This document shows, piece after piece, positions 1-64,000 of a stretch of 64,000 nt of DNA (the first letter of the stretch is position 1; each line of letters starts with the position of its first letter). The DNA is from Roseateles koreensis. Its GTDB lineage: Bacteria; Pseudomonadota; Gammaproteobacteria; Burkholderiales; Burkholderiaceae_C. The notes beneath the pieces are model-generated. The model saw only the letters and a program-made list of their open reading frames with translations, searched no databases and was not told where the DNA came from. The position numbers and the translations under genes are program-made. Location: NCBI RefSeq assembly GCF_028595305.1, contig NZ_JAQQXS010000018.1:1-64000 (forward strand), given 5' to 3'.

Positions 1-145
1 CCAGCCCTCCCACCATCAAGATCTCGCCATGCGCGAAATTGATCAGGTTGATGATCCCGTACACCATCGTGTACCCCAGCGCCACCAGCGCGTACATGCT
101 GCCAAGCACCAGACCATTGATGATCTGTTGCATAAAAGTTTCCAT
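1..145 (-). CDS. livH: LivH-type branched-chain amino-acid ABC permease (5' end only)
   Basis: The first 48 codons of an inner-membrane permease, cut by the left window edge. The visible residues (METFMQQIINGL, then GSMYALVALGYTMVYGIINLINFAHGE) are the typical N-terminus of LivH/BraD, one of the two membrane subunits of the high-affinity Leu/Ile/Val importer. The ATG at 145 is chosen because AAAGGAAG sits about 7 nt upstream; an internal Met lies four codons later. It is divergent from the dctB-like kinase. A sigma-54 promoter reads toward it from 215-230, implying NtrC-family control. The remaining liv genes are presumably beyond the window. Confidence 0.93.
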   Translation of the reverse strand, partial: METFMQQIINGLVLGSMYALVALGYTMVYGIINLINFAHGEILMVGGL

Positions 146-457
146 AGCCGGCTTCCTTTAAAAATATATCTGTGGCACAACGCCATGAGCAACGTGCTGA
201 TTTGCGTCAAAGCTTGCAATCGACGTGCCAAAAGTCACAATGCGCGGGTATACACCGAGTGCCCTCCAGCGTACACACCCCCGGCCGCGCCGCGCCGCCC
301 CAGGCCTAGAGCGGAAAACCACACCCCCGCACGCCGACATGGGCGGAATTCAGCACGACTTGCCGCCTACGCCCGCCCAAATGTCCGACGCAATGCCTGG
401 ACATGCCTCCCATCAACAGGCGACAGCCGCGCCAGCTTTAGGCACACTGCGGGCCTG
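146..457. promoter_or_regulatory. Divergent control region between livH and dctB
   Basis: 312 bp without a convincing gene. It holds the sigma-54 promoter at 215-230. Two near-identical 9-mers in direct orientation, GTATACACC (248-256) and GTACACACC (271-279), lie 23 bp apart upstream of that promoter (starts 248 and 271). Their place is right for an activator-binding site, but they are not a recognised consensus. No clear sigma-70 promoter for the kinase was seen. Confidence 0.5.
215..230 (-). promoter_or_regulatory. sigma-54 (-24/-12) promoter upstream of livH
   Basis: Read on the minus strand the site is TTGGCACG-TCGA-TTGCA, matching the RpoN consensus YTGGCACG-N4-TTGCW at every defined position with correct GG-to-GC spacing. 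Expected transcription start is near 204, giving a leader of about 60 nt before the livH ATG at 145. The divergent neighbour encodes a sigma-54 activator, the natural candidate regulator. Confidence 0.85.
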
Positions 458-2371
458 ATGAGCAAGCAGGCCCCTTCCCTCGTACCCCGTATGCCCCGCA
501 TACCCAGGCCCGCGCTGTCCGGGCTGGTGCATCGCCTGAGCCACCCCAGCACGGTGGCCGGCATGGCCTTGGGGTTGATGGCCTTGGGGCTGGCCATCGG
601 CCATCACGTGAGTGAGCAATCAGGCATGGAGCAGTTGGCCGCCGTTGCGGCCGAGCGCCTGGAGTTGTACGCCGCGAGCCTGGAAGCTGAATTGGCCCGT
701 TACGACTACCTGCCCCGCCTGATTGCCATCGACAAGGAATTGATGACTGCCCTTGATCGACCGGGCGACGCCGCCTTGCGCCAACGCTGCAGCCAAAAGT
801 TAGCCCGCATCACGGCCCGCGCCGGCCTGGGCCTGATTTTCATCATTGACGATCACCAACGCATCGTTGCCTCCAGCGAAGACTACGCCAGCCCGACGCG
901 CACGGCCGAAACGCCTGCCGATGCCATCATGCGTCGCCTGAGCTCGCATATTTTGGCCAGCAGCGCGCCCTTCTTTGCCGCGACAGAGGCCAACGCCAGC
1001 AGCGATTACATCATGGTGCAGCGCCTGCAACAGGGCGAAAGACCTGCCGGCCATGTGGTGGCGGTGCTCAACCTCGCCCCCCTCGAAGCCACTTGGGTGG
1101 ACCAGGGCTTGCGCTCACAGGGCGAGAAATTGCTGGTGGTGGACAAACATGACGTGGTGATCATGTCCTCCGTACCGGGCTGGAAATATCACTTGATGAA
1201 GCCCATTCCATCCGCCGACCGCGACGCCCTGCGCGCAACCGGCCTGTATGCCGGTTCGCTGGACGCCACACTGGGCATCGCGACCGAAGACTTATCGCAC
1301 CAAGACACCAGTTGGGTGCGCGTGCCTGCCCCGGATGCGCCCACAAACACTGCACAAACCGTCGAGCTCTTGGCCCAAGAGCGTGCGGTAGTTCCACTCG
1401 ACCTGCGTCTGGTCACCCTGTCGGACCCCACGGAAGTCTGGCGCCATGCCCGTTTTGCGGCCTGGGGCGGCGGCGCTGTCGGGGCCAGTCTTGGGCTTTT
1501 GATGCTGTATTTGGCGTACCGCCGACGCGTTCTGCAGCAACTGTTTCGAGCGAGCGAAGCCCTCAAGCGCGCCCACAGCGAGTTGGAGTGTGAAGTCAGT
1601 GAACGCACGCAAGAACTGCGCACCAGCAACGACGAATTGAAACATCAGATTGCCCAGCGCCTGAAGGCCGAAGGCGAATTGATTCAGGCGGGCAAGCTGG
1701 CTGTGTTGGGGCAGATGTCGGCCGGCATTTCACACGAGATCAACCAACCGCTCACCGCGCTGCGTGCGCTGTCTCGCAACAGCTTGCTCCTTATTGAAAA
1801 AGGTCGCAGCCAGACCGTGGCGGAGAACTTGCGTGCCATTGACGATATGGTGGAACGCATGACCCGCATCACGCGGCAACTCAAGAGCTTCGCCCGAAAA
1901 ACCGAAGCGGCACAGGCCCCTGCCACCTTGGGAAATGCCATCAAAGGCGCCCGCCTTCTGCTGGATCACCGCATCACGGCCGAGCAGGTGACCCTGGACA
2001 TCGACATCCCCGACACCCTGCGCGTGACGGGTGATGGCAATCGTTTGGAGCAGGTGCTGGTCAATTTGATGGGCAATGCGCTGGACACCATGCAAGCGTG
2101 CCCGCAGAAGATCCTGCGCATCAGCACCCGCCCGGACGGCCCGCGCGTTTGGGTGTGCATCAGCGACACCGGCCCCGGTTTACCGCCTCACCTGATGGCT
2201 CGGCTGTTCGAGCCCTTCTTCACCACCAAGCCCGCCGGGCAAGGCCTGGGGCTGGGGCTCGTCATATCGTCGAAAATCGTGCATGAGTTTGGCGGGCAGT
2301 TGTTAGCCTACTCCAATGCGCCCGACGGCCCCGGCATGCGATTTGAATTTGATTTGGAACGGAGAGACTGA
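458..2371 (+). CDS. dctB: DctB-type membrane sensor histidine kinase
   Basis: A 637-residue inner-membrane histidine kinase of the C4-dicarboxylate sensor type. A first membrane segment (about residues 32-50), a periplasmic double-Cache-like sensor region, a second membrane segment (about 335-355) and a coiled linker precede the HisKA domain, with the phospho-His near residue 426 in GISHEINQPL. The C-terminal ATPase domain has an N-box (VNLMGNALD), DTGPG and GLGLGL. The start at 458 is chosen because the open frame before it is low-complexity and lacks family features; its ribosome site is weak. It is 5 nt upstream of dctD, so one operon. The ligand cannot be read from sequence; the divergent liv promoter suggests amino acids as an alternative to dicarboxylates. 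Confidence 0.85.
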   Translation: MSKQAPSLVPRMPRIPRPALSGLVHRLSHPSTVAGMALGLMALGLAIGHHVSEQSGMEQLAAVAAERLELYAASLEAELARYDYLPRLIAIDKELMTALDRPGDAALRQRCSQKLARITARAGLGLIFIIDDHQRIVASSEDYASPTRTAETPADAIMRRLSSHILASSAPFFAATEANASSDYIMVQRLQQGERPAGHVVAVLNLAPLEATWVDQGLRSQGEKLLVVDKHDVVIMSSVPGWKYHLMKPIPSADRDALRATGLYAGSLDATLGIATEDLSHQDTSWVRVPAPDAPTNTAQTVELLAQERAVVPLDLRLVTLSDPTEVWRHARFAAWGGGAVGASLGLLMLYLAYRRRVLQQLFRASEALKRAHSELECEVSERTQELRTSNDELKHQIAQRLKAEGELIQAGKLAVLGQMSAGISHEINQPLTALRALSRNSLLLIEKGRSQTVAENLRAIDDMVERMTRITRQLKSFARKTEAAQAPATLGNAIKGARLLLDHRITAEQVTLDIDIPDTLRVTGDGNRLEQVLVNLMGNALDTMQACPQKILRISTRPDGPRVWVCISDTGPGLPPHLMARLFEPFFTTKPAGQGLGLGLVISSKIVHEFGGQLLAYSNAPDGPGMRFEFDLERRD

Positions 2372-2376
2372 TCCCC

Positions 2377-3744
2377 ATGTTCGAGGGCTACAAGATTTTG
2401 TTCGTCGAAGACGACCCCCCGGTGCGCGCCAGCCTGACCCAGACCCTGGAGTTGGAAGGGCTGGAGGTTTGCGCCTGCGCCAGTGCTGAAGAGGCCCTCC
2501 CCCATATCCAGGCTGGCGCGCAGATCGTGGTGGCCACCGATGTCCGCCTGCCCGGCATGGACGGTTTGAGCTTGCTGAAGCATGCCGTCGCGATTGACCC
2601 CGACATCCCCGTGGTGCTGGTTACCGCCCACGGGGATGTGGCCATGGCTGTTGACGCTATGCGCGCGGGTGCCTACGACTTTCTTGAAAAGCCGTTTGCG
2701 CCCGAACGCTTCGTCGACACCCTCAAACGCGCCCTCGAAAAGCGCGTTCTGCGCGTGGCGGTGGATGAATTGCGGGGGCAACTGCAGCGCCGCAGTGGCG
2801 TGGAGGCGGTACTGCTCGGCAATTCGCCGGCCATGCAGCAGGTACGCGCCCAAGTGCTCAATCTGGCGAACACCTCGGCTGACGTGATGATTCTGGGCGA
2901 AACCGGCACAGGCAAAGAATTGGTCGCCCGATGCCTTCACGACCAAAGCAACCGGCGCGACCGCAACTTTGTGGCCATCAATTGCGGCGGGCTCCCGGAG
3001 GCCCTGTTTGAAAGCGAATTGTTCGGCCACGAACCCGGCGCCTACACGTCGGCCGGCAAACGCCGAATCGGAAAAATAGAGCATGCCAACGGCGGCACAC
3101 TCTTGCTGGATGAAATCGAAACCATGCCCATCAACCTGCAGATCAAACTGCTGCGGGTGTTGCAGGAGCGCCGGGTGGAGCGGCTGGGGTCGAACGAAGA
3201 GTTGCCGATCAACGTGCGCATCATTGCCGCGACCAAGGCCGACTTGCGGCGATTGAGCGAAGAAGGCAAATTTCGCGGCGACTTGTACTACCGGCTCAAT
3301 GTCGCCACGCTGCAATTGCCCCCGCTGAGCGCCCGCCGGGACGACATACCGCTTCTGTTCGAACATTTTGTCGGGCAGGCTTGCGCACGGTATGAACGCC
3401 CCGCGCCTGAGTTGTCACCCCAACGCCTGCGCGAATTGATGGCGCACGACTGGCCGGGCAACGTCCGTGAAGTACGCAATGCCGCTGACCGCTTTGTGCT
3501 GGCGATTCAAAGCGACGAAGGCAGCCAGCCCCTGGATGCTCCCACGCCAGGACACAGTCTGGCGGAACAAATGGATTTGGTCGAAAAAGCCTTGATCGAA
3601 CAAGCCCTGCGTAAATGCCAGGGCCGTATCCCGTCCGCCATGGAAATGCTCGGCACCGCCAAGAAGACGCTGTACGACAAGCTGCACCGTCACGGCATTG
3701 AGTTAGATCGTTTCAGGGAGCCGCCGCGCGACAGTCACCGATAA
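2377..3744 (+). CDS. dctD: DctD/NtrC-family sigma-54-dependent response regulator
   Basis: A 455-residue activator. The receiver domain has Asp12/13, phospho-acceptor Asp55 in VVATDVRLPGMDG and Lys105 in EKPF. The AAA+ domain has Walker A GETGTGKE (174-181) and Walker B GGTLLLDE (239-246). A C-terminal Fis-type helix-turn-helix lies in about the last 45 residues. The loop that contacts sigma-54, usually GAFTGA, here reads GAYTSA (221-226), a double substitution. Its partner is the kinase 5 nt upstream. The likely target is the sigma-54 promoter in front of livH. Its last 10 nt overlap the convergent binding-protein gene. Confidence 0.9.
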   Translation: MFEGYKILFVEDDPPVRASLTQTLELEGLEVCACASAEEALPHIQAGAQIVVATDVRLPGMDGLSLLKHAVAIDPDIPVVLVTAHGDVAMAVDAMRAGAYDFLEKPFAPERFVDTLKRALEKRVLRVAVDELRGQLQRRSGVEAVLLGNSPAMQQVRAQVLNLANTSADVMILGETGTGKELVARCLHDQSNRRDRNFVAINCGGLPEALFESELFGHEPGAYTSAGKRRIGKIEHANGGTLLLDEIETMPINLQIKLLRVLQERRVERLGSNEELPINVRIIAATKADLRRLSEEGKFRGDLYYRLNVATLQLPPLSARRDDIPLLFEHFVGQACARYERPAPELSPQRLRELMAHDWPGNVREVRNAADRFVLAIQSDEGSQPLDAPTPGHSLAEQMDLVEKALIEQALRKCQGRIPSAMEMLGTAKKTLYDKLHRHGIELDRFREPPRDSHR

Positions 3745-4823
3745 GCCGCAGGATCAGCGGCGTCGGTGGGTTTTTGAATCACGCGTTTGAAAGCCTCACT
3801 CATGCCCAAGTTGAGATTGAATCCGCGCGATGGAATGACCGACTGAAACCACTTCTTGTAAATGGCCTGGATCTCGCCACGCTGATACAGCCCGAAGATG
3901 ACCGCGTCAACCAAGCCCTTGAAAACAGGGTCACCATGAGGGAGGCCGATGCCATAGGGCTCAACCGAAAACGCCTCGTCAGAAATAACGAACTCCGCAG
4001 GATTGGGCGCGGTGATTTTCGCCATACGTAACAGCACATCGTCCATGGCATAGGCAACCGCGCGATCGGTCTGCAGCAGACGAAACGAATCCCGGTCATC
4101 AAGCCCCACCAGGATCTTCATGTCCAGTTGACGACTCTGGTTGATCTGGTGCAAAAACTGGATGCTGGTTGTCGCAATGGTGGAGGCAACCGATTTGCCC
4201 CGCAAATCCTCCAAGCTGTGCACCGGGGCGGACCGCTTGGACATGATCCGGCTTTCTGCCACAAAGGTGGTCAGAGAAAACGCCTGCGTCTTCTGGCGCT
4301 CTATGGTGTTGGAGGTCACGCCGCACTCAAGATCGACCGAACCGTTGGCCACAAGAGGCATGCGCGTTGCGGAGGTGACGGGCAAAAATTTAAGTTCAAT
4401 ATCCGGAAGATCCAGGCGTTTTTTGATGGCGTCGACCACCAACAAACACAGGTCCAACGAATAGCCCGTGGGTTTGAGTTTTGCGTCGAGGTATGAAAAC
4501 GGTGGCAATGCCACCCGGTAGCCGATGACGACCAGCCCGGCATCATGAATCTTTCGCAGCGTGAGCGACTCCGAAAGCACTGTGCTTACGGCATTCGCTC
4601 CATTCACTGCGGACGCCCCCGGCGCCACAGCGCTAGGCGCCGCAGACACACTCGCTGAAGCGCCGCCCGCGCCCTGTCCATTGGTACCCAAACCAGCGCC
4701 ATACGCGCAGGAAAAATAAGCGCCCGCCGCAATCGCAACGAGCAGGCTACGCGTTAGGCAAGCAATCAAAAAATATCGAAACAAAGGAAACAGCAACGAG
4801 CGAGATGAGTGGCAGATTTTCAT
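3735..4823 (-). CDS. Family 3 periplasmic amino-acid-binding protein (GltI-like)
   Basis: A 362-residue exported solute-binding protein of the polar amino-acid family, resembling glutamate/aspartate binders. A long hydrophobic signal segment (about 12-43) is followed by an unusual Ala/Ser/Gly-rich stretch of about 40 residues. The binding fold then starts at LRKIHDAGLVVIGYR and includes PPFSYLD, GYSLDLCLLV and DLECGVTSNT. The position before Cys39 (YFS) is not a good lipobox, so cleavage as a soluble protein is more likely. There is no permease or ATPase gene beside it, so it may serve a distant transporter or a sensor. It converges on dctD with a 10 nt overlap. Confidence 0.82.
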   Translation of the reverse strand: MKICHSSRSLLFPLFRYFLIACLTRSLLVAIAAGAYFSCAYGAGLGTNGQGAGGASASVSAAPSAVAPGASAVNGANAVSTVLSESLTLRKIHDAGLVVIGYRVALPPFSYLDAKLKPTGYSLDLCLLVVDAIKKRLDLPDIELKFLPVTSATRMPLVANGSVDLECGVTSNTIERQKTQAFSLTTFVAESRIMSKRSAPVHSLEDLRGKSVASTIATTSIQFLHQINQSRQLDMKILVGLDDRDSFRLLQTDRAVAYAMDDVLLRMAKITAPNPAEFVISDEAFSVEPYGIGLPHGDPVFKGLVDAVIFGLYQRGEIQAIYKKWFQSVIPSRGFNLNLGMSEAFKRVIQKPTDAADPAAYR

Positions 4824-4924
4824 TCAGCCGCACATTGTCGCCAGGTCTCGGTCCGCCACAAGGGCGAGTGCCCCAATTGCCAACACTTCAGCGAAATGCC
4901 AGCGCTAACCCATGTTGACCGTCG

Positions 4925-5611
4925 CTAGCCCGTGCTCACCAATTTGCGCAGACGGGCTAGGTCTTCCACGGTGTCAACGTCCACCAGCACGCCGGGATCG
5001 TCCACCTCAACCGGTTGAGAGGGATAGCGGGCAACGATTCGCCGCGCACCTTCATCGCCATGTAAACCCACCAACTCAGAATAGAGTTCGGCACTGAACC
5101 CGACGGGATGGCCTTGGCGACCCTTGTACTGCGCAAAGGCCACGGCGTAATGCGTTAGCGCATCGGCAACTGCCAAGATGCTGCTAGGGCGCAGCAAAGG
5201 CATGTCTGCCGGCATGATCAACCATCCCTCGGCATTGCCACTGGCACTGACCCCCGCCGCAATGGAATGCCCCATCCCGACGGGCGCCGGGCGCCCCTGC
5301 TTGTCGAAGTCGGGCAACACCACCAAATCAGCCGGGGTAACCCAGCGTTGAACTGCCGCCTGCAGCTTGCTGGTAGTGACGACAACAACTTGCAAACCCG
5401 TCGCAACGGCGTTGCGCAAACTGCGCGACAGCACGGTGTCAACGGTCGCGTCATGGGCAGGGTCCGGCGCGAGCACAAGGCCTGCGGCAGCAAGCGGGAA
5501 CCCCGTGGCGGACGGCTCACCAAGGCGCTGAGCCAACTTGTGCCCTTCGCCTTGAAATCGAATGCCTCGTCCGGCCGCCAAAACGACCAGCGCAGGTTGC
5601 GCTTTTTTCAT
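4925..5611 (-). CDS. MobA-like NTP transferase (molybdenum cofactor cytidylyltransferase type)
   Basis: A 228-residue nucleotidyltransferase of the MobA/MocA-like family. The N-terminal nucleotide-binding signature is LAAGRGIRFQGEGHK; later motifs are MPADMPLLRPS and the metal-site region QGHPVGFS. Family members attach CMP or GMP to molybdopterin to mature molybdoenzymes; the exact nucleotide cannot be fixed from sequence. The ATG at 5611 is preferred because the catalytic signature follows within about ten residues, as in relatives; the 32 upstream residues in the same frame are not family-like. No molybdoenzyme gene is adjacent. Confidence 0.8.
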   Translation of the reverse strand: MKKAQPALVVLAAGRGIRFQGEGHKLAQRLGEPSATGFPLAAAGLVLAPDPAHDATVDTVLSRSLRNAVATGLQVVVVTTSKLQAAVQRWVTPADLVVLPDFDKQGRPAPVGMGHSIAAGVSASGNAEGWLIMPADMPLLRPSSILAVADALTHYAVAFAQYKGRQGHPVGFSAELYSELVGLHGDEGARRIVARYPSQPVEVDDPGVLVDVDTVEDLARLRKLVSTG

Positions 5612-5806
5612 CCCTGCACCTTGATCCCTGTATCTCTCCCGACGCATCGACCAGTCGAACCGCCAGCCTGACACGCACGCACAGCATGCCCCCGTGATTG
5701 ACATCACGGAACTGGGGCCATTACCTAAGGTATTTCACGTGCCAGCGCATTGGCAACTGAAGAGCCAGGCACGCGATGCAGCGAAAAACACAGCATACTT
5801 GCACCT

Positions 5807-6442
5807 ATGAGCAAACTATCTGACATCCGCAAAAGTTACGAACAAGGCGAGCTGGATGAGCACCTCAGCGCGGCAGAGCCGCTGGCGCAGTTCCAACTCT
5901 GGCTGGACGAGGCGCTGGCCAGCAAAATTCCTGAGCCCAACGCCATGACGGTCGCAACGGTCGGGCCGAATGGCCATCCCTCGACCCGCATCGTGCTCAT
6001 CAAAAGCTATGACGCCCGAGGCATCGTGTGGTTCACCAACTACGACAGCCGCAAAGGCCGGGAGTTGGCCGAAAACCCAAACGCCGCGCTGCAATTCCAT
6101 TGGGTGGAACTGGAGCGGGTGGTGCGAATCGAAGGGCGCGTCGAACGCGTTGACGCCGCGGAGTCCGATGCCTACTTCCATTCACGCCCCTTGGACTCGC
6201 GCCTCGGCGCCTGGGCGTCTCCGCAAAGCCAGGTCATCGAAAGCCGGGCCGTTTTGGTCAGCAATGCCGCCAAAGTCGCCCTCACCCAAGGATTGAATCC
6301 CGAACGCCCTCCACATTGGGGCGGCTATCGCCTGGTGCCGCAGCGTTGGGAATTTTGGCAAGGGCGCAAATCGCGCCTACACGACCGCATTTGCTACCGG
6401 GAAGCTGACGGGCGTTGGATCAAGGAACGCCTGGCCCCTTGA
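5807..6442 (+). CDS. pdxH: Pyridoxamine/pyridoxine 5'-phosphate oxidase
   Basis: A 211-residue cytoplasmic FMN enzyme that oxidises pyridoxine or pyridoxamine 5'-phosphate to pyridoxal phosphate, the last step of B6 synthesis and salvage. FMN-site motif [11 protein letters not shown] and the C-terminal family signature [17 protein letters not shown] are both present. Length is normal. The Met at 5807 ([14 protein letters not shown]) aligns with the usual start; the 19 in-frame residues before it are not conserved in character. It stands alone between two minus-strand genes. Confidence 0.95.
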
Positions 6443-6475
6443 GCGCGTACTCTCCCCGTCATCTCGACACAGGCC

Positions 6476-8602
6476 TTAGAACCGGATCTGAATACCAGCA
6501 TGCAGAGACCGCCCCGGCAAGGGGCTGAGATCACGAATGGTCGGCACCGAGGTCGCGCTATATGCCAGCCTGTTGGTGAGATTGTCCAGTTTTAAGTACC
6601 ACAAGGCGTCAGACTGCCCCAGCATGAATTGCCGGGCGATGCTGGCCTTGAGCATGCCGTAACCGGCCGTTGGCGTGTCCAGCGCCGGCACCCGGTCCTG
6701 GCGGGCAACCAAGTGCCACTCCACACGGCCCGACCACGGCCCTTGCTGCGCCTCCACCGTAAAACTGGCGCGCAGCGGCGCAAGCCTTGGCAACGGCTCA
6801 CCGCTGGCCTCATTGGTGCCACGCACGCCGTCGAGTTGGGCGGAGAGTGTCAGCAGCGCCCCCGGTGCCACGGCGGCAAGCTGAGTCGCCGGCACACTCC
6901 AACGTCCTTCCAACTCGAACCCTTGCAGCAAGGCCGGCACCGATTTGAAGGCGTACACAGGCAGGGTGCTACCGCCGTCCTGCGGCAATTGTTCACCCGT
7001 TGCAGCCAGGGCGATATAGCTGGAAAACTTGGTGCGGTAGACATTCAGGCGAAGCAAGTTGCCTGAGGCCTTCCATTGCACGCCAAAATCCAAGCCATTG
7101 GCTTTTTCAAGCCCAAGATTGATGTCGCCCCGCTCGTAAGCACCGCTGGCCACATGTACACCATTGGCATGCAGTTCGTAGAACATGGGCGCGCGCTCAG
7201 TGCTGTTGAGATTGGCGCTTAGGCTCAAACCTTGAGCCACCTCAGGCAACTGATAACTGGCACTGAGCGAAAAACTGTGCGGCTGATACTTGCTGAGCAG
7301 GGGCGCGCCAAATTTGGCCTCGACCCCGGCGGCATCGCCGTCCGCGTCGATACGCACAGACTCAGCCCGAGCACCTACGGACAATGCCAGTGGCCCCGCG
7401 TCAAGCTCCTCCAGCACGAACAAGGCGCCATTCTCCGTGCGCGAACTCGGCACCAGGGCTTCAGCACCCAATGCCGAAAAATTCGACTGATCCCACTGAA
7501 CGCCCACCAAGCCATGAACCGGCCCAAGCGGGCCGTGCTGGGCTTCCACGCGCAAATCGGTCCCGGTGCTTTTGAACATCGTGCCGACGGCGCCAGACCC
7601 TTCGATCTCTTTATGTTCGTAATCGCTGCGGCTGAGCTGCCAGGTCACGCGCTGCAGCAAAGCCTGGCCGTCACCGGCTTGAGCCCGCCATTCACCCGCC
7701 GTGGCCACCCGTTGGCGCTGCATATTGATCTTGACGTCGGGCTCGACCGTAACCCCGTAGTCATTGCGGTAGTCGTCCAGCGAGACCCCGACATACCCAT
7801 GGGCAAACACATAAGAGCCCCCCAACGCGCCCCCATGGCTGTTGGCCGCTGAGTTGCGCACATGGTCGGTGAGCCCATCCACACTGGTAAAGCTCGGCGT
7901 GGCCTGATCGCCCGCGCTGCGCGCCGCGAAATCGGCATGCCAGGCCCATCCCGACTGACCTTGCGCTGAGCCGCCATCCAAAACCAAAGCGCCATTGCGC
8001 TCATTGGCGGCCCCCCCGAGGCGAAATTCAGCTGCGCCCCCCACACCCTGGACGAGTTTGCGCGGAATACGGTTGTCCAGCGTGTTGACCACCCCGCCAA
8101 TCGCGTTGCCGCCGTACAGCAGGGCCCCTGCCCCGCGCAGAACTTCCACCCGGTCGATCACCAGGGGGTCGATTGGAATGGCGTGGTCGAAGCTCAAACT
8201 GGACGCATCGACCGACGCGCCCGAGTTGCTGAGCATGCGAATCCGGTCTCCGTCCAGGCCCCGAATGGTCGGGCGATTGCTGTTGGGGCCAAAATAACTC
8301 GAAGCCACACCGGGCAGGCCGTCCAGCGTTTCGCCCAGCGTTGAAGCGCGGCGCAGGATCAGGGCATCGCCTTCCAGGACATCAACAGCCTGCGCTTGTT
8401 CTTCATGCTGCAGCGGGTTTCCAGTCAGCACAACCCGGTCCAATTTTTCAGCGCTGGCGCCTGAACTCGATGCGCTCAAAGCCCCAGGCGGCGGGTTGTT
8501 GGGCTCGGCTTGAACAGAGATGGCCATGAGCCCGGCAAAAGAAAGGCACAACAGGCTGGCGCCGACGGCCAAGGGCCGGCGCGCAAATAAGGTCGTTTGC
8601 AT
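6476..8602 (-). CDS. TonB-dependent outer-membrane receptor, ZnuD-like
   Basis: A 708-residue outer-membrane receptor. A signal peptide (ending near SVQAEP) leads to a plug domain with VVLTGNP, TLGETLDGLPGVASSYFGPNSNRPTIRGLDGDRI cut into recognisable plug motifs, then a beta-barrel ending in a terminal Phe (IQIRF). The plug and the barrel end (KLDNLTNRLAYSATS) resemble Neisseria ZnuD and related zinc receptors. The long His-rich loop of meningococcal ZnuD is not evident, so the substrate is inferred only. The start at 8602 is chosen because it opens directly onto the signal peptide. It follows a small periplasmic-protein gene by 95 nt and probably shares its transcript. Confidence 0.85.
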   Translation of the reverse strand: MQTTLFARRPLAVGASLLCLSFAGLMAISVQAEPNNPPPGALSASSSGASAEKLDRVVLTGNPLQHEEQAQAVDVLEGDALILRRASTLGETLDGLPGVASSYFGPNSNRPTIRGLDGDRIRMLSNSGASVDASSLSFDHAIPIDPLVIDRVEVLRGAGALLYGGNAIGGVVNTLDNRIPRKLVQGVGGAAEFRLGGAANERNGALVLDGGSAQGQSGWAWHADFAARSAGDQATPSFTSVDGLTDHVRNSAANSHGGALGGSYVFAHGYVGVSLDDYRNDYGVTVEPDVKINMQRQRVATAGEWRAQAGDGQALLQRVTWQLSRSDYEHKEIEGSGAVGTMFKSTGTDLRVEAQHGPLGPVHGLVGVQWDQSNFSALGAEALVPSSRTENGALFVLEELDAGPLALSVGARAESVRIDADGDAAGVEAKFGAPLLSKYQPHSFSLSASYQLPEVAQGLSLSANLNSTERAPMFYELHANGVHVASGAYERGDINLGLEKANGLDFGVQWKASGNLLRLNVYRTKFSSYIALAATGEQLPQDGGSTLPVYAFKSVPALLQGFELEGRWSVPATQLAAVAPGALLTLSAQLDGVRGTNEASGEPLPRLAPLRASFTVEAQQGPWSGRVEWHLVARQDRVPALDTPTAGYGMLKASIARQFMLGQSDALWYLKLDNLTNRLAYSATSVPTIRDLSPLPGRSLHAGIQIRF

Positions 8603-8697
8603 AAAAATCTCGGTGGCGGCTTTGAGCGCGTCGCTCAAAGCCGCAAACAATGTGCTGCCCCTCATCACAGATGTGAAGACAAAGGGCCCTGACAGCG

Positions 8698-9102
8698 TCA
8701 AACCGAGAGAGGCGGGCCCCGTGCGCCGCGTTTCCAAAACACGGCAGGACTTGCATTGATGTACGCGGGCATTGCATGCGCCAGCACAGCCGACGACGGC
8801 GGTGTTACCACGGCATCAGCGCCCGGCATATGGTCATGAACCATATGGTCAAAAAGCTGACAAAACGCGTCGCCGGCCTGGTGACCCCAGAGATTGGCCT
8901 GAGGAGCCATGCCCTTGGGCGTCAGAGACTTGTCGCCCGCCAGCTCATCTACTCGCTCCGCAGCGTCAAGGGACAGTACCGCCGCGTGGGCCACCCGGTG
9001 CCACAAACCCAGGCCTTGCGCACCCAGCAAACAAAACGCGCACAGCAACGCCAGCCAAAACTGGCGGGAGGCTTGCGGTTGATGGCGGGCGGCGGCTTGC
9101 AT
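8698..9102 (-). CDS. Small exported protein, DUF2946-like
   Basis: 134 residues with an N-terminal membrane or signal segment (about 14-32, WLALLCAFCLLGAQGLGLW). A short exported part follows with scattered His residues (HRVAHA, WGHQ, FDHMVHDHM), one Cys in DAFCQLFD and a C-terminal RGPP. This layout recalls the short DUF2946-type proteins found beside TonB receptors for metals in Burkholderiales. The function is not established; a periplasmic metal-related accessory to the downstream ZnuD-like receptor is an inference from residues and position. Confidence 0.6.
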   Translation of the reverse strand: MQAAARHQPQASRQFWLALLCAFCLLGAQGLGLWHRVAHAAVLSLDAAERVDELAGDKSLTPKGMAPQANLWGHQAGDAFCQLFDHMVHDHMPGADAVVTPPSSAVLAHAMPAYINASPAVFWKRGARGPPLSV

Positions 9103-9228
9103 CGTTGCTGGAATGAAATCTCAACTATCGTTCAACAGCGGCGAGCCTGTCACCGGCACGCTCGTTGCACAAGCCGCTTATTTTGCCCGCATCTTCATGA
9201 CAATACGAAAGCTCAGGGCAAGCCGCTT

Positions 9229-9244
9229 TGGTAACCCGTTATCA
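9229..9244. promoter_or_regulatory. Imperfect palindrome upstream of the receptor operon
   Basis: The 16-mer TGGTAACCCGTTATCA has 7 nt arms with one mismatch around a 2 nt centre. It lies about 127 nt upstream of the small exported-protein gene and 11 nt past the end of msrA. It could be an operator, but its arms run opposite to those of enterobacterial Zur boxes, so no regulator is assigned. Confidence 0.3.
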
Positions 9245-9254
9245 ACGTGCGCGC

Positions 9255-9800
9255 TCAATCGCGTAACAAACGCTTGAACGTGCTCGTGAACTTGTCTACT
9301 TTGGCAGCGACCACAAAGGCGCAGTAGGCCTGCTCGGGATGGTTGGCGTAGTAGTGCTGGTGATAGCCTTCCGCTGGCCAATAGTTGCGCTCTGGCATTA
9401 ACTCGGTCACCACTTGACCAGGGTAGGCCCGCCGTACTTCAGCCAGCACTTGCTGTGCTTCGGTCAATTGCGCATCCCCATGCACGTAGATGCCCGAGCG
9501 GTATTGCGAGCCCACATCCGCCCCTTGCCGATTGAGCGTGGTGGGGTCATGAATCGCAAAAAACACGTGCAACAAGTCCACCAAGCTCACCTGGGCCGGG
9601 TCAAAGTCGATACGCACCACCTCGGCATGCCCGCTGTTGCCGCTGCAAACTTGCTCGTAACTGGGGTCGAGTGACTCGCCGTTGCAGTACCCCGACTCGA
9701 CATGCGCCACCCCGCGAACCCGCTCAAACACGGCCTCAAGGCACCAAAAACAGCCCCCTCCCAGGGTGATGCGTTGCAAAGGCGTTGGCAGATCGTTCAT
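9255..9800 (-). CDS. msrA: Peptide-methionine (S)-S-oxide reductase MsrA
   Basis: A 181-residue repair enzyme that reduces methionine-S-sulfoxide in proteins. The catalytic signature GGGCFWCLEAVF holds the nucleophilic Cys. Further family motifs are GYCNG, YEQVCSGNSGHAEVV and GSQYRSGIY. The ATG at 9800 has AGGAAAG 9 nt upstream and is preferred over an in-frame TTG at 9830. It begins 26 nt after the stop of the AsmA-like gene on the same strand, so it is probably its last operon member. Confidence 0.95.
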   Translation of the reverse strand: MNDLPTPLQRITLGGGCFWCLEAVFERVRGVAHVESGYCNGESLDPSYEQVCSGNSGHAEVVRIDFDPAQVSLVDLLHVFFAIHDPTTLNRQGADVGSQYRSGIYVHGDAQLTEAQQVLAEVRRAYPGQVVTELMPERNYWPAEGYHQHYYANHPEQAYCAFVVAAKVDKFTSTFKRLLRD

Positions 9801-9826
9801 GCGTCGGGGTCTTTCCTGGGGGGGAG

Positions 9827-12800
9827 TCAATCAATGGCCAGTTTGAGTTCAGCCATGGGCTTCCAGAGGGCATCTCCATCATCGCTCGTGTGGAGTTTAG
9901 GGGCGGCCACAAAAATGCGCTGGTTGGGAAGGCCTTTGGCGATGAGTGCATCACGCACGGCGACGCCACGGGCCACACTCAGCGTCCGTGCCGTTTCAGC
10001 GTTAGCTGGGTAACTAGGCAACAGCAGCGCTCGCATCTCGTCGCCAGAAATATCTTTGGCAAACCCCAGCACATTGCGCGGTTTGTTGGGCAGCTTGGTC
10101 GCCTCATAAACCAGCTTCAACAAGCGGGCGCGGTCAGCGTCGCTGAGCACCAAAAAACCTGCAGCTTGAGCGTCCGCACCAGCCGTCTGGCGGCGCTGCA
10201 ACTCAAGCCTGCGCTGGGCCAGCATGGCCGCATCCAACTGCGCCTCTTGCATGGCCAGCCGTTCACGCGCCAGGTCCACTTCACCCACGATGGTCAGGTT
10301 CAAGGTTGGCCGGTCGATCAGCATGCGGGCAATCTTGTCCAGCACTTCGGGCGATTTGGGTATCGCACTACCGGGCAAAAATTCAATCTGGCTGTGATCA
10401 ACGCCACCCTTGCCCGCCAGCAAGGAGAACGGCGAGGTCAGGGCCTTCCCGATCAAATTCAAAATCAGCTTGCCGATCACCCCGCCCACGCTGAACTGCG
10501 GGTCGTTGAGGGAGCCTGAAATTGGCAACTCCACATCGATCACCCCATCACTGTCTTTCAACAAAGACACCGCGAGACGCACCGGCAACTTGGTGGCATC
10601 CGGGCTGTTGACGGCATCCCCGAAGGTCAACTGATTGAGGATCAATTGATTGTTTGCCTGCAAGGCGCCATTGGCCTCGATCTTGTAAGCAACCTTGCTA
10701 GAGAATTTGCCGCGCTCGATGGCATAGCCCGCGTACTTCTCCGAGTAAGGCGACATCGGCGCAAGTTCAATGTCTGTGGCTGAGGCCTTGATGTCCAGTG
10801 TCAAAGGCGCCCCCAAAGGGTTGAGCGCGCCATCGATTTCCAAAAGACCGGTGCCAGCCACCCGCCCGCGCAATTGCAGCGGCGCCATCTCGGGATTGCC
10901 ACTGCGCACGGCACCCAGACTCCCCTCCAACTCGGTCAGCTGAGCACTGTAGTTAGGACGCACAAAATGGTCGGCAAAGTCGACCCGACCTTTACGGACA
11001 ACGGCTTGGCCCAAGCTGATTTGCACAGGCAGCCCTTGAGCCGATGCTGCGGATGTTGCTACCGAAGCAGTCGCAGGACCATTCGCGCTGGCCAGCGCCG
11101 GGCTACTCGCTGCGGCAGGTTGGCCGCCGCTTGACGCTGGCGCGCTGGCCTTCACATCGCGCAGATTGAAGCGCCCATTCTCATTGATCAGCAAGCTGGC
11201 GAAGAAGTCGTTCAGGCGCAGTACCTTGATCGCCAATTCAGGTGGGGCGCCCGGCTTCATCTCGAACTGAACGCCGTCCAGATTGAGCGCTTGCCAGCTG
11301 AGTAAGTCAGGGCTTGATTCACCGCTGCCGGCAGCCACACGGCCCTGGTGCGCGCTCAAATCAGCCAGCAGCAAATCGCCGCTCACGCTGGCCCGCCAGT
11401 CCTTGGCCACTTGGCGAACGTTGAAATCACCCCGCCAGCCCAGATCAGCCCGTTGCAACTGCAGATTCAAGCCGGGGTCCATATAGGCATCCAAGAGTTG
11501 AATGGGCAGGCGCTCGGCTCGCAATTTGCCACTTGCCGCCAACGGCGCCAAGGACAGACGACCATCCCACCGGAAATCTCCCGCGGGCCGAGCGGACGCC
11601 TGCGCGAGCTTGGGGGTCGCCTTCACACTGGCATTGGAACTGGCACGCCCACCGTTGACAGGCGCTTGTCGCGCCAGGCTGGCTCCGCCCAGGCTGAAGC
11701 TCAGCTGCGCACGGCTGGCGCCCACCGTCTTGGGCCAAGCCAGCGGCCCCAAACGCAGCTTCAACTGATCAGCGACCAGGCTGGCCACGCCCGCCGGTGC
11801 CGCAGCGTCCTGAAAACGCACCAATCCCCGGTCGACCTGCAGGGCCTGCAAGGCCACTTGCCATTCTGCGGACTTGCCAGAAGCTGGCTTGACCGGCTGA
11901 ACCGAAGTCGCCACTTGGGCTGCATTTGAACCGGGAGCCAGCGACTCGTCAGGACCCGACAATCGCAGCACGGAGCGGCTGCTTGCCGGTGTTTTGTGCG
12001 CGCGCCGATCTACTGCGGACGGGGTCGACGCCTCGGCCACCATTGAATTCTCGGCACGCCCCACGCGCCGTCGATCGGCAGCGTTAGGCGACGGCACCAA
12101 CGCCTGCCAATTCCAGGCCGAATTTTTGGCACGCGCAAGAGAAACCTGGGGGGCATCGACACTCAGGGTGCCCAGATTCACTAACCTGTCGGCGTAATTC
12201 AGATCCAGATGGTCCAAGCGCAGCGCCGCCAACCGCAAAATAGTGTCCGCCGGCGAGGCATGCGGATCGGAGAGCGCCAAGGTGCTCAACTCAAAGTCAC
12301 TCATCTGCACCGTCAAGCGGCTCAGCGGCTCCGCCGCCAGCGGCTGCGGTACCGCCACGCTCACCTGACCTGCAGCGAGTGCTCGCAACTTCACCGGCAA
12401 CTGGGCCGACCAATAGGGTTCAAACCATTGCAAGGCGAGTTGCGACCACTGCATGCCAAGCTTCAAATCATCAGGGCTCACGCTGCCTTCGCCCTTGATT
12501 GCGGCCGACTCGGCAATTGCGCTGGCATCAGCGCCCCCCGCTTTGCCACGGCCTCTGGCACCCGCTGCCTCAACGACGAGCGGCTGAATTTGCATTGAAA
12601 ATTTCAACGCGGCAGGCTTTTCCAAAGGCCATTGCATTCCACTGAGCGCAATCCTCAGGTCCTTGACTTGCAGACGAGACGCCCCCGGCACGGCGGCGTC
12701 GGCCCAGCTCATGCCGCTGTCGCTCAGGGTGAATTTCGTGACGCTGAAACCCCAGGGCATTGACGCGCCAGCGGCGGCGCTCGGCGCCGGCTTGGCAACC

Positions 12801-13852
12801 GCTGAGGCACCCCGCCCGGCTTTGCTGACCCCACTGCCCCCGGCAGCAGGTGGCACAGGCAACCAGACAACGCCGTTGGCATCGCGGTTCAAGGCCAGTT
12901 GCAGTCCTTGCCAGTTCACTTCACCCAGAGCGATTTTGCGTTGAACTGGCTGAACATCGTCCAGAGCGATGTCCAATTTTTGCCACTTCAGCCAGGGCTC
13001 ACCCGTGGGCTTTTGAAGCACAAATTCGCGCAAACCAAGCTGCCCTCGAATGTCCACCTTGGGCGCTTGCTTGGGCGGCTGCCTGAAATTCAGGGACAGG
13101 TCGGCATCTACCCAACCGCTCACCAGTTGTAAGGGCAGGGATTTGGGTAGATAGGCGATGTAAGGCGTCAAGTCCAGCGCATTCAGCTTGAATGAAAGTT
13201 GCGCCTCCCGCTGTTCAGAGAAGGGCAATGCGGCGCCTTCGCTACCAAACGACACCCCGTTCAAAACACCAGACACAGCAGGTTGAACCTTGACCGCAAT
13301 GTCCGCATGGCGCGTCGAGACAAACGGCAAACCTACATGCAACTGCTTCAACACATGCACACACCCGACCGGCTGATCGTCCAACACCAACTCGCCGTCG
13401 GTGACCGAGATGTTGTAGATGGCCAGGGCCAGCGGCTCCGACGAAGGTTTGGCGGTGGAGGGGCCACTGAACTTGGTGATCAGGTCGTCCACGTCATAAG
13501 CGCCGGGCCCCGTGCGGCTCACATGCAAAACCGGGTGGGTGACCGAAATCTCCTGCACCACGGGGCTGAAATACCAAAGCGACCGCGCCGACAAGGCCAG
13601 ATCAAGTTTGCCCAGCGTGAAAAGTGGCTGGCTTTGTCCGGGCAAGCCGGCAATCTGGACATCATCCACGACAAGCCCCAAACGCCAGGGCTGGACGGAC
13701 ACGGCGCCAATCTTGACTTCACGTCCCAAAGCCTCGCCAGCCGCGCGCGCGCCCATTCCCTGGATCAAGCGAGGTAGGGCGAAAACACTCAACAGCAGCA
13801 AAATCACGAGCACCGTAAACAACCCGATGAGCCAGCGTTGCCAGGATTTCAT
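9827..13852 (-). CDS. Giant AsmA/DUF748-family envelope protein
   Basis: 1341 residues. One N-terminal membrane helix (about 8-26) anchors a very long periplasmic body made of AsmA-like/DUF748 repeats (for example LGREVKIGAVSVQPWRLGL and FELSTLALSDP). Ala/Ser/Pro-rich linkers interrupt it at about 330-360 and 590-660. The last 90 or so residues (LARERLAMQEAQLDA to VARGVAVRDALIAKGL) resemble an OmpA-like segment. AsmA relatives such as YhdP and TamB bridge the periplasm for lipid or outer-membrane protein traffic; a similar role here is inference. The Met at 13852 is chosen because the helix starts there; the 66 in-frame residues upstream look non-coding. Confidence 0.82.
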   Translation of the reverse strand: MKSWQRWLIGLFTVLVILLLLSVFALPRLIQGMGARAAGEALGREVKIGAVSVQPWRLGLVVDDVQIAGLPGQSQPLFTLGKLDLALSARSLWYFSPVVQEISVTHPVLHVSRTGPGAYDVDDLITKFSGPSTAKPSSEPLALAIYNISVTDGELVLDDQPVGCVHVLKQLHVGLPFVSTRHADIAVKVQPAVSGVLNGVSFGSEGAALPFSEQREAQLSFKLNALDLTPYIAYLPKSLPLQLVSGWVDADLSLNFRQPPKQAPKVDIRGQLGLREFVLQKPTGEPWLKWQKLDIALDDVQPVQRKIALGEVNWQGLQLALNRDANGVVWLPVPPAAGGSGVSKAGRGASAVAKPAPSAAAGASMPWGFSVTKFTLSDSGMSWADAAVPGASRLQVKDLRIALSGMQWPLEKPAALKFSMQIQPLVVEAAGARGRGKAGGADASAIAESAAIKGEGSVSPDDLKLGMQWSQLALQWFEPYWSAQLPVKLRALAAGQVSVAVPQPLAAEPLSRLTVQMSDFELSTLALSDPHASPADTILRLAALRLDHLDLNYADRLVNLGTLSVDAPQVSLARAKNSAWNWQALVPSPNAADRRRVGRAENSMVAEASTPSAVDRRAHKTPASSRSVLRLSGPDESLAPGSNAAQVATSVQPVKPASGKSAEWQVALQALQVDRGLVRFQDAAAPAGVASLVADQLKLRLGPLAWPKTVGASRAQLSFSLGGASLARQAPVNGGRASSNASVKATPKLAQASARPAGDFRWDGRLSLAPLAASGKLRAERLPIQLLDAYMDPGLNLQLQRADLGWRGDFNVRQVAKDWRASVSGDLLLADLSAHQGRVAAGSGESSPDLLSWQALNLDGVQFEMKPGAPPELAIKVLRLNDFFASLLINENGRFNLRDVKASAPASSGGQPAAASSPALASANGPATASVATSAASAQGLPVQISLGQAVVRKGRVDFADHFVRPNYSAQLTELEGSLGAVRSGNPEMAPLQLRGRVAGTGLLEIDGALNPLGAPLTLDIKASATDIELAPMSPYSEKYAGYAIERGKFSSKVAYKIEANGALQANNQLILNQLTFGDAVNSPDATKLPVRLAVSLLKDSDGVIDVELPISGSLNDPQFSVGGVIGKLILNLIGKALTSPFSLLAGKGGVDHSQIEFLPGSAIPKSPEVLDKIARMLIDRPTLNLTIVGEVDLARERLAMQEAQLDAAMLAQRRLELQRRQTAGADAQAAGFLVLSDADRARLLKLVYEATKLPNKPRNVLGFAKDISGDEMRALLLPSYPANAETARTLSVARGVAVRDALIAKGLPNQRIFVAAPKLHTSDDGDALWKPMAELKLAID

Positions 13853-14082
13853 GCTTGAGTGAGTGGGAGTTTTTGCTTGTGTGGGCACGTCAAAGAAATT
13901 TCGCTGATCAAGAAGAAAATGGCTCACGATGCCATGCTCGCGGCCTGCTGCTGAGGCTATTTCCAGCCCCACGACGGCGCGCTGCGATGATCGGGTTGCC
14001 GGATATCGCTTACGCATAACTCCAGCCCCAATCGCCACAGGGACAATCATGCCAGCGCCCTACATCATTCTCGGAATTTTTC

Positions 14083-14886
14083 GTGAACCTATTCAACTTC
14101 GCTCAAGATTTAAAGCCATTATTCTTGACGCTGCTGCTGCCACCGACCCCCTTTCTCGCCCTGCTGTTGCTGGGCGCCGTGGCGATGCGGCGTGGCCGCT
14201 GGCCAAGCCGACTGGCCCTGGGCCTCGGCGCTTTGGGCATTTGGCTCAGTTGCACGGAAGGATTCGCACAATTCTTGGCAGAGAAGTTGATCCACGTTCC
14301 GCCCCCCTTGAGTGCGGAGGCACTCGAGGACTTGAAAACCCAAGCCAAAGGCGAACGAAAAGTTGCAGTCCTTGTGCTCGGAGGGGGCGCACGCAATCTA
14401 TCGCCGGAGTACCATGCCCCCGCCCTGAAACCCATTACCGAAGAGCGACTGCGATACGGCGCCTGGGTGGCCAAAACAATTCAAGCCCCACTCGGATTTT
14501 CCGGGGGGATTGGTTGGGGTGCGGCGCACCTGCGTATCGCGGAAGCAGTTGTGGCGCATGAGTCCGCCCAAAACACCTACGGCGTCCCGCTGCGCTGGTC
14601 TGAAAGCCGCTCGCGCGACACCCGAGAAAATGCAGAATTGACGCTGCCTATGCTTCAAGCAGATGGCGTGCAGACAGTCATCCTGGTCACGCATGACCTG
14701 CACATGCGCCGGGCAATGCGCGCCTTTTCAAAAGCCGCAACCGGCCAATTCACCTTCATCGCCGCCCCGGTCGGGCTCCGCAGAGAAACCGAATTTTCTT
14801 GGCAAGATTGGTGTCCAAGCGAAGAAGGCTTGCCCCGAGTCCGCTACGCGGTCTATGAATGGCTGGGGCTATTGGCTGGGCATTGA
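14083..14886 (+). CDS. YdcF/ElyC-family (DUF218) membrane protein
   Basis: 267 residues opening on a GTG codon. Two N-terminal hydrophobic segments (about 10-32 and 42-60) are followed by a DUF218 domain: VAVLVLGGGAR, then FSGGIGWG, RSRDTRENAELT and VILVTHDLHMRRAM. Members such as ElyC act in envelope biogenesis at the inner membrane, though the chemistry is undefined. Expressed divergently from the AsmA-like gene, it may share an envelope role. Its last 34 nt overlap the convergent DHH gene. Confidence 0.8.
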   Translation: MNLFNFAQDLKPLFLTLLLPPTPFLALLLLGAVAMRRGRWPSRLALGLGALGIWLSCTEGFAQFLAEKLIHVPPPLSAEALEDLKTQAKGERKVAVLVLGGGARNLSPEYHAPALKPITEERLRYGAWVAKTIQAPLGFSGGIGWGAAHLRIAEAVVAHESAQNTYGVPLRWSESRSRDTRENAELTLPMLQADGVQTVILVTHDLHMRRAMRAFSKAATGQFTFIAAPVGLRRETEFSWQDWCPSEEGLPRVRYAVYEWLGLLAGH

Positions 14887-15818
14887 GCGGTGTCGCCATC
14901 GCCCTGTGCATTGAATGCGCCACTCAGCAGTTCCGGCAAGCGCGCCACGCTCATCCTGAAGCCGCAGGCCTGAGCATGCCCGCCGCCGCCTAAGCTTTCG
15001 GCCAAGGGAATGCAATCAAAGTTGCGCTGTGAGCGCAGCCCGCATTTCACCGCACCGCCCTGCCCCGCACTCCACATCAAAGCAAAAGTGCCGGATTTCG
15101 CTGACAGCAAATCCCCCACGAAGCTGTGGAACATGCCTGGGGCATTGACCATCAAGCCCTCAATGCCATTGAATGTCAGCGGCTGGGCTCCTTCGGCCAA
15201 GTCAAAACACAGCTTGCGGTATTTCTCGTCCATCGCAGCGCCACGCGCCATGAAGGCCGTCAACTCCGCTTGATTGAACGCCGAGATTTCCTGCCAACGA
15301 ACAAACTCCCTGGGCTCCATGTCCAGCGCCGACAAAAAGGCGCCGCTCTCGGGATACTGCCAAGCCCAAATGTCCCGGTCTTCGATGTAACGCACCAGAT
15401 CGGGCAAAGGCTGTTCGGGATGGAAGAACTCCCATGCCAAACGCGCACCCGACTTGCTCATGTCAAAGTGAACCACGCCGCAGCGGCAGCGGAAGCCTGT
15501 GAGCTTTTCAGCCGCGCTCTTGTGATGATCCAAGAGCACCAACTTGGCGGCACTCGCATCGATACCGCTCAAAATTTCAGCGGAAAACGAAAAGTCGAGC
15601 ACATAGACCGCCCGCCCCGCCACAGGCGGCAAATCGGCCAGCGTCTGAACCTGTCCGTGATCAAGCCCAATAAATTCGGCGTTCCCCGCGTAATAGATCC
15701 AGGCTGCAAGTGCCGCCGCAAAGCCATCGGAACAGCCTTTACCGTGGAAAAGAACCAAAGGCCTGGGGTCATCAAGGCACGGTGCGAGCAACAACTGCAG
15801 AGGAAGAATAGATTTCAT
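14853..15818 (-). CDS. DHH-family phosphoesterase
   Basis: 321 residues of the DHH/DHHA1 phosphohydrolase family. Metal-site motifs are GKGCSDGFAAALA, VLDFSFS and LLDHHKSA. The C-terminal substrate-binding DHHA1 motif is GGGGHAQACGFRM. This group contains oligoribonuclease-like and exopolyphosphatase-like phosphodiesterases; the substrate cannot be assigned. The ATG at 15818 (MKSILPLQ) is preferred because the 59 in-frame residues before it lack family character. It converges on the YdcF-type gene with a 34 nt overlap. Confidence 0.82.
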   Translation of the reverse strand: MKSILPLQLLLAPCLDDPRPLVLFHGKGCSDGFAAALAAWIYYAGNAEFIGLDHGQVQTLADLPPVAGRAVYVLDFSFSAEILSGIDASAAKLVLLDHHKSAAEKLTGFRCRCGVVHFDMSKSGARLAWEFFHPEQPLPDLVRYIEDRDIWAWQYPESGAFLSALDMEPREFVRWQEISAFNQAELTAFMARGAAMDEKYRKLCFDLAEGAQPLTFNGIEGLMVNAPGMFHSFVGDLLSAKSGTFALMWSAGQGGAVKCGLRSQRNFDCIPLAESLGGGGHAQACGFRMSVARLPELLSGAFNAQGDGDTAQCPANSPSHS

Positions 15819-16490
15819 AGGGCGTGAATTGTCACCGCACTTGACCCTCACCGGGTGTCTCCAGGACGAACGGTTGCACTCAACCCCAAGAAGCCCAAAA
15901 GCAGCCTGGTTACTCGCCCCCCATATATGCCCCCAAGGCCCATCGGATACCCGCAGCGTGCGCCGCCTGGAAGCGCCATCACCCAGCGTGCGCACCGCAA
16001 CCTGGGCGTGCCTCTGCGGTCAGTAGGCTTTGCCGCAGTACGTGGTCGAACATCGCTGTGAAGTCTTCAACGGGGCGCGCTGCGATCGCCTCACGTCGAA
16101 CGCAAACTCCGAAAACGGGTTCACGATCACCCAGAGCTGAACACCCACCATACCCTTAAGAATTCGACTACTGTCAAGTCTTACACACCCTATTGGGGGG
16201 GGGTTGGCTAAATTCTGGAACTCCATATCAAAATAGAAATCGTGTAATTTCGCGCAGGTTAATTTAAAATTTTCTGGAAAATTATAAAAAATACCCCCAC
16301 TACAGATCGCTGATCTCGAGTATAACGTGCTGCCAAAGGGCACATCAGACTCAGGAGTCGGCCACATTTGTGGCGTGATCATTCTTCTCTGAATACTTTA
16401 TTAACTAGCTTAAATAAATAGGTAGATGGTGGAGGCGATCCATGTTGCCACCCTCCTTTTCTCTGCAACGATGGTAAGCAATAACATTTC
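15819..16490. other. Gene-poor boundary of the AT-rich accessory patch
   Basis: 672 bp with no convincing gene. Up to about 16,140 the base composition matches the chromosome; beyond it the DNA turns AT-rich. A run of nine G lies at 16195-16203. A minus-strand frame near 16020-16160 reads FGVCVRREAIAARPVEDF and looks like the tail of a lost gene, but it has no start. A 22-codon frame with a weak AGGT site (16426-16494) ends in TTGA and overlaps the TTG of the next ORF. No att-like copy of the ssrA end was found here. Confidence 0.45.
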
Positions 16491-16850
16491 TTGAGTCTCA
16501 ACCTGCTTGTATCGATTCCAGAAAATTTTTTGCCGCCTCAATTTTATATCGATGAGGATTCTCTGAAGATTATTTTGTTTCCTGAAGTAAATACAGCTTC
16601 GAAGCGACTGACCTTGCTTAAACTGGCAAGTTTAATCGGCAATATAAATACTTTAGATTTACTAACGGAAACCATTTCAGGAACCAATTGTTTTAGAACC
16701 AAGGTGGGCGCGGCAAAAGCTGCAATGGCGCTTATGCCGATTGAGTCTCATGATTCATTCAAGGGAAGCCTCGGCTTCGATCCAACCTCGCTGGATGTGT
16801 CGATCGCATCTGGATATGGACGTGAACAAACAATTCCTCGTCAGATTTGA
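16491..16850 (+). CDS. Hypothetical protein in the AT-rich patch
   Basis: A 119-residue open frame that I do not recognise. It uses AT-rich codons (TTA, ATA) like the following gene and unlike the rest of the window, so it plausibly arrived with it. The only start is a TTG at 16491, overlapping the TGA of a 22-codon frame (TTGA); no good ribosome site is seen. No signal peptide or membrane helix. It lies 89 nt before the MutS-like gene and may be its operon partner. It could also be a decayed fragment. Confidence 0.4.
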   Translation: MSLNLLVSIPENFLPPQFYIDEDSLKIILFPEVNTASKRLTLLKLASLIGNINTLDLLTETISGTNCFRTKVGAAKAAMALMPIESHDSFKGSLGFDPTSLDVSIASGYGREQTIPRQI

Positions 16851-16939
16851 AAATATCTGACTCTGAAATTTGATGCCACCTCCATTCAATTCAGTCGCAA
16901 TGACTTCATTTGTACTTTTTTCCACCTATTCAGGGCATT

Positions 16940-18535
16940 ATGCGAAAATCTTTAGTTTCCTGGATAAAGGCGGTCTTCAGTATCTCGAAGGATGTAGTAC
17001 TGAATACTTGCCCAACTTTGATGGCAACCCCTCTGGAGATTGGAGCAATGGTTTCATTGTTGGCTGCCGACGGCATTCGTCAAATTGATGATCAGACATG
17101 GAAGGATCTAGATCTTGATTGTTTTACCAAGCGCGCCTCACAAGATTTGAGCGTTACCGGGCAGATATTCCTGCACCTGCGACTTCGCAACGGAGGCACA
17201 GTGGAGGATATTGCCCGCTTTCGTACCATCTTAGAGTGTTCGATAGATGTTCCTGTATTCTTGGATATATTCACCAAGATGCGTGCTGCTCCCGTTAACA
17301 TCTGCACTCCACTTTTTGTCTCGAATTTTTTCGCTGCCCCTGCATTAGGCAGGTTAGCGTGGATTCCCATCCCGCTGCTAGCCGCCTCTATGTTGCTATT
17401 AAAATTCTCGCTGTTTGGCTGGCTGGGTGTGGTATGTTCACTCACCTTCTCCGCACTCATTTCTATTCGACTCCATCTTTCGATGAAGTCTTGGCATCAG
17501 CAGCGAGAAGTACTTTTGAACGCAATTGTCGCAGCTCGTCTGATTAGAGTTCAATTACCTGGTGAAATACTGTCTCGATTGAATCTACCCACAGAAAATC
17601 AGCTTGACGAATTGCAGAGTCAATTTCGTTCGACTATCTGGGGCCGTTTTGATGGCGTAGCGGAGTACGCCAACCTTCTATTTCTTACTCAATACACGGA
17701 GATGTACCGCCAACTAAAGGCCATCAAAGTTCAAAAACAAACGTTTCGCGAACTTGTAAAATCGCTCAGTGCCTTTGAGGCTGACTTGGGTATCCTAAAT
17801 GACGCACAGAAGAATAGTTTGACTCTTTCTTTGGTTGGTTCGGCAACTCTGGATCAGATTGTTCTATGTGGCCTCCAAAACCCTTTGCTGCCATCTGGTG
17901 CGCCCATGTCTATTGAGTTTAATAACAAAGGAATGTTACTTACAGGCAAGAATGGTATCGGCAAGAGCACACTTTTGCGAACGATTGGCATCAGCGTTGT
18001 ACTTCATCGAGCCTTCGGCGTTGCGTATGCAAACCAAGCTCGAATTGGCTGTAATTTTGTGATGAGCAGTATGCGTATTGATGACAGCCTAGTTTTTGGC
18101 GATAGTTCTCATGTTGCTGAAGCCAAAAGGATTCGGGACATGATTGCGTTTGACGGCGCTGAAAACGGTTGTTTGTACATCATCGACGAAGTCTTCAATG
18201 CGACGAATTATATCGAGGCCGTTGCAGCAGCTGTCCCGGCACTTTATCGCCTGGCGAATCGCGGGCTTTTGTTAGTCTCGACTCATAACCTTATTTATGT
18301 ACCTCTTTTACGCGGAATTCTGCAGCCGATGAAACTAGAAGCTGCGCATGACGGTTTCCGCATTTTGGAGAATGGCGTCATGGGTGAGACCAATGGACTC
18401 GACATTCTTGAGGAAATTGGCTTTGATGAGCGCCTTGTTCGGCAATCTCGGCTGCTAGCTGCTAGGCTAGAGGAGATGCTGGTAAATCCAGACGAAGCAC
18501 ATTTGCTCACCATTGGTAAACTTGTACAGCGCTGA
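16940..18535 (+). CDS. Membrane-anchored MutS-like ATPase
   Basis: 531 residues related to the ATPase domain (domain V) of MutS. The N-terminal segment IDDQTWKDLDLD (near residue 50) and a double membrane region (about 138-178) match the arrangement of membrane-bound MutS-related proteins best known from Bacteroidetes. Walker A is GKNGIGKST (336-344), the MutS-type segment SSMRIDDSL (about 376-384) follows, and Walker B CLYIIDE (411-417) leads to STHNL. Clamp, connector and mismatch-recognition domains of true MutS are absent, so ordinary mismatch repair is unlikely. The ATG at 16940 has AGGG 5 nt upstream; a TTG at 16910 is an alternative. It is AT-rich against its surroundings, in a patch beside ssrA. 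Confidence 0.75.
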   Translation: MRKSLVSWIKAVFSISKDVVLNTCPTLMATPLEIGAMVSLLAADGIRQIDDQTWKDLDLDCFTKRASQDLSVTGQIFLHLRLRNGGTVEDIARFRTILECSIDVPVFLDIFTKMRAAPVNICTPLFVSNFFAAPALGRLAWIPIPLLAASMLLLKFSLFGWLGVVCSLTFSALISIRLHLSMKSWHQQREVLLNAIVAARLIRVQLPGEILSRLNLPTENQLDELQSQFRSTIWGRFDGVAEYANLLFLTQYTEMYRQLKAIKVQKQTFRELVKSLSAFEADLGILNDAQKNSLTLSLVGSATLDQIVLCGLQNPLLPSGAPMSIEFNNKGMLLTGKNGIGKSTLLRTIGISVVLHRAFGVAYANQARIGCNFVMSSMRIDDSLVFGDSSHVAEAKRIRDMIAFDGAENGCLYIIDEVFNATNYIEAVAAAVPALYRLANRGLLLVSTHNLIYVPLLRGILQPMKLEAAHDGFRILENGVMGETNGLDILEEIGFDERLVRQSRLLAARLEEMLVNPDEAHLLTIGKLVQR

Positions 18536-18784
18536 ACATGCCCCTCGCGCGCAGCCAATCCACCAAACTTAAACCATTCCTGGACATAATATATTTTGCA
18601 AGCTGTTGATTTATTTGAATAAATTTCACTCAACAAGATTGCCTCAGACGGTTTTAATACTGTGAATTCATCCCGTGCCCTACGCTGGAGTTGTTGGATC
18701 GCATTCATTCGGACGAGTTCGCGCAATTGGCGCGGCACCCCAACTAGAAACAAGGCAAAGGACAGCCGCAAGGACTGCCCGTAG
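18536..18784. other. Gene debris downstream of the MutS-like gene
   Basis: No intact gene is seen. Around 18657-18741 one frame reads LELLDRIHSDEFAQLARHPN before a stop and has the codon style of the host. It has no start codon and follows an in-frame stop, so it looks like the tail of a deleted gene. The first 130 bp are AT-rich. Confidence 0.35.
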
Positions 18785-19168
18785 CTCCAAGAAGATTACG
18801 CTGTACTGTGCGCACGCCATTTTTACTTCAAGCTTCTCGGCCAGGATCAGGACTCATTCCTCGTCCATGAGAACGTCTACCTGATCGAGGCCGAGGATGA
18901 TGATCAAGCCACTAAGGCAGCGGCTGAGATTGGCAAGAACAACGAAGATGCCGGCGACGATGGGCACCTTGAACTCAACGAGCAAAAAGCGGCTTATCTC
19001 TTTGCTGGCATCCGAAAGGTCATCGAGGTAGAACCGAGCCCTGTCCCGGCAAGTGCAGCGGGGCTGATCGGGTTGGAGTTGAGCTATTCAGAGTTCGAGG
19101 TCGATACCCTAGACCAGGTTCTCGCTCTTGCCTGTGGCGACATGATTGAAGTCTTGTACAGGGAATGA
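18785..19168 (+). pseudogene. 5'-truncated DUF4288-like protein gene
   Basis: An open frame of 127 codons running from just after an in-frame TAG to TGA at 19166. The product reads EDYAVLCARHFYFKLLGQDQ, then ENVYLIEAEDDDQATKAA and, later, KAAYLFAGIRKVIEV. This strand/helix order resembles DUF4288-type proteins. No ATG, GTG or TTG exists in a position that would include the conserved start, so the gene appears to have lost its 5' end. It lies in the accessory patch between the MutS-like gene and ssrA. Confidence 0.45.
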
Positions 19169-19404
19169 TGTTCACACCCAAGGCATCCGCCTCGAAGTCG
19201 CGCAGGACGTTCTGGGCGCACTTCTCGCCCACTAGTCCGAAGCAGCGGCGCAAGCGCTGGAGGCCGCAAACCCCGAACCCGACCATCTGGCCGAGATTAA
19301 GGTCAAGCAGCGCAAATTGCGCGCCCTGCCCTTGGGGCCAGTTACCCGCAGAGCTACCCACACGCATGCTGGATGTATGGGCGTCGATATGACCCTATGC
19401 GGAC
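19169..19404. other. Degenerate coding remnant next to ssrA
   Basis: One plus-strand frame reads GIRLEVAQDVLGALLAH, then a stop, then SEAAAQALEAANPEPDHLAEIKVKQ cut by the stop into two parts. It looks like a decayed helical protein rather than a live gene. It ends just before the ssrA terminator. Confidence 0.35.
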
Positions 19405-19443
19405 AAGAAAAAGGCCCTAAGTCGTTGATTTACTTAGGGCCTT
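19405..19443 (-). terminator. Rho-independent terminator of ssrA
   Basis: On the minus strand a 12 bp stem, AAGGCCCTAAGT pairing with ACTTAGGGCCTT (19432-19443 and 19411-19422), with a 9 nt loop, is followed by TTTTTCTT. It starts about 31 nt after the CCA end of tmRNA. Confidence 0.9.
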
Positions 19444-19474
19444 GGTCGTTTACGCACCTATGCGTGCGGGTAAG

Positions 19475-19847
19475 TGGTGGAGCCGGCGGGAATTGAACCC
19501 GCGTCCGCAAACCATCACCGGGCAGTTCTACATACTTAGCCGTCTGATTTAAATCTCACGGGCCAGATCGCGCAGCGGCACGCTATCTTTCCCGCCAGTC
19601 ACTTAATCTCGTTCTGTACCGAGTAACCCGATCCAAAACCAGCCCATGTGAATGACTTCTCAGCCTGTTGTCTTACGACTTGGGCCCGGCCCATGGGCCA
19701 ACCGTTGAGAAGCTCACGCGCAATTAAGCGGCGAGTGCGAACGTAGAGTCGTTTGCAGTTACTTTGTTTCCAGTGGTTTTACGAGCGAACTGGTGCTCGG
19801 TATGCCCTACTCCGGATCCGCATCCACGTCGAAACCTGGTCGGCCCC
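19475..19847 (-). ncRNA. ssrA: Transfer-messenger RNA (tmRNA)
   Basis: A 373 nt one-piece tmRNA that rescues stalled ribosomes with SmpB. The 5' end GGGGCCG pairs with CGGCUCC just before the 3' CCA (one G-U pair), closing the tRNA-like acceptor stem. The T-arm sequence GGTTCAATTCCCGCC is present. The tag frame at 19724-19756 reads ANDSTFALAA then TAA, a normal betaproteobacterial tag. It follows gph by 13 nt on the same strand and ends in a strong terminator. Its 3' end is a classic integration site for mobile islands, and an AT-rich patch lies directly beyond it. Confidence 0.97.
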
Positions 19848-19857
19848 AGAACTTGCT

Positions 19858-19884
19858 ATTTTAGGCCAGTCCGAGCACTTGCAA
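19858..19884 (-). promoter_or_regulatory. Candidate ssrA promoter overlapping the gph stop codon
   Basis: On the minus strand TTGCAA (19879-19884) and TAAAAT (19858-19863) are separated by 15 bp, a little short for sigma-70. The -10 hexamer starts with the TAA stop codon of gph. Ten nt separate it from the mature tmRNA 5' end, leaving room for a very short RNase P leader. Confidence 0.45.
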
Positions 19885-20589
19885 GAGCTCAAGAGGACTG
19901 GAAAGCACAATATCTGCGCGCCAATCGGCAATTGAGGCGCCATTTCCGAGATAGCCCCACGCTGCTGCAGCGGTTTGCATCCCTGCAGCCCGACCCGCAA
20001 CGATGTCCCGCTCGTCATCACCAACGTAAATGCAGCACGCCGGAGTCACGTCCGCACGCCGCGCGGCCTCCAACAAGGGGGCCGGATGAGGTTTGGCATG
20101 GGGCGTGGTATCGCCGCCAATGATGACGCAAGCGTGGGTGTGCAAGCCCAAGGCCGTGACCAAAGGGATCGCGAATCTTTCCACTTTGTTGGTCACCACC
20201 CCCCATGGGAGCCCCGTCTGATCCAAGGCGTGGAGCATGCTTTGGACATGGTCAAACATGGCGGTTTCACGGGTCAAACGTTGTTCGTAACGATCTAAAA
20301 ATTCTTGTTTGAGTGCCTCGTATTCGTCGTGCTCAGGCGCGACGTTGAGCGCCGCACCCAGCATGCCGCGCGCGCCAGCCCCCACAAGGGGGCGCAATGT
20401 CGCCAAGCTCAGGGGTGCCAAGCCACGGATTTGGCGCATTTCATTGGCAGCACCCGCCAGATCTGGGGCACTATCGACCAAAGTACCGTCCAGATCGAAC
20501 AGCACCGCAGCCACGCCTGAAGGTTTGAACGCCATCGTTTGCGCTGCCTCCGCCATATCTGCCGACTCGCCGCCCCGTCGAACCGTCAT
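19861..20589 (-). CDS. gph: Phosphoglycolate phosphatase
   Basis: A 242-residue HAD-family phosphatase that removes phosphate from 2-phosphoglycolate made during DNA repair or photorespiration-like side reactions. Motif I is [15 protein letters not shown], motif II VVTNK, and motifs III/IV are KPHPAPLL and YVGDDERD. The ATG at 20589 overlaps the ubiG stop by 4 nt (ATGA), indicating translational coupling. Later Mets at residues 12 and 19 are possible starts, since the fold begins near residue 26. Confidence 0.92.
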
Positions 20590-21293
20590 ACGATCACCGG
20601 TTTACGACAGGCCAGCATGTAGTTGACGTCGGTATCGGCCCCCAGGCTGTAGCGCTGGGTGAGCGGGTTGTAAGTCAGCCCGCGGCTGCTCTGCAATTCA
20701 AGCCCGGCGTCGCGGCAAAACTGAGCAAGTTCAGAGGGGCGAATGAATCGGGCATATTCGTGCGTGCCTGCGGGCAGCATCTTGAGCATGTATTCAGCAC
20801 CCACAATGGCCAACATGAAAGACTTCAAGTTGCGATTGAGTGTGGAGAAAAACACCCAGCCACCGGGTTTGACCAAGTCAGCGCAGGCCTGAACGACAGA
20901 CGCCGGGTCTGGCACGTGTTCCAGCATTTCCATGCAGGTCACCAGATCGAAGCTGGCGGGGCGCTCCTGTGCCAGTGCCTCCACCGCAATTTCACGGTAC
21001 TCCACACCTTCGGTTCCGGCCTCCATGGCATGCAACTGCGCGACCTTCAAGGGCTTGGTCGACAGATCAATGCCCAAAGTCTGAGCGCCGCGCCGCGCCA
21101 GTGAGTCGCTCAGGATGCCGCCGCCGCAGCCCACATCCAGGGCCGTTTTACCCGCGATCGAGGAATGGCCGGCGATCCAGTCCAAGCGCAGCGGATTAAT
21201 TTGGTGCAGCGGCTTGAATTCGCTGTCGACATCCCACCAGCGGTGGGCCAATTCGCCAAATTTGGCGAGCTCTTGAGGGTCAGCATTGATCAT
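20586..21293 (-). CDS. ubiG: Ubiquinone biosynthesis O-methyltransferase UbiG
   Basis: A 235-residue SAM-dependent methyltransferase that performs both O-methylations of ubiquinone synthesis. Motif I is [12 protein letters not shown]; the post-I acidic residue is in LGIDLS; motif II is [16 protein letters not shown]. The N-terminal [10 protein letters not shown] and INPLRLDWI are UbiG-typical. It is the first gene of a ubiG-gph-ssrA series and follows the ompA terminator. Confidence 0.95.
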
Positions 21294-21379
21294 GGTATGA
21301 ATGGTAAACGAAGCGGAACCGTTGGGGCTTCACGAATAAAACACCGGGTCGCGCCGCGTTGATTCAACAAAGGTCAGGC

Positions 21380-21405
21380 AAAAAAAAGCCCCGCATACGC
21401 GGGGC
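21380..21405 (-). terminator. Rho-independent terminator of ompA
   Basis: On the minus strand GCCCCGCGTATGCGGGGC forms a 7 bp stem (21388-21405) followed by eight T residues (21380-21387). It ends the ompA transcript 38 nt after its stop. Confidence 0.9.
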
Positions 21406-21443
21406 CTTGCCGTGCAAAACGCCCGAAGGCGTTTGCAGACTGA

Positions 21444-22100
21444 TTACTTCGTGCGGGTACCGACGACTTCGATTTCCACGCGACGATTCTTGGCGCGGCC
21501 TTCCTTGGTCTTGTTGTCGGCAACAGGAGCCTTCTCGCCCTTGCCTTCGGTGTAGACGCGGTTCTTTTCAGCACCGGCGCCAACCAAGTAGGCCTTGACA
21601 GCTTCAGCACGCTTGACCGACAGCTTCTGGTTGTAAGCTGCAGTGCCAACGGAGTCAGTGTGACCCACGGCAATGATGACTTCCAGGTTCAGACCCTTGG
21701 TCTTGGCCAGCAGGTCGTCCAGCTTAGCCTTGGCTTCGGGTTTCAACGTAGCCTTGTCGAAGTCGAAGAATGCGTCAGCAGCGAAAGTCACCTTCTCGCT
21801 GACCGGAGCCGGGACGGGCTTCGGTGCGGGAGGAGCCGGAGGAGCCACCACTGCAGGAGGAGCAACAGGAGCCGGTGCCTCGACCTTCGGGGCAGGCTTC
21901 AGTGCGCCGTCGCAATCGGCCGCTGCCGTAGCAGGCGTCCAGTTGGCATCGCGCCAGCAATATTCATTGGTGCCGTTTTTCCAAACGGTGCCATCAGTTG
22001 CGCGCCAGTTGTCGACCGTTTGCGCGAATGCGCCAGACGCAGCAAAAGCAGCGACCACAGCGACAGACATCAGCGACGCCACTCGATTCAATTTCTTCAT
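21444..22100 (-). CDS. ompA: OmpA-family outer-membrane protein
   Basis: 218 residues. A signal peptide ends at GAFAQT. An N-terminal part holds WRATDGTVWKNGTNEYCWRDANW and one further Cys. A Pro/Ala-rich linker (about 75-105) leads to an OmpA/MotB peptidoglycan-binding domain with FFDFDKATLKPEA, VGHTDSVGT, NQKLSVKRA and NRRVEIEV. It lacks the eight-strand barrel of E. coli OmpA and is the short betaproteobacterial form. GAGAGGAG lies 6 nt before the ATG at 22100. It is divergent from gyrA. Confidence 0.93.
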   Translation of the reverse strand: MKKLNRVASLMSVAVVAAFAASGAFAQTVDNWRATDGTVWKNGTNEYCWRDANWTPATAAADCDGALKPAPKVEAPAPVAPPAVVAPPAPPAPKPVPAPVSEKVTFAADAFFDFDKATLKPEAKAKLDDLLAKTKGLNLEVIIAVGHTDSVGTAAYNQKLSVKRAEAVKAYLVGAGAEKNRVYTEGKGEKAPVADNKTKEGRAKNRRVEIEVVGTRTK

Positions 22101-22367
22101 GATTCTCCTCTCAAGGAATGCCGCAGTTGCCCTGCGAGTGCCCAGTAAGTGCTTGAACAAAACCTTAGATAGATCCGCTAATGCGGGTTTCTCCTAGGGA
22201 CTCATCGATTGTGCCATAGGGCACCGATAGCTTCGTATTGTGGCGGCCTGAAGTGAATCAGTTGGCGAGAATGTTGCGCTGCTGCTACAGCCGCAGGCCT
22301 TTAGAATCCACGTTCCCGTCCTCTAACGATGCAGGCTCACCTGATGGGTGTGGCCGCGCACAAGCGC

Positions 22368-25049
22368 ATGACCCAGTTCGCCAAGGAAACATTGCCCATT
22401 AGCCTCGAAGAGGAAATGCGGCGCTCATACCTCGATTACGCGATGAGCGTGATCGTCGGACGTGCTCTCCCCGATGCTCGCGACGGCTTGAAGCCGGTGC
22501 ACCGTCGTGTGTTGTTCGCAATGCACGAGTTGAACAACGATTGGAACCGGCCTTACAAGAAGTCGGCCCGTATCGTTGGCGACGTGATTGGTAAATATCA
22601 CCCGCACGGCGACACCGCCGTTTACGACACCATCGTGCGTATGGCGCAGGACTTTTCTCTGCGCCACATGTTGGTGGACGGGCAAGGCAATTTCGGCTCG
22701 GTGGACGGCGATAACGCCGCAGCCATGCGGTATACCGAAATTCGCCTGGCCAAAATCGCTCACGAGATGCTGGCCGATATTGACAAGGAAACTGTCGATT
22801 TCGGTCCCAACTATGACGGCTCGGAAAAAGAGCCCCTGGTGCTGCCGACCCGCTTGCCTAACCTGTTAATCAACGGGTCGACCGGCATCGCCGTGGGTAT
22901 GGCCACAAACATCCCGCCGCACAACCTCAACGAGGTCGTGGATGCCTGCCTGCACGCGCTGAAGAACCCGGACTGCTCGATTGACGAGTTGATGGAAATC
23001 ATCCCCGCGCCCGACTTCCCCACCGCCGGCATCATCTACGGCCTCTCGGGCGCCCGCGATGGCTACCGCACCGGCCGCGGCAAGGTGGTAATGCGCGCCA
23101 AGGTGCATTTCGAGGACATCGACAAGGGCAACCGCCAAAGCATCATCGTTGACGAGATCCCCTACCAGGTCAACAAGAAGACCTTGTTGGAGCGCATCGC
23201 CGAGCTGGTGCACGAGAAGAAGATCGACGGCATCAGCCATATCCAGGACGAGAGCGATAAGTCCGGCATGCGCGTGGTGATCGAGCTCAAGCGCGGTGAA
23301 GTGCCCGAGGTGGTGCTGAACAATCTGTACAAGCAGACGCAGCTGCAAGACACCTTCGGCATGAATATGGTGGCGCTGATCGACGGTCAGCCCAAACTGT
23401 GCAATTTGAAGGATCTGGTTACGGTGTTCCTGGAGCACCGCCGCGAGGTTGTCACGCGCCGCACGATTTTCGAGTTGCGCAAGGCCCGCGAGCGCGGCCA
23501 TGTGCTGGAAGGCCTGGCCGTTGCGATGGCCAATATCGACGAGTTCATCGCCACCATCAAGGCATCGCCGACTCCGCCGATTGCCAAGGCAGCACTGATG
23601 AGCAAGAGCTGGGACTCGTCCCTGGTGCGCGAGATGTTGGCGCGTGCCGAAGGCGAGACCGTCGGCGGCCGCAATGCCTACCGTCCAGACGGATTGGCGC
23701 CTGAGTTCGGCCTGCAGGGCGATGGCCTCTACCGCCTCTCGGAAGACCAAGCGGGCGAGATCCTGCAGATGCGCCTGCAACGCCTGACCGGCCTGGAGCA
23801 GGACAAGGTCGTTGGCGAGTACAAAGAAGTGATGTCGCAGATCGCCGACCTGCTGGACATCCTGGCCAAGCCGGCCCGCGTCACCGCCATCATCAGCGAA
23901 GAGCTGATTCAAGTGCGTCAGGAATTTGGCCAGACCAAAATCGGCGCACGCCGCAGCGCCATTGAGCATAACGCCCAAGAGCTGGGGACTGAAGACCTCA
24001 TCACGCCGACCGATATGGTCGTGACACTCTCGCACACCGGCTACATCAAGAGCCAGGCTTTGAGCGAGTACCGTGCCCAGAAGCGCGGCGGGCGCGGCAA
24101 GCAAGCCACCCAGACCAAGGACGACGACTGGGTCGACCAACTCTTCATCGCCAACACGCACGACTGGATTCTGTGCTTCAGCAACCGCGGCCGTGTCTAC
24201 TGGCTGAAGGTTTGGGAAGTGCCGCAGGGCTCGCGCAACTCGCGCGGCAAGCCCATCGTCAATATGTTCCCGCTGCAGCAAGACGAAAAAATCACTGTCG
24301 TGCTGCCACTGACGGGTGAGTTCCGTGCCTTCCCTGAAGGCCATTTCATCTTCATGGCCACGGCCCTGGGTACAGTCAAGAAGACCTCTTTGGAAGACTT
24401 CGCCAACCCGCGCAAGGCCGGCATCATCGCCATCGCCCTGGACGACGGCGACCACCTGATTGGTGCCGCCCTGACCGACGGCAAGCATGACGTGATGCTG
24501 TTCAGCGACGGCGGCAAGGCCGTGCGATTTGACGAGGACGACGTGCGCTCACTGGGCCGTACGGCTCGAGGTGTGCGCGGCATGATGCTGGAACCTGAGC
24601 AGCGCCTGATTGCCATGCTGGTAGCCGAGGACGAGAACCAAAGCGTGTTGACCGCCACGGAAAACGGTTATGGCAAGCGCACTGCCATCACCGAATACAC
24701 CCGCCACGGACGCGGTACCAAGGGCATGATCGCGATCCAGCAGACCGAGCGCAATGGCCGTGTGGTGGCCGCCACCCTGGTGCGCGCGGAAGACGAGATC
24801 ATGCTGATCACTGACCGTGGCGTGCTGGTACGCACCCGTGTTTCTGAAATCCGCGAACTGGGCCGTGCCACCCAGGGCGTCACTCTGATCGCACTGGACG
24901 ACGGCAGCAAGCTTTCCGGCCTGCAGCGTATCGTCGAGAACGATGCCAACGACGGCAACGCAGCAGAAGCCAATGCTGAAGACGCCGGCGATAACACCCC
25001 CACCAACGATGCGGCCGATACGGCCGGCGACGACGCCACCAAGGAATAA
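22368..25049 (+). CDS. gyrA: DNA gyrase subunit A
   Basis: 893 residues. With GyrB it introduces negative supercoils by double-strand passage. The catalytic Tyr is Tyr122 in [11 protein letters not shown], matching E. coli numbering when the start at 22368 ([10 protein letters not shown]) is used. The quinolone-determining region reads [10 protein letters not shown], so position 83 is Thr instead of Ser and Asp87 is kept. The C-terminal beta-pinwheel has the GyrA box QKRGGRGKQ, and an acidic Asn/Asp/Ala-rich tail closes the protein. A further in-frame ATG at 22329 is possible. It heads a long same-strand gene series through rpsA. Confidence 0.95.
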
Positions 25050-25051
25050 GC

Positions 25052-25651
25052 TTGAAAACGAAATCCACGAAGATCATCGTCGCCATCAGCCTGGCCCTTT
25101 GCGCCAGCGCGAGCTTTGCGCAGGCGGCCAATTCGACGTCATCAGCGGCAAAAAAAGAGCTGATAACCAAACTGCTGAATATGCAAAAGCCCAGCTATGA
25201 CATGCTGGCGCGCAACCTGATGCAGCAACCCATCGGCAATCTGATGCAGGGCGCCAGTGCCGCCATGCAGCAAGTGCCGCCGGAAAAGCGGGAAGCAACG
25301 GCCAAGGCCATCGAAGCAGACGTCAAGAAATTCGTCGACGACAACACCCCGCTGATTCGCGACAAGGCCGCCAAGCTGGCGCCCTCCACCGTTGGCGCGG
25401 TACTGGACGAACGCTTCAGCGAAGATGAGTTGAAGCAGTTGTTGGCTTGGCTGGAATCGCCGGTGAACAAGAAGTTCGGCGAGTTGAATGTAGAGATGCA
25501 GAAATCTCTGGCCGACAAGTTGCTGGCCGATTTGGGCCCGACACTGGAAACCCGCTTCAAGACACTGCAGCAGGCCATCGGTAAGCAACTGGGCGTCAGC
25601 CCGGCTGCAGCGGGCGCATCTGGCAGCACCGCCAAGCCCGCCAAGAAGTAA
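25052..25651 (+). CDS. Exported DUF2059-like protein
   Basis: 199 residues. A signal peptide (ending SFAQA) is followed by a helical domain with ERFSEDELKQLLAWLESPVNKKF, typical of DUF2059 proteins, cut here at its core, and an Ala/Pro/Lys-rich tail. Function is unknown. It starts on a TTG only 2 nt after the gyrA stop, so it is almost certainly translated from the gyrA transcript. Confidence 0.75.
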   Translation: MKTKSTKIIVAISLALCASASFAQAANSTSSAAKKELITKLLNMQKPSYDMLARNLMQQPIGNLMQGASAAMQQVPPEKREATAKAIEADVKKFVDDNTPLIRDKAAKLAPSTVGAVLDERFSEDELKQLLAWLESPVNKKFGELNVEMQKSLADKLLADLGPTLETRFKTLQQAIGKQLGVSPAAAGASGSTAKPAKK

Positions 25652-25664
25652 GCCGTTTTGGAGT

Positions 25665-25690
25665 GGCCGTACCGCTGCGGCGGTACGGCC
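25665..25690 (+). other. Very stable UNCG-type hairpin between the DUF2059 gene and serC
   Basis: An 11 bp perfect stem (GGCCGTACCGC with GCGGTACGGCC) closes a UGCG loop, which fits the extra-stable cUNCGg class. No T-run follows, so it is not a standard terminator. It could block 3' exonucleases or mark an mRNA processing point in front of serC, 39 nt downstream. Confidence 0.55.
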
Positions 25691-25729
25691 CGTCTGGTTT
25701 CACCCCGTTAAGCAGCCCTTTTTAAGCCC

Positions 25730-26851
25730 ATGATTCAGCGTCCCTTCAATTTTTCGGCCGGCCCGGCTGCCCTTCCTGAAGAGGTTTTGAGCCAGGTCGC
25801 CGCCGAGATGCTGAACTGGCATGGCTCGGGGATGAGCGTGATGGAGATGAGCCATCGCGGACCCGAATTCACCTCGATCTGCGAAACCGCCGAACAAGAC
25901 CTGCGCGACTTGCTGCAGGTGCCGGCCAACTTTCGCATCTTGTTCATGCAAGGCGGCGGCTTGGCTGAAAACGCCATCGTGCCCATGAATTTGTCGAGCG
26001 GCGGCGCCGTTGACATGGTCGTCACCGGTTCCTGGTCGACCAAGAGCGCCGATGAAGCTAAGCGTTATGCCGACGTGGCCATCGCAGCCAGCGGTGATTC
26101 GAGCAAATTCACCCGCATTCCTGATCCCAGCACCTGGGCCTTGCGCAAGAATGCAGCCTATGTGCATGTGTGCAGCAACGAAACCATCGATGGCGTGGAG
26201 TTTCATGCCCTGCCAGACCTGAAAGCGCTGGGCTGCGACGCACCGCTGGTGATCGATTGTTCGTCACACCAACTGTCCCGCGGCATCGATTGGGCCAAGG
26301 TCGGCCTGGCCTTTGGCGGCGCGCAGAAAAACATCGGCCCTGCGGGTTTGACGCTGGTGTTCGTGCGTGACGATCTGCTGGGCCGCGCCCTGCCCGTCTG
26401 CCCATCAGCCTTCAACTACAAAACCGTGGCGGCGGCGCAGTCCATGTACAACACGCCGCCGACCTTCTCCATCTACGTGGCGGGCCTGGTGTTCCAGTGG
26501 CTGAAGCAATTCAACTACGCCGGCAAGACCGGTGTGGCCGCCATTGAGCAGCGCAATATCGACAAGGCCAACTTGCTCTACGGCGCACTGGATCAATCGA
26601 ATCTGTTTGAAAACCGCGTGGCGGCTGACTGCCGCTCACGCATGAATATCCCGTTCTACCTGCGCGGCGACTACAACACGCCGGAACTCAATGCGGCCTT
26701 CCTGACAGGAGCGAAGGCGCGCAATCTGCTGCAACTCAAAGGCCACAAGTCGGTGGGCGGCATGCGTGCATCGATCTACAACGCCATGCCCCTGGAGGGC
26801 GTACAAGCCCTGGTGGCATACCTGAAGGACTTTGAGGCACAACATGGCTGA
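25730..26851 (+). CDS. serC: Phosphoserine aminotransferase
   Basis: A 373-residue PLP enzyme that makes 3-phosphoserine for serine synthesis and also serves B6 synthesis. The start [14 protein letters not shown] and the [11 protein letters not shown] motif are family signatures. The PLP lysine lies in [15 protein letters not shown], and the C-terminal region includes [12 protein letters not shown]. It overlaps pheA by 8 nt. Confidence 0.97.
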
Positions 26852-27959
26852 TACCCCCGCTGGCGCTGGCAGCGCGCCGGCCCCCGACCTGCTCGCCCTG
26901 CGCGACCAGATCGACGCGCTCGATCAGCAATTGCTGGATGTTTTGAATCGCCGCGCCAAAGTGGCGGAGTTGGTGGGCGAAGTGAAGCGCCGCGAAGGCA
27001 CGCCCTTCTTCCGCCCCGACCGGGTGGCGCAAGTCATCGAAAAGATCAAGACCGCCAACCCCGGCCCGCTCAAGGGCGAGCATGTGGCCGCCATCTGGCG
27101 CGAGATTATGTCGGCCTGCCTGGCTTTGGAGTCCCCGCAGCGCGTGGCCGTGCTGGGCCCGGTCGGCACCTTCTGCGAGCAAGCCGCGATTGAATATTTT
27201 GGCGGTGCGGCCGACCTGATCTACTGCAACAGCTTCGACGAAGTGTTTCACGCCACCGCCAGCGGCAGTGCGCAGTATGGCGTCGTGGGCGTTGAGAACA
27301 TGACTGAAGGCGTGGTCACCCGCTCGCTCGACCTGTTCCTGCACACACCCACGCACGTTGTAGGCGAAGTCAGCCTGCTGATCCGCCATGCCCTGATGCG
27401 CAAGGACAATTCCTTGCAAGAGATTGAGGCGGTATTGGCGCACCCGCAGGCGCTGGCCCAATGCCAGGGCTGGCTCAACAAACATTTGCCCAATGCCGAG
27501 CGCCGAGCGGTGTCCAGCAACGCGGAAGGCGCACGCCTGGCCGCCAGCAACCCCGCCTGGGCGGCGATTGCGAGCGAGCGAGCGTCCACCATTTTTGGCC
27601 TGCACGTCGTCGCCCACGCAATTCAGGATGAAGCCTACAACCGCACGCGCTTCGCCGTGATCTGCCTGCCCCAGACAATGGCTGCGCCACCTGCCACCGG
27701 GCGCGATTGCACCAGCCTGATCGTGTCGGTGACCAATCGCCCCGGTGCCATGCACGATCTGCTGGTGCCGCTAAAGACGCATGGCGTGTCCATGACCCGG
27801 CTGGAATCCCGCCCTGCGCGCACCGGCCAATGGGACTATTACTTCTACATCGACCTTGACGGCCACCCGAGCCAGCCTAACGTCGCAGCTGCACTGGCTG
27901 AGTTGCGTGAGCTGTGCGCCTTCTACAAGGTCATTGGCGCCTACCCCTTGAAAGCCTGA
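26844..27959 (+). CDS. pheA: Bifunctional chorismate mutase / prephenate dehydratase
   Basis: A 371-residue enzyme of phenylalanine synthesis. The N-terminal AroQ mutase domain (about 10-95) has [19 protein letters not shown] cut to its first helix. The dehydratase domain begins at [15 protein letters not shown]. The C-terminal ACT regulatory domain has [17 protein letters not shown] and LTRLESRP-type residues ([10 protein letters not shown]), expected to bind Phe. The ATG at 26844 with GAGG upstream overlaps serC by 8 nt, implying coupled translation. Confidence 0.96.
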
Positions 27960-27970
27960 GGCGGCCGCGT

Positions 27971-28849
27971 ATGTACAAGCAACTCGGCGTGATCGGATGC
28001 GGCCTGATGGGCGGCTCGTTTGCGCTGGCCATGAAAAAGGCCAAATTGGTGAAGCGCGTGGTGGGATACAGCAAATCGCCCTCCACCACCGAAGCCGCCA
28101 AGCGGCTGGGCGTGATTGACGTTGTTGCCGAATCGGCACTGTTGGCCGTGGCAGGCTCTGACGTGGTGTTGCTGGCCGTGCCGGTGTCAGCCACGGAGGC
28201 CACCTTGAAAGCCATCCGCGACCTGGTCACGCCGCAAATGCTGATCATGGACGTGGGCTCGACCAAGTGCGATGTATCGGAGGCGGCACGCAGCGCCCTG
28301 GGCGACCGCCTGCCCAGCTTCGTGCCCGCCCACCCCATTGCAGGCAAGGAAAGTGGTGGTGTCCAGCACGCAGAGGCCACGCTGTACCAGGGCCGACAAG
28401 TCATCCTGACACCGCTGCCTGAAACCCTGCCGCAGGCCGTGCAGGCGGCCACCGACATCTGGTCCAGCCTGGGCAGCCAGGTGCTGAAGATGACGCCCAA
28501 GAATCATGACGCGGCATTTGCCGCCGTGAGTCATCTGCCGCATCTGCTCGCCTACGCGTATTTTCAGTCGGTAGCCACCCAACCCGCTGGGCGGGATTTT
28601 CTCAGCCTGGCCGGCCCCGGCTTTCGCGACTTCACCCGCATTGCGGCGAGCGAACCCGCCGTCTGGCGCGACATCCTCATGGCCAATAAGGCTGAGGTGC
28701 TGGTGCAGGCCGGGCGCTTTCGCCAGACACTGGACGCGCTGGAAGCCCTCATCAAGGCAGATGATGCCAACGCCCTCGAAGCCCGCATCCGGCTGATCTC
28801 CGAAGCCCGTGCCGAATGGCAGATGGGCGCCCCCCGCCTGCCCAAGTAG
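27971..28849 (+). CDS. tyrA: Prephenate dehydrogenase (TyrA family)
   Basis: A 292-residue NAD(P)-dependent enzyme of tyrosine synthesis. The dinucleotide site is [13 protein letters not shown] at the very start. Further motifs are [19 protein letters not shown] and [20 protein letters not shown] lies in the helical dimerisation part. Prephenate or arogenate specificity cannot be read with certainty. The ATG at 27971 is chosen because the Rossmann strand starts there. It lies 11 nt after pheA and 55 nt before aroA-cmk. Confidence 0.92.
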
Positions 28850-28904
28850 CCCCTTCGACGCAAGCCAGTTTGCCCTGCCGCTTGCGCCACAACCCTCGCT
28901 CGTC

Positions 28905-30923
28905 ATGTTCAAGATTCCATTCCTCGATCTGCCCCCTTTGCGAAGCGCTGGCGGTACCGTCCGGCTGCCCGGCTCCAAAAGCATCTCCAACCGGGTGCTG
29001 CTGCTGGCGGGCCTGTCGGAAGGCACCACGCATGTACATGACCTGCTCGACTCCGATGACACCGCGGTGATGCTGGCCTCGCTCAAGGAGTTGGGTTGCG
29101 ATTTGCGCACCGACACCGACGGTGTGCTGCACGTCACTGGCATCGGCGCGCAACTGCGCACAGCCGACACCAAGCTGTTTCTCGGCAACGCCGGCACTGC
29201 CATGCGCCCGCTCACCGCCGCCCTGGCCCTGCTGGTAGCCACACAAGGTGGGCAATTCGAGTTGAGCGGCGTGCCACGCATGCATGAGCGCCCCATTGGA
29301 GATCTGGTGGATGCCTTGCGGGGGCTCGGTTGCCAGATCGAATGCACTGGCCAAGAGGGCTACCCGCCGCTGAAGTTGACCGGCCCGTCTGCCTTGCAGT
29401 TAGATCAGCCCGTGCGCGTGCGCGGCGATGTTTCCAGCCAGTTCCTGACCGCCCTGCTGCTGGCCCTGCCCCTGGTGGCGCAAGACCGCCCGGTGGTGAT
29501 CGAGGTGGTGGGGGAGTTGATTTCCCGCCCCTACGTTTTCATCACCCTGGCGTTGCTGGCCCGGTTCGGCATTGAGGTCCAGCAAGAAGGTTGGCAACGT
29601 TTCACCATCCCCGCGGGTTCGCGCTACCGCTCGCCGGGCGCCGTACATGTGGAAGGCGACGCTTCATCCGCATCCTATTTCGTGGCTCTGGGCGCGATTG
29701 CCGCTACGGGCGATCCCCTGCGCATTGAAGGAGTCGGCCACGCCAGCCTGCAAGGCGATGTGCGCTTTGTTGAAGCGGCCCAAGCCATGGGCGCCCGTGT
29801 GGAACAAGGCCCCAACTGGCTTGAAGTGCGACGCGGAGCGTGGCCGCTGCACGGCATCGACCTCGATTGCAACCACATTCCTGATGCCGCCATGACCCTG
29901 GCGGTGATGGCGCTGTACGCCGACAGCCCCACCACCTTGCGCAATATCGCCAGCTGGCGGGTCAAGGAAACCGATCGCATTGCCGCCATGGCCACCGAAT
30001 TGCAAAAACTCGGCGCCCAGGTGGAAGAAGGCCCCGATTGGATTCGCGTGCATCCCCTGCGCGACTGGCAGGCCGCCAGCATCCACACCTACGACGACCA
30101 CCGCGTGGCCATGTGCTTCTCGCTGACCGCCTTCAATGGCCTGGTGACGCCGAATGCCGTGTCAGTGCGCATCCTCGACCCGCAATGCGTGGCCAAGACC
30201 TTTCCGGACTATTTTGAAACCCTGTTCGAGGTGGTGGAAGCGCACGCCGAAGACATCCCCGTCATCACCATCGATGGCCCCACCGCCTCCGGCAAAGGCA
30301 CATTGGCAGACGTCGCGGCCCACGCGCTCGGCTATGTGGTGCTGGACTCCGGCTCGCTCTACCGGGCCTGCGCCCTGGCGGCCGACCGCGAAGACATCGA
30401 CCTGAACGACGCCAACGCCGTGGCCGCCATCGGCGCCAATCTCAATCTGAGCTTTAAACGCGGGCGCGTCTGGCTGGATGAAGACGACATCACCGACGCC
30501 CTGCGCCTGGAAGCCACCGGTTTGATGGCCTCGCAGGTGGCGGCCCATCCGGCTGTGCGCGCGGCCTTGAATCAGTTGCAGCTCAACTTCCGCCGCCTGC
30601 CGGGCCTGGTGGCGGATGGGCGCGACATGGGCACTGCGGTATTCCCCGACGCCGCCTTGAAAGTGTTTCTCACAGCCAGCGCGGCCACGCGCGCCGAGCG
30701 ACGCCATAAGCAATTGATTTCCAAAGGAATTTCGGCTAATATCGAAAGCTTGCGTCAAGATTTGGAAAATCGGGATGCGCGCGACAAAAATCGCGCCGCC
30801 AGCCCGCTGCATCCGGCACTTGACGCCCGGATGCTCGACAACTCGCTGCAGACGATTGAGGAATCGGTCGAACTGCTGCTGAATTGGTGGGCTGAAACAA
30901 GACCTTTTGCTGCTCAGCGTTGA
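28905..30923 (+). CDS. aroA-cmk: Fused EPSP synthase / cytidylate kinase
   Basis: A 672-residue in-frame fusion. Residues 1 to about 445 are 3-phosphoshikimate 1-carboxyvinyltransferase (AroA): [29 protein letters not shown] (91-105) and RVKETDRI (352-359). Residues about 452-672 are cytidylate kinase with the P-loop GPTASGKGT (458-466), [21 protein letters not shown] and a terminal lid region. Only about six residues link the domains, and there is no stop or restart codon. The two activities belong to separate pathways (aromatic amino acids; CMP recycling) but are neighbours as separate genes in related species. The first Met, 28905, matches the AroA start. Confidence 0.95.
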
Positions 30924-30935
30924 GCGAGAAAGGTC

Positions 30936-30984
30936 GGTTGGGGCTGAATAGGTATCGATGATTCGAGAACTCAAGGCCCCAACC
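30936..30984 (+). promoter_or_regulatory. Inverted repeat in the rpsA leader
   Basis: GGTTGGGGC (30936-30944) pairs with GCCCCAACC (30976-30984), a 9 bp stem around a 31 nt loop, 120 nt before the rpsA start. No T-run follows. It may be an mRNA structure used in S1 autoregulation or a partial terminator; the assignment is inference. Confidence 0.45.
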
Positions 30985-31104
30985 AACAACGCCGCCCGAC
31001 CCTTTGGCCGGGTGGAGTCATCAACCTTAACCCGCAAGACGCTCCAACGACTTGCACCCACCGCCTGCGAACAAACGCTTGTTGCAGCAGGTCCAGGAAA
31101 CCTC

Positions 31105-32814
31105 ATGTCCCAAACCCAAACCGCAGCTTTCGCTCCTGACTCTTTTGCCGCCATGTTCGAGGAGTCGCTGCAGCGCTCCGACCTGCGCGCCGGTGAAGTG
31201 ATCTCGGCCGAAGTCGTGCGCGTTGAGCACAGCTTTGTGGTTGTGAACGCCGGCCTCAAGTCTGAAGCCTACGTGCCAATCGAAGAATTCAAGAACGACC
31301 AGGGCGAACTGGAAGTTCAAATCGGCGACTTCGTTTCCGTGGCCATCGACGCCATCGAAAACGGCTACGGCGACACCATCCTGTCGCGCGACAAGGCCAA
31401 GCGTCTGGCCTCGTGGCTGTCGCTGGAAACCGCACTGGAGTCGGGCGACTTCGTGACCGGTACCGTGTCGGGCAAGGTCAAGGGCGGCCTGACCGTTCTG
31501 GTCAACGGCATCCGCGCCTTCCTGCCGGGTTCCCTGCTGGACACCCGTCCGGTCAAGGACATGAGCCCGTACGAAGGCAAGACCATGGAGTTCAAGGTCA
31601 TCAAGCTGGACCGCAAGCGCAACAACGTCGTGTTGTCGCGTCGTGCTGTGGTTGAAGCTTCGATGGGCGAAGAGCGCGCCAAGCTGCTGGAAACGCTGGC
31701 CGAAGGCGCCATCGTTCAAGGCGTGGTCAAGAACATCACCGAATACGGTGCGTTCGTGGACCTGGGCGGTATCGACGGCCTGCTGCACATCACCGACATG
31801 GCATGGCGCCGTGTCCGCCACCCTTCGGAAGTTGTGACTGTCGGCCAAGAGCTGACCGCCAAGATCCTGAAGTTCGACGCCGAGAAGAACCGCGTTTCGC
31901 TGGGCCTGAAGCAATTGGGCGACGATCCTTGGTTCGGTGTGGCTCGCCGCTACCCCACCAGCACCCGCCTGTTCGGCAAGATCACCAACATCGCTGACTA
32001 CGGCGCATTCGTTGAGATCGAACCCGGCATCGAAGGTCTGGTGCACGTCTCCGAAATGGACTGGACCAACAAAAACGTTGCGCCTTCCAAGCTGGTCAGC
32101 CTGGGCGACGAAGTCGAAGTCATGGTCCTGGAAATCGACGAAGACAAGCGTCGCATCTCCCTGGGCATGAAGCAGTGCAAGGCCAATCCTTGGGAAGATT
32201 TCGCTGAAACCGTCAAGCGCGGCGACCGCGTCAAGGGCCCCGTCAAGTCCATCACCGACTTCGGCGTGTTCGTTGGCCTGGCTCAAGGCATCGACGGTCT
32301 GGTGCACCTGTCCGACCTGTCGTGGAACGAAACCGGCGAAGCTGCTGTGCGCAACTTCAAGAAGGGCCAGGAAGTTGAAGCCCTGGTGCTGGCCGTTGAC
32401 GTCGAGCGCGAGCGCATCTCCCTGGGCATCAAGCAGCTGGACAGCGACCCGTTCACCACCTACACCACGGTCAATGACCGCGGCATGACGGTGACCGGCA
32501 AGGTCAAGACTGTGGACGCCCGTGGCGCCGAGATCGAACTGGCTGACGAAGTGCTGGGTTACCTGCGCGCCTCCGAAATCAGCCGCGACCGCGTTGAAGA
32601 CGCACGCAATGTGCTGAAGGAAGGCGACGAAGTCTCCGCCCTGATCGTGAATGTGGATCGCAAGACCCGCAACATTCAGCTGTCGATCAAGGCCAAGGAC
32701 AACGCCGACAACCAAGAAGCCATGCAGCGCCTGAGCGCTACTGCCGAGCGCGAAAGCGCCGGCACGACCAGCCTGGGCGCCCTGCTGCGCGCCAAGCTGG
32801 ACAACCAAGGCTAA
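31105..32814 (+). CDS. rpsA: 30S ribosomal protein S1
   Basis: A 569-residue RNA-binding protein that brings mRNA to the 30S subunit. Six S1 (OB-fold) repeats can be followed by their glycine signatures, for example [53 protein letters not shown] and [22 protein letters not shown]. The ATG at 31105 has AGGAAA 5 nt upstream. It lies 181 nt after aroA-cmk and probably has its own promoter plus readthrough. Confidence 0.97.
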
Positions 32815-32887
32815 TTGGCAGAAACGGCCGAAATGGCCAGACGAACAGGCCCCCGGGCCTGTTCCCTGTGCTAATCTCGCGTCGCTC

Positions 32888-32923
32888 AAAAAGGGCTCGT
32901 CACTTCAGGGTGCGAGCCTTTTT
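32888..32923 (+). terminator. Rho-independent terminator after rpsA
   Basis: GGCTCG (32894-32899) pairs with CGAGCC (32913-32918) and is followed by TTTTT; an A-run precedes the stem, so it could work both ways. A second GC-rich hairpin lacking a T-run lies just upstream at 32843-32864. Confidence 0.8.
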
Positions 32924-33039
32924 CAATCCAGCCCAAGGCTTTGCGCAAGATCGCCCGCCCGTGCGCCCAACTGGTCGTCAATGGCATCTTGCGCAAGTCC
33001 TCGGACCCCACCACCCGCCCCCGCTTCACGCCACACAAC

Positions 33040-33345
33040 ATGACCCGCTCCGATCTGGTTGCTTTGCTGTCAGAGCGCTTTGGCCAACTGGCCCAGCGCG
33101 ACACCGAATTCGCCGTCAAGACGATTCTGGACGCCATGTCCGACGCCCTGGCGCGTGGGCACCGCATCGAGATTCGCGGCTTCGGCAGCTTCTCTGTCAA
33201 CCGCCGCCCGCCCCGCAAAGGCCGCAACCCACGCAGCGGCGAGCAAGTCATGATCCCCGAGAAGCTGGTGCCCCATTTCAAGCCGGGCAAGGCTCTGCGC
33301 GAAGCGGTGGATGCCAAAGGCACGGACACCGCCGAGCTGGGCTGA
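33040..33345 (+). CDS. ihfB: Integration host factor subunit beta
   Basis: A 101-residue DNA-bending protein that pairs with IHF alpha. The fold is HU-like with the beta-arm region [23 protein letters not shown] and the C-terminal [12 protein letters not shown]. The ATG at 33040 starts at the conserved MTRSDLV; 33 in-frame residues upstream are not family-like. IHF often assists sigma-54 promoters, which is relevant to the livH promoter in this window. Confidence 0.95.
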
Positions 33346-33379
33346 GATGCCCTCGCGTGGCGCTTAGAATCAAGCCTCC

Positions 33380-33673
33380 ATGCGAATCCTCATCTGGCTC
33401 TTTCGAGCATTTCTCTTCTTCACGCTTTTCGCCTTTGCGCTGAACAACAGCCAAGAGGTGGTCGTGCGCTGGTTCTTCGGCCATGAGTGGCAAGCGCCCT
33501 TGGTCATCATCGTGCTGCTGGCTTTTGGCCTCGGCTGCGCACTGGGGGTTTTGGCCATGGTGCCCGCCTGGTGGAAGCACCGCCGCGTGGCCAAGCGCGC
33601 CAAATCCGACGCCGAGGCGCAAGCCCCTGCCTCCGAACCCCTGACCCCACCCGCGATTCACGATGGAATTTGA
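33380..33673 (+). CDS. lapA: LapA-domain inner-membrane protein
   Basis: 97 residues with two membrane helices (about 4-20 and 40-63) and a basic/Ala-rich cytoplasmic tail. The Asn-Ser-Gln motif after helix 1 (NNSQEVVVRWFF) is typical of the LapA/DUF1049 family, which works with LapB to control LPS synthesis. It overlaps lapB by 11 nt. Confidence 0.88.
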   Translation: MRILIWLFRAFLFFTLFAFALNNSQEVVVRWFFGHEWQAPLVIIVLLAFGLGCALGVLAMVPAWWKHRRVAKRAKSDAEAQAPASEPLTPPAIHDGI

Positions 33674-34808
33674 CCCCCGCTGGCTGCTGTTCGTTCTGCC
33701 CGCAGCCTTTGCCCTGGGCTGGCTGGCCTCCAAGCTCGATACCCGGCAATGGAAGCGCGAGCAACGTGACGCCCCCAAGGCCTATTTCAAAGGCCTGAAC
33801 TTGCTGCTCAACGAGCAGCAGGACAAAGCCATCGACGCCTTCATCGAGGCGGTCCAGAACGACCCCGACACCTCCGAGCTGCACTTTGCGCTGGGCAATC
33901 TGTTCCGCCGCCGCGGTGAATATGAACGTGCGGTGCGCGTGCACCAACACCTGTTGCAGCGCGGCGACCTGCCCCGGCAGGAGCGCGACCGAGCGCAACA
34001 CGCGCTGGCGCAAGACTTCTTCAAGGCCGGCCTGTTCGACCGGGCGGAACAAGCCTTCGCCGCCCTGCGGGGCACGCCGTTCGAAAACGAGGCCGAGTTG
34101 GCCTTGCTCTCCTTGTTCGAGCGCTCACGCGAGTGGCGCAAGGCCGTGGAGGTGGCCCGCCATCTGGAGCAAACCGGCACGGCGTCGTTTGCCGCTCGAG
34201 TAGCACATTACCTGTGCGAACTAGCCCTGGAATCTCTCGCCCGCGAGCAGGTGGGCGAAGCGCAAGCTCTGCTGCTGGAAGCCCGCAAAGCCGCGCCACA
34301 AGCCGCCCGCGCCCACGTGCTCACCGGCCAGTTGCTGGCCAAGCAAGGCCAGGCGGAAGCCGCCATGGCCGCCTATGCGGAGCTCTTGGCCCTCAACCCT
34401 GAGGCCTTCAATCTGGTGGCCAAAGACTATGCCGAGGCTGCCATCGCCTGCGGCGCTGCTGAACGTGCACTCACCGCCCTGAGCCTGCAATACCACCGCG
34501 TGCCGGGCATGCATCTGCTGGGTGCCATCGCCAAGCTGGAGCCTGCCGCAGCGCAACAGCGCGCTCGCTTGGTTGAGCACCTGCGCGATCAGCCCAGCCT
34601 GGCTGCCGCGCGCCGCCTGCTCACGGTCAGCAACTCACAGCTCAGCGACGAAGAAGCCCCCTTGGTGGGCCGCGCCATGGATCAGGCCGTGCGCCCCTTG
34701 CAACGCTATCGCTGCGCCGCCTGTGGCTTCGAAGCCCAGCACTATTTCTGGCAATGTCCCGGCTGCCTGAACTGGGACACCTACCCGCCGCGCCATGTCG
34801 ACGAATAG
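33663..34808 (+). CDS. lapB: LPS assembly protein LapB (YciM)
   Basis: A 381-residue membrane-anchored adaptor. One N-terminal helix is followed by TPR repeats (for example AIDAFIEAVQNDPDTSELHFALG) and a C-terminal rubredoxin-type zinc/iron knot with two CxxC pairs, CAACGF and CPGCLNW. In E. coli LapB recruits LpxC to FtsH and so limits LPS synthesis. Context fits: it overlaps lapA by 11 nt and the heptosyltransferase by 14 nt. Confidence 0.93.
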   Translation: MEFDPRWLLFVLPAAFALGWLASKLDTRQWKREQRDAPKAYFKGLNLLLNEQQDKAIDAFIEAVQNDPDTSELHFALGNLFRRRGEYERAVRVHQHLLQRGDLPRQERDRAQHALAQDFFKAGLFDRAEQAFAALRGTPFENEAELALLSLFERSREWRKAVEVARHLEQTGTASFAARVAHYLCELALESLAREQVGEAQALLLEARKAAPQAARAHVLTGQLLAKQGQAEAAMAAYAELLALNPEAFNLVAKDYAEAAIACGAAERALTALSLQYHRVPGMHLLGAIAKLEPAAAQQRARLVEHLRDQPSLAAARRLLTVSNSQLSDEEAPLVGRAMDQAVRPLQRYRCAACGFEAQHYFWQCPGCLNWDTYPPRHVDE

Positions 34809-35958
34809 GCCAGCCCCGACGTCGCCTCAAAGCCCGCGCCACATCCTGATCGTCCGCCTGAGCGCTTTGGGCGACGTGGCCTTGAGCTCCGGGCTCATCC
34901 CCGCCCTGCACAGCCTGTGGCCCAACGCCCGCATCAGCTGGCTGGTCGAAGCGCCCGCGGCGCCCTTGCTTCAACACAATCCACACCTGCATGAAGTGAT
35001 CCTCATGCCGCGCCAGAACTGGCTCAGCCTGTGGCGAGGCGGCCAAAAGCGCCAAGCACTGCGCGAGGTCTGGCAGTTCCGCAAAGCACTGCGAGCGCGA
35101 GCCTTCGATTGCGTCATCGACCCCCAAGGTTTGCTTAAAAGCGGCCTGATGGCGTGGTTCACGGCGGCGCCGCGACGGGTCAATCTCAAACCCCGCGAGG
35201 GCAGCCAATGGCTGATGCACGAGAGCGTTCAGCCCCAGGACACCGAGACCCGCCCCTTGATCGCCCACGAGTACCGTGATCTTGCGGTCTACCTTGGCGC
35301 TGCCGCTACAAGCTATCGCATGGATCTGGCTGTCGGCGCCCAAGCCCGGGTGCAGGCCCAACAACGCCTGGCACAAGTCGGCATCAAGTGCGAGCAGGGC
35401 CAACGTTATGCGGTGCTCGCCGCCTTCACCACCCGTCCACAAAAGCATTGGATCGAAGGCCACTGGGCCGAGTTGGCGGAGGGTTTGAGCCGCCAAGGTT
35501 TCACGCCGCTGTTGTTGGGTGGGCCGGGTGATGTGGAGGCTGCGGCGCGCATTTGCCAAAGCCAGCCCTTGATCCACAACCTGACCGGTCAGCTGAGGTT
35601 GGATGAAACGGTGGCTGCCATTGCAGACAGCCATCTGCTGATCGGCGTCGACACCGGACTCACCCACATGGGCATTGCACTGGGCAAACCCACCGTGGCC
35701 TTGTTTGGCTCCACGGCGCCCTACCTGCGCGGCCCGGACGACACCACCCAGGTTCTCTACGACGCCCTGCCTTGCTCGCCCTGCCATCGCCACCCCACGT
35801 GCAATGGTCGTTTCGACTGCATGCAGCAATTGACCGTAGGCCGCGTGCTGAGCGCGGCCACCCAGGTGCTGCAAACCCAAGTCCAAGCACACACCGGGGG
35901 CGCGGTTCACACCCCAGTTGATCACGGCGGCGCTAGCGCACGCCCCGAAACCATTTGA
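34795..35958 (+). CDS. waaC: LPS heptosyltransferase I
   Basis: A 387-residue GT9 glycosyltransferase that adds the first heptose to Kdo2-lipid A. The start reads ILIVRLSALGDVALSSGLIPAL. PLLLGGPGDVE and IGVDTGLTHMGIALGKPTVALFGST form the ADP-heptose site. A Cys-rich segment (PCSPCHRHPTCNGRFDC) lies near the end, as in other WaaC proteins. The start overlaps lapB by 14 nt. Confidence 0.9.
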   Translation: MSTNRPAPTSPQSPRHILIVRLSALGDVALSSGLIPALHSLWPNARISWLVEAPAAPLLQHNPHLHEVILMPRQNWLSLWRGGQKRQALREVWQFRKALRARAFDCVIDPQGLLKSGLMAWFTAAPRRVNLKPREGSQWLMHESVQPQDTETRPLIAHEYRDLAVYLGAAATSYRMDLAVGAQARVQAQQRLAQVGIKCEQGQRYAVLAAFTTRPQKHWIEGHWAELAEGLSRQGFTPLLLGGPGDVEAAARICQSQPLIHNLTGQLRLDETVAAIADSHLLIGVDTGLTHMGIALGKPTVALFGSTAPYLRGPDDTTQVLYDALPCSPCHRHPTCNGRFDCMQQLTVGRVLSAATQVLQTQVQAHTGGAVHTPVDHGGASARPETI

Positions 35959-35966
35959 CCGCTACC

Positions 35967-36998
35967 ATGACCCACAGCAGCACATCCGCCGATCAACGAC
36001 CGTACACGGCGGTCCTGCACCAATTTGTCGGCATGGGCGATCTGGTCTGGCACGCGCAATATTTTCGCGAGATCGCCAAACAAAGCCGCGATGGGCAGGT
36101 CTCGGTGATCGCCTCGCCCACCACCTTTGCCCGTGAACTGCTGGGGCACGAGCCCTGGGTGCGCGAAATCATCGACTTTGACCGCCGCCCCCGGCGCAGC
36201 GAAAAGCGGGCCGGTCGCCACAGCGGCGTTGCCGGCCTGTTCCGCATGGGTGCGGAGTTGAAGCCCCTGGGCTTCGATCGCATCGCCCTGTTCACCCATC
36301 ACGCCAACCGTGCCATCGTCGCCTGGCGTGCCGGCATCGCGCAGCGCATCGGCTATGGCACCAGCGTGCTGCAACGCCTGCTGCTCAGCAAAACGCCCTG
36401 GATCACCGGCTACAAAGGCCCCGCCGTGGCTGTCTATAAAGACGCCACCGCCTTCATGTTGGCGCAAGGCTGGTGCGATGCACCGATCGTGCCCCGCCTG
36501 AGCGTCAGGCCCGATGCCTTGGCACGCATGCAGGCCCGCTTGGCGCAATTGCCGCACCCGCTGCACGCCTTCACCATCGGCTCGTCGGAGCCCTTCAAAC
36601 AATGGGGGGCCGCCAACTTCTCCGCCCTGGCCAACGCACTGGCAGGGCAAGGCCACGGCATCCTCATCCTGGGCGGCCCGGTTGAAACGGAGTTGGCGCA
36701 GGCCATCATTGCCGGCATCGAACCAGCCTATCGCCACCAGGTAATGGCCATCACCGACGGCACAGTCAGTGAAACCGTGGCGGCCTTGTCTTTGGCCCAA
36801 ACCTGTGCAGGCAACGACACCGGGGCCACCAATATCGCGGCCGCTGTCGGCACGCCCACTCAGGTCATTCTGGGCCCGCGTCCCGACCTCGAGCACGACC
36901 CCAAGCATCTGCACATGATCAAGGCCACGCATCTGCTGGACATCACGCCGGCCGACGTGCAAAAGCGCCTCCTGAAAAGCCTCGCCATCACGATCTGA
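35967..36998 (+). CDS. GT9-family glycosyltransferase
   Basis: 343 residues with the GT9 layout: VLHQFVGMGDLVWHAQYFREIA at the N-terminus, then FTIGSSEPFKQWGAANFSALA, LILGGPVETE and CAGNDTGATNIAAAVGTPTQVILGP cut at the donor site. It is probably an LPS-core sugar transferase; donor and acceptor are unknown. The ATG at 35967 is preferred; an in-frame TTG at 35955 overlapping the waaC stop is an alternative. Confidence 0.8.
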   Translation: MTHSSTSADQRPYTAVLHQFVGMGDLVWHAQYFREIAKQSRDGQVSVIASPTTFARELLGHEPWVREIIDFDRRPRRSEKRAGRHSGVAGLFRMGAELKPLGFDRIALFTHHANRAIVAWRAGIAQRIGYGTSVLQRLLLSKTPWITGYKGPAVAVYKDATAFMLAQGWCDAPIVPRLSVRPDALARMQARLAQLPHPLHAFTIGSSEPFKQWGAANFSALANALAGQGHGILILGGPVETELAQAIIAGIEPAYRHQVMAITDGTVSETVAALSLAQTCAGNDTGATNIAAAVGTPTQVILGPRPDLEHDPKHLHMIKATHLLDITPADVQKRLLKSLAITI

Positions 36999-37002
36999 CA
37001 CG

Positions 37003-37869
37003 ATGAGACCCTTGACCGATACCCCTCCCAGCGCCTATATCGACGTCAGCGACATGCGGCTCGGGGACCGCATGGCCTGTGCCTGGTGGGCCCAGCAGCG
37101 CCGCATGAACGAGGGCCTGCGCTTCGCCCTGCTCGACCGCAATTTCAAGCTTGCCGAGCGCTTCTCGCTAGCCCTGTTCTTTCCCGCCACGTTCACCGAA
37201 ATGAGCGAGGCTGAAATTAAGGCGGCAAACCTGCCCGAGTGGCACCAAAGCAATCTGTGGCTGACGGTCACCAATGCCTTCGCAAAGACACAGCTGGCCG
37301 GCCACTTCGAATACCTGCCCCCTGAAGTCTTGCAACGCGCCGAAGAAATTCGCCGCCAGAAAACTCCCGGCAAACCCCGCGTGTTGATCCACCAACTCAA
37401 CGACGCGCCTTACAACCGCGTGCGCAACTGGAAGCAATGCGACGCTGACGCCTTGCCACCCGCGCTGACTGCTTTGGGGTTTGACGTGCTGCTGCTCAAC
37501 CCCAAGGCCAAGCAGTTCATCGGCGGTTACACCGAAATGCTGGCACAGATGCTGGTGTGCGATGCCTTCATCGGCGGCGACACTGGCCCCAGCCACGTCT
37601 TTGCGCTGCTCTGCGCGGACAAGCCGCAGGTCGCCATCTACCCTGACATGACGCGCAACGAAAAGATGTACGAGTGGCAGCGCGTCGAGTTGGGTGTGGA
37701 GCTCCCCTGGAGCAGCATGCCGCTGCGCCCAGACTTGGCCAAGCTGACCTTGCGCCATACACGTCACTGGGTGTTCGAACGCGGGTTGCCACGCTGGCAC
37801 CGGGTGGGCCGCTTCAAGGTTGAAGACGCGGTGAACACCTTGCTGTCGGTCATGCCGGCGCCCCGATGA
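37003..37869 (+). CDS. GT9-like glycosyltransferase (C-terminal half most similar)
   Basis: 288 residues. The C-terminal half has CDAFIGGDTGPSHVFALLC, the donor-binding motif of the heptosyltransferase family, and KPQVAIYPD. The N-terminal half lacks the usual xxRLSxLGD motif of GT9 enzymes, so this may be a divergent member. It begins 4 nt after the previous gene and overlaps the next by 4 nt (ATGA), so it acts in the same LPS or glycan operon. Confidence 0.65.
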   Translation: MRPLTDTPPSAYIDVSDMRLGDRMACAWWAQQRRMNEGLRFALLDRNFKLAERFSLALFFPATFTEMSEAEIKAANLPEWHQSNLWLTVTNAFAKTQLAGHFEYLPPEVLQRAEEIRRQKTPGKPRVLIHQLNDAPYNRVRNWKQCDADALPPALTALGFDVLLLNPKAKQFIGGYTEMLAQMLVCDAFIGGDTGPSHVFALLCADKPQVAIYPDMTRNEKMYEWQRVELGVELPWSSMPLRPDLAKLTLRHTRHWVFERGLPRWHRVGRFKVEDAVNTLLSVMPAPR

Positions 37870-39185
37870 CCCGCCCTGCCCTATATCTTGATCTGACCGA
37901 CCTGGTTCAATGGGTGCGCCGCAACCCGACCGTGACGGGCATCCAGCGGGTGCACATCAACTATGCCGTGCATGCGTTGGATCTGGGCGTCAGCTGCATC
38001 ATGTTCCACGGCCGCGGCTGCCGCGAGGTGGAGCTTCTCAGCGCTGAGTTTGTCCGTTATGTTGCCGACGTCCTGGCGGGCCGGCGGATGATGGACAAAC
38101 GCCGTTTCTACGCCCTGTGTCCCAACGCACGCCTTGACCCCTGGGCGGACTATCGCCACAAATACGGCAGCAAACCGCTCAAATACGCCTGGCATACCCT
38201 CGGCAGCGCAGTGCAGTTCTACGCCCGACAAGCCTTGTTCAAGCGCATTGCGGCGCCCGTGCAATTCCAAGCTGGCGACATGCTCATCAACGTTGGGCGC
38301 AGTTGGACGATTGCCGGCTACGTGACCCGCATCCAGCAACTCAAGGACAAGTACGGCATCGCGGCGCTGCTGTTTCTGCACGATCTCATTCCGATCCGCA
38401 ACGCGGCGGAGCGGCGCGCCAATTCGCAATTTTTGGATTTTGTAACGGCAGCCTTGCGCACCTTCGACCACTTCTTCACCAGCTCCGACTACAACCGGGG
38501 CGAAATAGCGCGCTGCATGCAGGAGTTTCTCGGCCATGAGAAACCGGTCGAGAAGCTCAGCTTCGGCCAAGACCTCGATGACCGCAGCCAACCCGACGCC
38601 CCCTTGCCAGAGGGCCTGGAACCTGGGCGTTACCTGCTTTGCGTAGGGCGCATTGCCCCCTCAAAAAACCAGTTGCGCCTGCTGCACGTGTGGCAGCGCA
38701 TCGTTGAAGCCGGACAGCAGCACGGTGTGAAGATGGTCTTTCTGGGTGAACTCAGCGCCAACTACCGCGAATTTCACCAAGCCTACCGGGCTGCCCCCGG
38801 TCTGGCCCAAGCGCTGATCCTGCTGAGCAATGCCTCAGACGCCACGCTCAACACCTTGTATCGGCACTGCCTGTTCACGGTTTTCCCGTCGACGCTGGAA
38901 GGCTATGGCCTGCCCGCCGCGGAGTCGATGGCTTACGGCAAGTTCTGCCTGGCCTCCAACGCGACTGCCATCCCGGAAGCGGCGGGCCCCTACGCCGACT
39001 ATTTCGATCCGCTGGACGACGCCGAAATGTCAGCGCAAATTGTTCGTTATCTGGCGGACCCAAACGCGCTGCAGGCTCGTGAGGCCTTGATACGCAGCGC
39101 ACCTCTCAAAACCTGGGCGCAGGCCAGCGGAGCCTTGGTGGCACGCGCCAACCAACTGGCAGGGGGCGATCAGCCTGCGGGTTGA
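37866..39185 (+). CDS. GT4-family glycosyltransferase
   Basis: 439 residues. The start YLDLTDLVQWVRRNPTVTGIQRV is typical of one capsule/LPS transferase subgroup. The GT-B C-terminal half has YLLCVGRIAPSKNQLRLL, FPSTLEGYGLPAAESMAYG (the EX7E-type region) and ATAIPEAAG. It probably extends the LPS core or another surface glycan. It overlaps the preceding gene by 4 nt and the convergent gmhB by 16 nt. Confidence 0.82.
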   Translation: MTRPALYLDLTDLVQWVRRNPTVTGIQRVHINYAVHALDLGVSCIMFHGRGCREVELLSAEFVRYVADVLAGRRMMDKRRFYALCPNARLDPWADYRHKYGSKPLKYAWHTLGSAVQFYARQALFKRIAAPVQFQAGDMLINVGRSWTIAGYVTRIQQLKDKYGIAALLFLHDLIPIRNAAERRANSQFLDFVTAALRTFDHFFTSSDYNRGEIARCMQEFLGHEKPVEKLSFGQDLDDRSQPDAPLPEGLEPGRYLLCVGRIAPSKNQLRLLHVWQRIVEAGQQHGVKMVFLGELSANYREFHQAYRAAPGLAQALILLSNASDATLNTLYRHCLFTVFPSTLEGYGLPAAESMAYGKFCLASNATAIPEAAGPYADYFDPLDDAEMSAQIVRYLADPNALQAREALIRSAPLKTWAQASGALVARANQLAGGDQPAG

Positions 39186-39751
39186 ACCAAGGCTGGAACC
39201 GCCTCGGCCAGACTGACAAAACGCAACGCCGTCAGGTGCGCGGGTGATCGGGCAGACTCGCCTTCACCGTTTTTCGCCAGCAGCACGCAGCGCCCCACAC
39301 CGGCGGCCACGGCGGCCTCCATGTCAGACACTTTGTCACCAAACATGAGTGAGGCCGGCAGGTCAAGCTGCAAGGCCTCAGCGGCGCGCAGCAACATGCC
39401 CGGAGCGGGCTTGCGGCAATCGCAATCCCGGGTGAACTCGGGCACTTGGCCATCGGGCAGGTGCGGGCAGTACTCGATCGCGGCAAGTGGCACACCCTGC
39501 GCCTGCAGACTAGCGCGCATTTGCACGCTCAAGGCCAAAAAATCGGCCTCACTGTATTTGCCCCGGGCAATGCCCGATTGATTGGTCACCACCACCAACA
39601 CATAACCCGCCTCATGCAGGGTGCGCATCGCATCGACGGCGCCTGAGACAAATTCAAAATCACGCCAGTGACCCACGTAGCCATGGTCGATATTGATCAC
39701 CCCGTCGCGGTCCAGAAACGCCGCCTTTTTGCGGCCAGCCGTGCCCGTCAT
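39170..39751 (-). CDS. gmhB: D-glycero-beta-D-manno-heptose-1,7-bisphosphate 7-phosphatase
   Basis: A 193-residue HAD phosphatase, third step of ADP-heptose synthesis. Motif I is AFLDRDGVINID; motif II VVTNQSGIARG; the zinc-binding Cys/His cluster is CPHLPDGQVPEFTRDCDCRKP; motif IV is MFGDKVSDMEAA. It is coupled to hldC by a 4 nt overlap and is last in the gmhA-hldA-hldC-gmhB operon. Confidence 0.94.
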   Translation of the reverse strand: MTGTAGRKKAAFLDRDGVINIDHGYVGHWRDFEFVSGAVDAMRTLHEAGYVLVVVTNQSGIARGKYSEADFLALSVQMRASLQAQGVPLAAIEYCPHLPDGQVPEFTRDCDCRKPAPGMLLRAAEALQLDLPASLMFGDKVSDMEAAVAAGVGRCVLLAKNGEGESARSPAHLTALRFVSLAEAVPALVQPAG

Positions 39752-40263
39752 CCACCGGCCCTCAGGCTGCGCACCAGAGCGGTGGTGGAGAAGCCGTCCA
39801 CAAAAGACAAGGCCTCTGAGCGGCCACCCCAGGAGCGCACCAAGCGTGTTTCTTCGAGGGTTTCCATGTCGTAGTCGCCGCCCTTGACGTAGATGTCAGG
39901 GCGGATGCGCGCCAGCAGAGCCACCGGCGTGGGCTCGGCAAAAAAGGTCACGCAATCAACCGAAGCCAAGCCGGCCAAAACCAGGGCGCGGTCTACGTCG
40001 CGGTTGATCGGGCGCTCCGGCCCTTTGCCCAGGCCGCGCGCCGAGGCGTCGGTGTTGATGGCCACAATCAGGCTGCCGCCACGCTGACGCGCTGCATGCA
40101 GATAGCTCACGTGGCCGCGATGCAAGATATCGAAAACGCCGTTGGTGAACACCAGCGGCCGCGGCAAGGCGGCCAGGCGGGCTGCGAGTGCAGCATCATC
40201 CAGGCTGGCGGCGTCCAGCAATTTGTCTTGCAGTGCCCAGTCCAAGCTCGGTACGCCGCTCAT
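39748..40263 (-). CDS. hldC: Heptose-1-phosphate adenylyltransferase
   Basis: A 171-residue nucleotidyltransferase that makes ADP-glycero-manno-heptose. The cytidylyltransferase-type signature FTNGVFDILHRGHVSYLHAA and GKGPERPIN are present, as is a later DIYVKGGDY. In E. coli this is the C-terminal half of HldE; here it is a separate gene, as is common in betaproteobacteria. It overlaps both hldA and gmhB by 4 nt. Confidence 0.93.
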   Translation of the reverse strand: MSGVPSLDWALQDKLLDAASLDDAALAARLAALPRPLVFTNGVFDILHRGHVSYLHAARQRGGSLIVAINTDASARGLGKGPERPINRDVDRALVLAGLASVDCVTFFAEPTPVALLARIRPDIYVKGGDYDMETLEETRLVRSWGGRSEALSFVDGFSTTALVRSLRAGG

Positions 40264-41222
40264 GCCTGCAATTCCTCGTAGCTGACGGTGGCGGTGCCAA
40301 ACTTGCCCACCACAATGCCACCGGCCCGATTGGCCCAGCGCATGGCCTGATCCTGCGACAAACCCGCCGCCATCATCACGGCCAGCGTGGCAATCACGGT
40401 GTCGCCCGCGCCAGTCACGTCGAACACTTCACGGGCTTGTGCCGGTTCATGGCAGACACCTTCTTCGCCGAACAAGGTCATGCCTTCTTCAGAGCGGGTC
40501 ACCAACACGGCCTCAACGTTGATGGCCGCGCGCAGCGCGTCCGCCTTGGCTTTTAATTCAGCCTCGCCGCGCCATTGCCCCGTCACCAAAGCCAGCTCGG
40601 CCCGGTTGGGCGTGATCATGGTGGCACCGGCATAACGCTGAAAATCACTGCCCTTGGGGTCAATCAACACCGGCTTGCCGGCAGCACGGGCCAAGGCAAT
40701 CATGCGCGGAATATGCGCCAAACCACCCTTGCCATAGTCAGAAAACAGCACCAGGTCGTGCTGCGGCAGTTCTTGCTCGAATGCGTCCAGCATCTCGCCC
40801 AGCACTTCGTGATCAGGCTCATTCTCGAAGTCGATGCGCAGCAACTGTTGAGCCCGGCCGATCACCCGCAACTTAACGATGGTGTGCAGTTTGGGGTCGT
40901 CACGCAGCACCGTCTCGACGCCTTGCGCATGCAGCAACTCGCGCAGCTTGACGGCAGGCTCGTCGCGCCCCACCACGGTCAGCAGCGTGCAACGCGCACC
41001 CAGGGTCTTGACGTTGAGCGCCACGTTGGCGGCGCCGCCCAAGCGCTCTTCCTCTCGGTCGACTCGCACCACCGGCACGGGTGCCTCGGGAGAAATGCGC
41101 TCCACCACGCCGTGCCAGTAACGGTCCAACATGACGTCACCCACCACCAGCACACGGCGCTGCCCGAGCAACTCGCGCGAGGGTAAGGCCTGCAGCGAGG
41201 TCTTGTCTGATTCCTGCACCAT
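40260..41222 (-). CDS. hldA: Heptose-7-phosphate kinase
   Basis: A 320-residue PfkB/ribokinase-family kinase, the separate counterpart of the HldE N-terminal domain. Motifs are VVGDVMLDRYWHG, RLGGAANVALNVKTLGA and the C-terminal FDVTGAGDTVIATLA with the catalytic Asp. It phosphorylates heptose-7-phosphate at C1. It sits 1 nt before gmhA's stop region and overlaps hldC by 4 nt. Confidence 0.94.
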   Translation of the reverse strand: MVQESDKTSLQALPSRELLGQRRVLVVGDVMLDRYWHGVVERISPEAPVPVVRVDREEERLGGAANVALNVKTLGARCTLLTVVGRDEPAVKLRELLHAQGVETVLRDDPKLHTIVKLRVIGRAQQLLRIDFENEPDHEVLGEMLDAFEQELPQHDLVLFSDYGKGGLAHIPRMIALARAAGKPVLIDPKGSDFQRYAGATMITPNRAELALVTGQWRGEAELKAKADALRAAINVEAVLVTRSEEGMTLFGEEGVCHEPAQAREVFDVTGAGDTVIATLAVMMAAGLSQDQAMRWANRAGGIVVGKFGTATVSYEELQA

Positions 41223-41223
41223 G

Positions 41224-41793
41224 TCAGTCCAGCCCCAGCTGCGACTCGATCAAACCGCACAAGGTGTGGCCGATCAAAATGTGCGCCTCTTGAATGCGGG
41301 CGGTCACCGTATGGGGAACCACGATGCTGGCATCGCAGACTTGGCGCAGTTGCCCCCCGTCGCGGCCCAACAAACCGAGGGTGTAAACGCCCGCAGCCTT
41401 GGCGGCTTCAACCGCGCGCAAAACATTGCCCGAATTGCCCGAAGTCGAGATGGCCACCAACGCATCGCCGGAGCGCGCCAGGGCAGTGAGTTGGCGTGCG
41501 AACACCTGATCGAAGCTGTAGTCGTTGCCGATGCAGGTGAGCGCGGAGGTGTCGGTACTCAGGGCGATGGCAGCCAGCGGGCGCCGATCTTTGATGAAGC
41601 GCCCGGTCAATTCGGCGGCCAAGTGCTGGCTGTCGGCGGCCGAACCACCATTGCCGCAGAACATCACCTTGCCGCCCGTCGCCAGCACCTGCGCCAAACG
41701 CTCACCGGCGGCAGCAATGCTGCCGTCCAAGGCGTGAAGGACGGACATCAGTTGCTGGTGCTCAGCAAGATTGCGAAGAAACAAAGTGCTCAT
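41224..41793 (-). CDS. gmhA: Sedoheptulose 7-phosphate isomerase
   Basis: A 189-residue SIS-domain isomerase starting the heptose pathway. Motifs are MFCGNGGSAADSQHLAAELTGRF, ISTSGNSGNVLRAVEAA and LGLLGRDGG. The Met at 41793 matches relatives; the 42 in-frame residues upstream are not conserved in character. It is the first gene of the heptose operon and divergent from the exporter. Confidence 0.93.
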   Translation of the reverse strand: MSTLFLRNLAEHQQLMSVLHALDGSIAAAGERLAQVLATGGKVMFCGNGGSAADSQHLAAELTGRFIKDRRPLAAIALSTDTSALTCIGNDYSFDQVFARQLTALARSGDALVAISTSGNSGNVLRAVEAAKAAGVYTLGLLGRDGGQLRQVCDASIVVPHTVTARIQEAHILIGHTLCGLIESQLGLD

Positions 41794-41951
41794 GAAGGAT
41801 TGACCTGTGAGAAGAGGTGCGCGGCGGCACCTGCCGCCACGCGAATTTCGTTGGATCGATGCGCCTATTATCAGCGTTTGGTCGGCCCGCATGGGCGAGC
41901 GAATCCCGGCGACAATCACGCTCCTTCATCATCGCACCGCCCCATCCCCCC

Positions 41952-43688
41952 ATGAGCGAACCTCAGGATCTGAAAACCATCGCGCGTCGTCTGGCGGTGC
42001 ATGTCAAGCCTTACACCAAAGGGCTTGTCTTGACGGGCGCAGCCTATATCGGCGCGGCCGTGACCGAGCCCCTGATTCCCAAACTGATCAATACGGTGTT
42101 CAGCGACGGCTTCACCAAAAATGCGTTCAGCATCTGGTGGGTGCCGGCGGTCTTGATCGGTCTGTTTGCGCTGCGCGGGTTTTGCAGCTTTGTGGGCCAG
42201 TACATGTTCAACTGGACCCTGCTGCGCAGCGTGATGGACTTTCGCGCCGCGCTGCTGGACGCGCTGCTTCGCGCCGATGCCCGCGTCTTCACCAGCCTGC
42301 AACCCGGCACCGCCGTGACCAAGGTGGTGAACGACCCGCAGCAGATCATGAGCCTGATCGGCAACAGCGCCATCAATGTGCTGCGCGATGGCCTGCCGGC
42401 CCTGGCCATGCTGATTTATCTGTTCTACCTGAACTGGCAACTCACGCTGCTTTCACTGGTCACCACGCCCCTGATGGCCTTGGTCGTGCAAAAGGTCAAT
42501 CAACGCGTGCGCGCTATGGGCAGCCGCACCTATGACGCGCAATTGCAACTGGTTAACAAGGTGGACGACGTGACGCGTGCCTGGCGCGTAGTGCGCACCT
42601 TCAACGCCGCGGACCACGAGCGCGCAGTCTTCGGCAAGCTCGCCCAAGACGTTCAGCGCAACGCCTTGAAGACCAACGCCGCAGGCGCCCTGAGCCAGCC
42701 GCTCTCGCAACTGGTGGCCAGCGTCGGGCTCTCCATCATCATTTGCCTGGCCTTGCTGCAGGCCCGGCAAACGCATACGGGCGTGGGCGAATTCGCGGCC
42801 TTCGTCACCGCGCTGCTGCTGTTGACCTCGCGGCTGCGCCACCTGAGCGACCTGATGCCGCCCATCTCCAATGCCTTGGTGATCGCCCGCGGTTGCTTGA
42901 GCCTGATGGACATGCCCACCGAGCCCGACAACGGCCAACGCAGCCTGAGCGCGGTACGGGGGGACATCTCCCTGCAAGACGTCACCCTGCAATACCCCGG
43001 CGCCGAGCGCCCGGCCCTATTGGGTTTGAACATGCACTTCAAGGCCGGGCAAACCACCGCACTGGTGGGCAGTTCGGGCGCGGGCAAGAGTTCCATCATC
43101 CATCTGCTGCTCGCTTTTGGGGAGCCGGACAAGGGCCAGATCCTGCTCGACGGCGTACCGATTTCAGAGCTGCAAAAGTCCAATCTGCGTCGTCAGTTCG
43201 CCGTGGTGTCGCAAGACATCGTGCTCTTTGACACCTCAATCGCCAACAACATCGCCTATGCCCAGCCCCGCGACGAGGCCCGCTTGGAGCAGGCCCTGCG
43301 TGCCGCGCATCTGTGGGATTTTGTGCAGAAAGAACTGCCGCAGGGCCTGGACACCCTGGTGGGGGCCAACGGCAGCAAGCTGAGCGGCGGCCAGCGCCAG
43401 CGGCTGGCCATCGCCCGTGCGCTGTACCGCGACGCCCCGATCTGGATCTTTGACGAAGCCACCTCCGCCCTCGACACCGAGAGCGAACGCGCCGTTCAAC
43501 AAGCGCTGGAGCAATGGCAAGGCCGCAAAACCCTGATCGTCATCGCGCACCGTCTGTCCACCATCCGCTCAGCCGACACCATCCAGGTGATGAGCCAGGG
43601 CCGGGTGATTGAAGGCGGCACCCATGCCGAATTGCTGGCCACCGACGGCGCCTACGCGGCCATGGTGCGGGCGCAGAACGGCGAATAG
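41952..43688 (+). CDS. msbA: MsbA-type lipid A-core ABC exporter
   Basis: A 578-residue half-transporter. Six membrane helices fill about residues 20-300. The ATPase domain has Walker A GSSGAGKSS, Q-loop SQDIVLFD, signature LSGGQRQRLAIARAL, Walker B IWIFDEATSALD and the H-loop IAHRLST. Position beside heptose and core transferase genes supports lipid A-core flipping. The ATG at 41952 is chosen; 45 in-frame residues before it read as non-coding. Confidence 0.9.
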   Translation: MSEPQDLKTIARRLAVHVKPYTKGLVLTGAAYIGAAVTEPLIPKLINTVFSDGFTKNAFSIWWVPAVLIGLFALRGFCSFVGQYMFNWTLLRSVMDFRAALLDALLRADARVFTSLQPGTAVTKVVNDPQQIMSLIGNSAINVLRDGLPALAMLIYLFYLNWQLTLLSLVTTPLMALVVQKVNQRVRAMGSRTYDAQLQLVNKVDDVTRAWRVVRTFNAADHERAVFGKLAQDVQRNALKTNAAGALSQPLSQLVASVGLSIIICLALLQARQTHTGVGEFAAFVTALLLLTSRLRHLSDLMPPISNALVIARGCLSLMDMPTEPDNGQRSLSAVRGDISLQDVTLQYPGAERPALLGLNMHFKAGQTTALVGSSGAGKSSIIHLLLAFGEPDKGQILLDGVPISELQKSNLRRQFAVVSQDIVLFDTSIANNIAYAQPRDEARLEQALRAAHLWDFVQKELPQGLDTLVGANGSKLSGGQRQRLAIARALYRDAPIWIFDEATSALDTESERAVQQALEQWQGRKTLIVIAHRLSTIRSADTIQVMSQGRVIEGGTHAELLATDGAYAAMVRAQNGE

Positions 43689-43711
43689 TTTCCTAGCGCC
43701 AGGCTCCTGGC

Positions 43712-45019
43712 TCAGCCCGGCAGGGTTTCAGCGAAGCCGGCCTTGCGCCGGCGCATGGCCGCGGCGTCCACCTGCGGAGGCTGGGTGGGCCAACCGAAAA
43801 ACTTCTGCACCTCGAGCCGTCGTGCCAAGGTGTCACTCATGCCCAGATTGATCAACTCGTTGGTGAATGAGGGCTCGAACAACAAGTAGCTAGTCAGCGC
43901 AGAGCCGCTGGCGCCCTTGCCCTCACCCGCCACGCCCACGCTGCGCAGCAAGCCCTTGATGGCGGGCGGCAGGCTGCCCTGATGTTCGGCCGCCAACTCA
44001 TCCAGCCGCCGGCTGGGCGCAATCACCAAAATATCCACTGGGCGCAGCGGCGTGGATTGACGAGCACTCGCCGTCAGCAGAGACAAGGTATTGTTGATGC
44101 GCTGCAAACGCTCCACATCGACGGCGAGCGAATCCAGAAAGATGTTCGACAAGGCATGGCCGGCAATCTGCGCCATGCTGGGCGCACCTTCTACCAAAGT
44201 GCGTTGAGCCTGCTCGTCAGCCGGCTCATTCATGCGGCCTGCGCCAATCACCAGCACGCGCTCGGCGCCCAGATGCACGGCCGGTGAGATCGGGGCGCTC
44301 TGGCGCATCGAGCCATCGCCAAACCATTCTTTCTTGCCACCCAGCTCGAGCGGCTCGGCCGGGAAAATGAAAGGAATGGCCGAAGACGCCAGCAGGTGCT
44401 CAACCGACAGCTGTGTCGGCACCGCAATGCGCTGCGAGCGCAACCAAGGCGTGACGGCCTGCCGGGCTTGAAAAAACGTCACATGCTGCCCCGAGGTGTA
44501 GCTGGAGCCGCTGATGGCCAAAGCCTGCAAATGGCCTTGTGTGAGCATCTCCTGCACCCGGTCCATCTTGACCCATTTGTGCAGCAGCCGTCCAAGCGGC
44601 GCGTTATCCAGCAGGCTGCGCGGGCGCGTGCGGCGCCACCGCGCCACGGCCCAACCCAGGCTCATCATGGTCATCCAGCGTGCGCCGGTGCGAATCACGC
44701 CAAAGGCATCCGCGCAATAGACGTCGCTCACATGCAGGTTCTGCCACAGATGAACCAAGCCATCGACCGCGGAGTCGAAGTCGTCGGCATAACAGGCCAA
44801 GGTGCCGGCATTAATGGCCCCCGCCGACGTGCCCGCCACGATGGGAAAGGGGCTGCCATTGCCACCCATGCCCGCGTCGCGGCGCAACTGCGCCAGGGCG
44901 GCCAGCACGCCAACCTGGTAAGCAGCGCGCGCCCCCCCACCGGTCAGGATCAGACCCGTGGGGCGTGCCGCATCAAGGTTGGCGCGAGGCAAAGGGGGCG
45001 ATGACATAGGGGGCATCAT
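43712..45019 (-). CDS. Patatin-like phospholipase
   Basis: A 435-residue serine lipase-family protein. The oxyanion loop is LTGGGARAAYQVGVL, the nucleophile Ser is in GTSAG, and the catalytic Asp is in WFGDGSMRQ (Ser-Asp dyad). The C-terminal extension after about residue 300 is of unknown role. No signal peptide is clear, so action at the inner-membrane face is likely. The start may also be the Met four codons later. It runs convergent to msbA. Confidence 0.85.
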   Translation of the reverse strand: MMPPMSSPPLPRANLDAARPTGLILTGGGARAAYQVGVLAALAQLRRDAGMGGNGSPFPIVAGTSAGAINAGTLACYADDFDSAVDGLVHLWQNLHVSDVYCADAFGVIRTGARWMTMMSLGWAVARWRRTRPRSLLDNAPLGRLLHKWVKMDRVQEMLTQGHLQALAISGSSYTSGQHVTFFQARQAVTPWLRSQRIAVPTQLSVEHLLASSAIPFIFPAEPLELGGKKEWFGDGSMRQSAPISPAVHLGAERVLVIGAGRMNEPADEQAQRTLVEGAPSMAQIAGHALSNIFLDSLAVDVERLQRINNTLSLLTASARQSTPLRPVDILVIAPSRRLDELAAEHQGSLPPAIKGLLRSVGVAGEGKGASGSALTSYLLFEPSFTNELINLGMSDTLARRLEVQKFFGWPTQPPQVDAAAMRRRKAGFAETLPG

Positions 45020-45135
45020 TGCTGCGCATCATCGCCCAAATGCCAGCCCTTTTTTCAAGGGAATTGCGGGGAAAGCCCTCGGTAAACTTGAATTCGATGC
45101 GTACCCGAGACACCGCCCGAGACGCACCGGCCCCG

Positions 45136-48100
45136 TCATTCAAAGGCAATATGCGGCTGCGCGTCGTCCACGCTTTGGCCGGGCTTCTTGCCTGGCACGG
45201 GTGCGGGGTGATCTTGCCCAAGCCGAGCCAGCGCTTCATCGCAAGGCCAGAAGCGGCTTTCTTCCCCCAACTCGATCTTGAACTCCGCCCCCGCCGCGTC
45301 GCCGCCGAGAAAGTGATGGGTCATGATCTTGAGCCCCTGCGTCACCACGCCAGCGTCGGTCTCCAGGCGCTTGGGCGGCCAGAGCTTGACGATGTCTTGC
45401 AGGGGCGGCAGTTTGTCGCGCACCGGCATATAGAAGTGCTTGCCGAATCGCGCCCGTGCGCCGGCCAAGTCCCAAACGCCCTGCACATTCAGGCGGAAGC
45501 CGCCCGAAAAACGGTCCATCTGCACCTTGCCCTGGATGATCAGTAACTCGTCATCCACCAACAAGTCCTTGTTGGCGTTGAGCATCTCCTCATTGGCCAC
45601 GCACTCGATCTGGTCGCTCTTGTCGTCAAGTTTGAAGATGGCCACCCGACCGCGGTTGCCGTTGATGATGCGCAGATCGCTGACGATGCCCGCCACCATC
45701 ACCGGCTCCCGGCTGTCGGTGCAATCGGCAATGCGCCGCCGAACCATGCGCCGCACTTCCTCGCCGCTTTGGTCGAACATATGGCCGCTGAGGTAGAAGC
45801 CGATGGCGGTCTTCTCCAGCGTAAGCCGCTCCTTGATGCTCCAAGTCGGCATCTCCACCAGATCTGGCTCGGCGGTACTGGAGGCATGTGAGTCGCCAAA
45901 ATCGAACAAGCCGCCTTGGTCCGCATTGGCTTCCAGCGTTTCTGCATGCGTGTAGCCCCGGGCCACGCTGGCCAGCAGGCGGGCTCGGTCGGCTTCCAGT
46001 GAGTCAAAGGCACCGGCTTTGATGAGGGCCTCAACCACGCGTTTGTTGCAAGCCTTTCTGTCGATACGAGCACAAAAATCGAAGAAACTCTTGAACGCCC
46101 CCCCTTCATTGCGCTTGGCCACGATGGAGTCAATAGCGCCCTTGCCCGTTCCCTTGATGGCGCCCAGGCCGTAGTTGATCCGTTTGTTGTGGATGGGCTC
46201 AAAGCGGTGCACACCCAAATTGACGTTAGGCGGCTCAAACTCGATGCCGAACAGCTTGGCGTCGTTCAACAACACCTTGAGCTTGTCGGTGTCGTCCATT
46301 TCGATGGTCATGTTCGCGGCAAAGAACTCCGCCGCGAAATGCACCTTCAACCAACCCGTGTGATAGGCCAGCAGCGAGTAGGCCGCCGCGTGCGACTTGT
46401 TGAAGCCGTAGCCTGCGAACTTCTCCATCAGGTCGAACACTTCGTCGGCCTGCTTTTCATCCAGGCCGTTGACCGCCGCGCCCTTGCGGAAAATGGCTCG
46501 GTGCTCGGCCATCTCCTCGGCCTTCTTCTTGCCCATGGCTCGGCGCAGCATGTCGGCGCCGCCCAAGCTATAGCCCCCCAGCACCTGGGCAGTCTGCATC
46601 ACCTGCTCCTGATAGACCATGATGCCGTAGGTCTCGGCCAGCACCGGCTCCGTCAGCGGGTGCGGGTACTCCACCACCTCCTTGCCATGCTTGCGCGCCA
46701 CAAAGGTGGGGATCAGGTCCATGGGACCCGGGCGATACAGGGCGTTCAGGGCAATCAGGTCTTCAAGGCGAGAGGGTTTGGCGTCTTTCAACATGCGCTG
46801 CATGCCGGGGGATTCAAACTGAAACACGCTCTCGGTCAAGCCGTCGGAGAACAGCTTGTAGACCTTGCGGTCGTCGAGTGGAATTTTCTCGAAGCTGAAG
46901 TCTTTCTGCTCCGGAAAACGCGCGACGATGAAATCTTTGGCCAACTCAAGAATGGTCAGCGTTGCCAGGCCCAAGAAGTCGAACTTCACCAGGCCGATGG
47001 CTTCAACGTCGTCCTTGTCGTACTGGCTCACCGCGCTGGTGGAGCCGGGCTGCTGGTACTGCGGGCAGAAGTCGGTGATCTTGCCCGGCGCAATCAACAC
47101 ACCCCCGGCGTGCATACCGATATTACGCACCATGCCTTCAACGCGGGCGGCCAGCGTCAGCAACTCGCGCACCTCTTCTTCTTGCTCCTCGCGCTGCCCG
47201 ATCTCCGGCGCCTCGTGGCGGGCGTAGATCATTTTCTCTTTGTCGGGATCGAAGTCCGGCGGCAATTTCGCCAACGTCACCGTCTTGCCGGGTGGCGCCG
47301 GAATCAACTTGGCGATGCTGTCCACCTGGCCATAGCCCATGCCCAGCACCCGGCCGATATCGCGCAAGGCAGCCTTGGCCGCCATGGTGCCAAACGTCGC
47401 AATCTGACTGACCGCCGGCAGGCCGTATTTGCGCTTGACGTAATCGATCACCCGATCGCGGTTGCCCTGGCAGAAGTCGATGTCGAAGTCGGGCATGGAG
47501 ACCCGTTCCGGATTCAAGAATCGCTCGAACAGCAGGTTGTACTGCAGCGGGTCCAGGTCGGTGATCAACAACACATAGGCCACCAGCGAGCCGGCACCCG
47601 AACCCCGCCCCGGCCCCACTGGGCAGCCATTGAGCTTGGCCCACTTGATGAAGTCACCCACGATCAGGAAGTAGCCCGGAAAGCCCATCTTGATGATGGT
47701 GCCCAGCTCAAACTCCAGCCGCTCCACATACCGTGGACGCTCGGCGTCACGCTTGGCGGCGTCTGGGTAGAGCATCTGCAGCCGGTCTTCCAGCCCTTCG
47801 TAAGAGAGCTGACGGAAATACTGCTCCATCGGCATGGAGGTGCCGTCTTCCAGCAGCGGTGTCGGAAAGTTGGGCAACTGCGGCTTGCCCAGCACCAGGC
47901 TGATGGAGCAACGGCGGGCAATCTCCACCGTGTTTGCAAGCGCCGAGGGAATGTCGGCAAAGAGCTTTTCCATGTCCGCCTGGCTGCGGAAATACTGCCC
48001 CGGCACAAAACGCTTGACGCGTTTGGGGTTGGCCAGCGTCTCGCCCTCCGCCACACAGACCCGCGCCTCGTGGGCCTCGAAATCATCTTCACCCAGAAAT

Positions 48101-48699
48101 TGAACAGGATGCGTCGCCACCACGGGCAGTTTCAGCCCCGCAGCAAAGGGCACGCTGGCCTGCACCAGCGCTTCTTGGCCGAGCAGACCGGCGCGTTGCA
48201 ACTCGATGTAGAAACGCCCCGGGAAAATGTCCGAAAAACGCTGCGCCCAATCGAGCGCGCGGGGCTTGTCACCCGCCAGCAGCGCAGCACCCAGACCACC
48301 GAATTGAGCGCCAGAAAGGCAGATCAAGCCCTCATTGAGCTCACGCAACCAGTCCCACTTCAAACAGGCCTGATTGCGCTGCACGTTCTGAATCCAGCCA
48401 CGTGACAGCAACTCACACAGGTTCAGATAGCCCTGCTTGTTCTGCACCAGCAGCAGCAACCGGGAGGGCTGTTTGTCCGAGCCCTCGGGCTCCAGCCAGC
48501 AATCAGCCCCCAGGATGGGTTTGACGCCCTTTTTCCGGCAAGCGTTGTAGAACTTGATGGCGCCAAACATATTGGCAAGGTCGGTCAAAGCCAACGCCAC
48601 CTGTCCGTCTTTGGCCGCAGCAGCGGCTGCATCGTCGGTTCGGAGGGTGCCGTCAACGACGGAAAATTCAGTGTGCGTGCGCAGATGTACAAAAGCCAT
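45136..48699 (-). CDS. dnaE: DNA polymerase III subunit alpha
   Basis: A 1187-residue replicative polymerase. The N-terminal PHP domain starts FVHLRTHTEFSVVDG. The palm holds the catalytic Asp pair in PDFDIDFCQGNRD and GPGRGSGAGSLVAY. The helix-hairpin-helix, OB-fold and C-terminal tau-binding regions follow, with MVAGIVSDLR in the OB part. Length is normal for DnaE1. It lies alone on its strand, 116 nt before the patatin gene. Confidence 0.97.
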   Translation of the reverse strand: MAFVHLRTHTEFSVVDGTLRTDDAAAAAAKDGQVALALTDLANMFGAIKFYNACRKKGVKPILGADCWLEPEGSDKQPSRLLLLVQNKQGYLNLCELLSRGWIQNVQRNQACLKWDWLRELNEGLICLSGAQFGGLGAALLAGDKPRALDWAQRFSDIFPGRFYIELQRAGLLGQEALVQASVPFAAGLKLPVVATHPVQFLGEDDFEAHEARVCVAEGETLANPKRVKRFVPGQYFRSQADMEKLFADIPSALANTVEIARRCSISLVLGKPQLPNFPTPLLEDGTSMPMEQYFRQLSYEGLEDRLQMLYPDAAKRDAERPRYVERLEFELGTIIKMGFPGYFLIVGDFIKWAKLNGCPVGPGRGSGAGSLVAYVLLITDLDPLQYNLLFERFLNPERVSMPDFDIDFCQGNRDRVIDYVKRKYGLPAVSQIATFGTMAAKAALRDIGRVLGMGYGQVDSIAKLIPAPPGKTVTLAKLPPDFDPDKEKMIYARHEAPEIGQREEQEEEVRELLTLAARVEGMVRNIGMHAGGVLIAPGKITDFCPQYQQPGSTSAVSQYDKDDVEAIGLVKFDFLGLATLTILELAKDFIVARFPEQKDFSFEKIPLDDRKVYKLFSDGLTESVFQFESPGMQRMLKDAKPSRLEDLIALNALYRPGPMDLIPTFVARKHGKEVVEYPHPLTEPVLAETYGIMVYQEQVMQTAQVLGGYSLGGADMLRRAMGKKKAEEMAEHRAIFRKGAAVNGLDEKQADEVFDLMEKFAGYGFNKSHAAAYSLLAYHTGWLKVHFAAEFFAANMTIEMDDTDKLKVLLNDAKLFGIEFEPPNVNLGVHRFEPIHNKRINYGLGAIKGTGKGAIDSIVAKRNEGGAFKSFFDFCARIDRKACNKRVVEALIKAGAFDSLEADRARLLASVARGYTHAETLEANADQGGLFDFGDSHASSTAEPDLVEMPTWSIKERLTLEKTAIGFYLSGHMFDQSGEEVRRMVRRRIADCTDSREPVMVAGIVSDLRIINGNRGRVAIFKLDDKSDQIECVANEEMLNANKDLLVDDELLIIQGKVQMDRFSGGFRLNVQGVWDLAGARARFGKHFYMPVRDKLPPLQDIVKLWPPKRLETDAGVVTQGLKIMTHHFLGGDAAGAEFKIELGEESRFWPCDEALARLGQDHPAPVPGKKPGQSVDDAQPHIAFE

Positions 48700-48737
48700 G
48701 GGCCATTGTAAAGACCGTACAGACCGGCCCGCTGTTC

Positions 48738-49598
48738 TCAGCCCAAAGCACGCCGCAAGCGATCACTCGTCCAGTCAACCGCCAGCACCAACAACACCAT
48801 CGCGCCGACCAAGGTGGCTGTTTTACCCATCTGGAACAAGCCCAGGTGAAACGCCAGCATCTGCCCCAGCCCACCTGCGCCCACCACGCCTAACACCGTG
48901 GCTGCACGGATGTTGTTTTCCCAGCGGTACAAGGTGTAGCTGATCAACTGCGGCAGCACCTGAGGCAGGCTGGCGTACAAAAACACCTTCAAATTGCCAA
49001 TCCCCTGCACGCGCAAAGCCTGTGCGGGACCGGGCGGCAAGCGCTCAAGCGCTGAGGCGAACAATCGACCCAACACGCCGCTGGTATGCAAGGTTAGAGC
49101 CAAGGTCCCGGCAAACGGCCCCAAGCCTACACAAACCAGCAGCAAGGCGGCCCACACCAACTCGGGCACGGCACGCAGGGCGTTCAACAACCAAGCAGTG
49201 GGGCGCCGCACCCTAGCCCGGTCCTGCGCATGCAGCCGAGCGCCGGGCACGGCCAGCAGCAAGCCCGCCACCGCCGCCAAGCCGGTACCCATGGCAGACA
49301 TGGCCAGTGTTTCCATCGCCGCCGCCGCCACACGCGGCAGAAACTCAGGACTCAAATCGGGCGGAAAGAACTCGCCAATGAAGCGGCCCATGCTATGCGC
49401 CGCCTCCAGCGAGAACAACTGCGCCCATTGCAAATCCAACGACCAAAAACTGAGCAGCACCAAGGCCAGCAAGCCGACACCCATCCACAAAGCCTGACTG
49501 CGTTTGCGCAGGAAGGGCGGCGGCACGCAAGGCGGCAAGTTGGGCTGCAGACCGAACGGCCCAGAGGTCCCAGAGGTGCTGGCGTTTGACTTGTTCAT
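48738..49598 (-). CDS. PhnE-type ABC permease, second copy (selenium locus)
   Basis: A 286-residue inner-membrane permease. About six hydrophobic segments; the ATPase-coupling region includes AALERLPPGPAQALRVQG and VLGVVGAGGLGQML, typical of PhnE. It is last in a four-gene transporter operon and overlaps the other permease by 4 nt. Linkage to selD points to a selenium oxyanion as substrate in place of phosphonate; this is inferred from context. Confidence 0.82.
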   Translation of the reverse strand: MNKSNASTSGTSGPFGLQPNLPPCVPPPFLRKRSQALWMGVGLLALVLLSFWSLDLQWAQLFSLEAAHSMGRFIGEFFPPDLSPEFLPRVAAAAMETLAMSAMGTGLAAVAGLLLAVPGARLHAQDRARVRRPTAWLLNALRAVPELVWAALLLVCVGLGPFAGTLALTLHTSGVLGRLFASALERLPPGPAQALRVQGIGNLKVFLYASLPQVLPQLISYTLYRWENNIRAATVLGVVGAGGLGQMLAFHLGLFQMGKTATLVGAMVLLVLAVDWTSDRLRRALG

Positions 49599-50425
49599 GC
49601 GAGATTACGCCGCAGCCAGGCGCTGAAACTGTCGGCCAAAGCCACCAGTGCGATAAACACCAACAGCATGGTGGAAACCTCCTGGCCCTGAAACATCTTC
49701 AAGGACGAATCAAGTTGCTGGCCCAGGCCGCCAGCCCCCACAAATCCCAAGACCACGGAGGAGCGAATGGCACACTCCCAGCGGTACACCGTATAACTAC
49801 TCAGTTCAGCGGCATTCTGCGGCAGCAGCCCATACGCAAAGGCCTGCAGACGCCCGGCACCGTTGCGCAGCAAGGCCTGGCTGGCTTCGGCTTCACCGCT
49901 CTCCAGCACCTCGGCATAGACCTTGCCCAACATGCCGGCGTAGGTCAGCGCAATCGCCAGCACACCGGCCGTCGGGCCCAACCCCACCACACGCACAAAG
50001 ATCAAGGCCCAAATCAACTCCGGCACGCTGCGCAGGACCGTCAGCAGACCGCGCACGCCCTGACGCAGAACCGCTGGCCCCCAGGCCATGCGGCCACTGA
50101 GCGCAGAGATCGACAAACTGCGGGTGGCCAACAGCGCCAACGGGATGGCCAGGACCAGCGCCAGGCTAACACCCACTGTCGCCATGGCCACCGTGCGCCA
50201 AGCCTCCTTGGCGACCAGGGTCAAAAACTCCGGCGCGCTGGCGGGCGGGAAGAACTGCGAAAGATAGCGCCGCGTCACCGCCAGATTGCTCGGGTCGAAC
50301 AAAACCCAGGGTTTGAATTCCGTCGCAGCACCCAAGGGCCAGCACAGCGCCAGCACCGCCAGGCACCCAAACAAGCGCCCCAGCCAGGCTGGATCACGCA
50401 AGGCGGGATGCGGGCGCGTCGTCAC
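49595..50425 (-). CDS. PhnE-type ABC permease, first copy (selenium locus)
   Basis: A 276-residue permease similar in plan to its downstream neighbour: six membrane segments, RSVPELIWALIFV, a coupling segment EVLESGEAEASQALLRNGAG and GFVGAGGLGQQL. The GTG start at 50425 is chosen because GGGGAGA precedes it by 5 nt and it follows the ATPase stop by 16 nt. The two permeases presumably form a heterodimer. Confidence 0.82.
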   Translation of the reverse strand: MTTRPHPALRDPAWLGRLFGCLAVLALCWPLGAATEFKPWVLFDPSNLAVTRRYLSQFFPPASAPEFLTLVAKEAWRTVAMATVGVSLALVLAIPLALLATRSLSISALSGRMAWGPAVLRQGVRGLLTVLRSVPELIWALIFVRVVGLGPTAGVLAIALTYAGMLGKVYAEVLESGEAEASQALLRNGAGRLQAFAYGLLPQNAAELSSYTVYRWECAIRSSVVLGFVGAGGLGQQLDSSLKMFQGQEVSTMLLVFIALVALADSFSAWLRRNLA

Positions 50426-50441
50426 AGCAGTCTCCCCGACA

Positions 50442-51314
50442 TCACCGGCATTGCAAGGGAACTTCGGGCGGGTTGAACAGGGCAGCGTCCTCCACTCGCT
50501 CGACCGCCTCGGCTTGCGGCGGATCGAGCAACTCCGACTCATGCTGGGCATAGAGCCGAGACAGCAGCGCAGGCGTGACCGCCGTGGCGGGCAGGTCAAA
50601 CACCAAGCGCCCCTCCCTCAGGCCCAGCACACGCGGAAAATGCGCCAGCGCCATCTCCACCTGATGCAGCGAGCACACCAGCGTCACCCCGCGCGCCCGG
50701 GCCTCACCGCACAGGCTGGCCATGGCTTGCTGGGCACGGTGCGGGTCCAGGGCCGACAGCGGTTCATCCACCAGCCAAAGCCGGGCATCGCTCAACAAGG
50801 CACGCGCCAGGCCGACACGCTGACGCTCCCCCCCCGACAAATGATCGACCCGGTCAAACAGCTTATCTGCCAGATCGAATCGATGCAGGGCGGCCTGCGC
50901 CGCCTCAAGTTCGGTGGGGTAGAACAAAGACGCAATGCTGCGCGCCAGACTCCACCGGGCGAGGCGCCCCGCCAAAACCGCCGTCACCACCCGCTGACGC
51001 GGGGGCAATGGTGGCGTTTGTGGCGCCAGAAACAATTGCCCGCGCCAGCGCTGCAAGGCGCGGCGGGGCATACGCCAAGGCTGCACGGCCTGCCATGTCA
51101 GGGTGCCGCTGTCGGGCCGCACTGCGCAGGCCAGCACCTGCAGCAGAGTCGTTTTTCCGGCGCCCGAGGGGCCGATGACCGCCACCTGCTCACCTTCGGC
51201 GAACTGAATGCTCAGGTCCTGAAGAATCGGCGCGACGTTAGCGCCCCACTTCCCGGGCTGCTGTGCACGCGGACCAAGGGGCCGGTCGACACGCAGTTGT
51301 TGAAGCTCAAGCAT
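50442..51314 (-). CDS. PhnC-type ABC transporter ATPase (selenium locus)
   Basis: A 290-residue ATP-binding subunit. Walker A GPSGAGKTT, signature LSGGERQRVGLARALL, Walker B WLVDEPLSALD and H-loop CSLHQVE. The insert between Q-loop and signature (WSLARSIASLFYPTE) is PhnC-like. It lies between the binding-protein gene (17 nt upstream) and the permeases. Confidence 0.85.
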   Translation of the reverse strand: MLELQQLRVDRPLGPRAQQPGKWGANVAPILQDLSIQFAEGEQVAVIGPSGAGKTTLLQVLACAVRPDSGTLTWQAVQPWRMPRRALQRWRGQLFLAPQTPPLPPRQRVVTAVLAGRLARWSLARSIASLFYPTELEAAQAALHRFDLADKLFDRVDHLSGGERQRVGLARALLSDARLWLVDEPLSALDPHRAQQAMASLCGEARARGVTLVCSLHQVEMALAHFPRVLGLREGRLVFDLPATAVTPALLSRLYAQHESELLDPPQAEAVERVEDAALFNPPEVPLQCR

Positions 51315-51331
51315 GAATCAAGAAATCCGGC

Positions 51332-52213
51332 TCACAGCAGTCCCGCGCTACGGGCTGCGGCCTCAATGCCCTTGTAGTTATCCGCCTGAGTCGGCACGAA
51401 GCGGGTGGCGCGCTGGAGATCCAAAATCTCTTTGCCGACCGCGGTGTCGCGGTTCAGGTTCAAGAGCGCTGCTTTGAGTTTTTCGCGCTGTGCGGCGGGC
51501 ATGTCAGCATGTACGCTCCAGTTGTAGTCGAAATAGGCCGGTGTGGTGTAGAACACGTGCAACTTGTCGGCGTCAACCTTTTTCTCAGTGACGAATTTTT
51601 CCCATACCGAGATATTCAAAGCCCCGGCCTGAACCTTGCCGGCGGCCACGGCGGCGATGGTGGCGTCATGCGCGCCGCTGTAGGCTACTCGGCGAAAATC
51701 CTTCTCCGGGCTGAGCCCTGCCTGCAGCACAAAATTGCGCGGCATCAAGTGGCCGGAGGTCGAGCTCTGCGAGCCAAAACTCACATCGCGGCCTTTCAGA
51801 TCGGCCAGGGATTTGATGCTGGGGTCGGCGGTGATGAACACCGAGCGGAACTTGCTGTCTTCTTCACGCTGCACTAACGGAATAATCTTGCCGCCCGAGC
51901 GCACATTGGCCTGCACAAAGGTGAAGCCCCCGAACCAGGCCATGTCCACCTTCTTGTTGACCAAGGCCTCCACAGCGGCCGCGTAGTCGGTCACCGGGGT
52001 GTACTCCACCTTCACGCCGTTGCCCAACTGCGCTTCGATGTAGCGCATGAGGGGCGCGGCTTTGCGGGCCAACTCGGTGGGGGATTCATCAGGGATCGCC
52101 GTGACGCGAAACACCGTGGTCTGAGCTTGGGCATGCAGCCCGCTGACCAGCAGCACCGCAGCGCACAAGCTTTGGGCGATGAGTTGACGACGACGTGACG
52201 ATTCTTTGGGCAT
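51332..52213 (-). CDS. PhnD-like binding protein, putative selenate type
   Basis: A 293-residue periplasmic protein. The signal peptide ends HAQAQT; the domain begins FRVTAIPDESPTELARKAAPL. VEYTPVTDYAAAVEAL, DMAWFGGFTFVQA and VSFGSQSSTSGHLMPR line the ligand cleft by analogy to PhnD. A distinct PhnD-like subgroup is known next to selD and is annotated as putative selenate-binding; this one fits by sequence style and position. The start at 52213 opens on the signal peptide. It is divergent from selD. Confidence 0.82.
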   Translation of the reverse strand: MPKESSRRRQLIAQSLCAAVLLVSGLHAQAQTTVFRVTAIPDESPTELARKAAPLMRYIEAQLGNGVKVEYTPVTDYAAAVEALVNKKVDMAWFGGFTFVQANVRSGGKIIPLVQREEDSKFRSVFITADPSIKSLADLKGRDVSFGSQSSTSGHLMPRNFVLQAGLSPEKDFRRVAYSGAHDATIAAVAAGKVQAGALNISVWEKFVTEKKVDADKLHVFYTTPAYFDYNWSVHADMPAAQREKLKAALLNLNRDTAVGKEILDLQRATRFVPTQADNYKGIEAAARSAGLL

Positions 52214-52503
52214 GACAAATCTCGATGGCGCGGATGAAGGCGAATGAATTCGGGCGAAGTACGCGCACTGGCGCGCAGACATTCGCGTTCGGTCTTTCAG
52301 CAAGAGCGCGATTATCGGAGCCAATCGCCCACGGCAAGCGCAGGCGCGGCAAAAAGTACCCGGCCGTTGCCGCTATGCTGGCACCATTTGCAGACCACCC
52401 ATGTCTTCTGCGTCTCAGGTTTGCGCCTCGTTGGCCCGCCTGAAATGTGCAGCGTATCCAAAAAGACAGGGGCGGCTCGATTCCGTTTTTTGGGAGCGCC
52501 AGC

Positions 52504-53577
52504 ATGGCCAACATGTCAACTTCTCATGGCGAACCTCGCCTGACTTCACTTTCACACGGCGGCGGCTGCGGTTGCAAGATTGCGCCGGGCGTATTGTCCG
52601 AGATTCTCAAGGGCACCACCGCCTTACCCATTCCGCCCGAGTTGATGGTAGGCATCGAAACCGCAGACGATGCGGCGGTCTACAAACTCAATGACGAACA
52701 AGCGCTGATCGCGACGACCGACTTTTTCATGCCCATTGTCGACGATCCCTTCGACTTCGGGCGCATTGCCGCCACCAATGCCATCAGCGACGTGTATGCC
52801 ATGGGCGGTCGCCCCATCATGGCGCTGGCCCTGGTGGGCATGCCGATCAATGTGCTGTCCACCGACACGATCGGCCGCATCCTGGAGGGCGGTGCCTCCG
52901 TGTGCCGGGCGGCAGGAATTCCCATCGCCGGGGGGCATACCATTGATTCGGTCGAGCCTATTTATGGCTTGGTCGCCTTGGGGCTGGTTCACCCCAAGCG
53001 CGTCAAGCGCAACGCGGATGCGCGCGCCGGTGACGTGCTGATCCTGGGCAAGCCCCTGGGCGTGGGCGTGATGTCTGCCGCGCTGAAAAAAGAACAACTC
53101 ACGCCCGAGGCCTACGCGCTGATGATGAGCGTAACCACCCAACTCAACACACCCGGCCCCGATCTGGCCGCCCTGCCCGGCGTGCACGCCATGACAGACG
53201 TGACGGGATTCGGGCTTGCGGGCCATGCCTTGGAATTGGCCCGGGGCTCAGGTCTGCAAGTGCAACTGGCGTGGCCGCAAGTGCCGTTGCTGGATGGCGT
53301 TGCTGCCTTGGCGGAGCGCGGCCTGGTCACCGGTGCCTCGGGCCGCAATTGGGCAGCCTACGGGCATGACGTCGAACTGACTGGTCAACTCAGCGGCACG
53401 GCGCAAGCCTTGCTGAGCGATCCGCAAACGAGTGGCGGCCTATTGGTGTCGTGCAAGCCAAATGCCGTCAGCGACGTTCTGACGCTTTTTGCCCGGCACG
53501 GCTTCAGGCAAGCCGCCGTGGTGGGCCAGGTGGCCGAGCGGGCGGCAGGCGCCCCTGCCCTGCGCGTGATGGGCTGA
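52504..53577 (+). CDS. selD: Selenide, water dikinase (selenophosphate synthetase)
   Basis: A 357-residue enzyme that makes selenophosphate from selenide and ATP, for selenoproteins and selenouridine tRNA. The catalytic pair is in HGGGCGCKIAP (Cys22, Lys25 from this start), so this is the Cys form, not selenocysteine. Other motifs are TADDAAVYKL, TTDFFMPIVDDPFDFGRIAATNA cut at its core and GHTIDSVEP. The ATG at 52504 or 52513 may be used. selA, selB and ybbB are not in the window. Confidence 0.95.
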   Translation: MANMSTSHGEPRLTSLSHGGGCGCKIAPGVLSEILKGTTALPIPPELMVGIETADDAAVYKLNDEQALIATTDFFMPIVDDPFDFGRIAATNAISDVYAMGGRPIMALALVGMPINVLSTDTIGRILEGGASVCRAAGIPIAGGHTIDSVEPIYGLVALGLVHPKRVKRNADARAGDVLILGKPLGVGVMSAALKKEQLTPEAYALMMSVTTQLNTPGPDLAALPGVHAMTDVTGFGLAGHALELARGSGLQVQLAWPQVPLLDGVAALAERGLVTGASGRNWAAYGHDVELTGQLSGTAQALLSDPQTSGGLLVSCKPNAVSDVLTLFARHGFRQAAVVGQVAERAAGAPALRVMG

Positions 53578-53606
53578 GCAGCACCGCCCTTCTGTTGAGC
53601 GCCCAA

Positions 53607-53636
53607 GAAAAAAGCCGCCCGAGGGCGGCTTTTTTA
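53607..53636. terminator. Bidirectional terminator between selD and an OmpA-like gene
   Basis: GCCGCCC (53614-53620) pairs with GGGCGGC (53623-53629) around a 2 nt centre, so the loop must open slightly. Six A residues precede and six T residues follow, so it can serve both convergent genes. Confidence 0.9.
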
Positions 53637-53650
53637 TGATCTGACCACGA

Positions 53651-54154
53651 TCAGTCGATCAGTCGAATCTCCACACGGCGGGCCTGCTCAGCGGGGCCGT
53701 CAGCCAATGCCGACTCAGGCTTGCGCAGCAGCACGCGCGCAGGATCCACGCCCGCGTCCTTCAGGGCATTGCGGGCCGCCACAGCACGGGCCTTGGCCAA
53801 GGCTGCATTCTTGGCGGGATCGCCGCTGGCATCATGAAAGCCAGCAATCACGACCTTGCGGCCGGGTGCAGCCAGCAGCGCCTCAACAGCCCTCGCCATT
53901 TCAGCGCCAGCTTCTGCCGGCACGGCAGCAGCTGCCGTTGCAAAAAACACGGTGCCCACCAGATCGCCACCCAAGGGGACGTCGATCATCACGACTTCTT
54001 CTTCAACCATCACTTCAACGGCCGGCTTGACCGCACTGCGGTGCATCTGGTTGAAAACGACCCGGCCTACCAGGACCAGCAGCACGGCGGCAACCACCAG
54101 GCCCACGATCCAAAGCGCTGCGCGCTGGTTGTCGTCTTGTTGTTCAGCTGACAT
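53651..54154 (-). CDS. Small membrane-anchored OmpA-like protein
   Basis: 167 residues. One N-terminal helix (about 13-34), then an acidic linker and an OmpA/MotB-like domain: VFFATAAAAVPAEAG, KVVIAGFHDASGD, NAALAKARAVAARNAL and ARRVEIRLID. In place of the usual peptidoglycan-contact HTD/S signature it has GFHDASGD, so wall binding may be weaker. Function not established. Confidence 0.75.
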   Translation of the reverse strand: MSAEQQDDNQRAALWIVGLVVAAVLLVLVGRVVFNQMHRSAVKPAVEVMVEEEVVMIDVPLGGDLVGTVFFATAAAAVPAEAGAEMARAVEALLAAPGRKVVIAGFHDASGDPAKNAALAKARAVAARNALKDAGVDPARVLLRKPESALADGPAEQARRVEIRLID

Positions 54155-54261
54155 GAAAACTCCAAAGAAGAAAAAGTTGCGGATTCAAAAAAATGGGTTG
54201 CGCGCATTCTAGAGGCCACCGATGACCTGCTCACAGGCCACACACAGAACGTGTTGGCCTT

Positions 54262-54507
54262 CTAACGCCGACTTTTGCCCTCGTCTTGTCCCAAAGCATT
54301 CATGGAGCGCGCGCGGCGTTGCGCCTTTTTTTCATCCATCTGGCGCATGGCCTGACGCTGCGTCCAGCCACTGGCGTCGGCCCAAGACCACCACACCACG
54401 GCCAAGGCGAAGGGAAGGCCCACCCACCACCAACTCCAAGTGGCCACCGGCGTCCACTCCAACAATTTCAAGATCAACAGGATCACTCCGATCGACACAA
54501 ACCACAT
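54262..54507 (-). CDS. Small Trp-rich membrane protein (TIGR04438-type)
   Basis: 81 residues with two hydrophobic segments (about 1-17 and 27-45) rich in Trp (ATWSWWWVGLP, VVWWSWADASGW) and a basic tail with QAMRQMDEKKAQRR. This matches the small Trp-rich family of betaproteobacteria; its role is unknown. Confidence 0.8.
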   Translation of the reverse strand: MWFVSIGVILLILKLLEWTPVATWSWWWVGLPFALAVVWWSWADASGWTQRQAMRQMDEKKAQRRARSMNALGQDEGKSRR

Positions 54508-54635
54508 GACTTTTCTCCCGTCTCAAGGCATCGCCTGGCCCTAGAATCAATTCGAACAGCTTGCGGCGGACTTTAGTTCACATCAAGCTGCGGGAAATAG
54601 ATGTTCTCACCGCCTTTTGAAAGGAAAAGTTAAAG

Positions 54636-54959
54636 ATGCGCTCCATCAAGCAGAACTTGTTGCTCCTGTCTGCCGGCCTGACGGTCAGCCTGCTGGCCAG
54701 CCCAGCGTTTGCCAGCCTCGAATTGGCCCAGAAAAAGAACTGCCTGGCTTGCCATGCCGTAGACAAGAAGGTTGTCGGCCCCTCCTACAAGGATGTGGCT
54801 GCCAAGTACGCCAAGGACAAAGACGCTGTGGCCAAACTGTCAGGCAAAATCTTGAAAGGCGGTTCCGGCGTTTGGGGCCCCGTGCCCATGCCCGCCAACA
54901 CGCAGGTCAATGAAGCCGAAGCCAAGCAATTGGCCACCTGGGTACTGAGCGTCAAGTAA
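54636..54959 (+). CDS. Periplasmic class I cytochrome c
   Basis: 107 residues. A signal peptide ends PAFAS. Haem is bound at CLACH (positions 36-40) with the axial Met in VPMPANTQV. The plan is that of small cytochrome c551/c5-type electron carriers for terminal oxidases or peroxidases. A strong terminator follows, so it is probably a single-gene unit. Confidence 0.92.
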   Translation: MRSIKQNLLLLSAGLTVSLLASPAFASLELAQKKNCLACHAVDKKVVGPSYKDVAAKYAKDKDAVAKLSGKILKGGSGVWGPVPMPANTQVNEAEAKQLATWVLSVK

Positions 54960-54977
54960 GACCTTCCCAGAACGAAC

Positions 54978-55006
54978 AAAAGGCCCGCGAGGGCCTTTTG
55001 CTTTTT
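54978..55006 (+). terminator. Rho-independent terminator after the cytochrome gene
   Basis: AAAAGGCCC (54978-54986) pairs with GGGCCTTTT (54991-54999) around GCGA; GCTTTTTG follows. Confidence 0.9.
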
Positions 55007-55099
55007 GTGCGACCGCTGATTGGGCCGATTGTGTTCGACTGCTTGTGCGACCGCTTTTCAGCGATCGCTCGGTCTTCGGTCTGTCTTGCGTAAATACGC

Positions 55100-57061
55100 T
55101 CAGTACGCCTGCCCCAATTGCTCCAAGATGGCCGGGTTCTCCAATGTGCTGGTGTCCTGCGTCACGGACTCGCCCTTGGCAACGTTGCGCAGCAGGCGGC
55201 GCATGATCTTGCCGCTGCGGGTCTTGGGCAGGTTGTCGCCGAAGCGGATGTCCTTGGGCTTGGCGATCGGGCCAATTTCCTTGGCCACCCAATCGCGCAA
55301 TTGTTTAGCGATGGCCTTGGCCTCATCTCCATGGGGGCGCGCACGCTTGAGCACCACAAAGGCGCAGATGGCCTCGCCCGTGGTGTCGTCGGGGCGGCCC
55401 ACCACAGCCGCCTCGGCCACCAACTCGGTGCAGCTGACCAGGGCCGATTCGATTTCCATCGTACCCATGCGGTGGCCGGACACATTGAGCACGTCATCGA
55501 TGCGCCCGGTGATGGTGAAGTAACCGGTGTCGGCATCGCGGATCGCACCGTCGCCGGCCAAATAGTAACCCTTGAGCTCAGCAGGGTAGTAGCTGCTCTT
55601 GAAGCGTTCGGGATCGTTCCAGATAGTACGGATCATCGAGGGCCACGGCTTCTTCACCACCAGGATACCGCCTTGGCCATTGGGCACATCGTTGCCCAGT
55701 TCGTCCACGATGGCCGTGGTGATGCCCGGGAACGGCAGCGTGCAAGAGCCCGGCACCAGCGGCGTGGCGCCCGGCAACGGCGTGATCATGTGGCCGCCGG
55801 TCTCGGTTTGCCAGAAGGTATCCACGATCGGGCAACGGCTGCCGCCCACATGCTTGTGGTACCACTCCCAGGCGGCCGGGTTGATGGGCTCGCCCACGGA
55901 ACCCAGCAGGCGCAAGCTACTCAGGTCATAACGGGCCGGATGCACGGCCTCGCTGCCTTCAGCGGCCTTGATCAGCGAACGGATGGCCGTGGGCGCTGTG
56001 TAGAACACGGTGACCTTGTGCTTCTCGATCATCTGCCAGAAGCGCCCGGCATCCGGGTAGGTGGGCACGCCTTCGAAGACGATTTCGGTGCCACCCAAAG
56101 CCAACGGGCCGTAGGTGATGTAGCTGTGACCGGTCACCCAGCCTATGTCGGCGGTGCACCAGAACACATCGCTGTCTTGCAGGTCGAAGGTCCACTTCGT
56201 GGTCAGCGCCGCGTGCAGCAGATAGCCGCCAGTGCTGTGCTGCACGCCCTTGGGCTTGCCGGTAGAACCGGATGTATAGAGCAGGAACAGCGGATGCTCG
56301 GCCTCAACCCATTCGGGCTCACAGGTGCTGGCCTGGCCTTGCGTCACGTCATGCAGCCAGAGGTCGCGACCTTCCACCCAATTGATCTTGCCGCCGGTGC
56401 GTTTGTAAACAATCACGTCTTTCAGGGTCGGGCAGCTACCGCCTTCCAGCGCCTCATCAACAATTGCTTTCAACGGCAAGGCCTTGCCACCGCGTTGTTG
56501 TTCGTCGGCGGTGATCACCATGACGGCGCCAGCGTCTTGAATGCGGTCGCGCAGGCTCTGCGCCGAGAAGCCTCCAAACACCACCGAATGGGTGGCGCCG
56601 ATGCGCGCACAGGCTTGCATGGCGGCCACGCCCTCGACGGACATGGACATATAGATGACCACGCGGTCACCCTTCTTCACGCCACGCGCTTTGAGCGCAT
56701 TGGCCAATTGCGCCACACGCGTCAGCAATTCGCTGTAGCTGACCCGTGCCACAGCGCCGTCGTCAGCCTCGAAGATCAGCGCCGTTTTGTCACCCTTGCC
56801 GGCCTCGATATGGCGGTCCAGGCAGTTGTAAGACGCATTCAGTCGGCCATCGGCAAACCATTTGAAGAAAGGCGCCTCGCTGCTATCCAGCACCTGGGTG
56901 AACGGGGTTTTCCAGCTGATGAATTCACGGGCCAAACGCGCCCAGTAGCCTTCATAGTCTCGGTCGGCCTCGTCAACCAGCGATTGGTAGGCGGCCATGC
57001 CTTTGACATGAGCGTTAGCCTGCCATTCGGCACTGGGCTGATAAAGGGCGGTCTGAGTCAT
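55100..57061 (-). CDS. acs: Acetyl-CoA synthetase
   Basis: A 653-residue AMP-forming ligase (acetate + ATP + CoA). Motifs are [41 protein letters not shown] and the C-terminal [12 protein letters not shown], whose Lys is the residue acetylated in the Salmonella enzyme. AGAGGAG sits 8 nt before the ATG at 57061. It stands alone on its strand. Confidence 0.97.
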
Positions 57062-57286
57062 GAGTCTGTCTCCTCTGAAGGGGGTAATTGGCAATAAGCA
57101 ATGGCCCCGAACGCCGGGCGTCCAACTTGGCCTTGCCGCAACTGTGCCTCGTGTCTCTGACGAAGCGCTTACTCAAAGCCTGATCGGCGTCGGCGGGCCC
57201 GAAAAGTATCGAAGTCGGCCAGCGCACGGCGCCCCCCGTGCGCCTCACTAGAATCGCCCCACATCCATTGCAAGAAGCCTCCCACC

Positions 57287-57943
57287 ATGCCGAGCCCCAA
57301 GCTGCCTCACGCCGCGCAACGCCTGCGCCCCCTGCCCAAGCTGATGTTTGCCAGTCGCTGGCTGCAGTTGCCGCTTTATCTGGGCCTGATCCTGGCGCAG
57401 GCGGTATATGTCTACCAGTTCTGGACAGAGTTGGTCCACTTGATCGAGGCCGCATTCGGACACCAGGAGGCACTGGCAACACTCGTCAAAAGTATCGGCT
57501 ACAAGGCCGCGGCCATCAAGGATGTAGCCGGTGCGGTGATTGGTTATGAGCCCATCGCCAAGCTCAACGAGACCATTTTGATGCTGGTGGTACTCGGGCT
57601 GATCGACGTGGTGATGATCTCCAACCTGCTCATCATGGTGATTGTGGGCGGCTACGAAACTTTCGTTTCACGCATGGACCTGGACGGCCACCCCGACCAG
57701 CCGGAATGGCTGAACCATGTGAACGCCTCGGTGCTCAAGGTCAAGCTGGCGATGGCCATCATTGGCATTTCGTCCATTCACCTGCTCAAGACCTTCATCA
57801 ACGCCGACAACTACGATGAAAAGACCTTGATGTGGCAGACGCTGATCCACCTGACTTTTCTGGCTTCCGCCATCGCCATCGCTTACACCGACCGCCTGCT
57901 CAGCGCCGGCTATATACACAAGCCCGCTGACGCCCCGCATTGA
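57287..57943 (+). CDS. UPF0114/YqhA-family membrane protein
   Basis: 218 residues with four hydrophobic segments (about 27-47, 95-120, 150-172, 185-203). The family signatures are [36 protein letters not shown] and [21 protein letters not shown]. Function is unknown. It converges on the mrp operon with a 19 nt gap. Confidence 0.85.
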
Positions 57944-57962
57944 GCGCTGAAGCCGCAGCGAT

Positions 57963-58343
57963 TCAGCGCGGCTCGGCCGATGCTTTGGCCGATGCTTCGG
58001 CCGCTGCCGGGTCAGCGGGCAAGCCGCATTGCGATGGCAGCTTCAGGTGCAAGCCGGCCTTGGCCAGGAGGTTGGCCGACACCGGCGCTGTGACAAACAA
58101 GAACAAGGTGATGAGCAACTCGTGCAGGCCACGCCCACCTTGTGTCCAGTGGACCGCCAAGCTAGCCAGCAACACGCCGCCCACGCCCAGGGTCGTGGCC
58201 TTGGTCGGTGCGTGCAGGCGCATGAAAAAATCTGAAAAACGCAGCATCCCGATGGCGCCCACCAGGGAGAAAACGCCGCCGATGACCAGCAGGGTTGCGA
58301 TGGCAATTTGCCAAGCCCAATGCAATTCGTTCAAGGGTGCCAT
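57963..58343 (-). CDS. mrpG: Mrp antiporter subunit G
   Basis: 126 residues, three helices. The segment GAIGMLRFSDFFMRLHAPTKATTLG is the MrpG signature. An Ala-rich tail (AEASAKASAE) ends the protein. Last gene of the Mrp (Pha) Na+/H+ antiporter operon, 4 nt after mrpF. Confidence 0.93.
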   Translation of the reverse strand: MAPLNELHWAWQIAIATLLVIGGVFSLVGAIGMLRFSDFFMRLHAPTKATTLGVGGVLLASLAVHWTQGGRGLHELLITLFLFVTAPVSANLLAKAGLHLKLPSQCGLPADPAAAEASAKASAEPR

Positions 58344-58347
58344 CCGC

Positions 58348-58644
58348 TCACTCCATCACCGTGCCACGGCACAAGTAACGCGCTAGCGCTGCGGTAGAGA
58401 CGAAGCCCAGCAAGGCGACGATCAAGGCAGCCTCGAAAAGCATCTCGTTGCCCCAGCGGATTCCCAGCAAAACCACCAGCGCCACGACGTTGATGTAGAG
58501 CGTGTCAAGCGCCATCACCCGATCGGGTGCGCTGGGGCCTCGCAGCAGTCGCCACCCACACATCAGCATGGCCAAGCCAACGGCCGCACTGGCAAAGTCG
58601 AGCGCCCCGGACAAAAAAGGCTGGGCGTTTGAAAAAAGCATCAT
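58348..58644 (-). CDS. mrpF: Mrp antiporter subunit F
   Basis: 98 residues with three membrane helices. The motif LRGPSAPDRVMALDTLYINVVAL is MrpF-typical, with the conserved Asp pair. Its start overlaps the mrpE stop by 4 nt. Confidence 0.93.
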   Translation of the reverse strand: MMLFSNAQPFLSGALDFASAAVGLAMLMCGWRLLRGPSAPDRVMALDTLYINVVALVVLLGIRWGNEMLFEAALIVALLGFVSTAALARYLCRGTVME

Positions 58645-59177
58645 GCAAAGATCTCCATCAAAGGCTGCTCATAGCGCTGCTTGATCTGTGCCGCAAGCGC
58701 GGCGGGGTTCGCGCCACCATTCAAGGCGTGGACGAGAAGATGCCCCCGGTCAGGCGTCACCACACAAGACACCGTGCCCGGCGTGGTGGTGATGATGATG
58801 GCCAGCAGCGCCACGGCATCTGCCTGCTGAAGTGCCAAGGGCACCTGCACCCACGCCGGCACGGCCTTCGCCCAGGGCCACAACACCAAGCGGGCAACGG
58901 TCAGATTGGCCACGACGATGTCCCAAAGAACCAGCCCGGCCAAACGCAGCGCCACAAAAAATACGCGCAGACCGCCCGCCTTCAGCACAAGGGCTGGCCC
59001 CAAAAAACCTCGCAACCACCGCGGCACGAGCCAGGCGAACACACAGGCCATCAACAAAGCGGCGGGCGCGATGCTTTGCTGCAGCAGCAACCAAACCGCG
59101 GCCAGCAAGACAGAAAGCCAAGGGTGGGGAAATGCCCCTGTCGGCGATGTCACTGACGGTTTCGACTCAGAGGCCAT
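58641..59177 (-). CDS. mrpE: Mrp antiporter subunit E
   Basis: 178 residues. Two or three N-terminal hydrophobic segments precede a cytoplasmic part with ITTTPGTVSCVVTPDRGHLLVHAL, the MrpE core motif. The Met at 59177 has GAAGG 5 nt upstream and overlaps mrpD by 11 nt; Mets at 59186 and 59204 are alternatives. Confidence 0.9.
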   Translation of the reverse strand: MASESKPSVTSPTGAFPHPWLSVLLAAVWLLLQQSIAPAALLMACVFAWLVPRWLRGFLGPALVLKAGGLRVFFVALRLAGLVLWDIVVANLTVARLVLWPWAKAVPAWVQVPLALQQADAVALLAIIITTTPGTVSCVVTPDRGHLLVHALNGGANPAALAAQIKQRYEQPLMEIFA

Positions 59178-60843
59178 GCTTGCCTTCATCCGTTGGAAAT
59201 GCATCGGGAGCCACCGGAGTGCTCATTGATGGCATCGCTGGCGAGATTAGAGGGGCACCCGCCGGCGGATAGGGCTTGAGCGCATCCCGGCCCATTGCCT
59301 CGCCCAGAGCGGCGCGCCCATAGGCTGCCCGGTCGCCCAATTGCACCGCCGCGGCCGTGGTGTAACGCTGAACGGGGGCGGCGAACACGCTCAAACCTAC
59401 GCTTGCAGCCAACAAGCTGCACGTGGCCAGGATCAGCTTGGGGCTGCTGCCTGCATGGGAGGCTTCGGGGGCGTCGTCGCTCACGTGCCAGAACAAAATG
59501 CTGCCAGCCCGCGCCAAGCCCAGCAAGGTACAAAACCCCACCACCAGCAGTACCGTCCACACCCAGGTTGACCCAGGGTGGTTCGTTGCGGCCTGCAGCA
59601 ACATCAGCTTGCCGATGAAGCCGGGCAGCGGCGGCAGGCCCGCCGTAGAGGCGGCGGCCAGCAACATCATCAAACCCAACAAGACCGGTTGTGCCACTGC
59701 TGAAGCCGGCTGCAACAAGCCCCCGGCGTCACCACGCTGGGCCGCCACCAATTCAGCCAACAAAAAGAGCCCGGCAATGACCAAGGTGCTATTGATCATG
59801 TAGTAGAGGCCCGCACTCCAGGCGAACGGGGTCATCAGCCCGACGCCCACCAGCACGGTGCCGACCGAAGCCACGGTCAGCCACGCCACCAGCCGCGCCA
59901 GGGTGTGGGCCGCCAATGCGCCCAGCACGCCCATCACCGAGGTCGCCAGGGCCAGCGGCAAAAGCAGGGTTTCAACCAGCGGGCCGGCAAATATCACGCC
60001 ATGCACGCGCAAAATCGCATACACCCCCACCTTGGTCATGATGGCGAACAAGGCCGCCACCGGCGGGCTGGCCGTGGCGTAGGTCGCGGGGAGCCACATC
60101 GACAGCGGCATCAGCGCCGCCTTGAAACCGAACACCAGCAAGAGCAACATCGCCGCCAGCTGCACCCAGCTCGCATCGGCCGGCGCCAATTGGGGCACAC
60201 GCAAGGCCAGGTCCGCCATGTTCAGGCTGCCCACCTTGGCGTAGACCAAGCCCAGCCCAATCAAAAACACCGTTGAGGCCACCAGATTCATCGCAACATA
60301 GTGCAAGCCAACCCGAAAGCGTGCCGCCCCCTGCCCGTGCACCATCAGCACATAAGAAGCGATCAACAGCACCTCGAAAAACACGAAAAGATTGAACAAA
60401 TCGCCGCTGACGAAAGCGCCATTCAAGCCCATCAACTGGAACTGGAACAGCGCGTGGAAGTAGCGCCCATGCGCGTCCCACCCCCCGCTGGCGTACCACA
60501 GCACCGGCACGGCCACGCTGGCCGTCAGCAGCAGCATCAAGGCGCCGAGGCGGTCCACCATCAGCGCGATACCAAAGGGGGCGGGCCAAGCCCCCACGTG
60601 ATAACTTATCAACTCCCCGGTGGCTGCGCGGCTGACCAGGGCCAGCGCGACCCCTCCCCCCAAGACCGCTGAGAGCAGCCCCAAACGCCGCGCCCACAGC
60701 AATTTGTGGTGCCCGTGCCCACCATGCGAGTCGCCACCGTGCCCGCCCATCAGCAACAGGGCAACACCGGTCAAGGCCGGCAATAGAACCGGCAGCACCG
60801 GGAGCATCGGCCAACCCAAGACTTGCAGCAGCCACGCGTTCAT
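59167..60843 (-). CDS. mrpD: Mrp antiporter subunit D
   Basis: A 558-residue relative of complex I NuoL/M/N proton-channel subunits, with about 14 helices. GLNGAFVSGDLFNLFVFFEVLL and FGFKAALMPLSMWLPATYATA hold the conserved Glu and Lys of the ion path. A His-rich loop (HGGDSHGGHGHH) near residue 35-46 is unusual. The start overlaps mrpC by 4 nt. Confidence 0.94.
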   Translation of the reverse strand: MNAWLLQVLGWPMLPVLPVLLPALTGVALLLMGGHGGDSHGGHGHHKLLWARRLGLLSAVLGGGVALALVSRAATGELISYHVGAWPAPFGIALMVDRLGALMLLLTASVAVPVLWYASGGWDAHGRYFHALFQFQLMGLNGAFVSGDLFNLFVFFEVLLIASYVLMVHGQGAARFRVGLHYVAMNLVASTVFLIGLGLVYAKVGSLNMADLALRVPQLAPADASWVQLAAMLLLLVFGFKAALMPLSMWLPATYATASPPVAALFAIMTKVGVYAILRVHGVIFAGPLVETLLLPLALATSVMGVLGALAAHTLARLVAWLTVASVGTVLVGVGLMTPFAWSAGLYYMINSTLVIAGLFLLAELVAAQRGDAGGLLQPASAVAQPVLLGLMMLLAAASTAGLPPLPGFIGKLMLLQAATNHPGSTWVWTVLLVVGFCTLLGLARAGSILFWHVSDDAPEASHAGSSPKLILATCSLLAASVGLSVFAAPVQRYTTAAAVQLGDRAAYGRAALGEAMGRDALKPYPPAGAPLISPAMPSMSTPVAPDAFPTDEGKHGL

Positions 60844-61217
60844 GCGCCCTCGCCTTCTGAGTTCGCCACGCCGCCGGTGCTCGGGTCCGGCTGCCCATCC
60901 ACATGGTCTGAGCCGCTCTCGAACCGGCCGCGTACCGCCAGGCTGAGCAAAAAGGCAGTGGTAGCAAAGCCGATCACGATGGCCGTCAGCGCCAGCGCCT
61001 GAGGCAAGGGGTCGGCCATCACGGCCGCGCCGCTACCCAGAATTGCCGGGGCCGCCATCCACAAGCGCCCCATGGCGAACAAGAACACATTGACCACATA
61101 GCCCAAGAGGCTCAGGCCCAGCACGACTTGAAAGCTGCGCCCTTGCAGCAGCAAATACACCCCGCAGGCAGTGACCCACCCCAAGCCGGTGGCCAGCAAA
61201 AATTCCATGCTCAGCAT
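60840..61217 (-). CDS. mrpC: Mrp antiporter subunit C
   Basis: 125 residues, NuoK-like, with three helices; GLSLLGYVVNVFLFAMG and DPLPQALALTAIVIGFATTAF are the family signatures. The tail is Gly/Ser/acidic. The ATG at 61217 overlaps mrpA by 7 nt; a second Met three codons on is possible. Confidence 0.93.
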   Translation of the reverse strand: MLSMEFLLATGLGWVTACGVYLLLQGRSFQVVLGLSLLGYVVNVFLFAMGRLWMAAPAILGSGAAVMADPLPQALALTAIVIGFATTAFLLSLAVRGRFESGSDHVDGQPDPSTGGVANSEGEGA

Positions 61218-64000
61218 GACGCGCCCTCCCCGCCCTTGCTGGCGTGCGCAAATGACGACAACATCAACATCGTCGCGCCCACCACCATGATGTAAACGCC
61301 CAGATCAAACGCGGCGGCAGACGCCAGCGGAATTTCACCCAAAAACTCCAGACCAGGCACGCTCGGGTGCCCATGGGCACTGGTCAAAAACGGTTGGCCG
61401 AACAAGAAACTGGCGATGCCCGTCAGGCTCGCAATACCCAGCCCGAGGCCCAGCCAACGCACATAGCGTCCGCCCGAGCGCGCGTGCAACAAAGCTTCGG
61501 CCCGCTGCTGGCCCAGCGCCATGTACTGCAGAATCAGCGCGGCCGCTGTGATCAGGCCCGCAATAAACCCCCCGCCCGGCTGGTTGTGGCCCCGCCAAAA
61601 AATATGAGCACTCAAGAGCAAAGCCAAAGGCAGCACCCATCGCGCCACGCGCTGTAACAGCAAGGGTTCTTGGCGAAAGCGCCAACGTCGCCCGCCAGCG
61701 TCGCCTGCTGGCCGCTTGGCGCGCATGCCGTCCAGCACCGCCAGCACGCCCAATGCAGCGATCCCAAGCACGGTGATTTCGCCAAACGTGTCGTAGCCCC
61801 GGAAGTCCACCAAAATCACGTTCACCACATTGCTGCCACCGCCCCCCGGCAGCGACTGCGCCAGAAAATACCAGGACAAGCTCTCATGTTGGCTGCTGAG
61901 CACGGCCCAACTGATGGCGGTGACGCCCGCACCGCACGCCAGGGCCAGCGCGGCGGCTCGCCACGGCGGGCCGCCGCGGCGCATTGCTTTCGTCAATGGA
62001 GGCGTCGTTTGTGGAAGCAGCCCCAAGCCCATCAGCAGCATCACGGTCGACACCACATCCACCGTGAGTTGCGTCAGCGCAAGGTCCGGTGCGGACAGTG
62101 ACAAAAACACCAGCGAGCCCATCAAACCGATACCACCGCACAGCACCACGGCCACATAACGCTGAGCCTGCAGGCGCAGTAACACTGCGCCTAGCGCCAT
62201 CAGCAGCAACCACAACGCCACCGCTAAAGGGGGTGCGGGCAACAAGGGCCGAGTGATCGCTGAAGGGGAGAACGGCCAGCTAACCCCACCCGGCCAAAAG
62301 GCCCAGCAGCCCAGCACCAGCGCGGAAACCAGCAAGGTCGCCAAATAGCGTTGCAGGCTACCGCTTTCAAACCGTCGGGTCAGCCCGCCGGCCATCGCCA
62401 GCAAGCCCGCCATGCCAGCATCAAACACCTGCTTGCCACCGACTGAGCGCGGCAAATAGGCATGCAAACGCCCACCACGCTGCAGCCAGAAGTAGAGCAC
62501 CACGCCACCCAGCACCGCCACCAGGCTCATCAGCAAGGGCACGTTGAAGCCATGCCACAGGGCCAGATGCAACGGCGCCAGCGGCTCACCCAACATGGCG
62601 GCTGCGGCTGACTGCAGCAGTGGGCCCACGGTCTGCATGGGGAACAGGCCGACGCCCAGACACACCAGCACCAAAATCAGCACGGGCAGCTTCATGCCCC
62701 AGGGAGGTTCGTGGGGATGAGGCTGGGGCAAATCCCGACTAGGGCCGTTGAAAAATACGTCATACACCAATCGAAGCGAATAGGCGACCGAACACAGCCC
62801 CGCCAAATTGGCGATCAAAGCAATGGTCCACGCAAAATTGCCACCTATGCCGGCATGCAAGGCCTGCTCAAACATCAACTCCTTCGACAAAAATCCGTTG
62901 AAGGGCGGCAAGCCCGCCATGGCAGCACTGGCCAGCAAGCCTAGGCTACCAACCCAGGGCATGACCTGCATCAGCCCGCCAAGGCGGCGCATATCGCGGG
63001 TGCCCGTCTCGTGATCGACGATGCCCGCTGTCATGAAAAGCGCCGCCTTGAAGCTGGCATGGTTCAGGATGTGAAACATCGCCACGGCCGCTGACATGGG
63101 CGAGCGCAAGCCAATCAAAAAGGTGATGAAGCCCAGATGGCTGATGGTGGAATAGGCCAACAGCCCCTTCATGTCATGCTTGAAAATGGCGACGAATGCG
63201 CCAAACGCCATCGTCAACAGGCCCACCGGCGTCACGATGAGCTCAAACAACCCCTCCCCGCCGATCACCGGATACAGGCGAGCCAGCAAAAACAAGCCCG
63301 CCTTCACCATGGTGGCTGAGTGCAGATAGGCGGAAGCCGGCGTCGGCGCCGCCATGGCCTGGGGCAACCAGAAGTGAAACGGGAGTTGTGCACTCTTGGT
63401 GAAGCAGCCGATCAAGATCAAGATCAAGGCGGCCGGATAGCGCGTATCGCTCAACACCGCTTGGCGCAAACTCGGCCCGCCGATGAACATCTGCGACAAA
63501 TCGTAGCTGCCACACATCTGCCCCAGCAAAATCACGCCGGCCAGCAAAGCCAACCCACCGCCGCCGGTCATGGCCAGGGCCATGCGCGCGCCCTCGCTGG
63601 CCTCTGCCTTCTCTCCCCAAAAGCCGACCAACAAAAATGAGGTGATGCTGGTCATCTCCCAGAACACCACCAGCAAGAGCAAATTGTCAGACAGTGCGAT
63701 GCCCAGCATCGCCGCCATGAACACCAGCAACAGGCAATAGAACTTGACCAAGGAATCGGTCGGGCTCAAGTAGAACGCCGCGTACAGCACGATCAGCAAA
63801 CCGATGCCAGTAATCATGCCGCCGAACAGCAAGGAGAGCCCATCGAGCCTGAAGCCCAGGTTCAGCCCGATCGTCGGCACCCAATCTGCATGAAACAGCA
63901 AGACCTGCCCCTGCAGCACCCCTGGCGCTTCTTGCAGGAGCAGCACCAAGGCGGCAGCGGTCACCGCAGCGGCAACCCAGGCCGGCGCAAAACGCCAGGC
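61211..64000 (-). CDS. mrpA: Mrp antiporter subunit A with fused B domain (N-terminus off the edge)
   Basis: At least 929 residues; the frame stays open to the right edge, so some N-terminal residues are missing. The N-terminal NuoL-like part has FWEMTSITSFLLVGFW, FTKSAQLPFHFWLPQAM and LAYSTISHLGFITFLIG. The central part is NuoJ-like (SAPDLALTQLTVDVVSTV). After about residue 780 (counting from the window edge) an MrpB-like domain follows with FWRGHNQPGGGFIAGLITAAALIL. Separate mrpB is therefore absent. First gene seen in the operon. Confidence 0.94.
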   Translation of the reverse strand, partial: AWRFAPAWVAAAVTAAALVLLLQEAPGVLQGQVLLFHADWVPTIGLNLGFRLDGLSLLFGGMITGIGLLIVLYAAFYLSPTDSLVKFYCLLLVFMAAMLGIALSDNLLLLVVFWEMTSITSFLLVGFWGEKAEASEGARMALAMTGGGGLALLAGVILLGQMCGSYDLSQMFIGGPSLRQAVLSDTRYPAALILILIGCFTKSAQLPFHFWLPQAMAAPTPASAYLHSATMVKAGLFLLARLYPVIGGEGLFELIVTPVGLLTMAFGAFVAIFKHDMKGLLAYSTISHLGFITFLIGLRSPMSAAVAMFHILNHASFKAALFMTAGIVDHETGTRDMRRLGGLMQVMPWVGSLGLLASAAMAGLPPFNGFLSKELMFEQALHAGIGGNFAWTIALIANLAGLCSVAYSLRLVYDVFFNGPSRDLPQPHPHEPPWGMKLPVLILVLVCLGVGLFPMQTVGPLLQSAAAAMLGEPLAPLHLALWHGFNVPLLMSLVAVLGGVVLYFWLQRGGRLHAYLPRSVGGKQVFDAGMAGLLAMAGGLTRRFESGSLQRYLATLLVSALVLGCWAFWPGGVSWPFSPSAITRPLLPAPPLAVALWLLLMALGAVLLRLQAQRYVAVVLCGGIGLMGSLVFLSLSAPDLALTQLTVDVVSTVMLLMGLGLLPQTTPPLTKAMRRGGPPWRAAALALACGAGVTAISWAVLSSQHESLSWYFLAQSLPGGGGSNVVNVILVDFRGYDTFGEITVLGIAALGVLAVLDGMRAKRPAGDAGGRRWRFRQEPLLLQRVARWVLPLALLLSAHIFWRGHNQPGGGFIAGLITAAALILQYMALGQQRAEALLHARSGGRYVRWLGLGLGIASLTGIASFLFGQPFLTSAHGHPSVPGLEFLGEIPLASAAAFDLGVYIMVVGATMLMLSSFAHASKGGEGASC

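Follow-up and report, generated by a model that had tools for sequence, protein, structure and literature searches.

A divergent, predicted membrane-anchored MutS-core ATPase encoded on a low-GC insert beside ssrA in Roseateles koreensis

The window analysed here, a stretch of 64,000 nucleotides of Roseateles koreensis (contig NZ_JAQQXS010000018.1), carries a gene whose product almost certainly belongs, as a stand-alone protein, to a widespread family of MutS-core ATPases with a predicted membrane anchor. The family is already in databases as MutS, uncharacterised, and the window copy is a divergent, laterally acquired member of it. Our preferred reading, to which we give a probability of about 45%, predicts a dimeric, ATP-switched clamp at the membrane, with lever arms that would end in the membrane and no role in mismatch repair.

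What makes the family worth testing is its membrane hairpin. Public annotation gives the name 'DNA mismatch repair protein MutS' to proteins that lack the mismatch-binding modules and apparently sit in the membrane, and a correct family name would remove this common mis-annotation. Should the hairpin prove to stand in for the DNA clamp, this would be a further case of the MutS machine used beyond mismatched DNA, after the ribosome-splitting MutS2. Members are present in ordinary bacteria, Janthinobacterium among them, which are open to testing.

Results

The gene and its ATPase motifs

The coordinates of the gene, of the motifs in its product and of the surrounding insert are collected in Table 1. 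The reading frame is open over 531 codons with zero internal stops, and an alternative TTG start at 16910 would lengthen the protein by 10 aa. MutS_V (MutS domain V) is the sole Pfam family above cut-off in the protein (E 9.3e-9; 35.9 bits against a gathering score of 30.2) and also the only one common to all 49 aligned members, each of which matches it at E 0.01.

Table 1. Features of the MutS-core gene, its product and the surrounding insert (positions in the window)
Feature	Position	Strand	Basis or remark
Predicted membrane-anchored MutS-core ATPase gene	16940..18535	+	intact ORF, ATG start, 531 aa
IDDQTW, residues 49-54, start of MutS core domain III	17084..17101	+	MutS2 structural alignments begin here
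Predicted transmembrane hairpin, residues 136-176	17345..17467	+	hydropathy in 49/49; model helices
Walker A GKNGIGKST, residues 336-344	17945..17971	+	sequence; invariant positions
Signature region SSMRIDDSLVFGDS	18065..18106	+	49/49 sequences keep S389 and D382; would extend to the ATP site of the other subunit in a dimer
Walker B IIDE, residues 414-417	18179..18190	+	D416 and E417 invariant
Switch histidine STHN, residues 447-450	18278..18289	+	H449 invariant; aligned with MutS ATHY
Low-GC insert, ~3.5 kb	15845..19397		boundaries approximate; congeners have the DHH gene close to the ssrA terminator
119-aa ORF upstream of the MutS-core gene	16491..16850	+	orphan, inside the insert
Broken DUF4288 gene	18801..19168	+	start codon of the relative not kept; frameshift within a run of T close to the 5' end
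ssrA (tmRNA)	19475..19847	-	ARAGORN, Rfam RF00023; 3' end faces the insert

An earlier note, made from the letters of the window, had read the MutS ATPase motifs GKNGIGKST, SSMRIDDSL, IIDE and STHN in this protein, and each was found where it had been read (SSMRIDDSL at residues 376-384). Their catalytic positions are kept throughout the family: G336, N338, G341, K342, S343, T344, D382, S389, E394, D416, E417, T422, N423, E426 and H449 are identical in 49 of 49 aligned sequences, the window protein included. In the profile comparison, the signature region aligned with MutS AADDLAxxRST. Because the invariant set comprises the residues expected to serve ATP binding, hydrolysis and in-trans signalling, the simplest reading of the sequence is an active, dimeric MutS-type ATPase, both the activity and the dimer being predicted.

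A MutS core with a hydrophobic hairpin, possibly in place of the clamp

The structure prediction suggested in the earlier note returned the MutS core fold. The AlphaFold2 model, built on the 49-sequence alignment, has a mean pLDDT of 88.9 and a pTM of 0.88, and compares with E. coli MutS at VIA Z 28.7 (2.9 A, 401 residues). In the structural alignment with MutS2, window residues 49-51 pair with MutS2 residues 1-2; the IDDQTW motif is therefore where the MutS core begins, and not, as had been thought, a region that replaces the DNA-recognition modules. A start of this type, VDDxTWxDL, is shared with the Bacillota and Bacteroidota cousins.

A chain of 531 aa has room only for the part of MutS from domain III onward. 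As modelled, the protein is a MutS core without the mismatch and connector domains. No Pfam model of MutS domains I-IV, and hence neither the mismatch-binding domain I nor the connector domain II of MutS1, matched the window protein at E<=1, and no Pfam match to the Smr domain was found in it. The family profile matches MutS in the PDB (E 2.5e-26), with coverage confined to the C-terminal half, and its alignment to MutS1 starts only at window residue 241, corresponding to MutS from the end of the clamp region onward. Since the alignment starts so late, the hairpin at residues 136-176 and the long helix at 157-205 that extends it fall at the place of the MutS lever and clamp by chain order. By this order, and by the profile alignment from residue 241, the hairpin would be the equivalent of the MutS clamp.

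The double membrane segment that the earlier note had proposed corresponds to two hydrophobic stretches, at residues 136-154 and 158-176, with mean hydropathies of 1.74 and 1.98. The maximum hydropathy of the hairpin region lies between 1.82 and 2.85 in all 49 sequences, against values of <=1.82 anywhere in six true MutS1 proteins, which makes the hairpin a trait of the family. In the AlphaFold2 model, helices at the hairpin span residues 135-139, 143-155 and 157-205. The hairpin probably inserts in the membrane, hydropathy alone being no proof of insertion.

A membrane-tethered DNA repair or recombination protein would also be built on the MutS fold, and branched DNA is a reported substrate of MutS2 relatives (PMC12292046). 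However, the mismatch and connector domains are absent from the window protein, the clamp domain goes undetected by Pfam, and the lever region (residues 178-294) carries a net charge of +2, near zero. In addition, a complete MutS is encoded on another contig of the same genome, so that mismatch repair is already covered. A function of this kind is thus very improbable in our view.

Proposed mechanism

The preferred reading, an ATP-switched clamp at the membrane, can be set out in steps. By analogy with MutS and MutS2, two copies of the protein would pair and share two ATP sites, with the signature serine S389 of one copy completing the site of the other in trans. Binding of ATP would close the ATPase heads and move the lever helices, which would end in the inner membrane and not around DNA. 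The resulting clamp would work on a protein or nucleoprotein assembly near the membrane, and would not be a mismatch-repair sensor; we leave out a mismatch-repair role because domains I and II are absent and the genome holds a complete MutS elsewhere. A cargo other than DNA would have a precedent, since MutS2 can act on the ribosome instead of on DNA (PMC12292046).

Extended to the whole family, this reading becomes speculative. It would imply a change of use in which the DNA clamp was traded for a membrane hairpin, giving a single-protein, ATP-driven membrane clamp that is kept on chromosomes and is also carried by plasmids and prophages as cargo affecting invading DNA or the envelope. We consider so general a scheme unlikely.

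Comparison with known MutS families

Scores against the NCBIfam models place the window protein far from both classical families, with 20.8 bits against a cut-off of 641.7 for mutS1 and 27.5 bits against a cut-off of 400 for mutS2. MutS2 resembles it in having the core and the ATPase without domains I and II; the differences are the hairpin, which is added in the window protein, and the Smr domain of MutS2, to which the window protein gave no hit. The top NCBIfam match was KamC, a lysine 5,6-aminomutase reactivase (E 2.7e-10), at 39.7 bits against an equivalog cut-off of 300. Ordinary MutS1 scores about 164 bits against KamC, far more than the window protein, so we rejected KamC as a true relative and attribute the match to the shared MutS ATPase only.

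Two groups of proteins, in contrast, share the full layout, and the earlier expectation that uncharacterised membrane relatives of MutS exist was borne out. The closer one is an unnamed subfamily of betaproteobacteria (Oxalobacteraceae, Roseateles, Rubrivivax and Ideonella), with full-length homology to the window protein, the same hairpin, the same GxNGxGKST, TNxxE and HN motif variants and, again like the window protein, no strong N-terminal membrane segment. The window protein departs from it by its long branch and its location on an island. The second group, of the SAOUHSC_02276 type, occurs in Staphylococcus, Clostridia and Bacteroidota and goes under the annotation 'MutS family DNA mismatch repair protein'. 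Its members share the hairpin and the VDDxTWxDL start but, unlike the window protein, mostly have an additional N-terminal membrane segment and carry the motif variants SNASGKST and ATHD.

The two groups belong to one family. An alignment of the betaproteobacterial sequences and an alignment of the Bacillota and Bacteroidota sequences, with zero sequences in common, matched each other in a profile comparison at E 1.2e-51 over 478 columns. The match begins ahead of DDxTW, takes in the hairpin and continues to the end, such that homology covers the protein from VDDxTWxDL, via the hairpin, to the ATPase.

An uncharacterised subfamily, MutS8, was reportedly described by Ogata et al. in 2011. A compact giant-virus protein of 530 aa, annotated as MutS8, ranked third in the viral fold search. 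The literature ties similar proteins to this subfamily: MutS-domain proteins of Cardinium are assigned to MutS8, and the signal peptides predicted in them (PMC5698495) may in fact be N-terminal membrane segments. MutS8 is a candidate affiliation of the family. Likely members of the membrane-MutS family are mentioned in PMC8440226 and PMC5698495. We found no known role for the family, housekeeping or otherwise, and no study of its function in the open-licence literature, although one may exist elsewhere.

A low-GC insert beside ssrA

The earlier note had placed the gene in a laterally acquired patch, and both composition and comparison with congeners agree with this. The GC content is 44-49% over 16-19 kb against about 57-65% in the surroundings, and the GC3 of the MutS-core gene is 0.46 against 0.64-0.80 for gyrA, ubiG, an AsmA-like gene and the ORF at 14083. 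The DHH gene gave a GC3 of 0.47, a value made unreliable by a frame cut at an approximate start. Among 59 related genomes (17 of them congeners), a search at DNA level recovered the flanks but not the insert, the one exception being a DUF4288 match in G003, a genome of another genus. In three of the genomes (G298, G1037 and G1039) the DHH gene lies ~40-150 bp from the ssrA terminator, and the window genome therefore has ~3.5 kb extra at this junction. As the site is empty in congeners, this copy of the MutS-core gene was most likely acquired laterally. The insert DNA had no match in plasmids.

The insert lies downstream of ssrA, outside a terminator-like inverted repeat (19398-19456). Recombination into the 3' end of ssrA with a flanking repeat was considered and rejected, since the far end of the insert showed no direct repeat of the ssrA end and ssrA still has its terminator alongside. 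The stem of this terminator-like element (19407-19444) recurs in the same genome (G000:C1:61875-61912, 95%) and also occurs away from ssrA in the congeners G1037, G013 and G1038; it is possibly a dispersed repeat of terminator-like form.

Little else in the insert is recognisable. Searches of Pfam, NCBIfam, PADLOC, plasmids and 200 family genomes turned up nothing related to the 119-aa ORF, which was accordingly discarded as an operon partner of the MutS-core gene. The broken DUF4288 gene scores 26.0 bits (E 1.2e-5), just below the gathering score of 27. Its intact relative in G003 (L035 4047-4427) lies amid RHS-like genes, which suggests that the fragment is an orphan immunity-type gene.

On the minus strand, an open frame at 18295-18771 overlaps the 3' end of the MutS-core gene and extends beyond it; it reads MNAIQQLQRRARDEFTVLKPSEAILLSEIYSNK... 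and is possibly a gene fragment, with no plasmid match near 18.54-18.77 kb. Far from the insert, the final 6 kb of the window (58001-64000) show an AT skew that climbs to about 0.29-0.41.

Betaproteobacterial relatives and their neighbourhoods

When samples of the family, the class and the phylum were searched at protein level, a true relative came up once within the family (G297) and once within the order (G935). A scan of genome contigs with a three-sequence alignment then returned 60 loci, about 57 of them true members, nearly all from Oxalobacteraceae with the addition of Roseateles, Rubrivivax and Ideonella. L096, L097 and L099 are weak matches among the 60 and not members; in addition, L004 (G446) proved to be an ordinary MutS1 and L002 a chance match. 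The architecture had been thought to occur mostly in Bacteroidetes, a view that is too narrow given a betaproteobacterial subfamily of about 57 genomes, mostly Oxalobacteraceae, and the cousins in Bacillota.

In most Oxalobacteraceae, across many species, the gene occupies one chromosomal place. It is divergent there from a MacA-ABC-FtsX-FtsX-regulator-kinase operon and has an EptA-like gene, often with fusA, on its other side. The neighbourhood analysis that the earlier note had called for thus uncovered stable synteny in this clade and neither a conserved partner gene nor a hint of a cargo: neighbours differ between clades, and outside the Oxalobacteraceae synteny the relatives are single genes in unlike contexts.

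This synteny raises the question of whether the protein takes part in an exporter or antimicrobial-peptide response at the membrane, together with the MacA/ABC/FtsX operon and the two-component system of Oxalobacteraceae. Near the MutS-core gene we counted a MacA-like gene at 36 loci and an ABC gene at 33, usually divergent, and an EptA-like transferase cluster at 38; one copy (L009) also has a two-component system upstream. The association, however, amounts to the synteny of one clade. Copies in Roseateles, Ideonella, Glaciimonas and Undibacterium have different neighbours, and the window lacks the association as well. We regard such a role as improbable, and continue to prefer the ATP-switched membrane clamp.

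Against the betaproteobacterial subfamily, the window protein has 23-29% identity over the whole alignment. A quick tree separates the beta members from the others with full support and puts the window protein at the base of the beta group on a branch of length 1.97; with several long branches in this tree, the beta/other split is its reliable part and the exact place of the window protein is not. At 29 positions that separate the groups, it matches the beta members at 10, the others at 4 and neither at 15, and is hence a divergent member. Position 421, where GTN has become ATN, departs from a family-conserved residue. With so long a branch and such unusual substitutions, the protein's own function may have been altered.

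The same divergence would also be expected of a decaying passenger, that is, a gene with its ORF still open and selection lost in the window strain. A relic of this kind is possible because the adjoining DUF4288 gene is broken and the sequence is divergent, and no other recognised gene is found in the insert. For the S. aureus relative SAOUHSC_02276, carriage isolates with a premature stop are reported (PMC8440226), so the gene can be dispensable. Nevertheless, 531 open codons with all catalytic residues intact speak against decay, and we consider this explanation unlikely.

Distant cousins on chromosomes, plasmids and viral contigs

Distant cousins were found in records of Staphylococcus, Clostridia, Ruminococcus and Bacteroidota and in Listeria-labelled ones. 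The S. aureus copy sits between an ABC-F gene and tsaD in a record that is labelled plasmid and carries chromosomal genes; an S. epidermidis copy sits likewise, in a record labelled phage with the same chromosomal genes. Plasmids of S. epidermidis and S. capitis hold copies too; thirteen Staphylococcus plasmid records match, one of which carries chromosomal genes. On the S. epidermidis plasmid pNuk650 (L117 5209-9016), the cousin precedes an Fst toxin gene and an AIPR family gene. Four viral contigs carry cousins as well, near portal and terminase, holin and amidase, serine integrase, or tape-measure genes and a phage-moron toxin family. Carriage of the cousins by phages is likely, although such contigs can include host flank.

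These mobile copies bear on the defence role, or membrane-coupled handling of DNA, that the earlier note had envisaged. As an anti-phage or anti-plasmid system, a membrane-held clamp would sense or block incoming DNA, or act at the membrane to abort infection, and would have been retained because a small island brought it in. The window copy does lie on an insert beside ssrA, and the plasmid and prophage-linked copies, one adjoining an AIPR gene and others near phage genes, make defence a live alternative. On the other hand, PADLOC gave only weak matches at the P-loop of the window protein (the best, AriA, reached 19.4 bits over a 59-residue stretch there) and no defence model extending beyond it, which leaves the protein outside the anti-phage systems that PADLOC models. 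No recognised defence gene lies inside the insert, and no beta-type copies were found in viral contigs. Moreover, the fixed contexts in Oxalobacteraceae and Staphylococcus argue against a dedicated defence role. Given these stable chromosomal places and an insert in which nothing is recognisable as a defence gene, we hold defence at about one chance in five; what stands of the original proposal is that some members may have an accessory or defence role.

Individual cousins have settings of their own. On one viral contig (L111 1-5147), the cousin lies antisense between the portal and terminase genes, an unusual place for cargo. At L114 2917-6642, on a contig with a tape-measure gene, it lies downstream of two small HicA-like and HicB-like genes, the former matching the phage-moron toxin family. 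In a human-gut contig (L010 1954-4961), the cousin is found just upstream of a CbiD-like gene and other genes of cobalamin synthesis.
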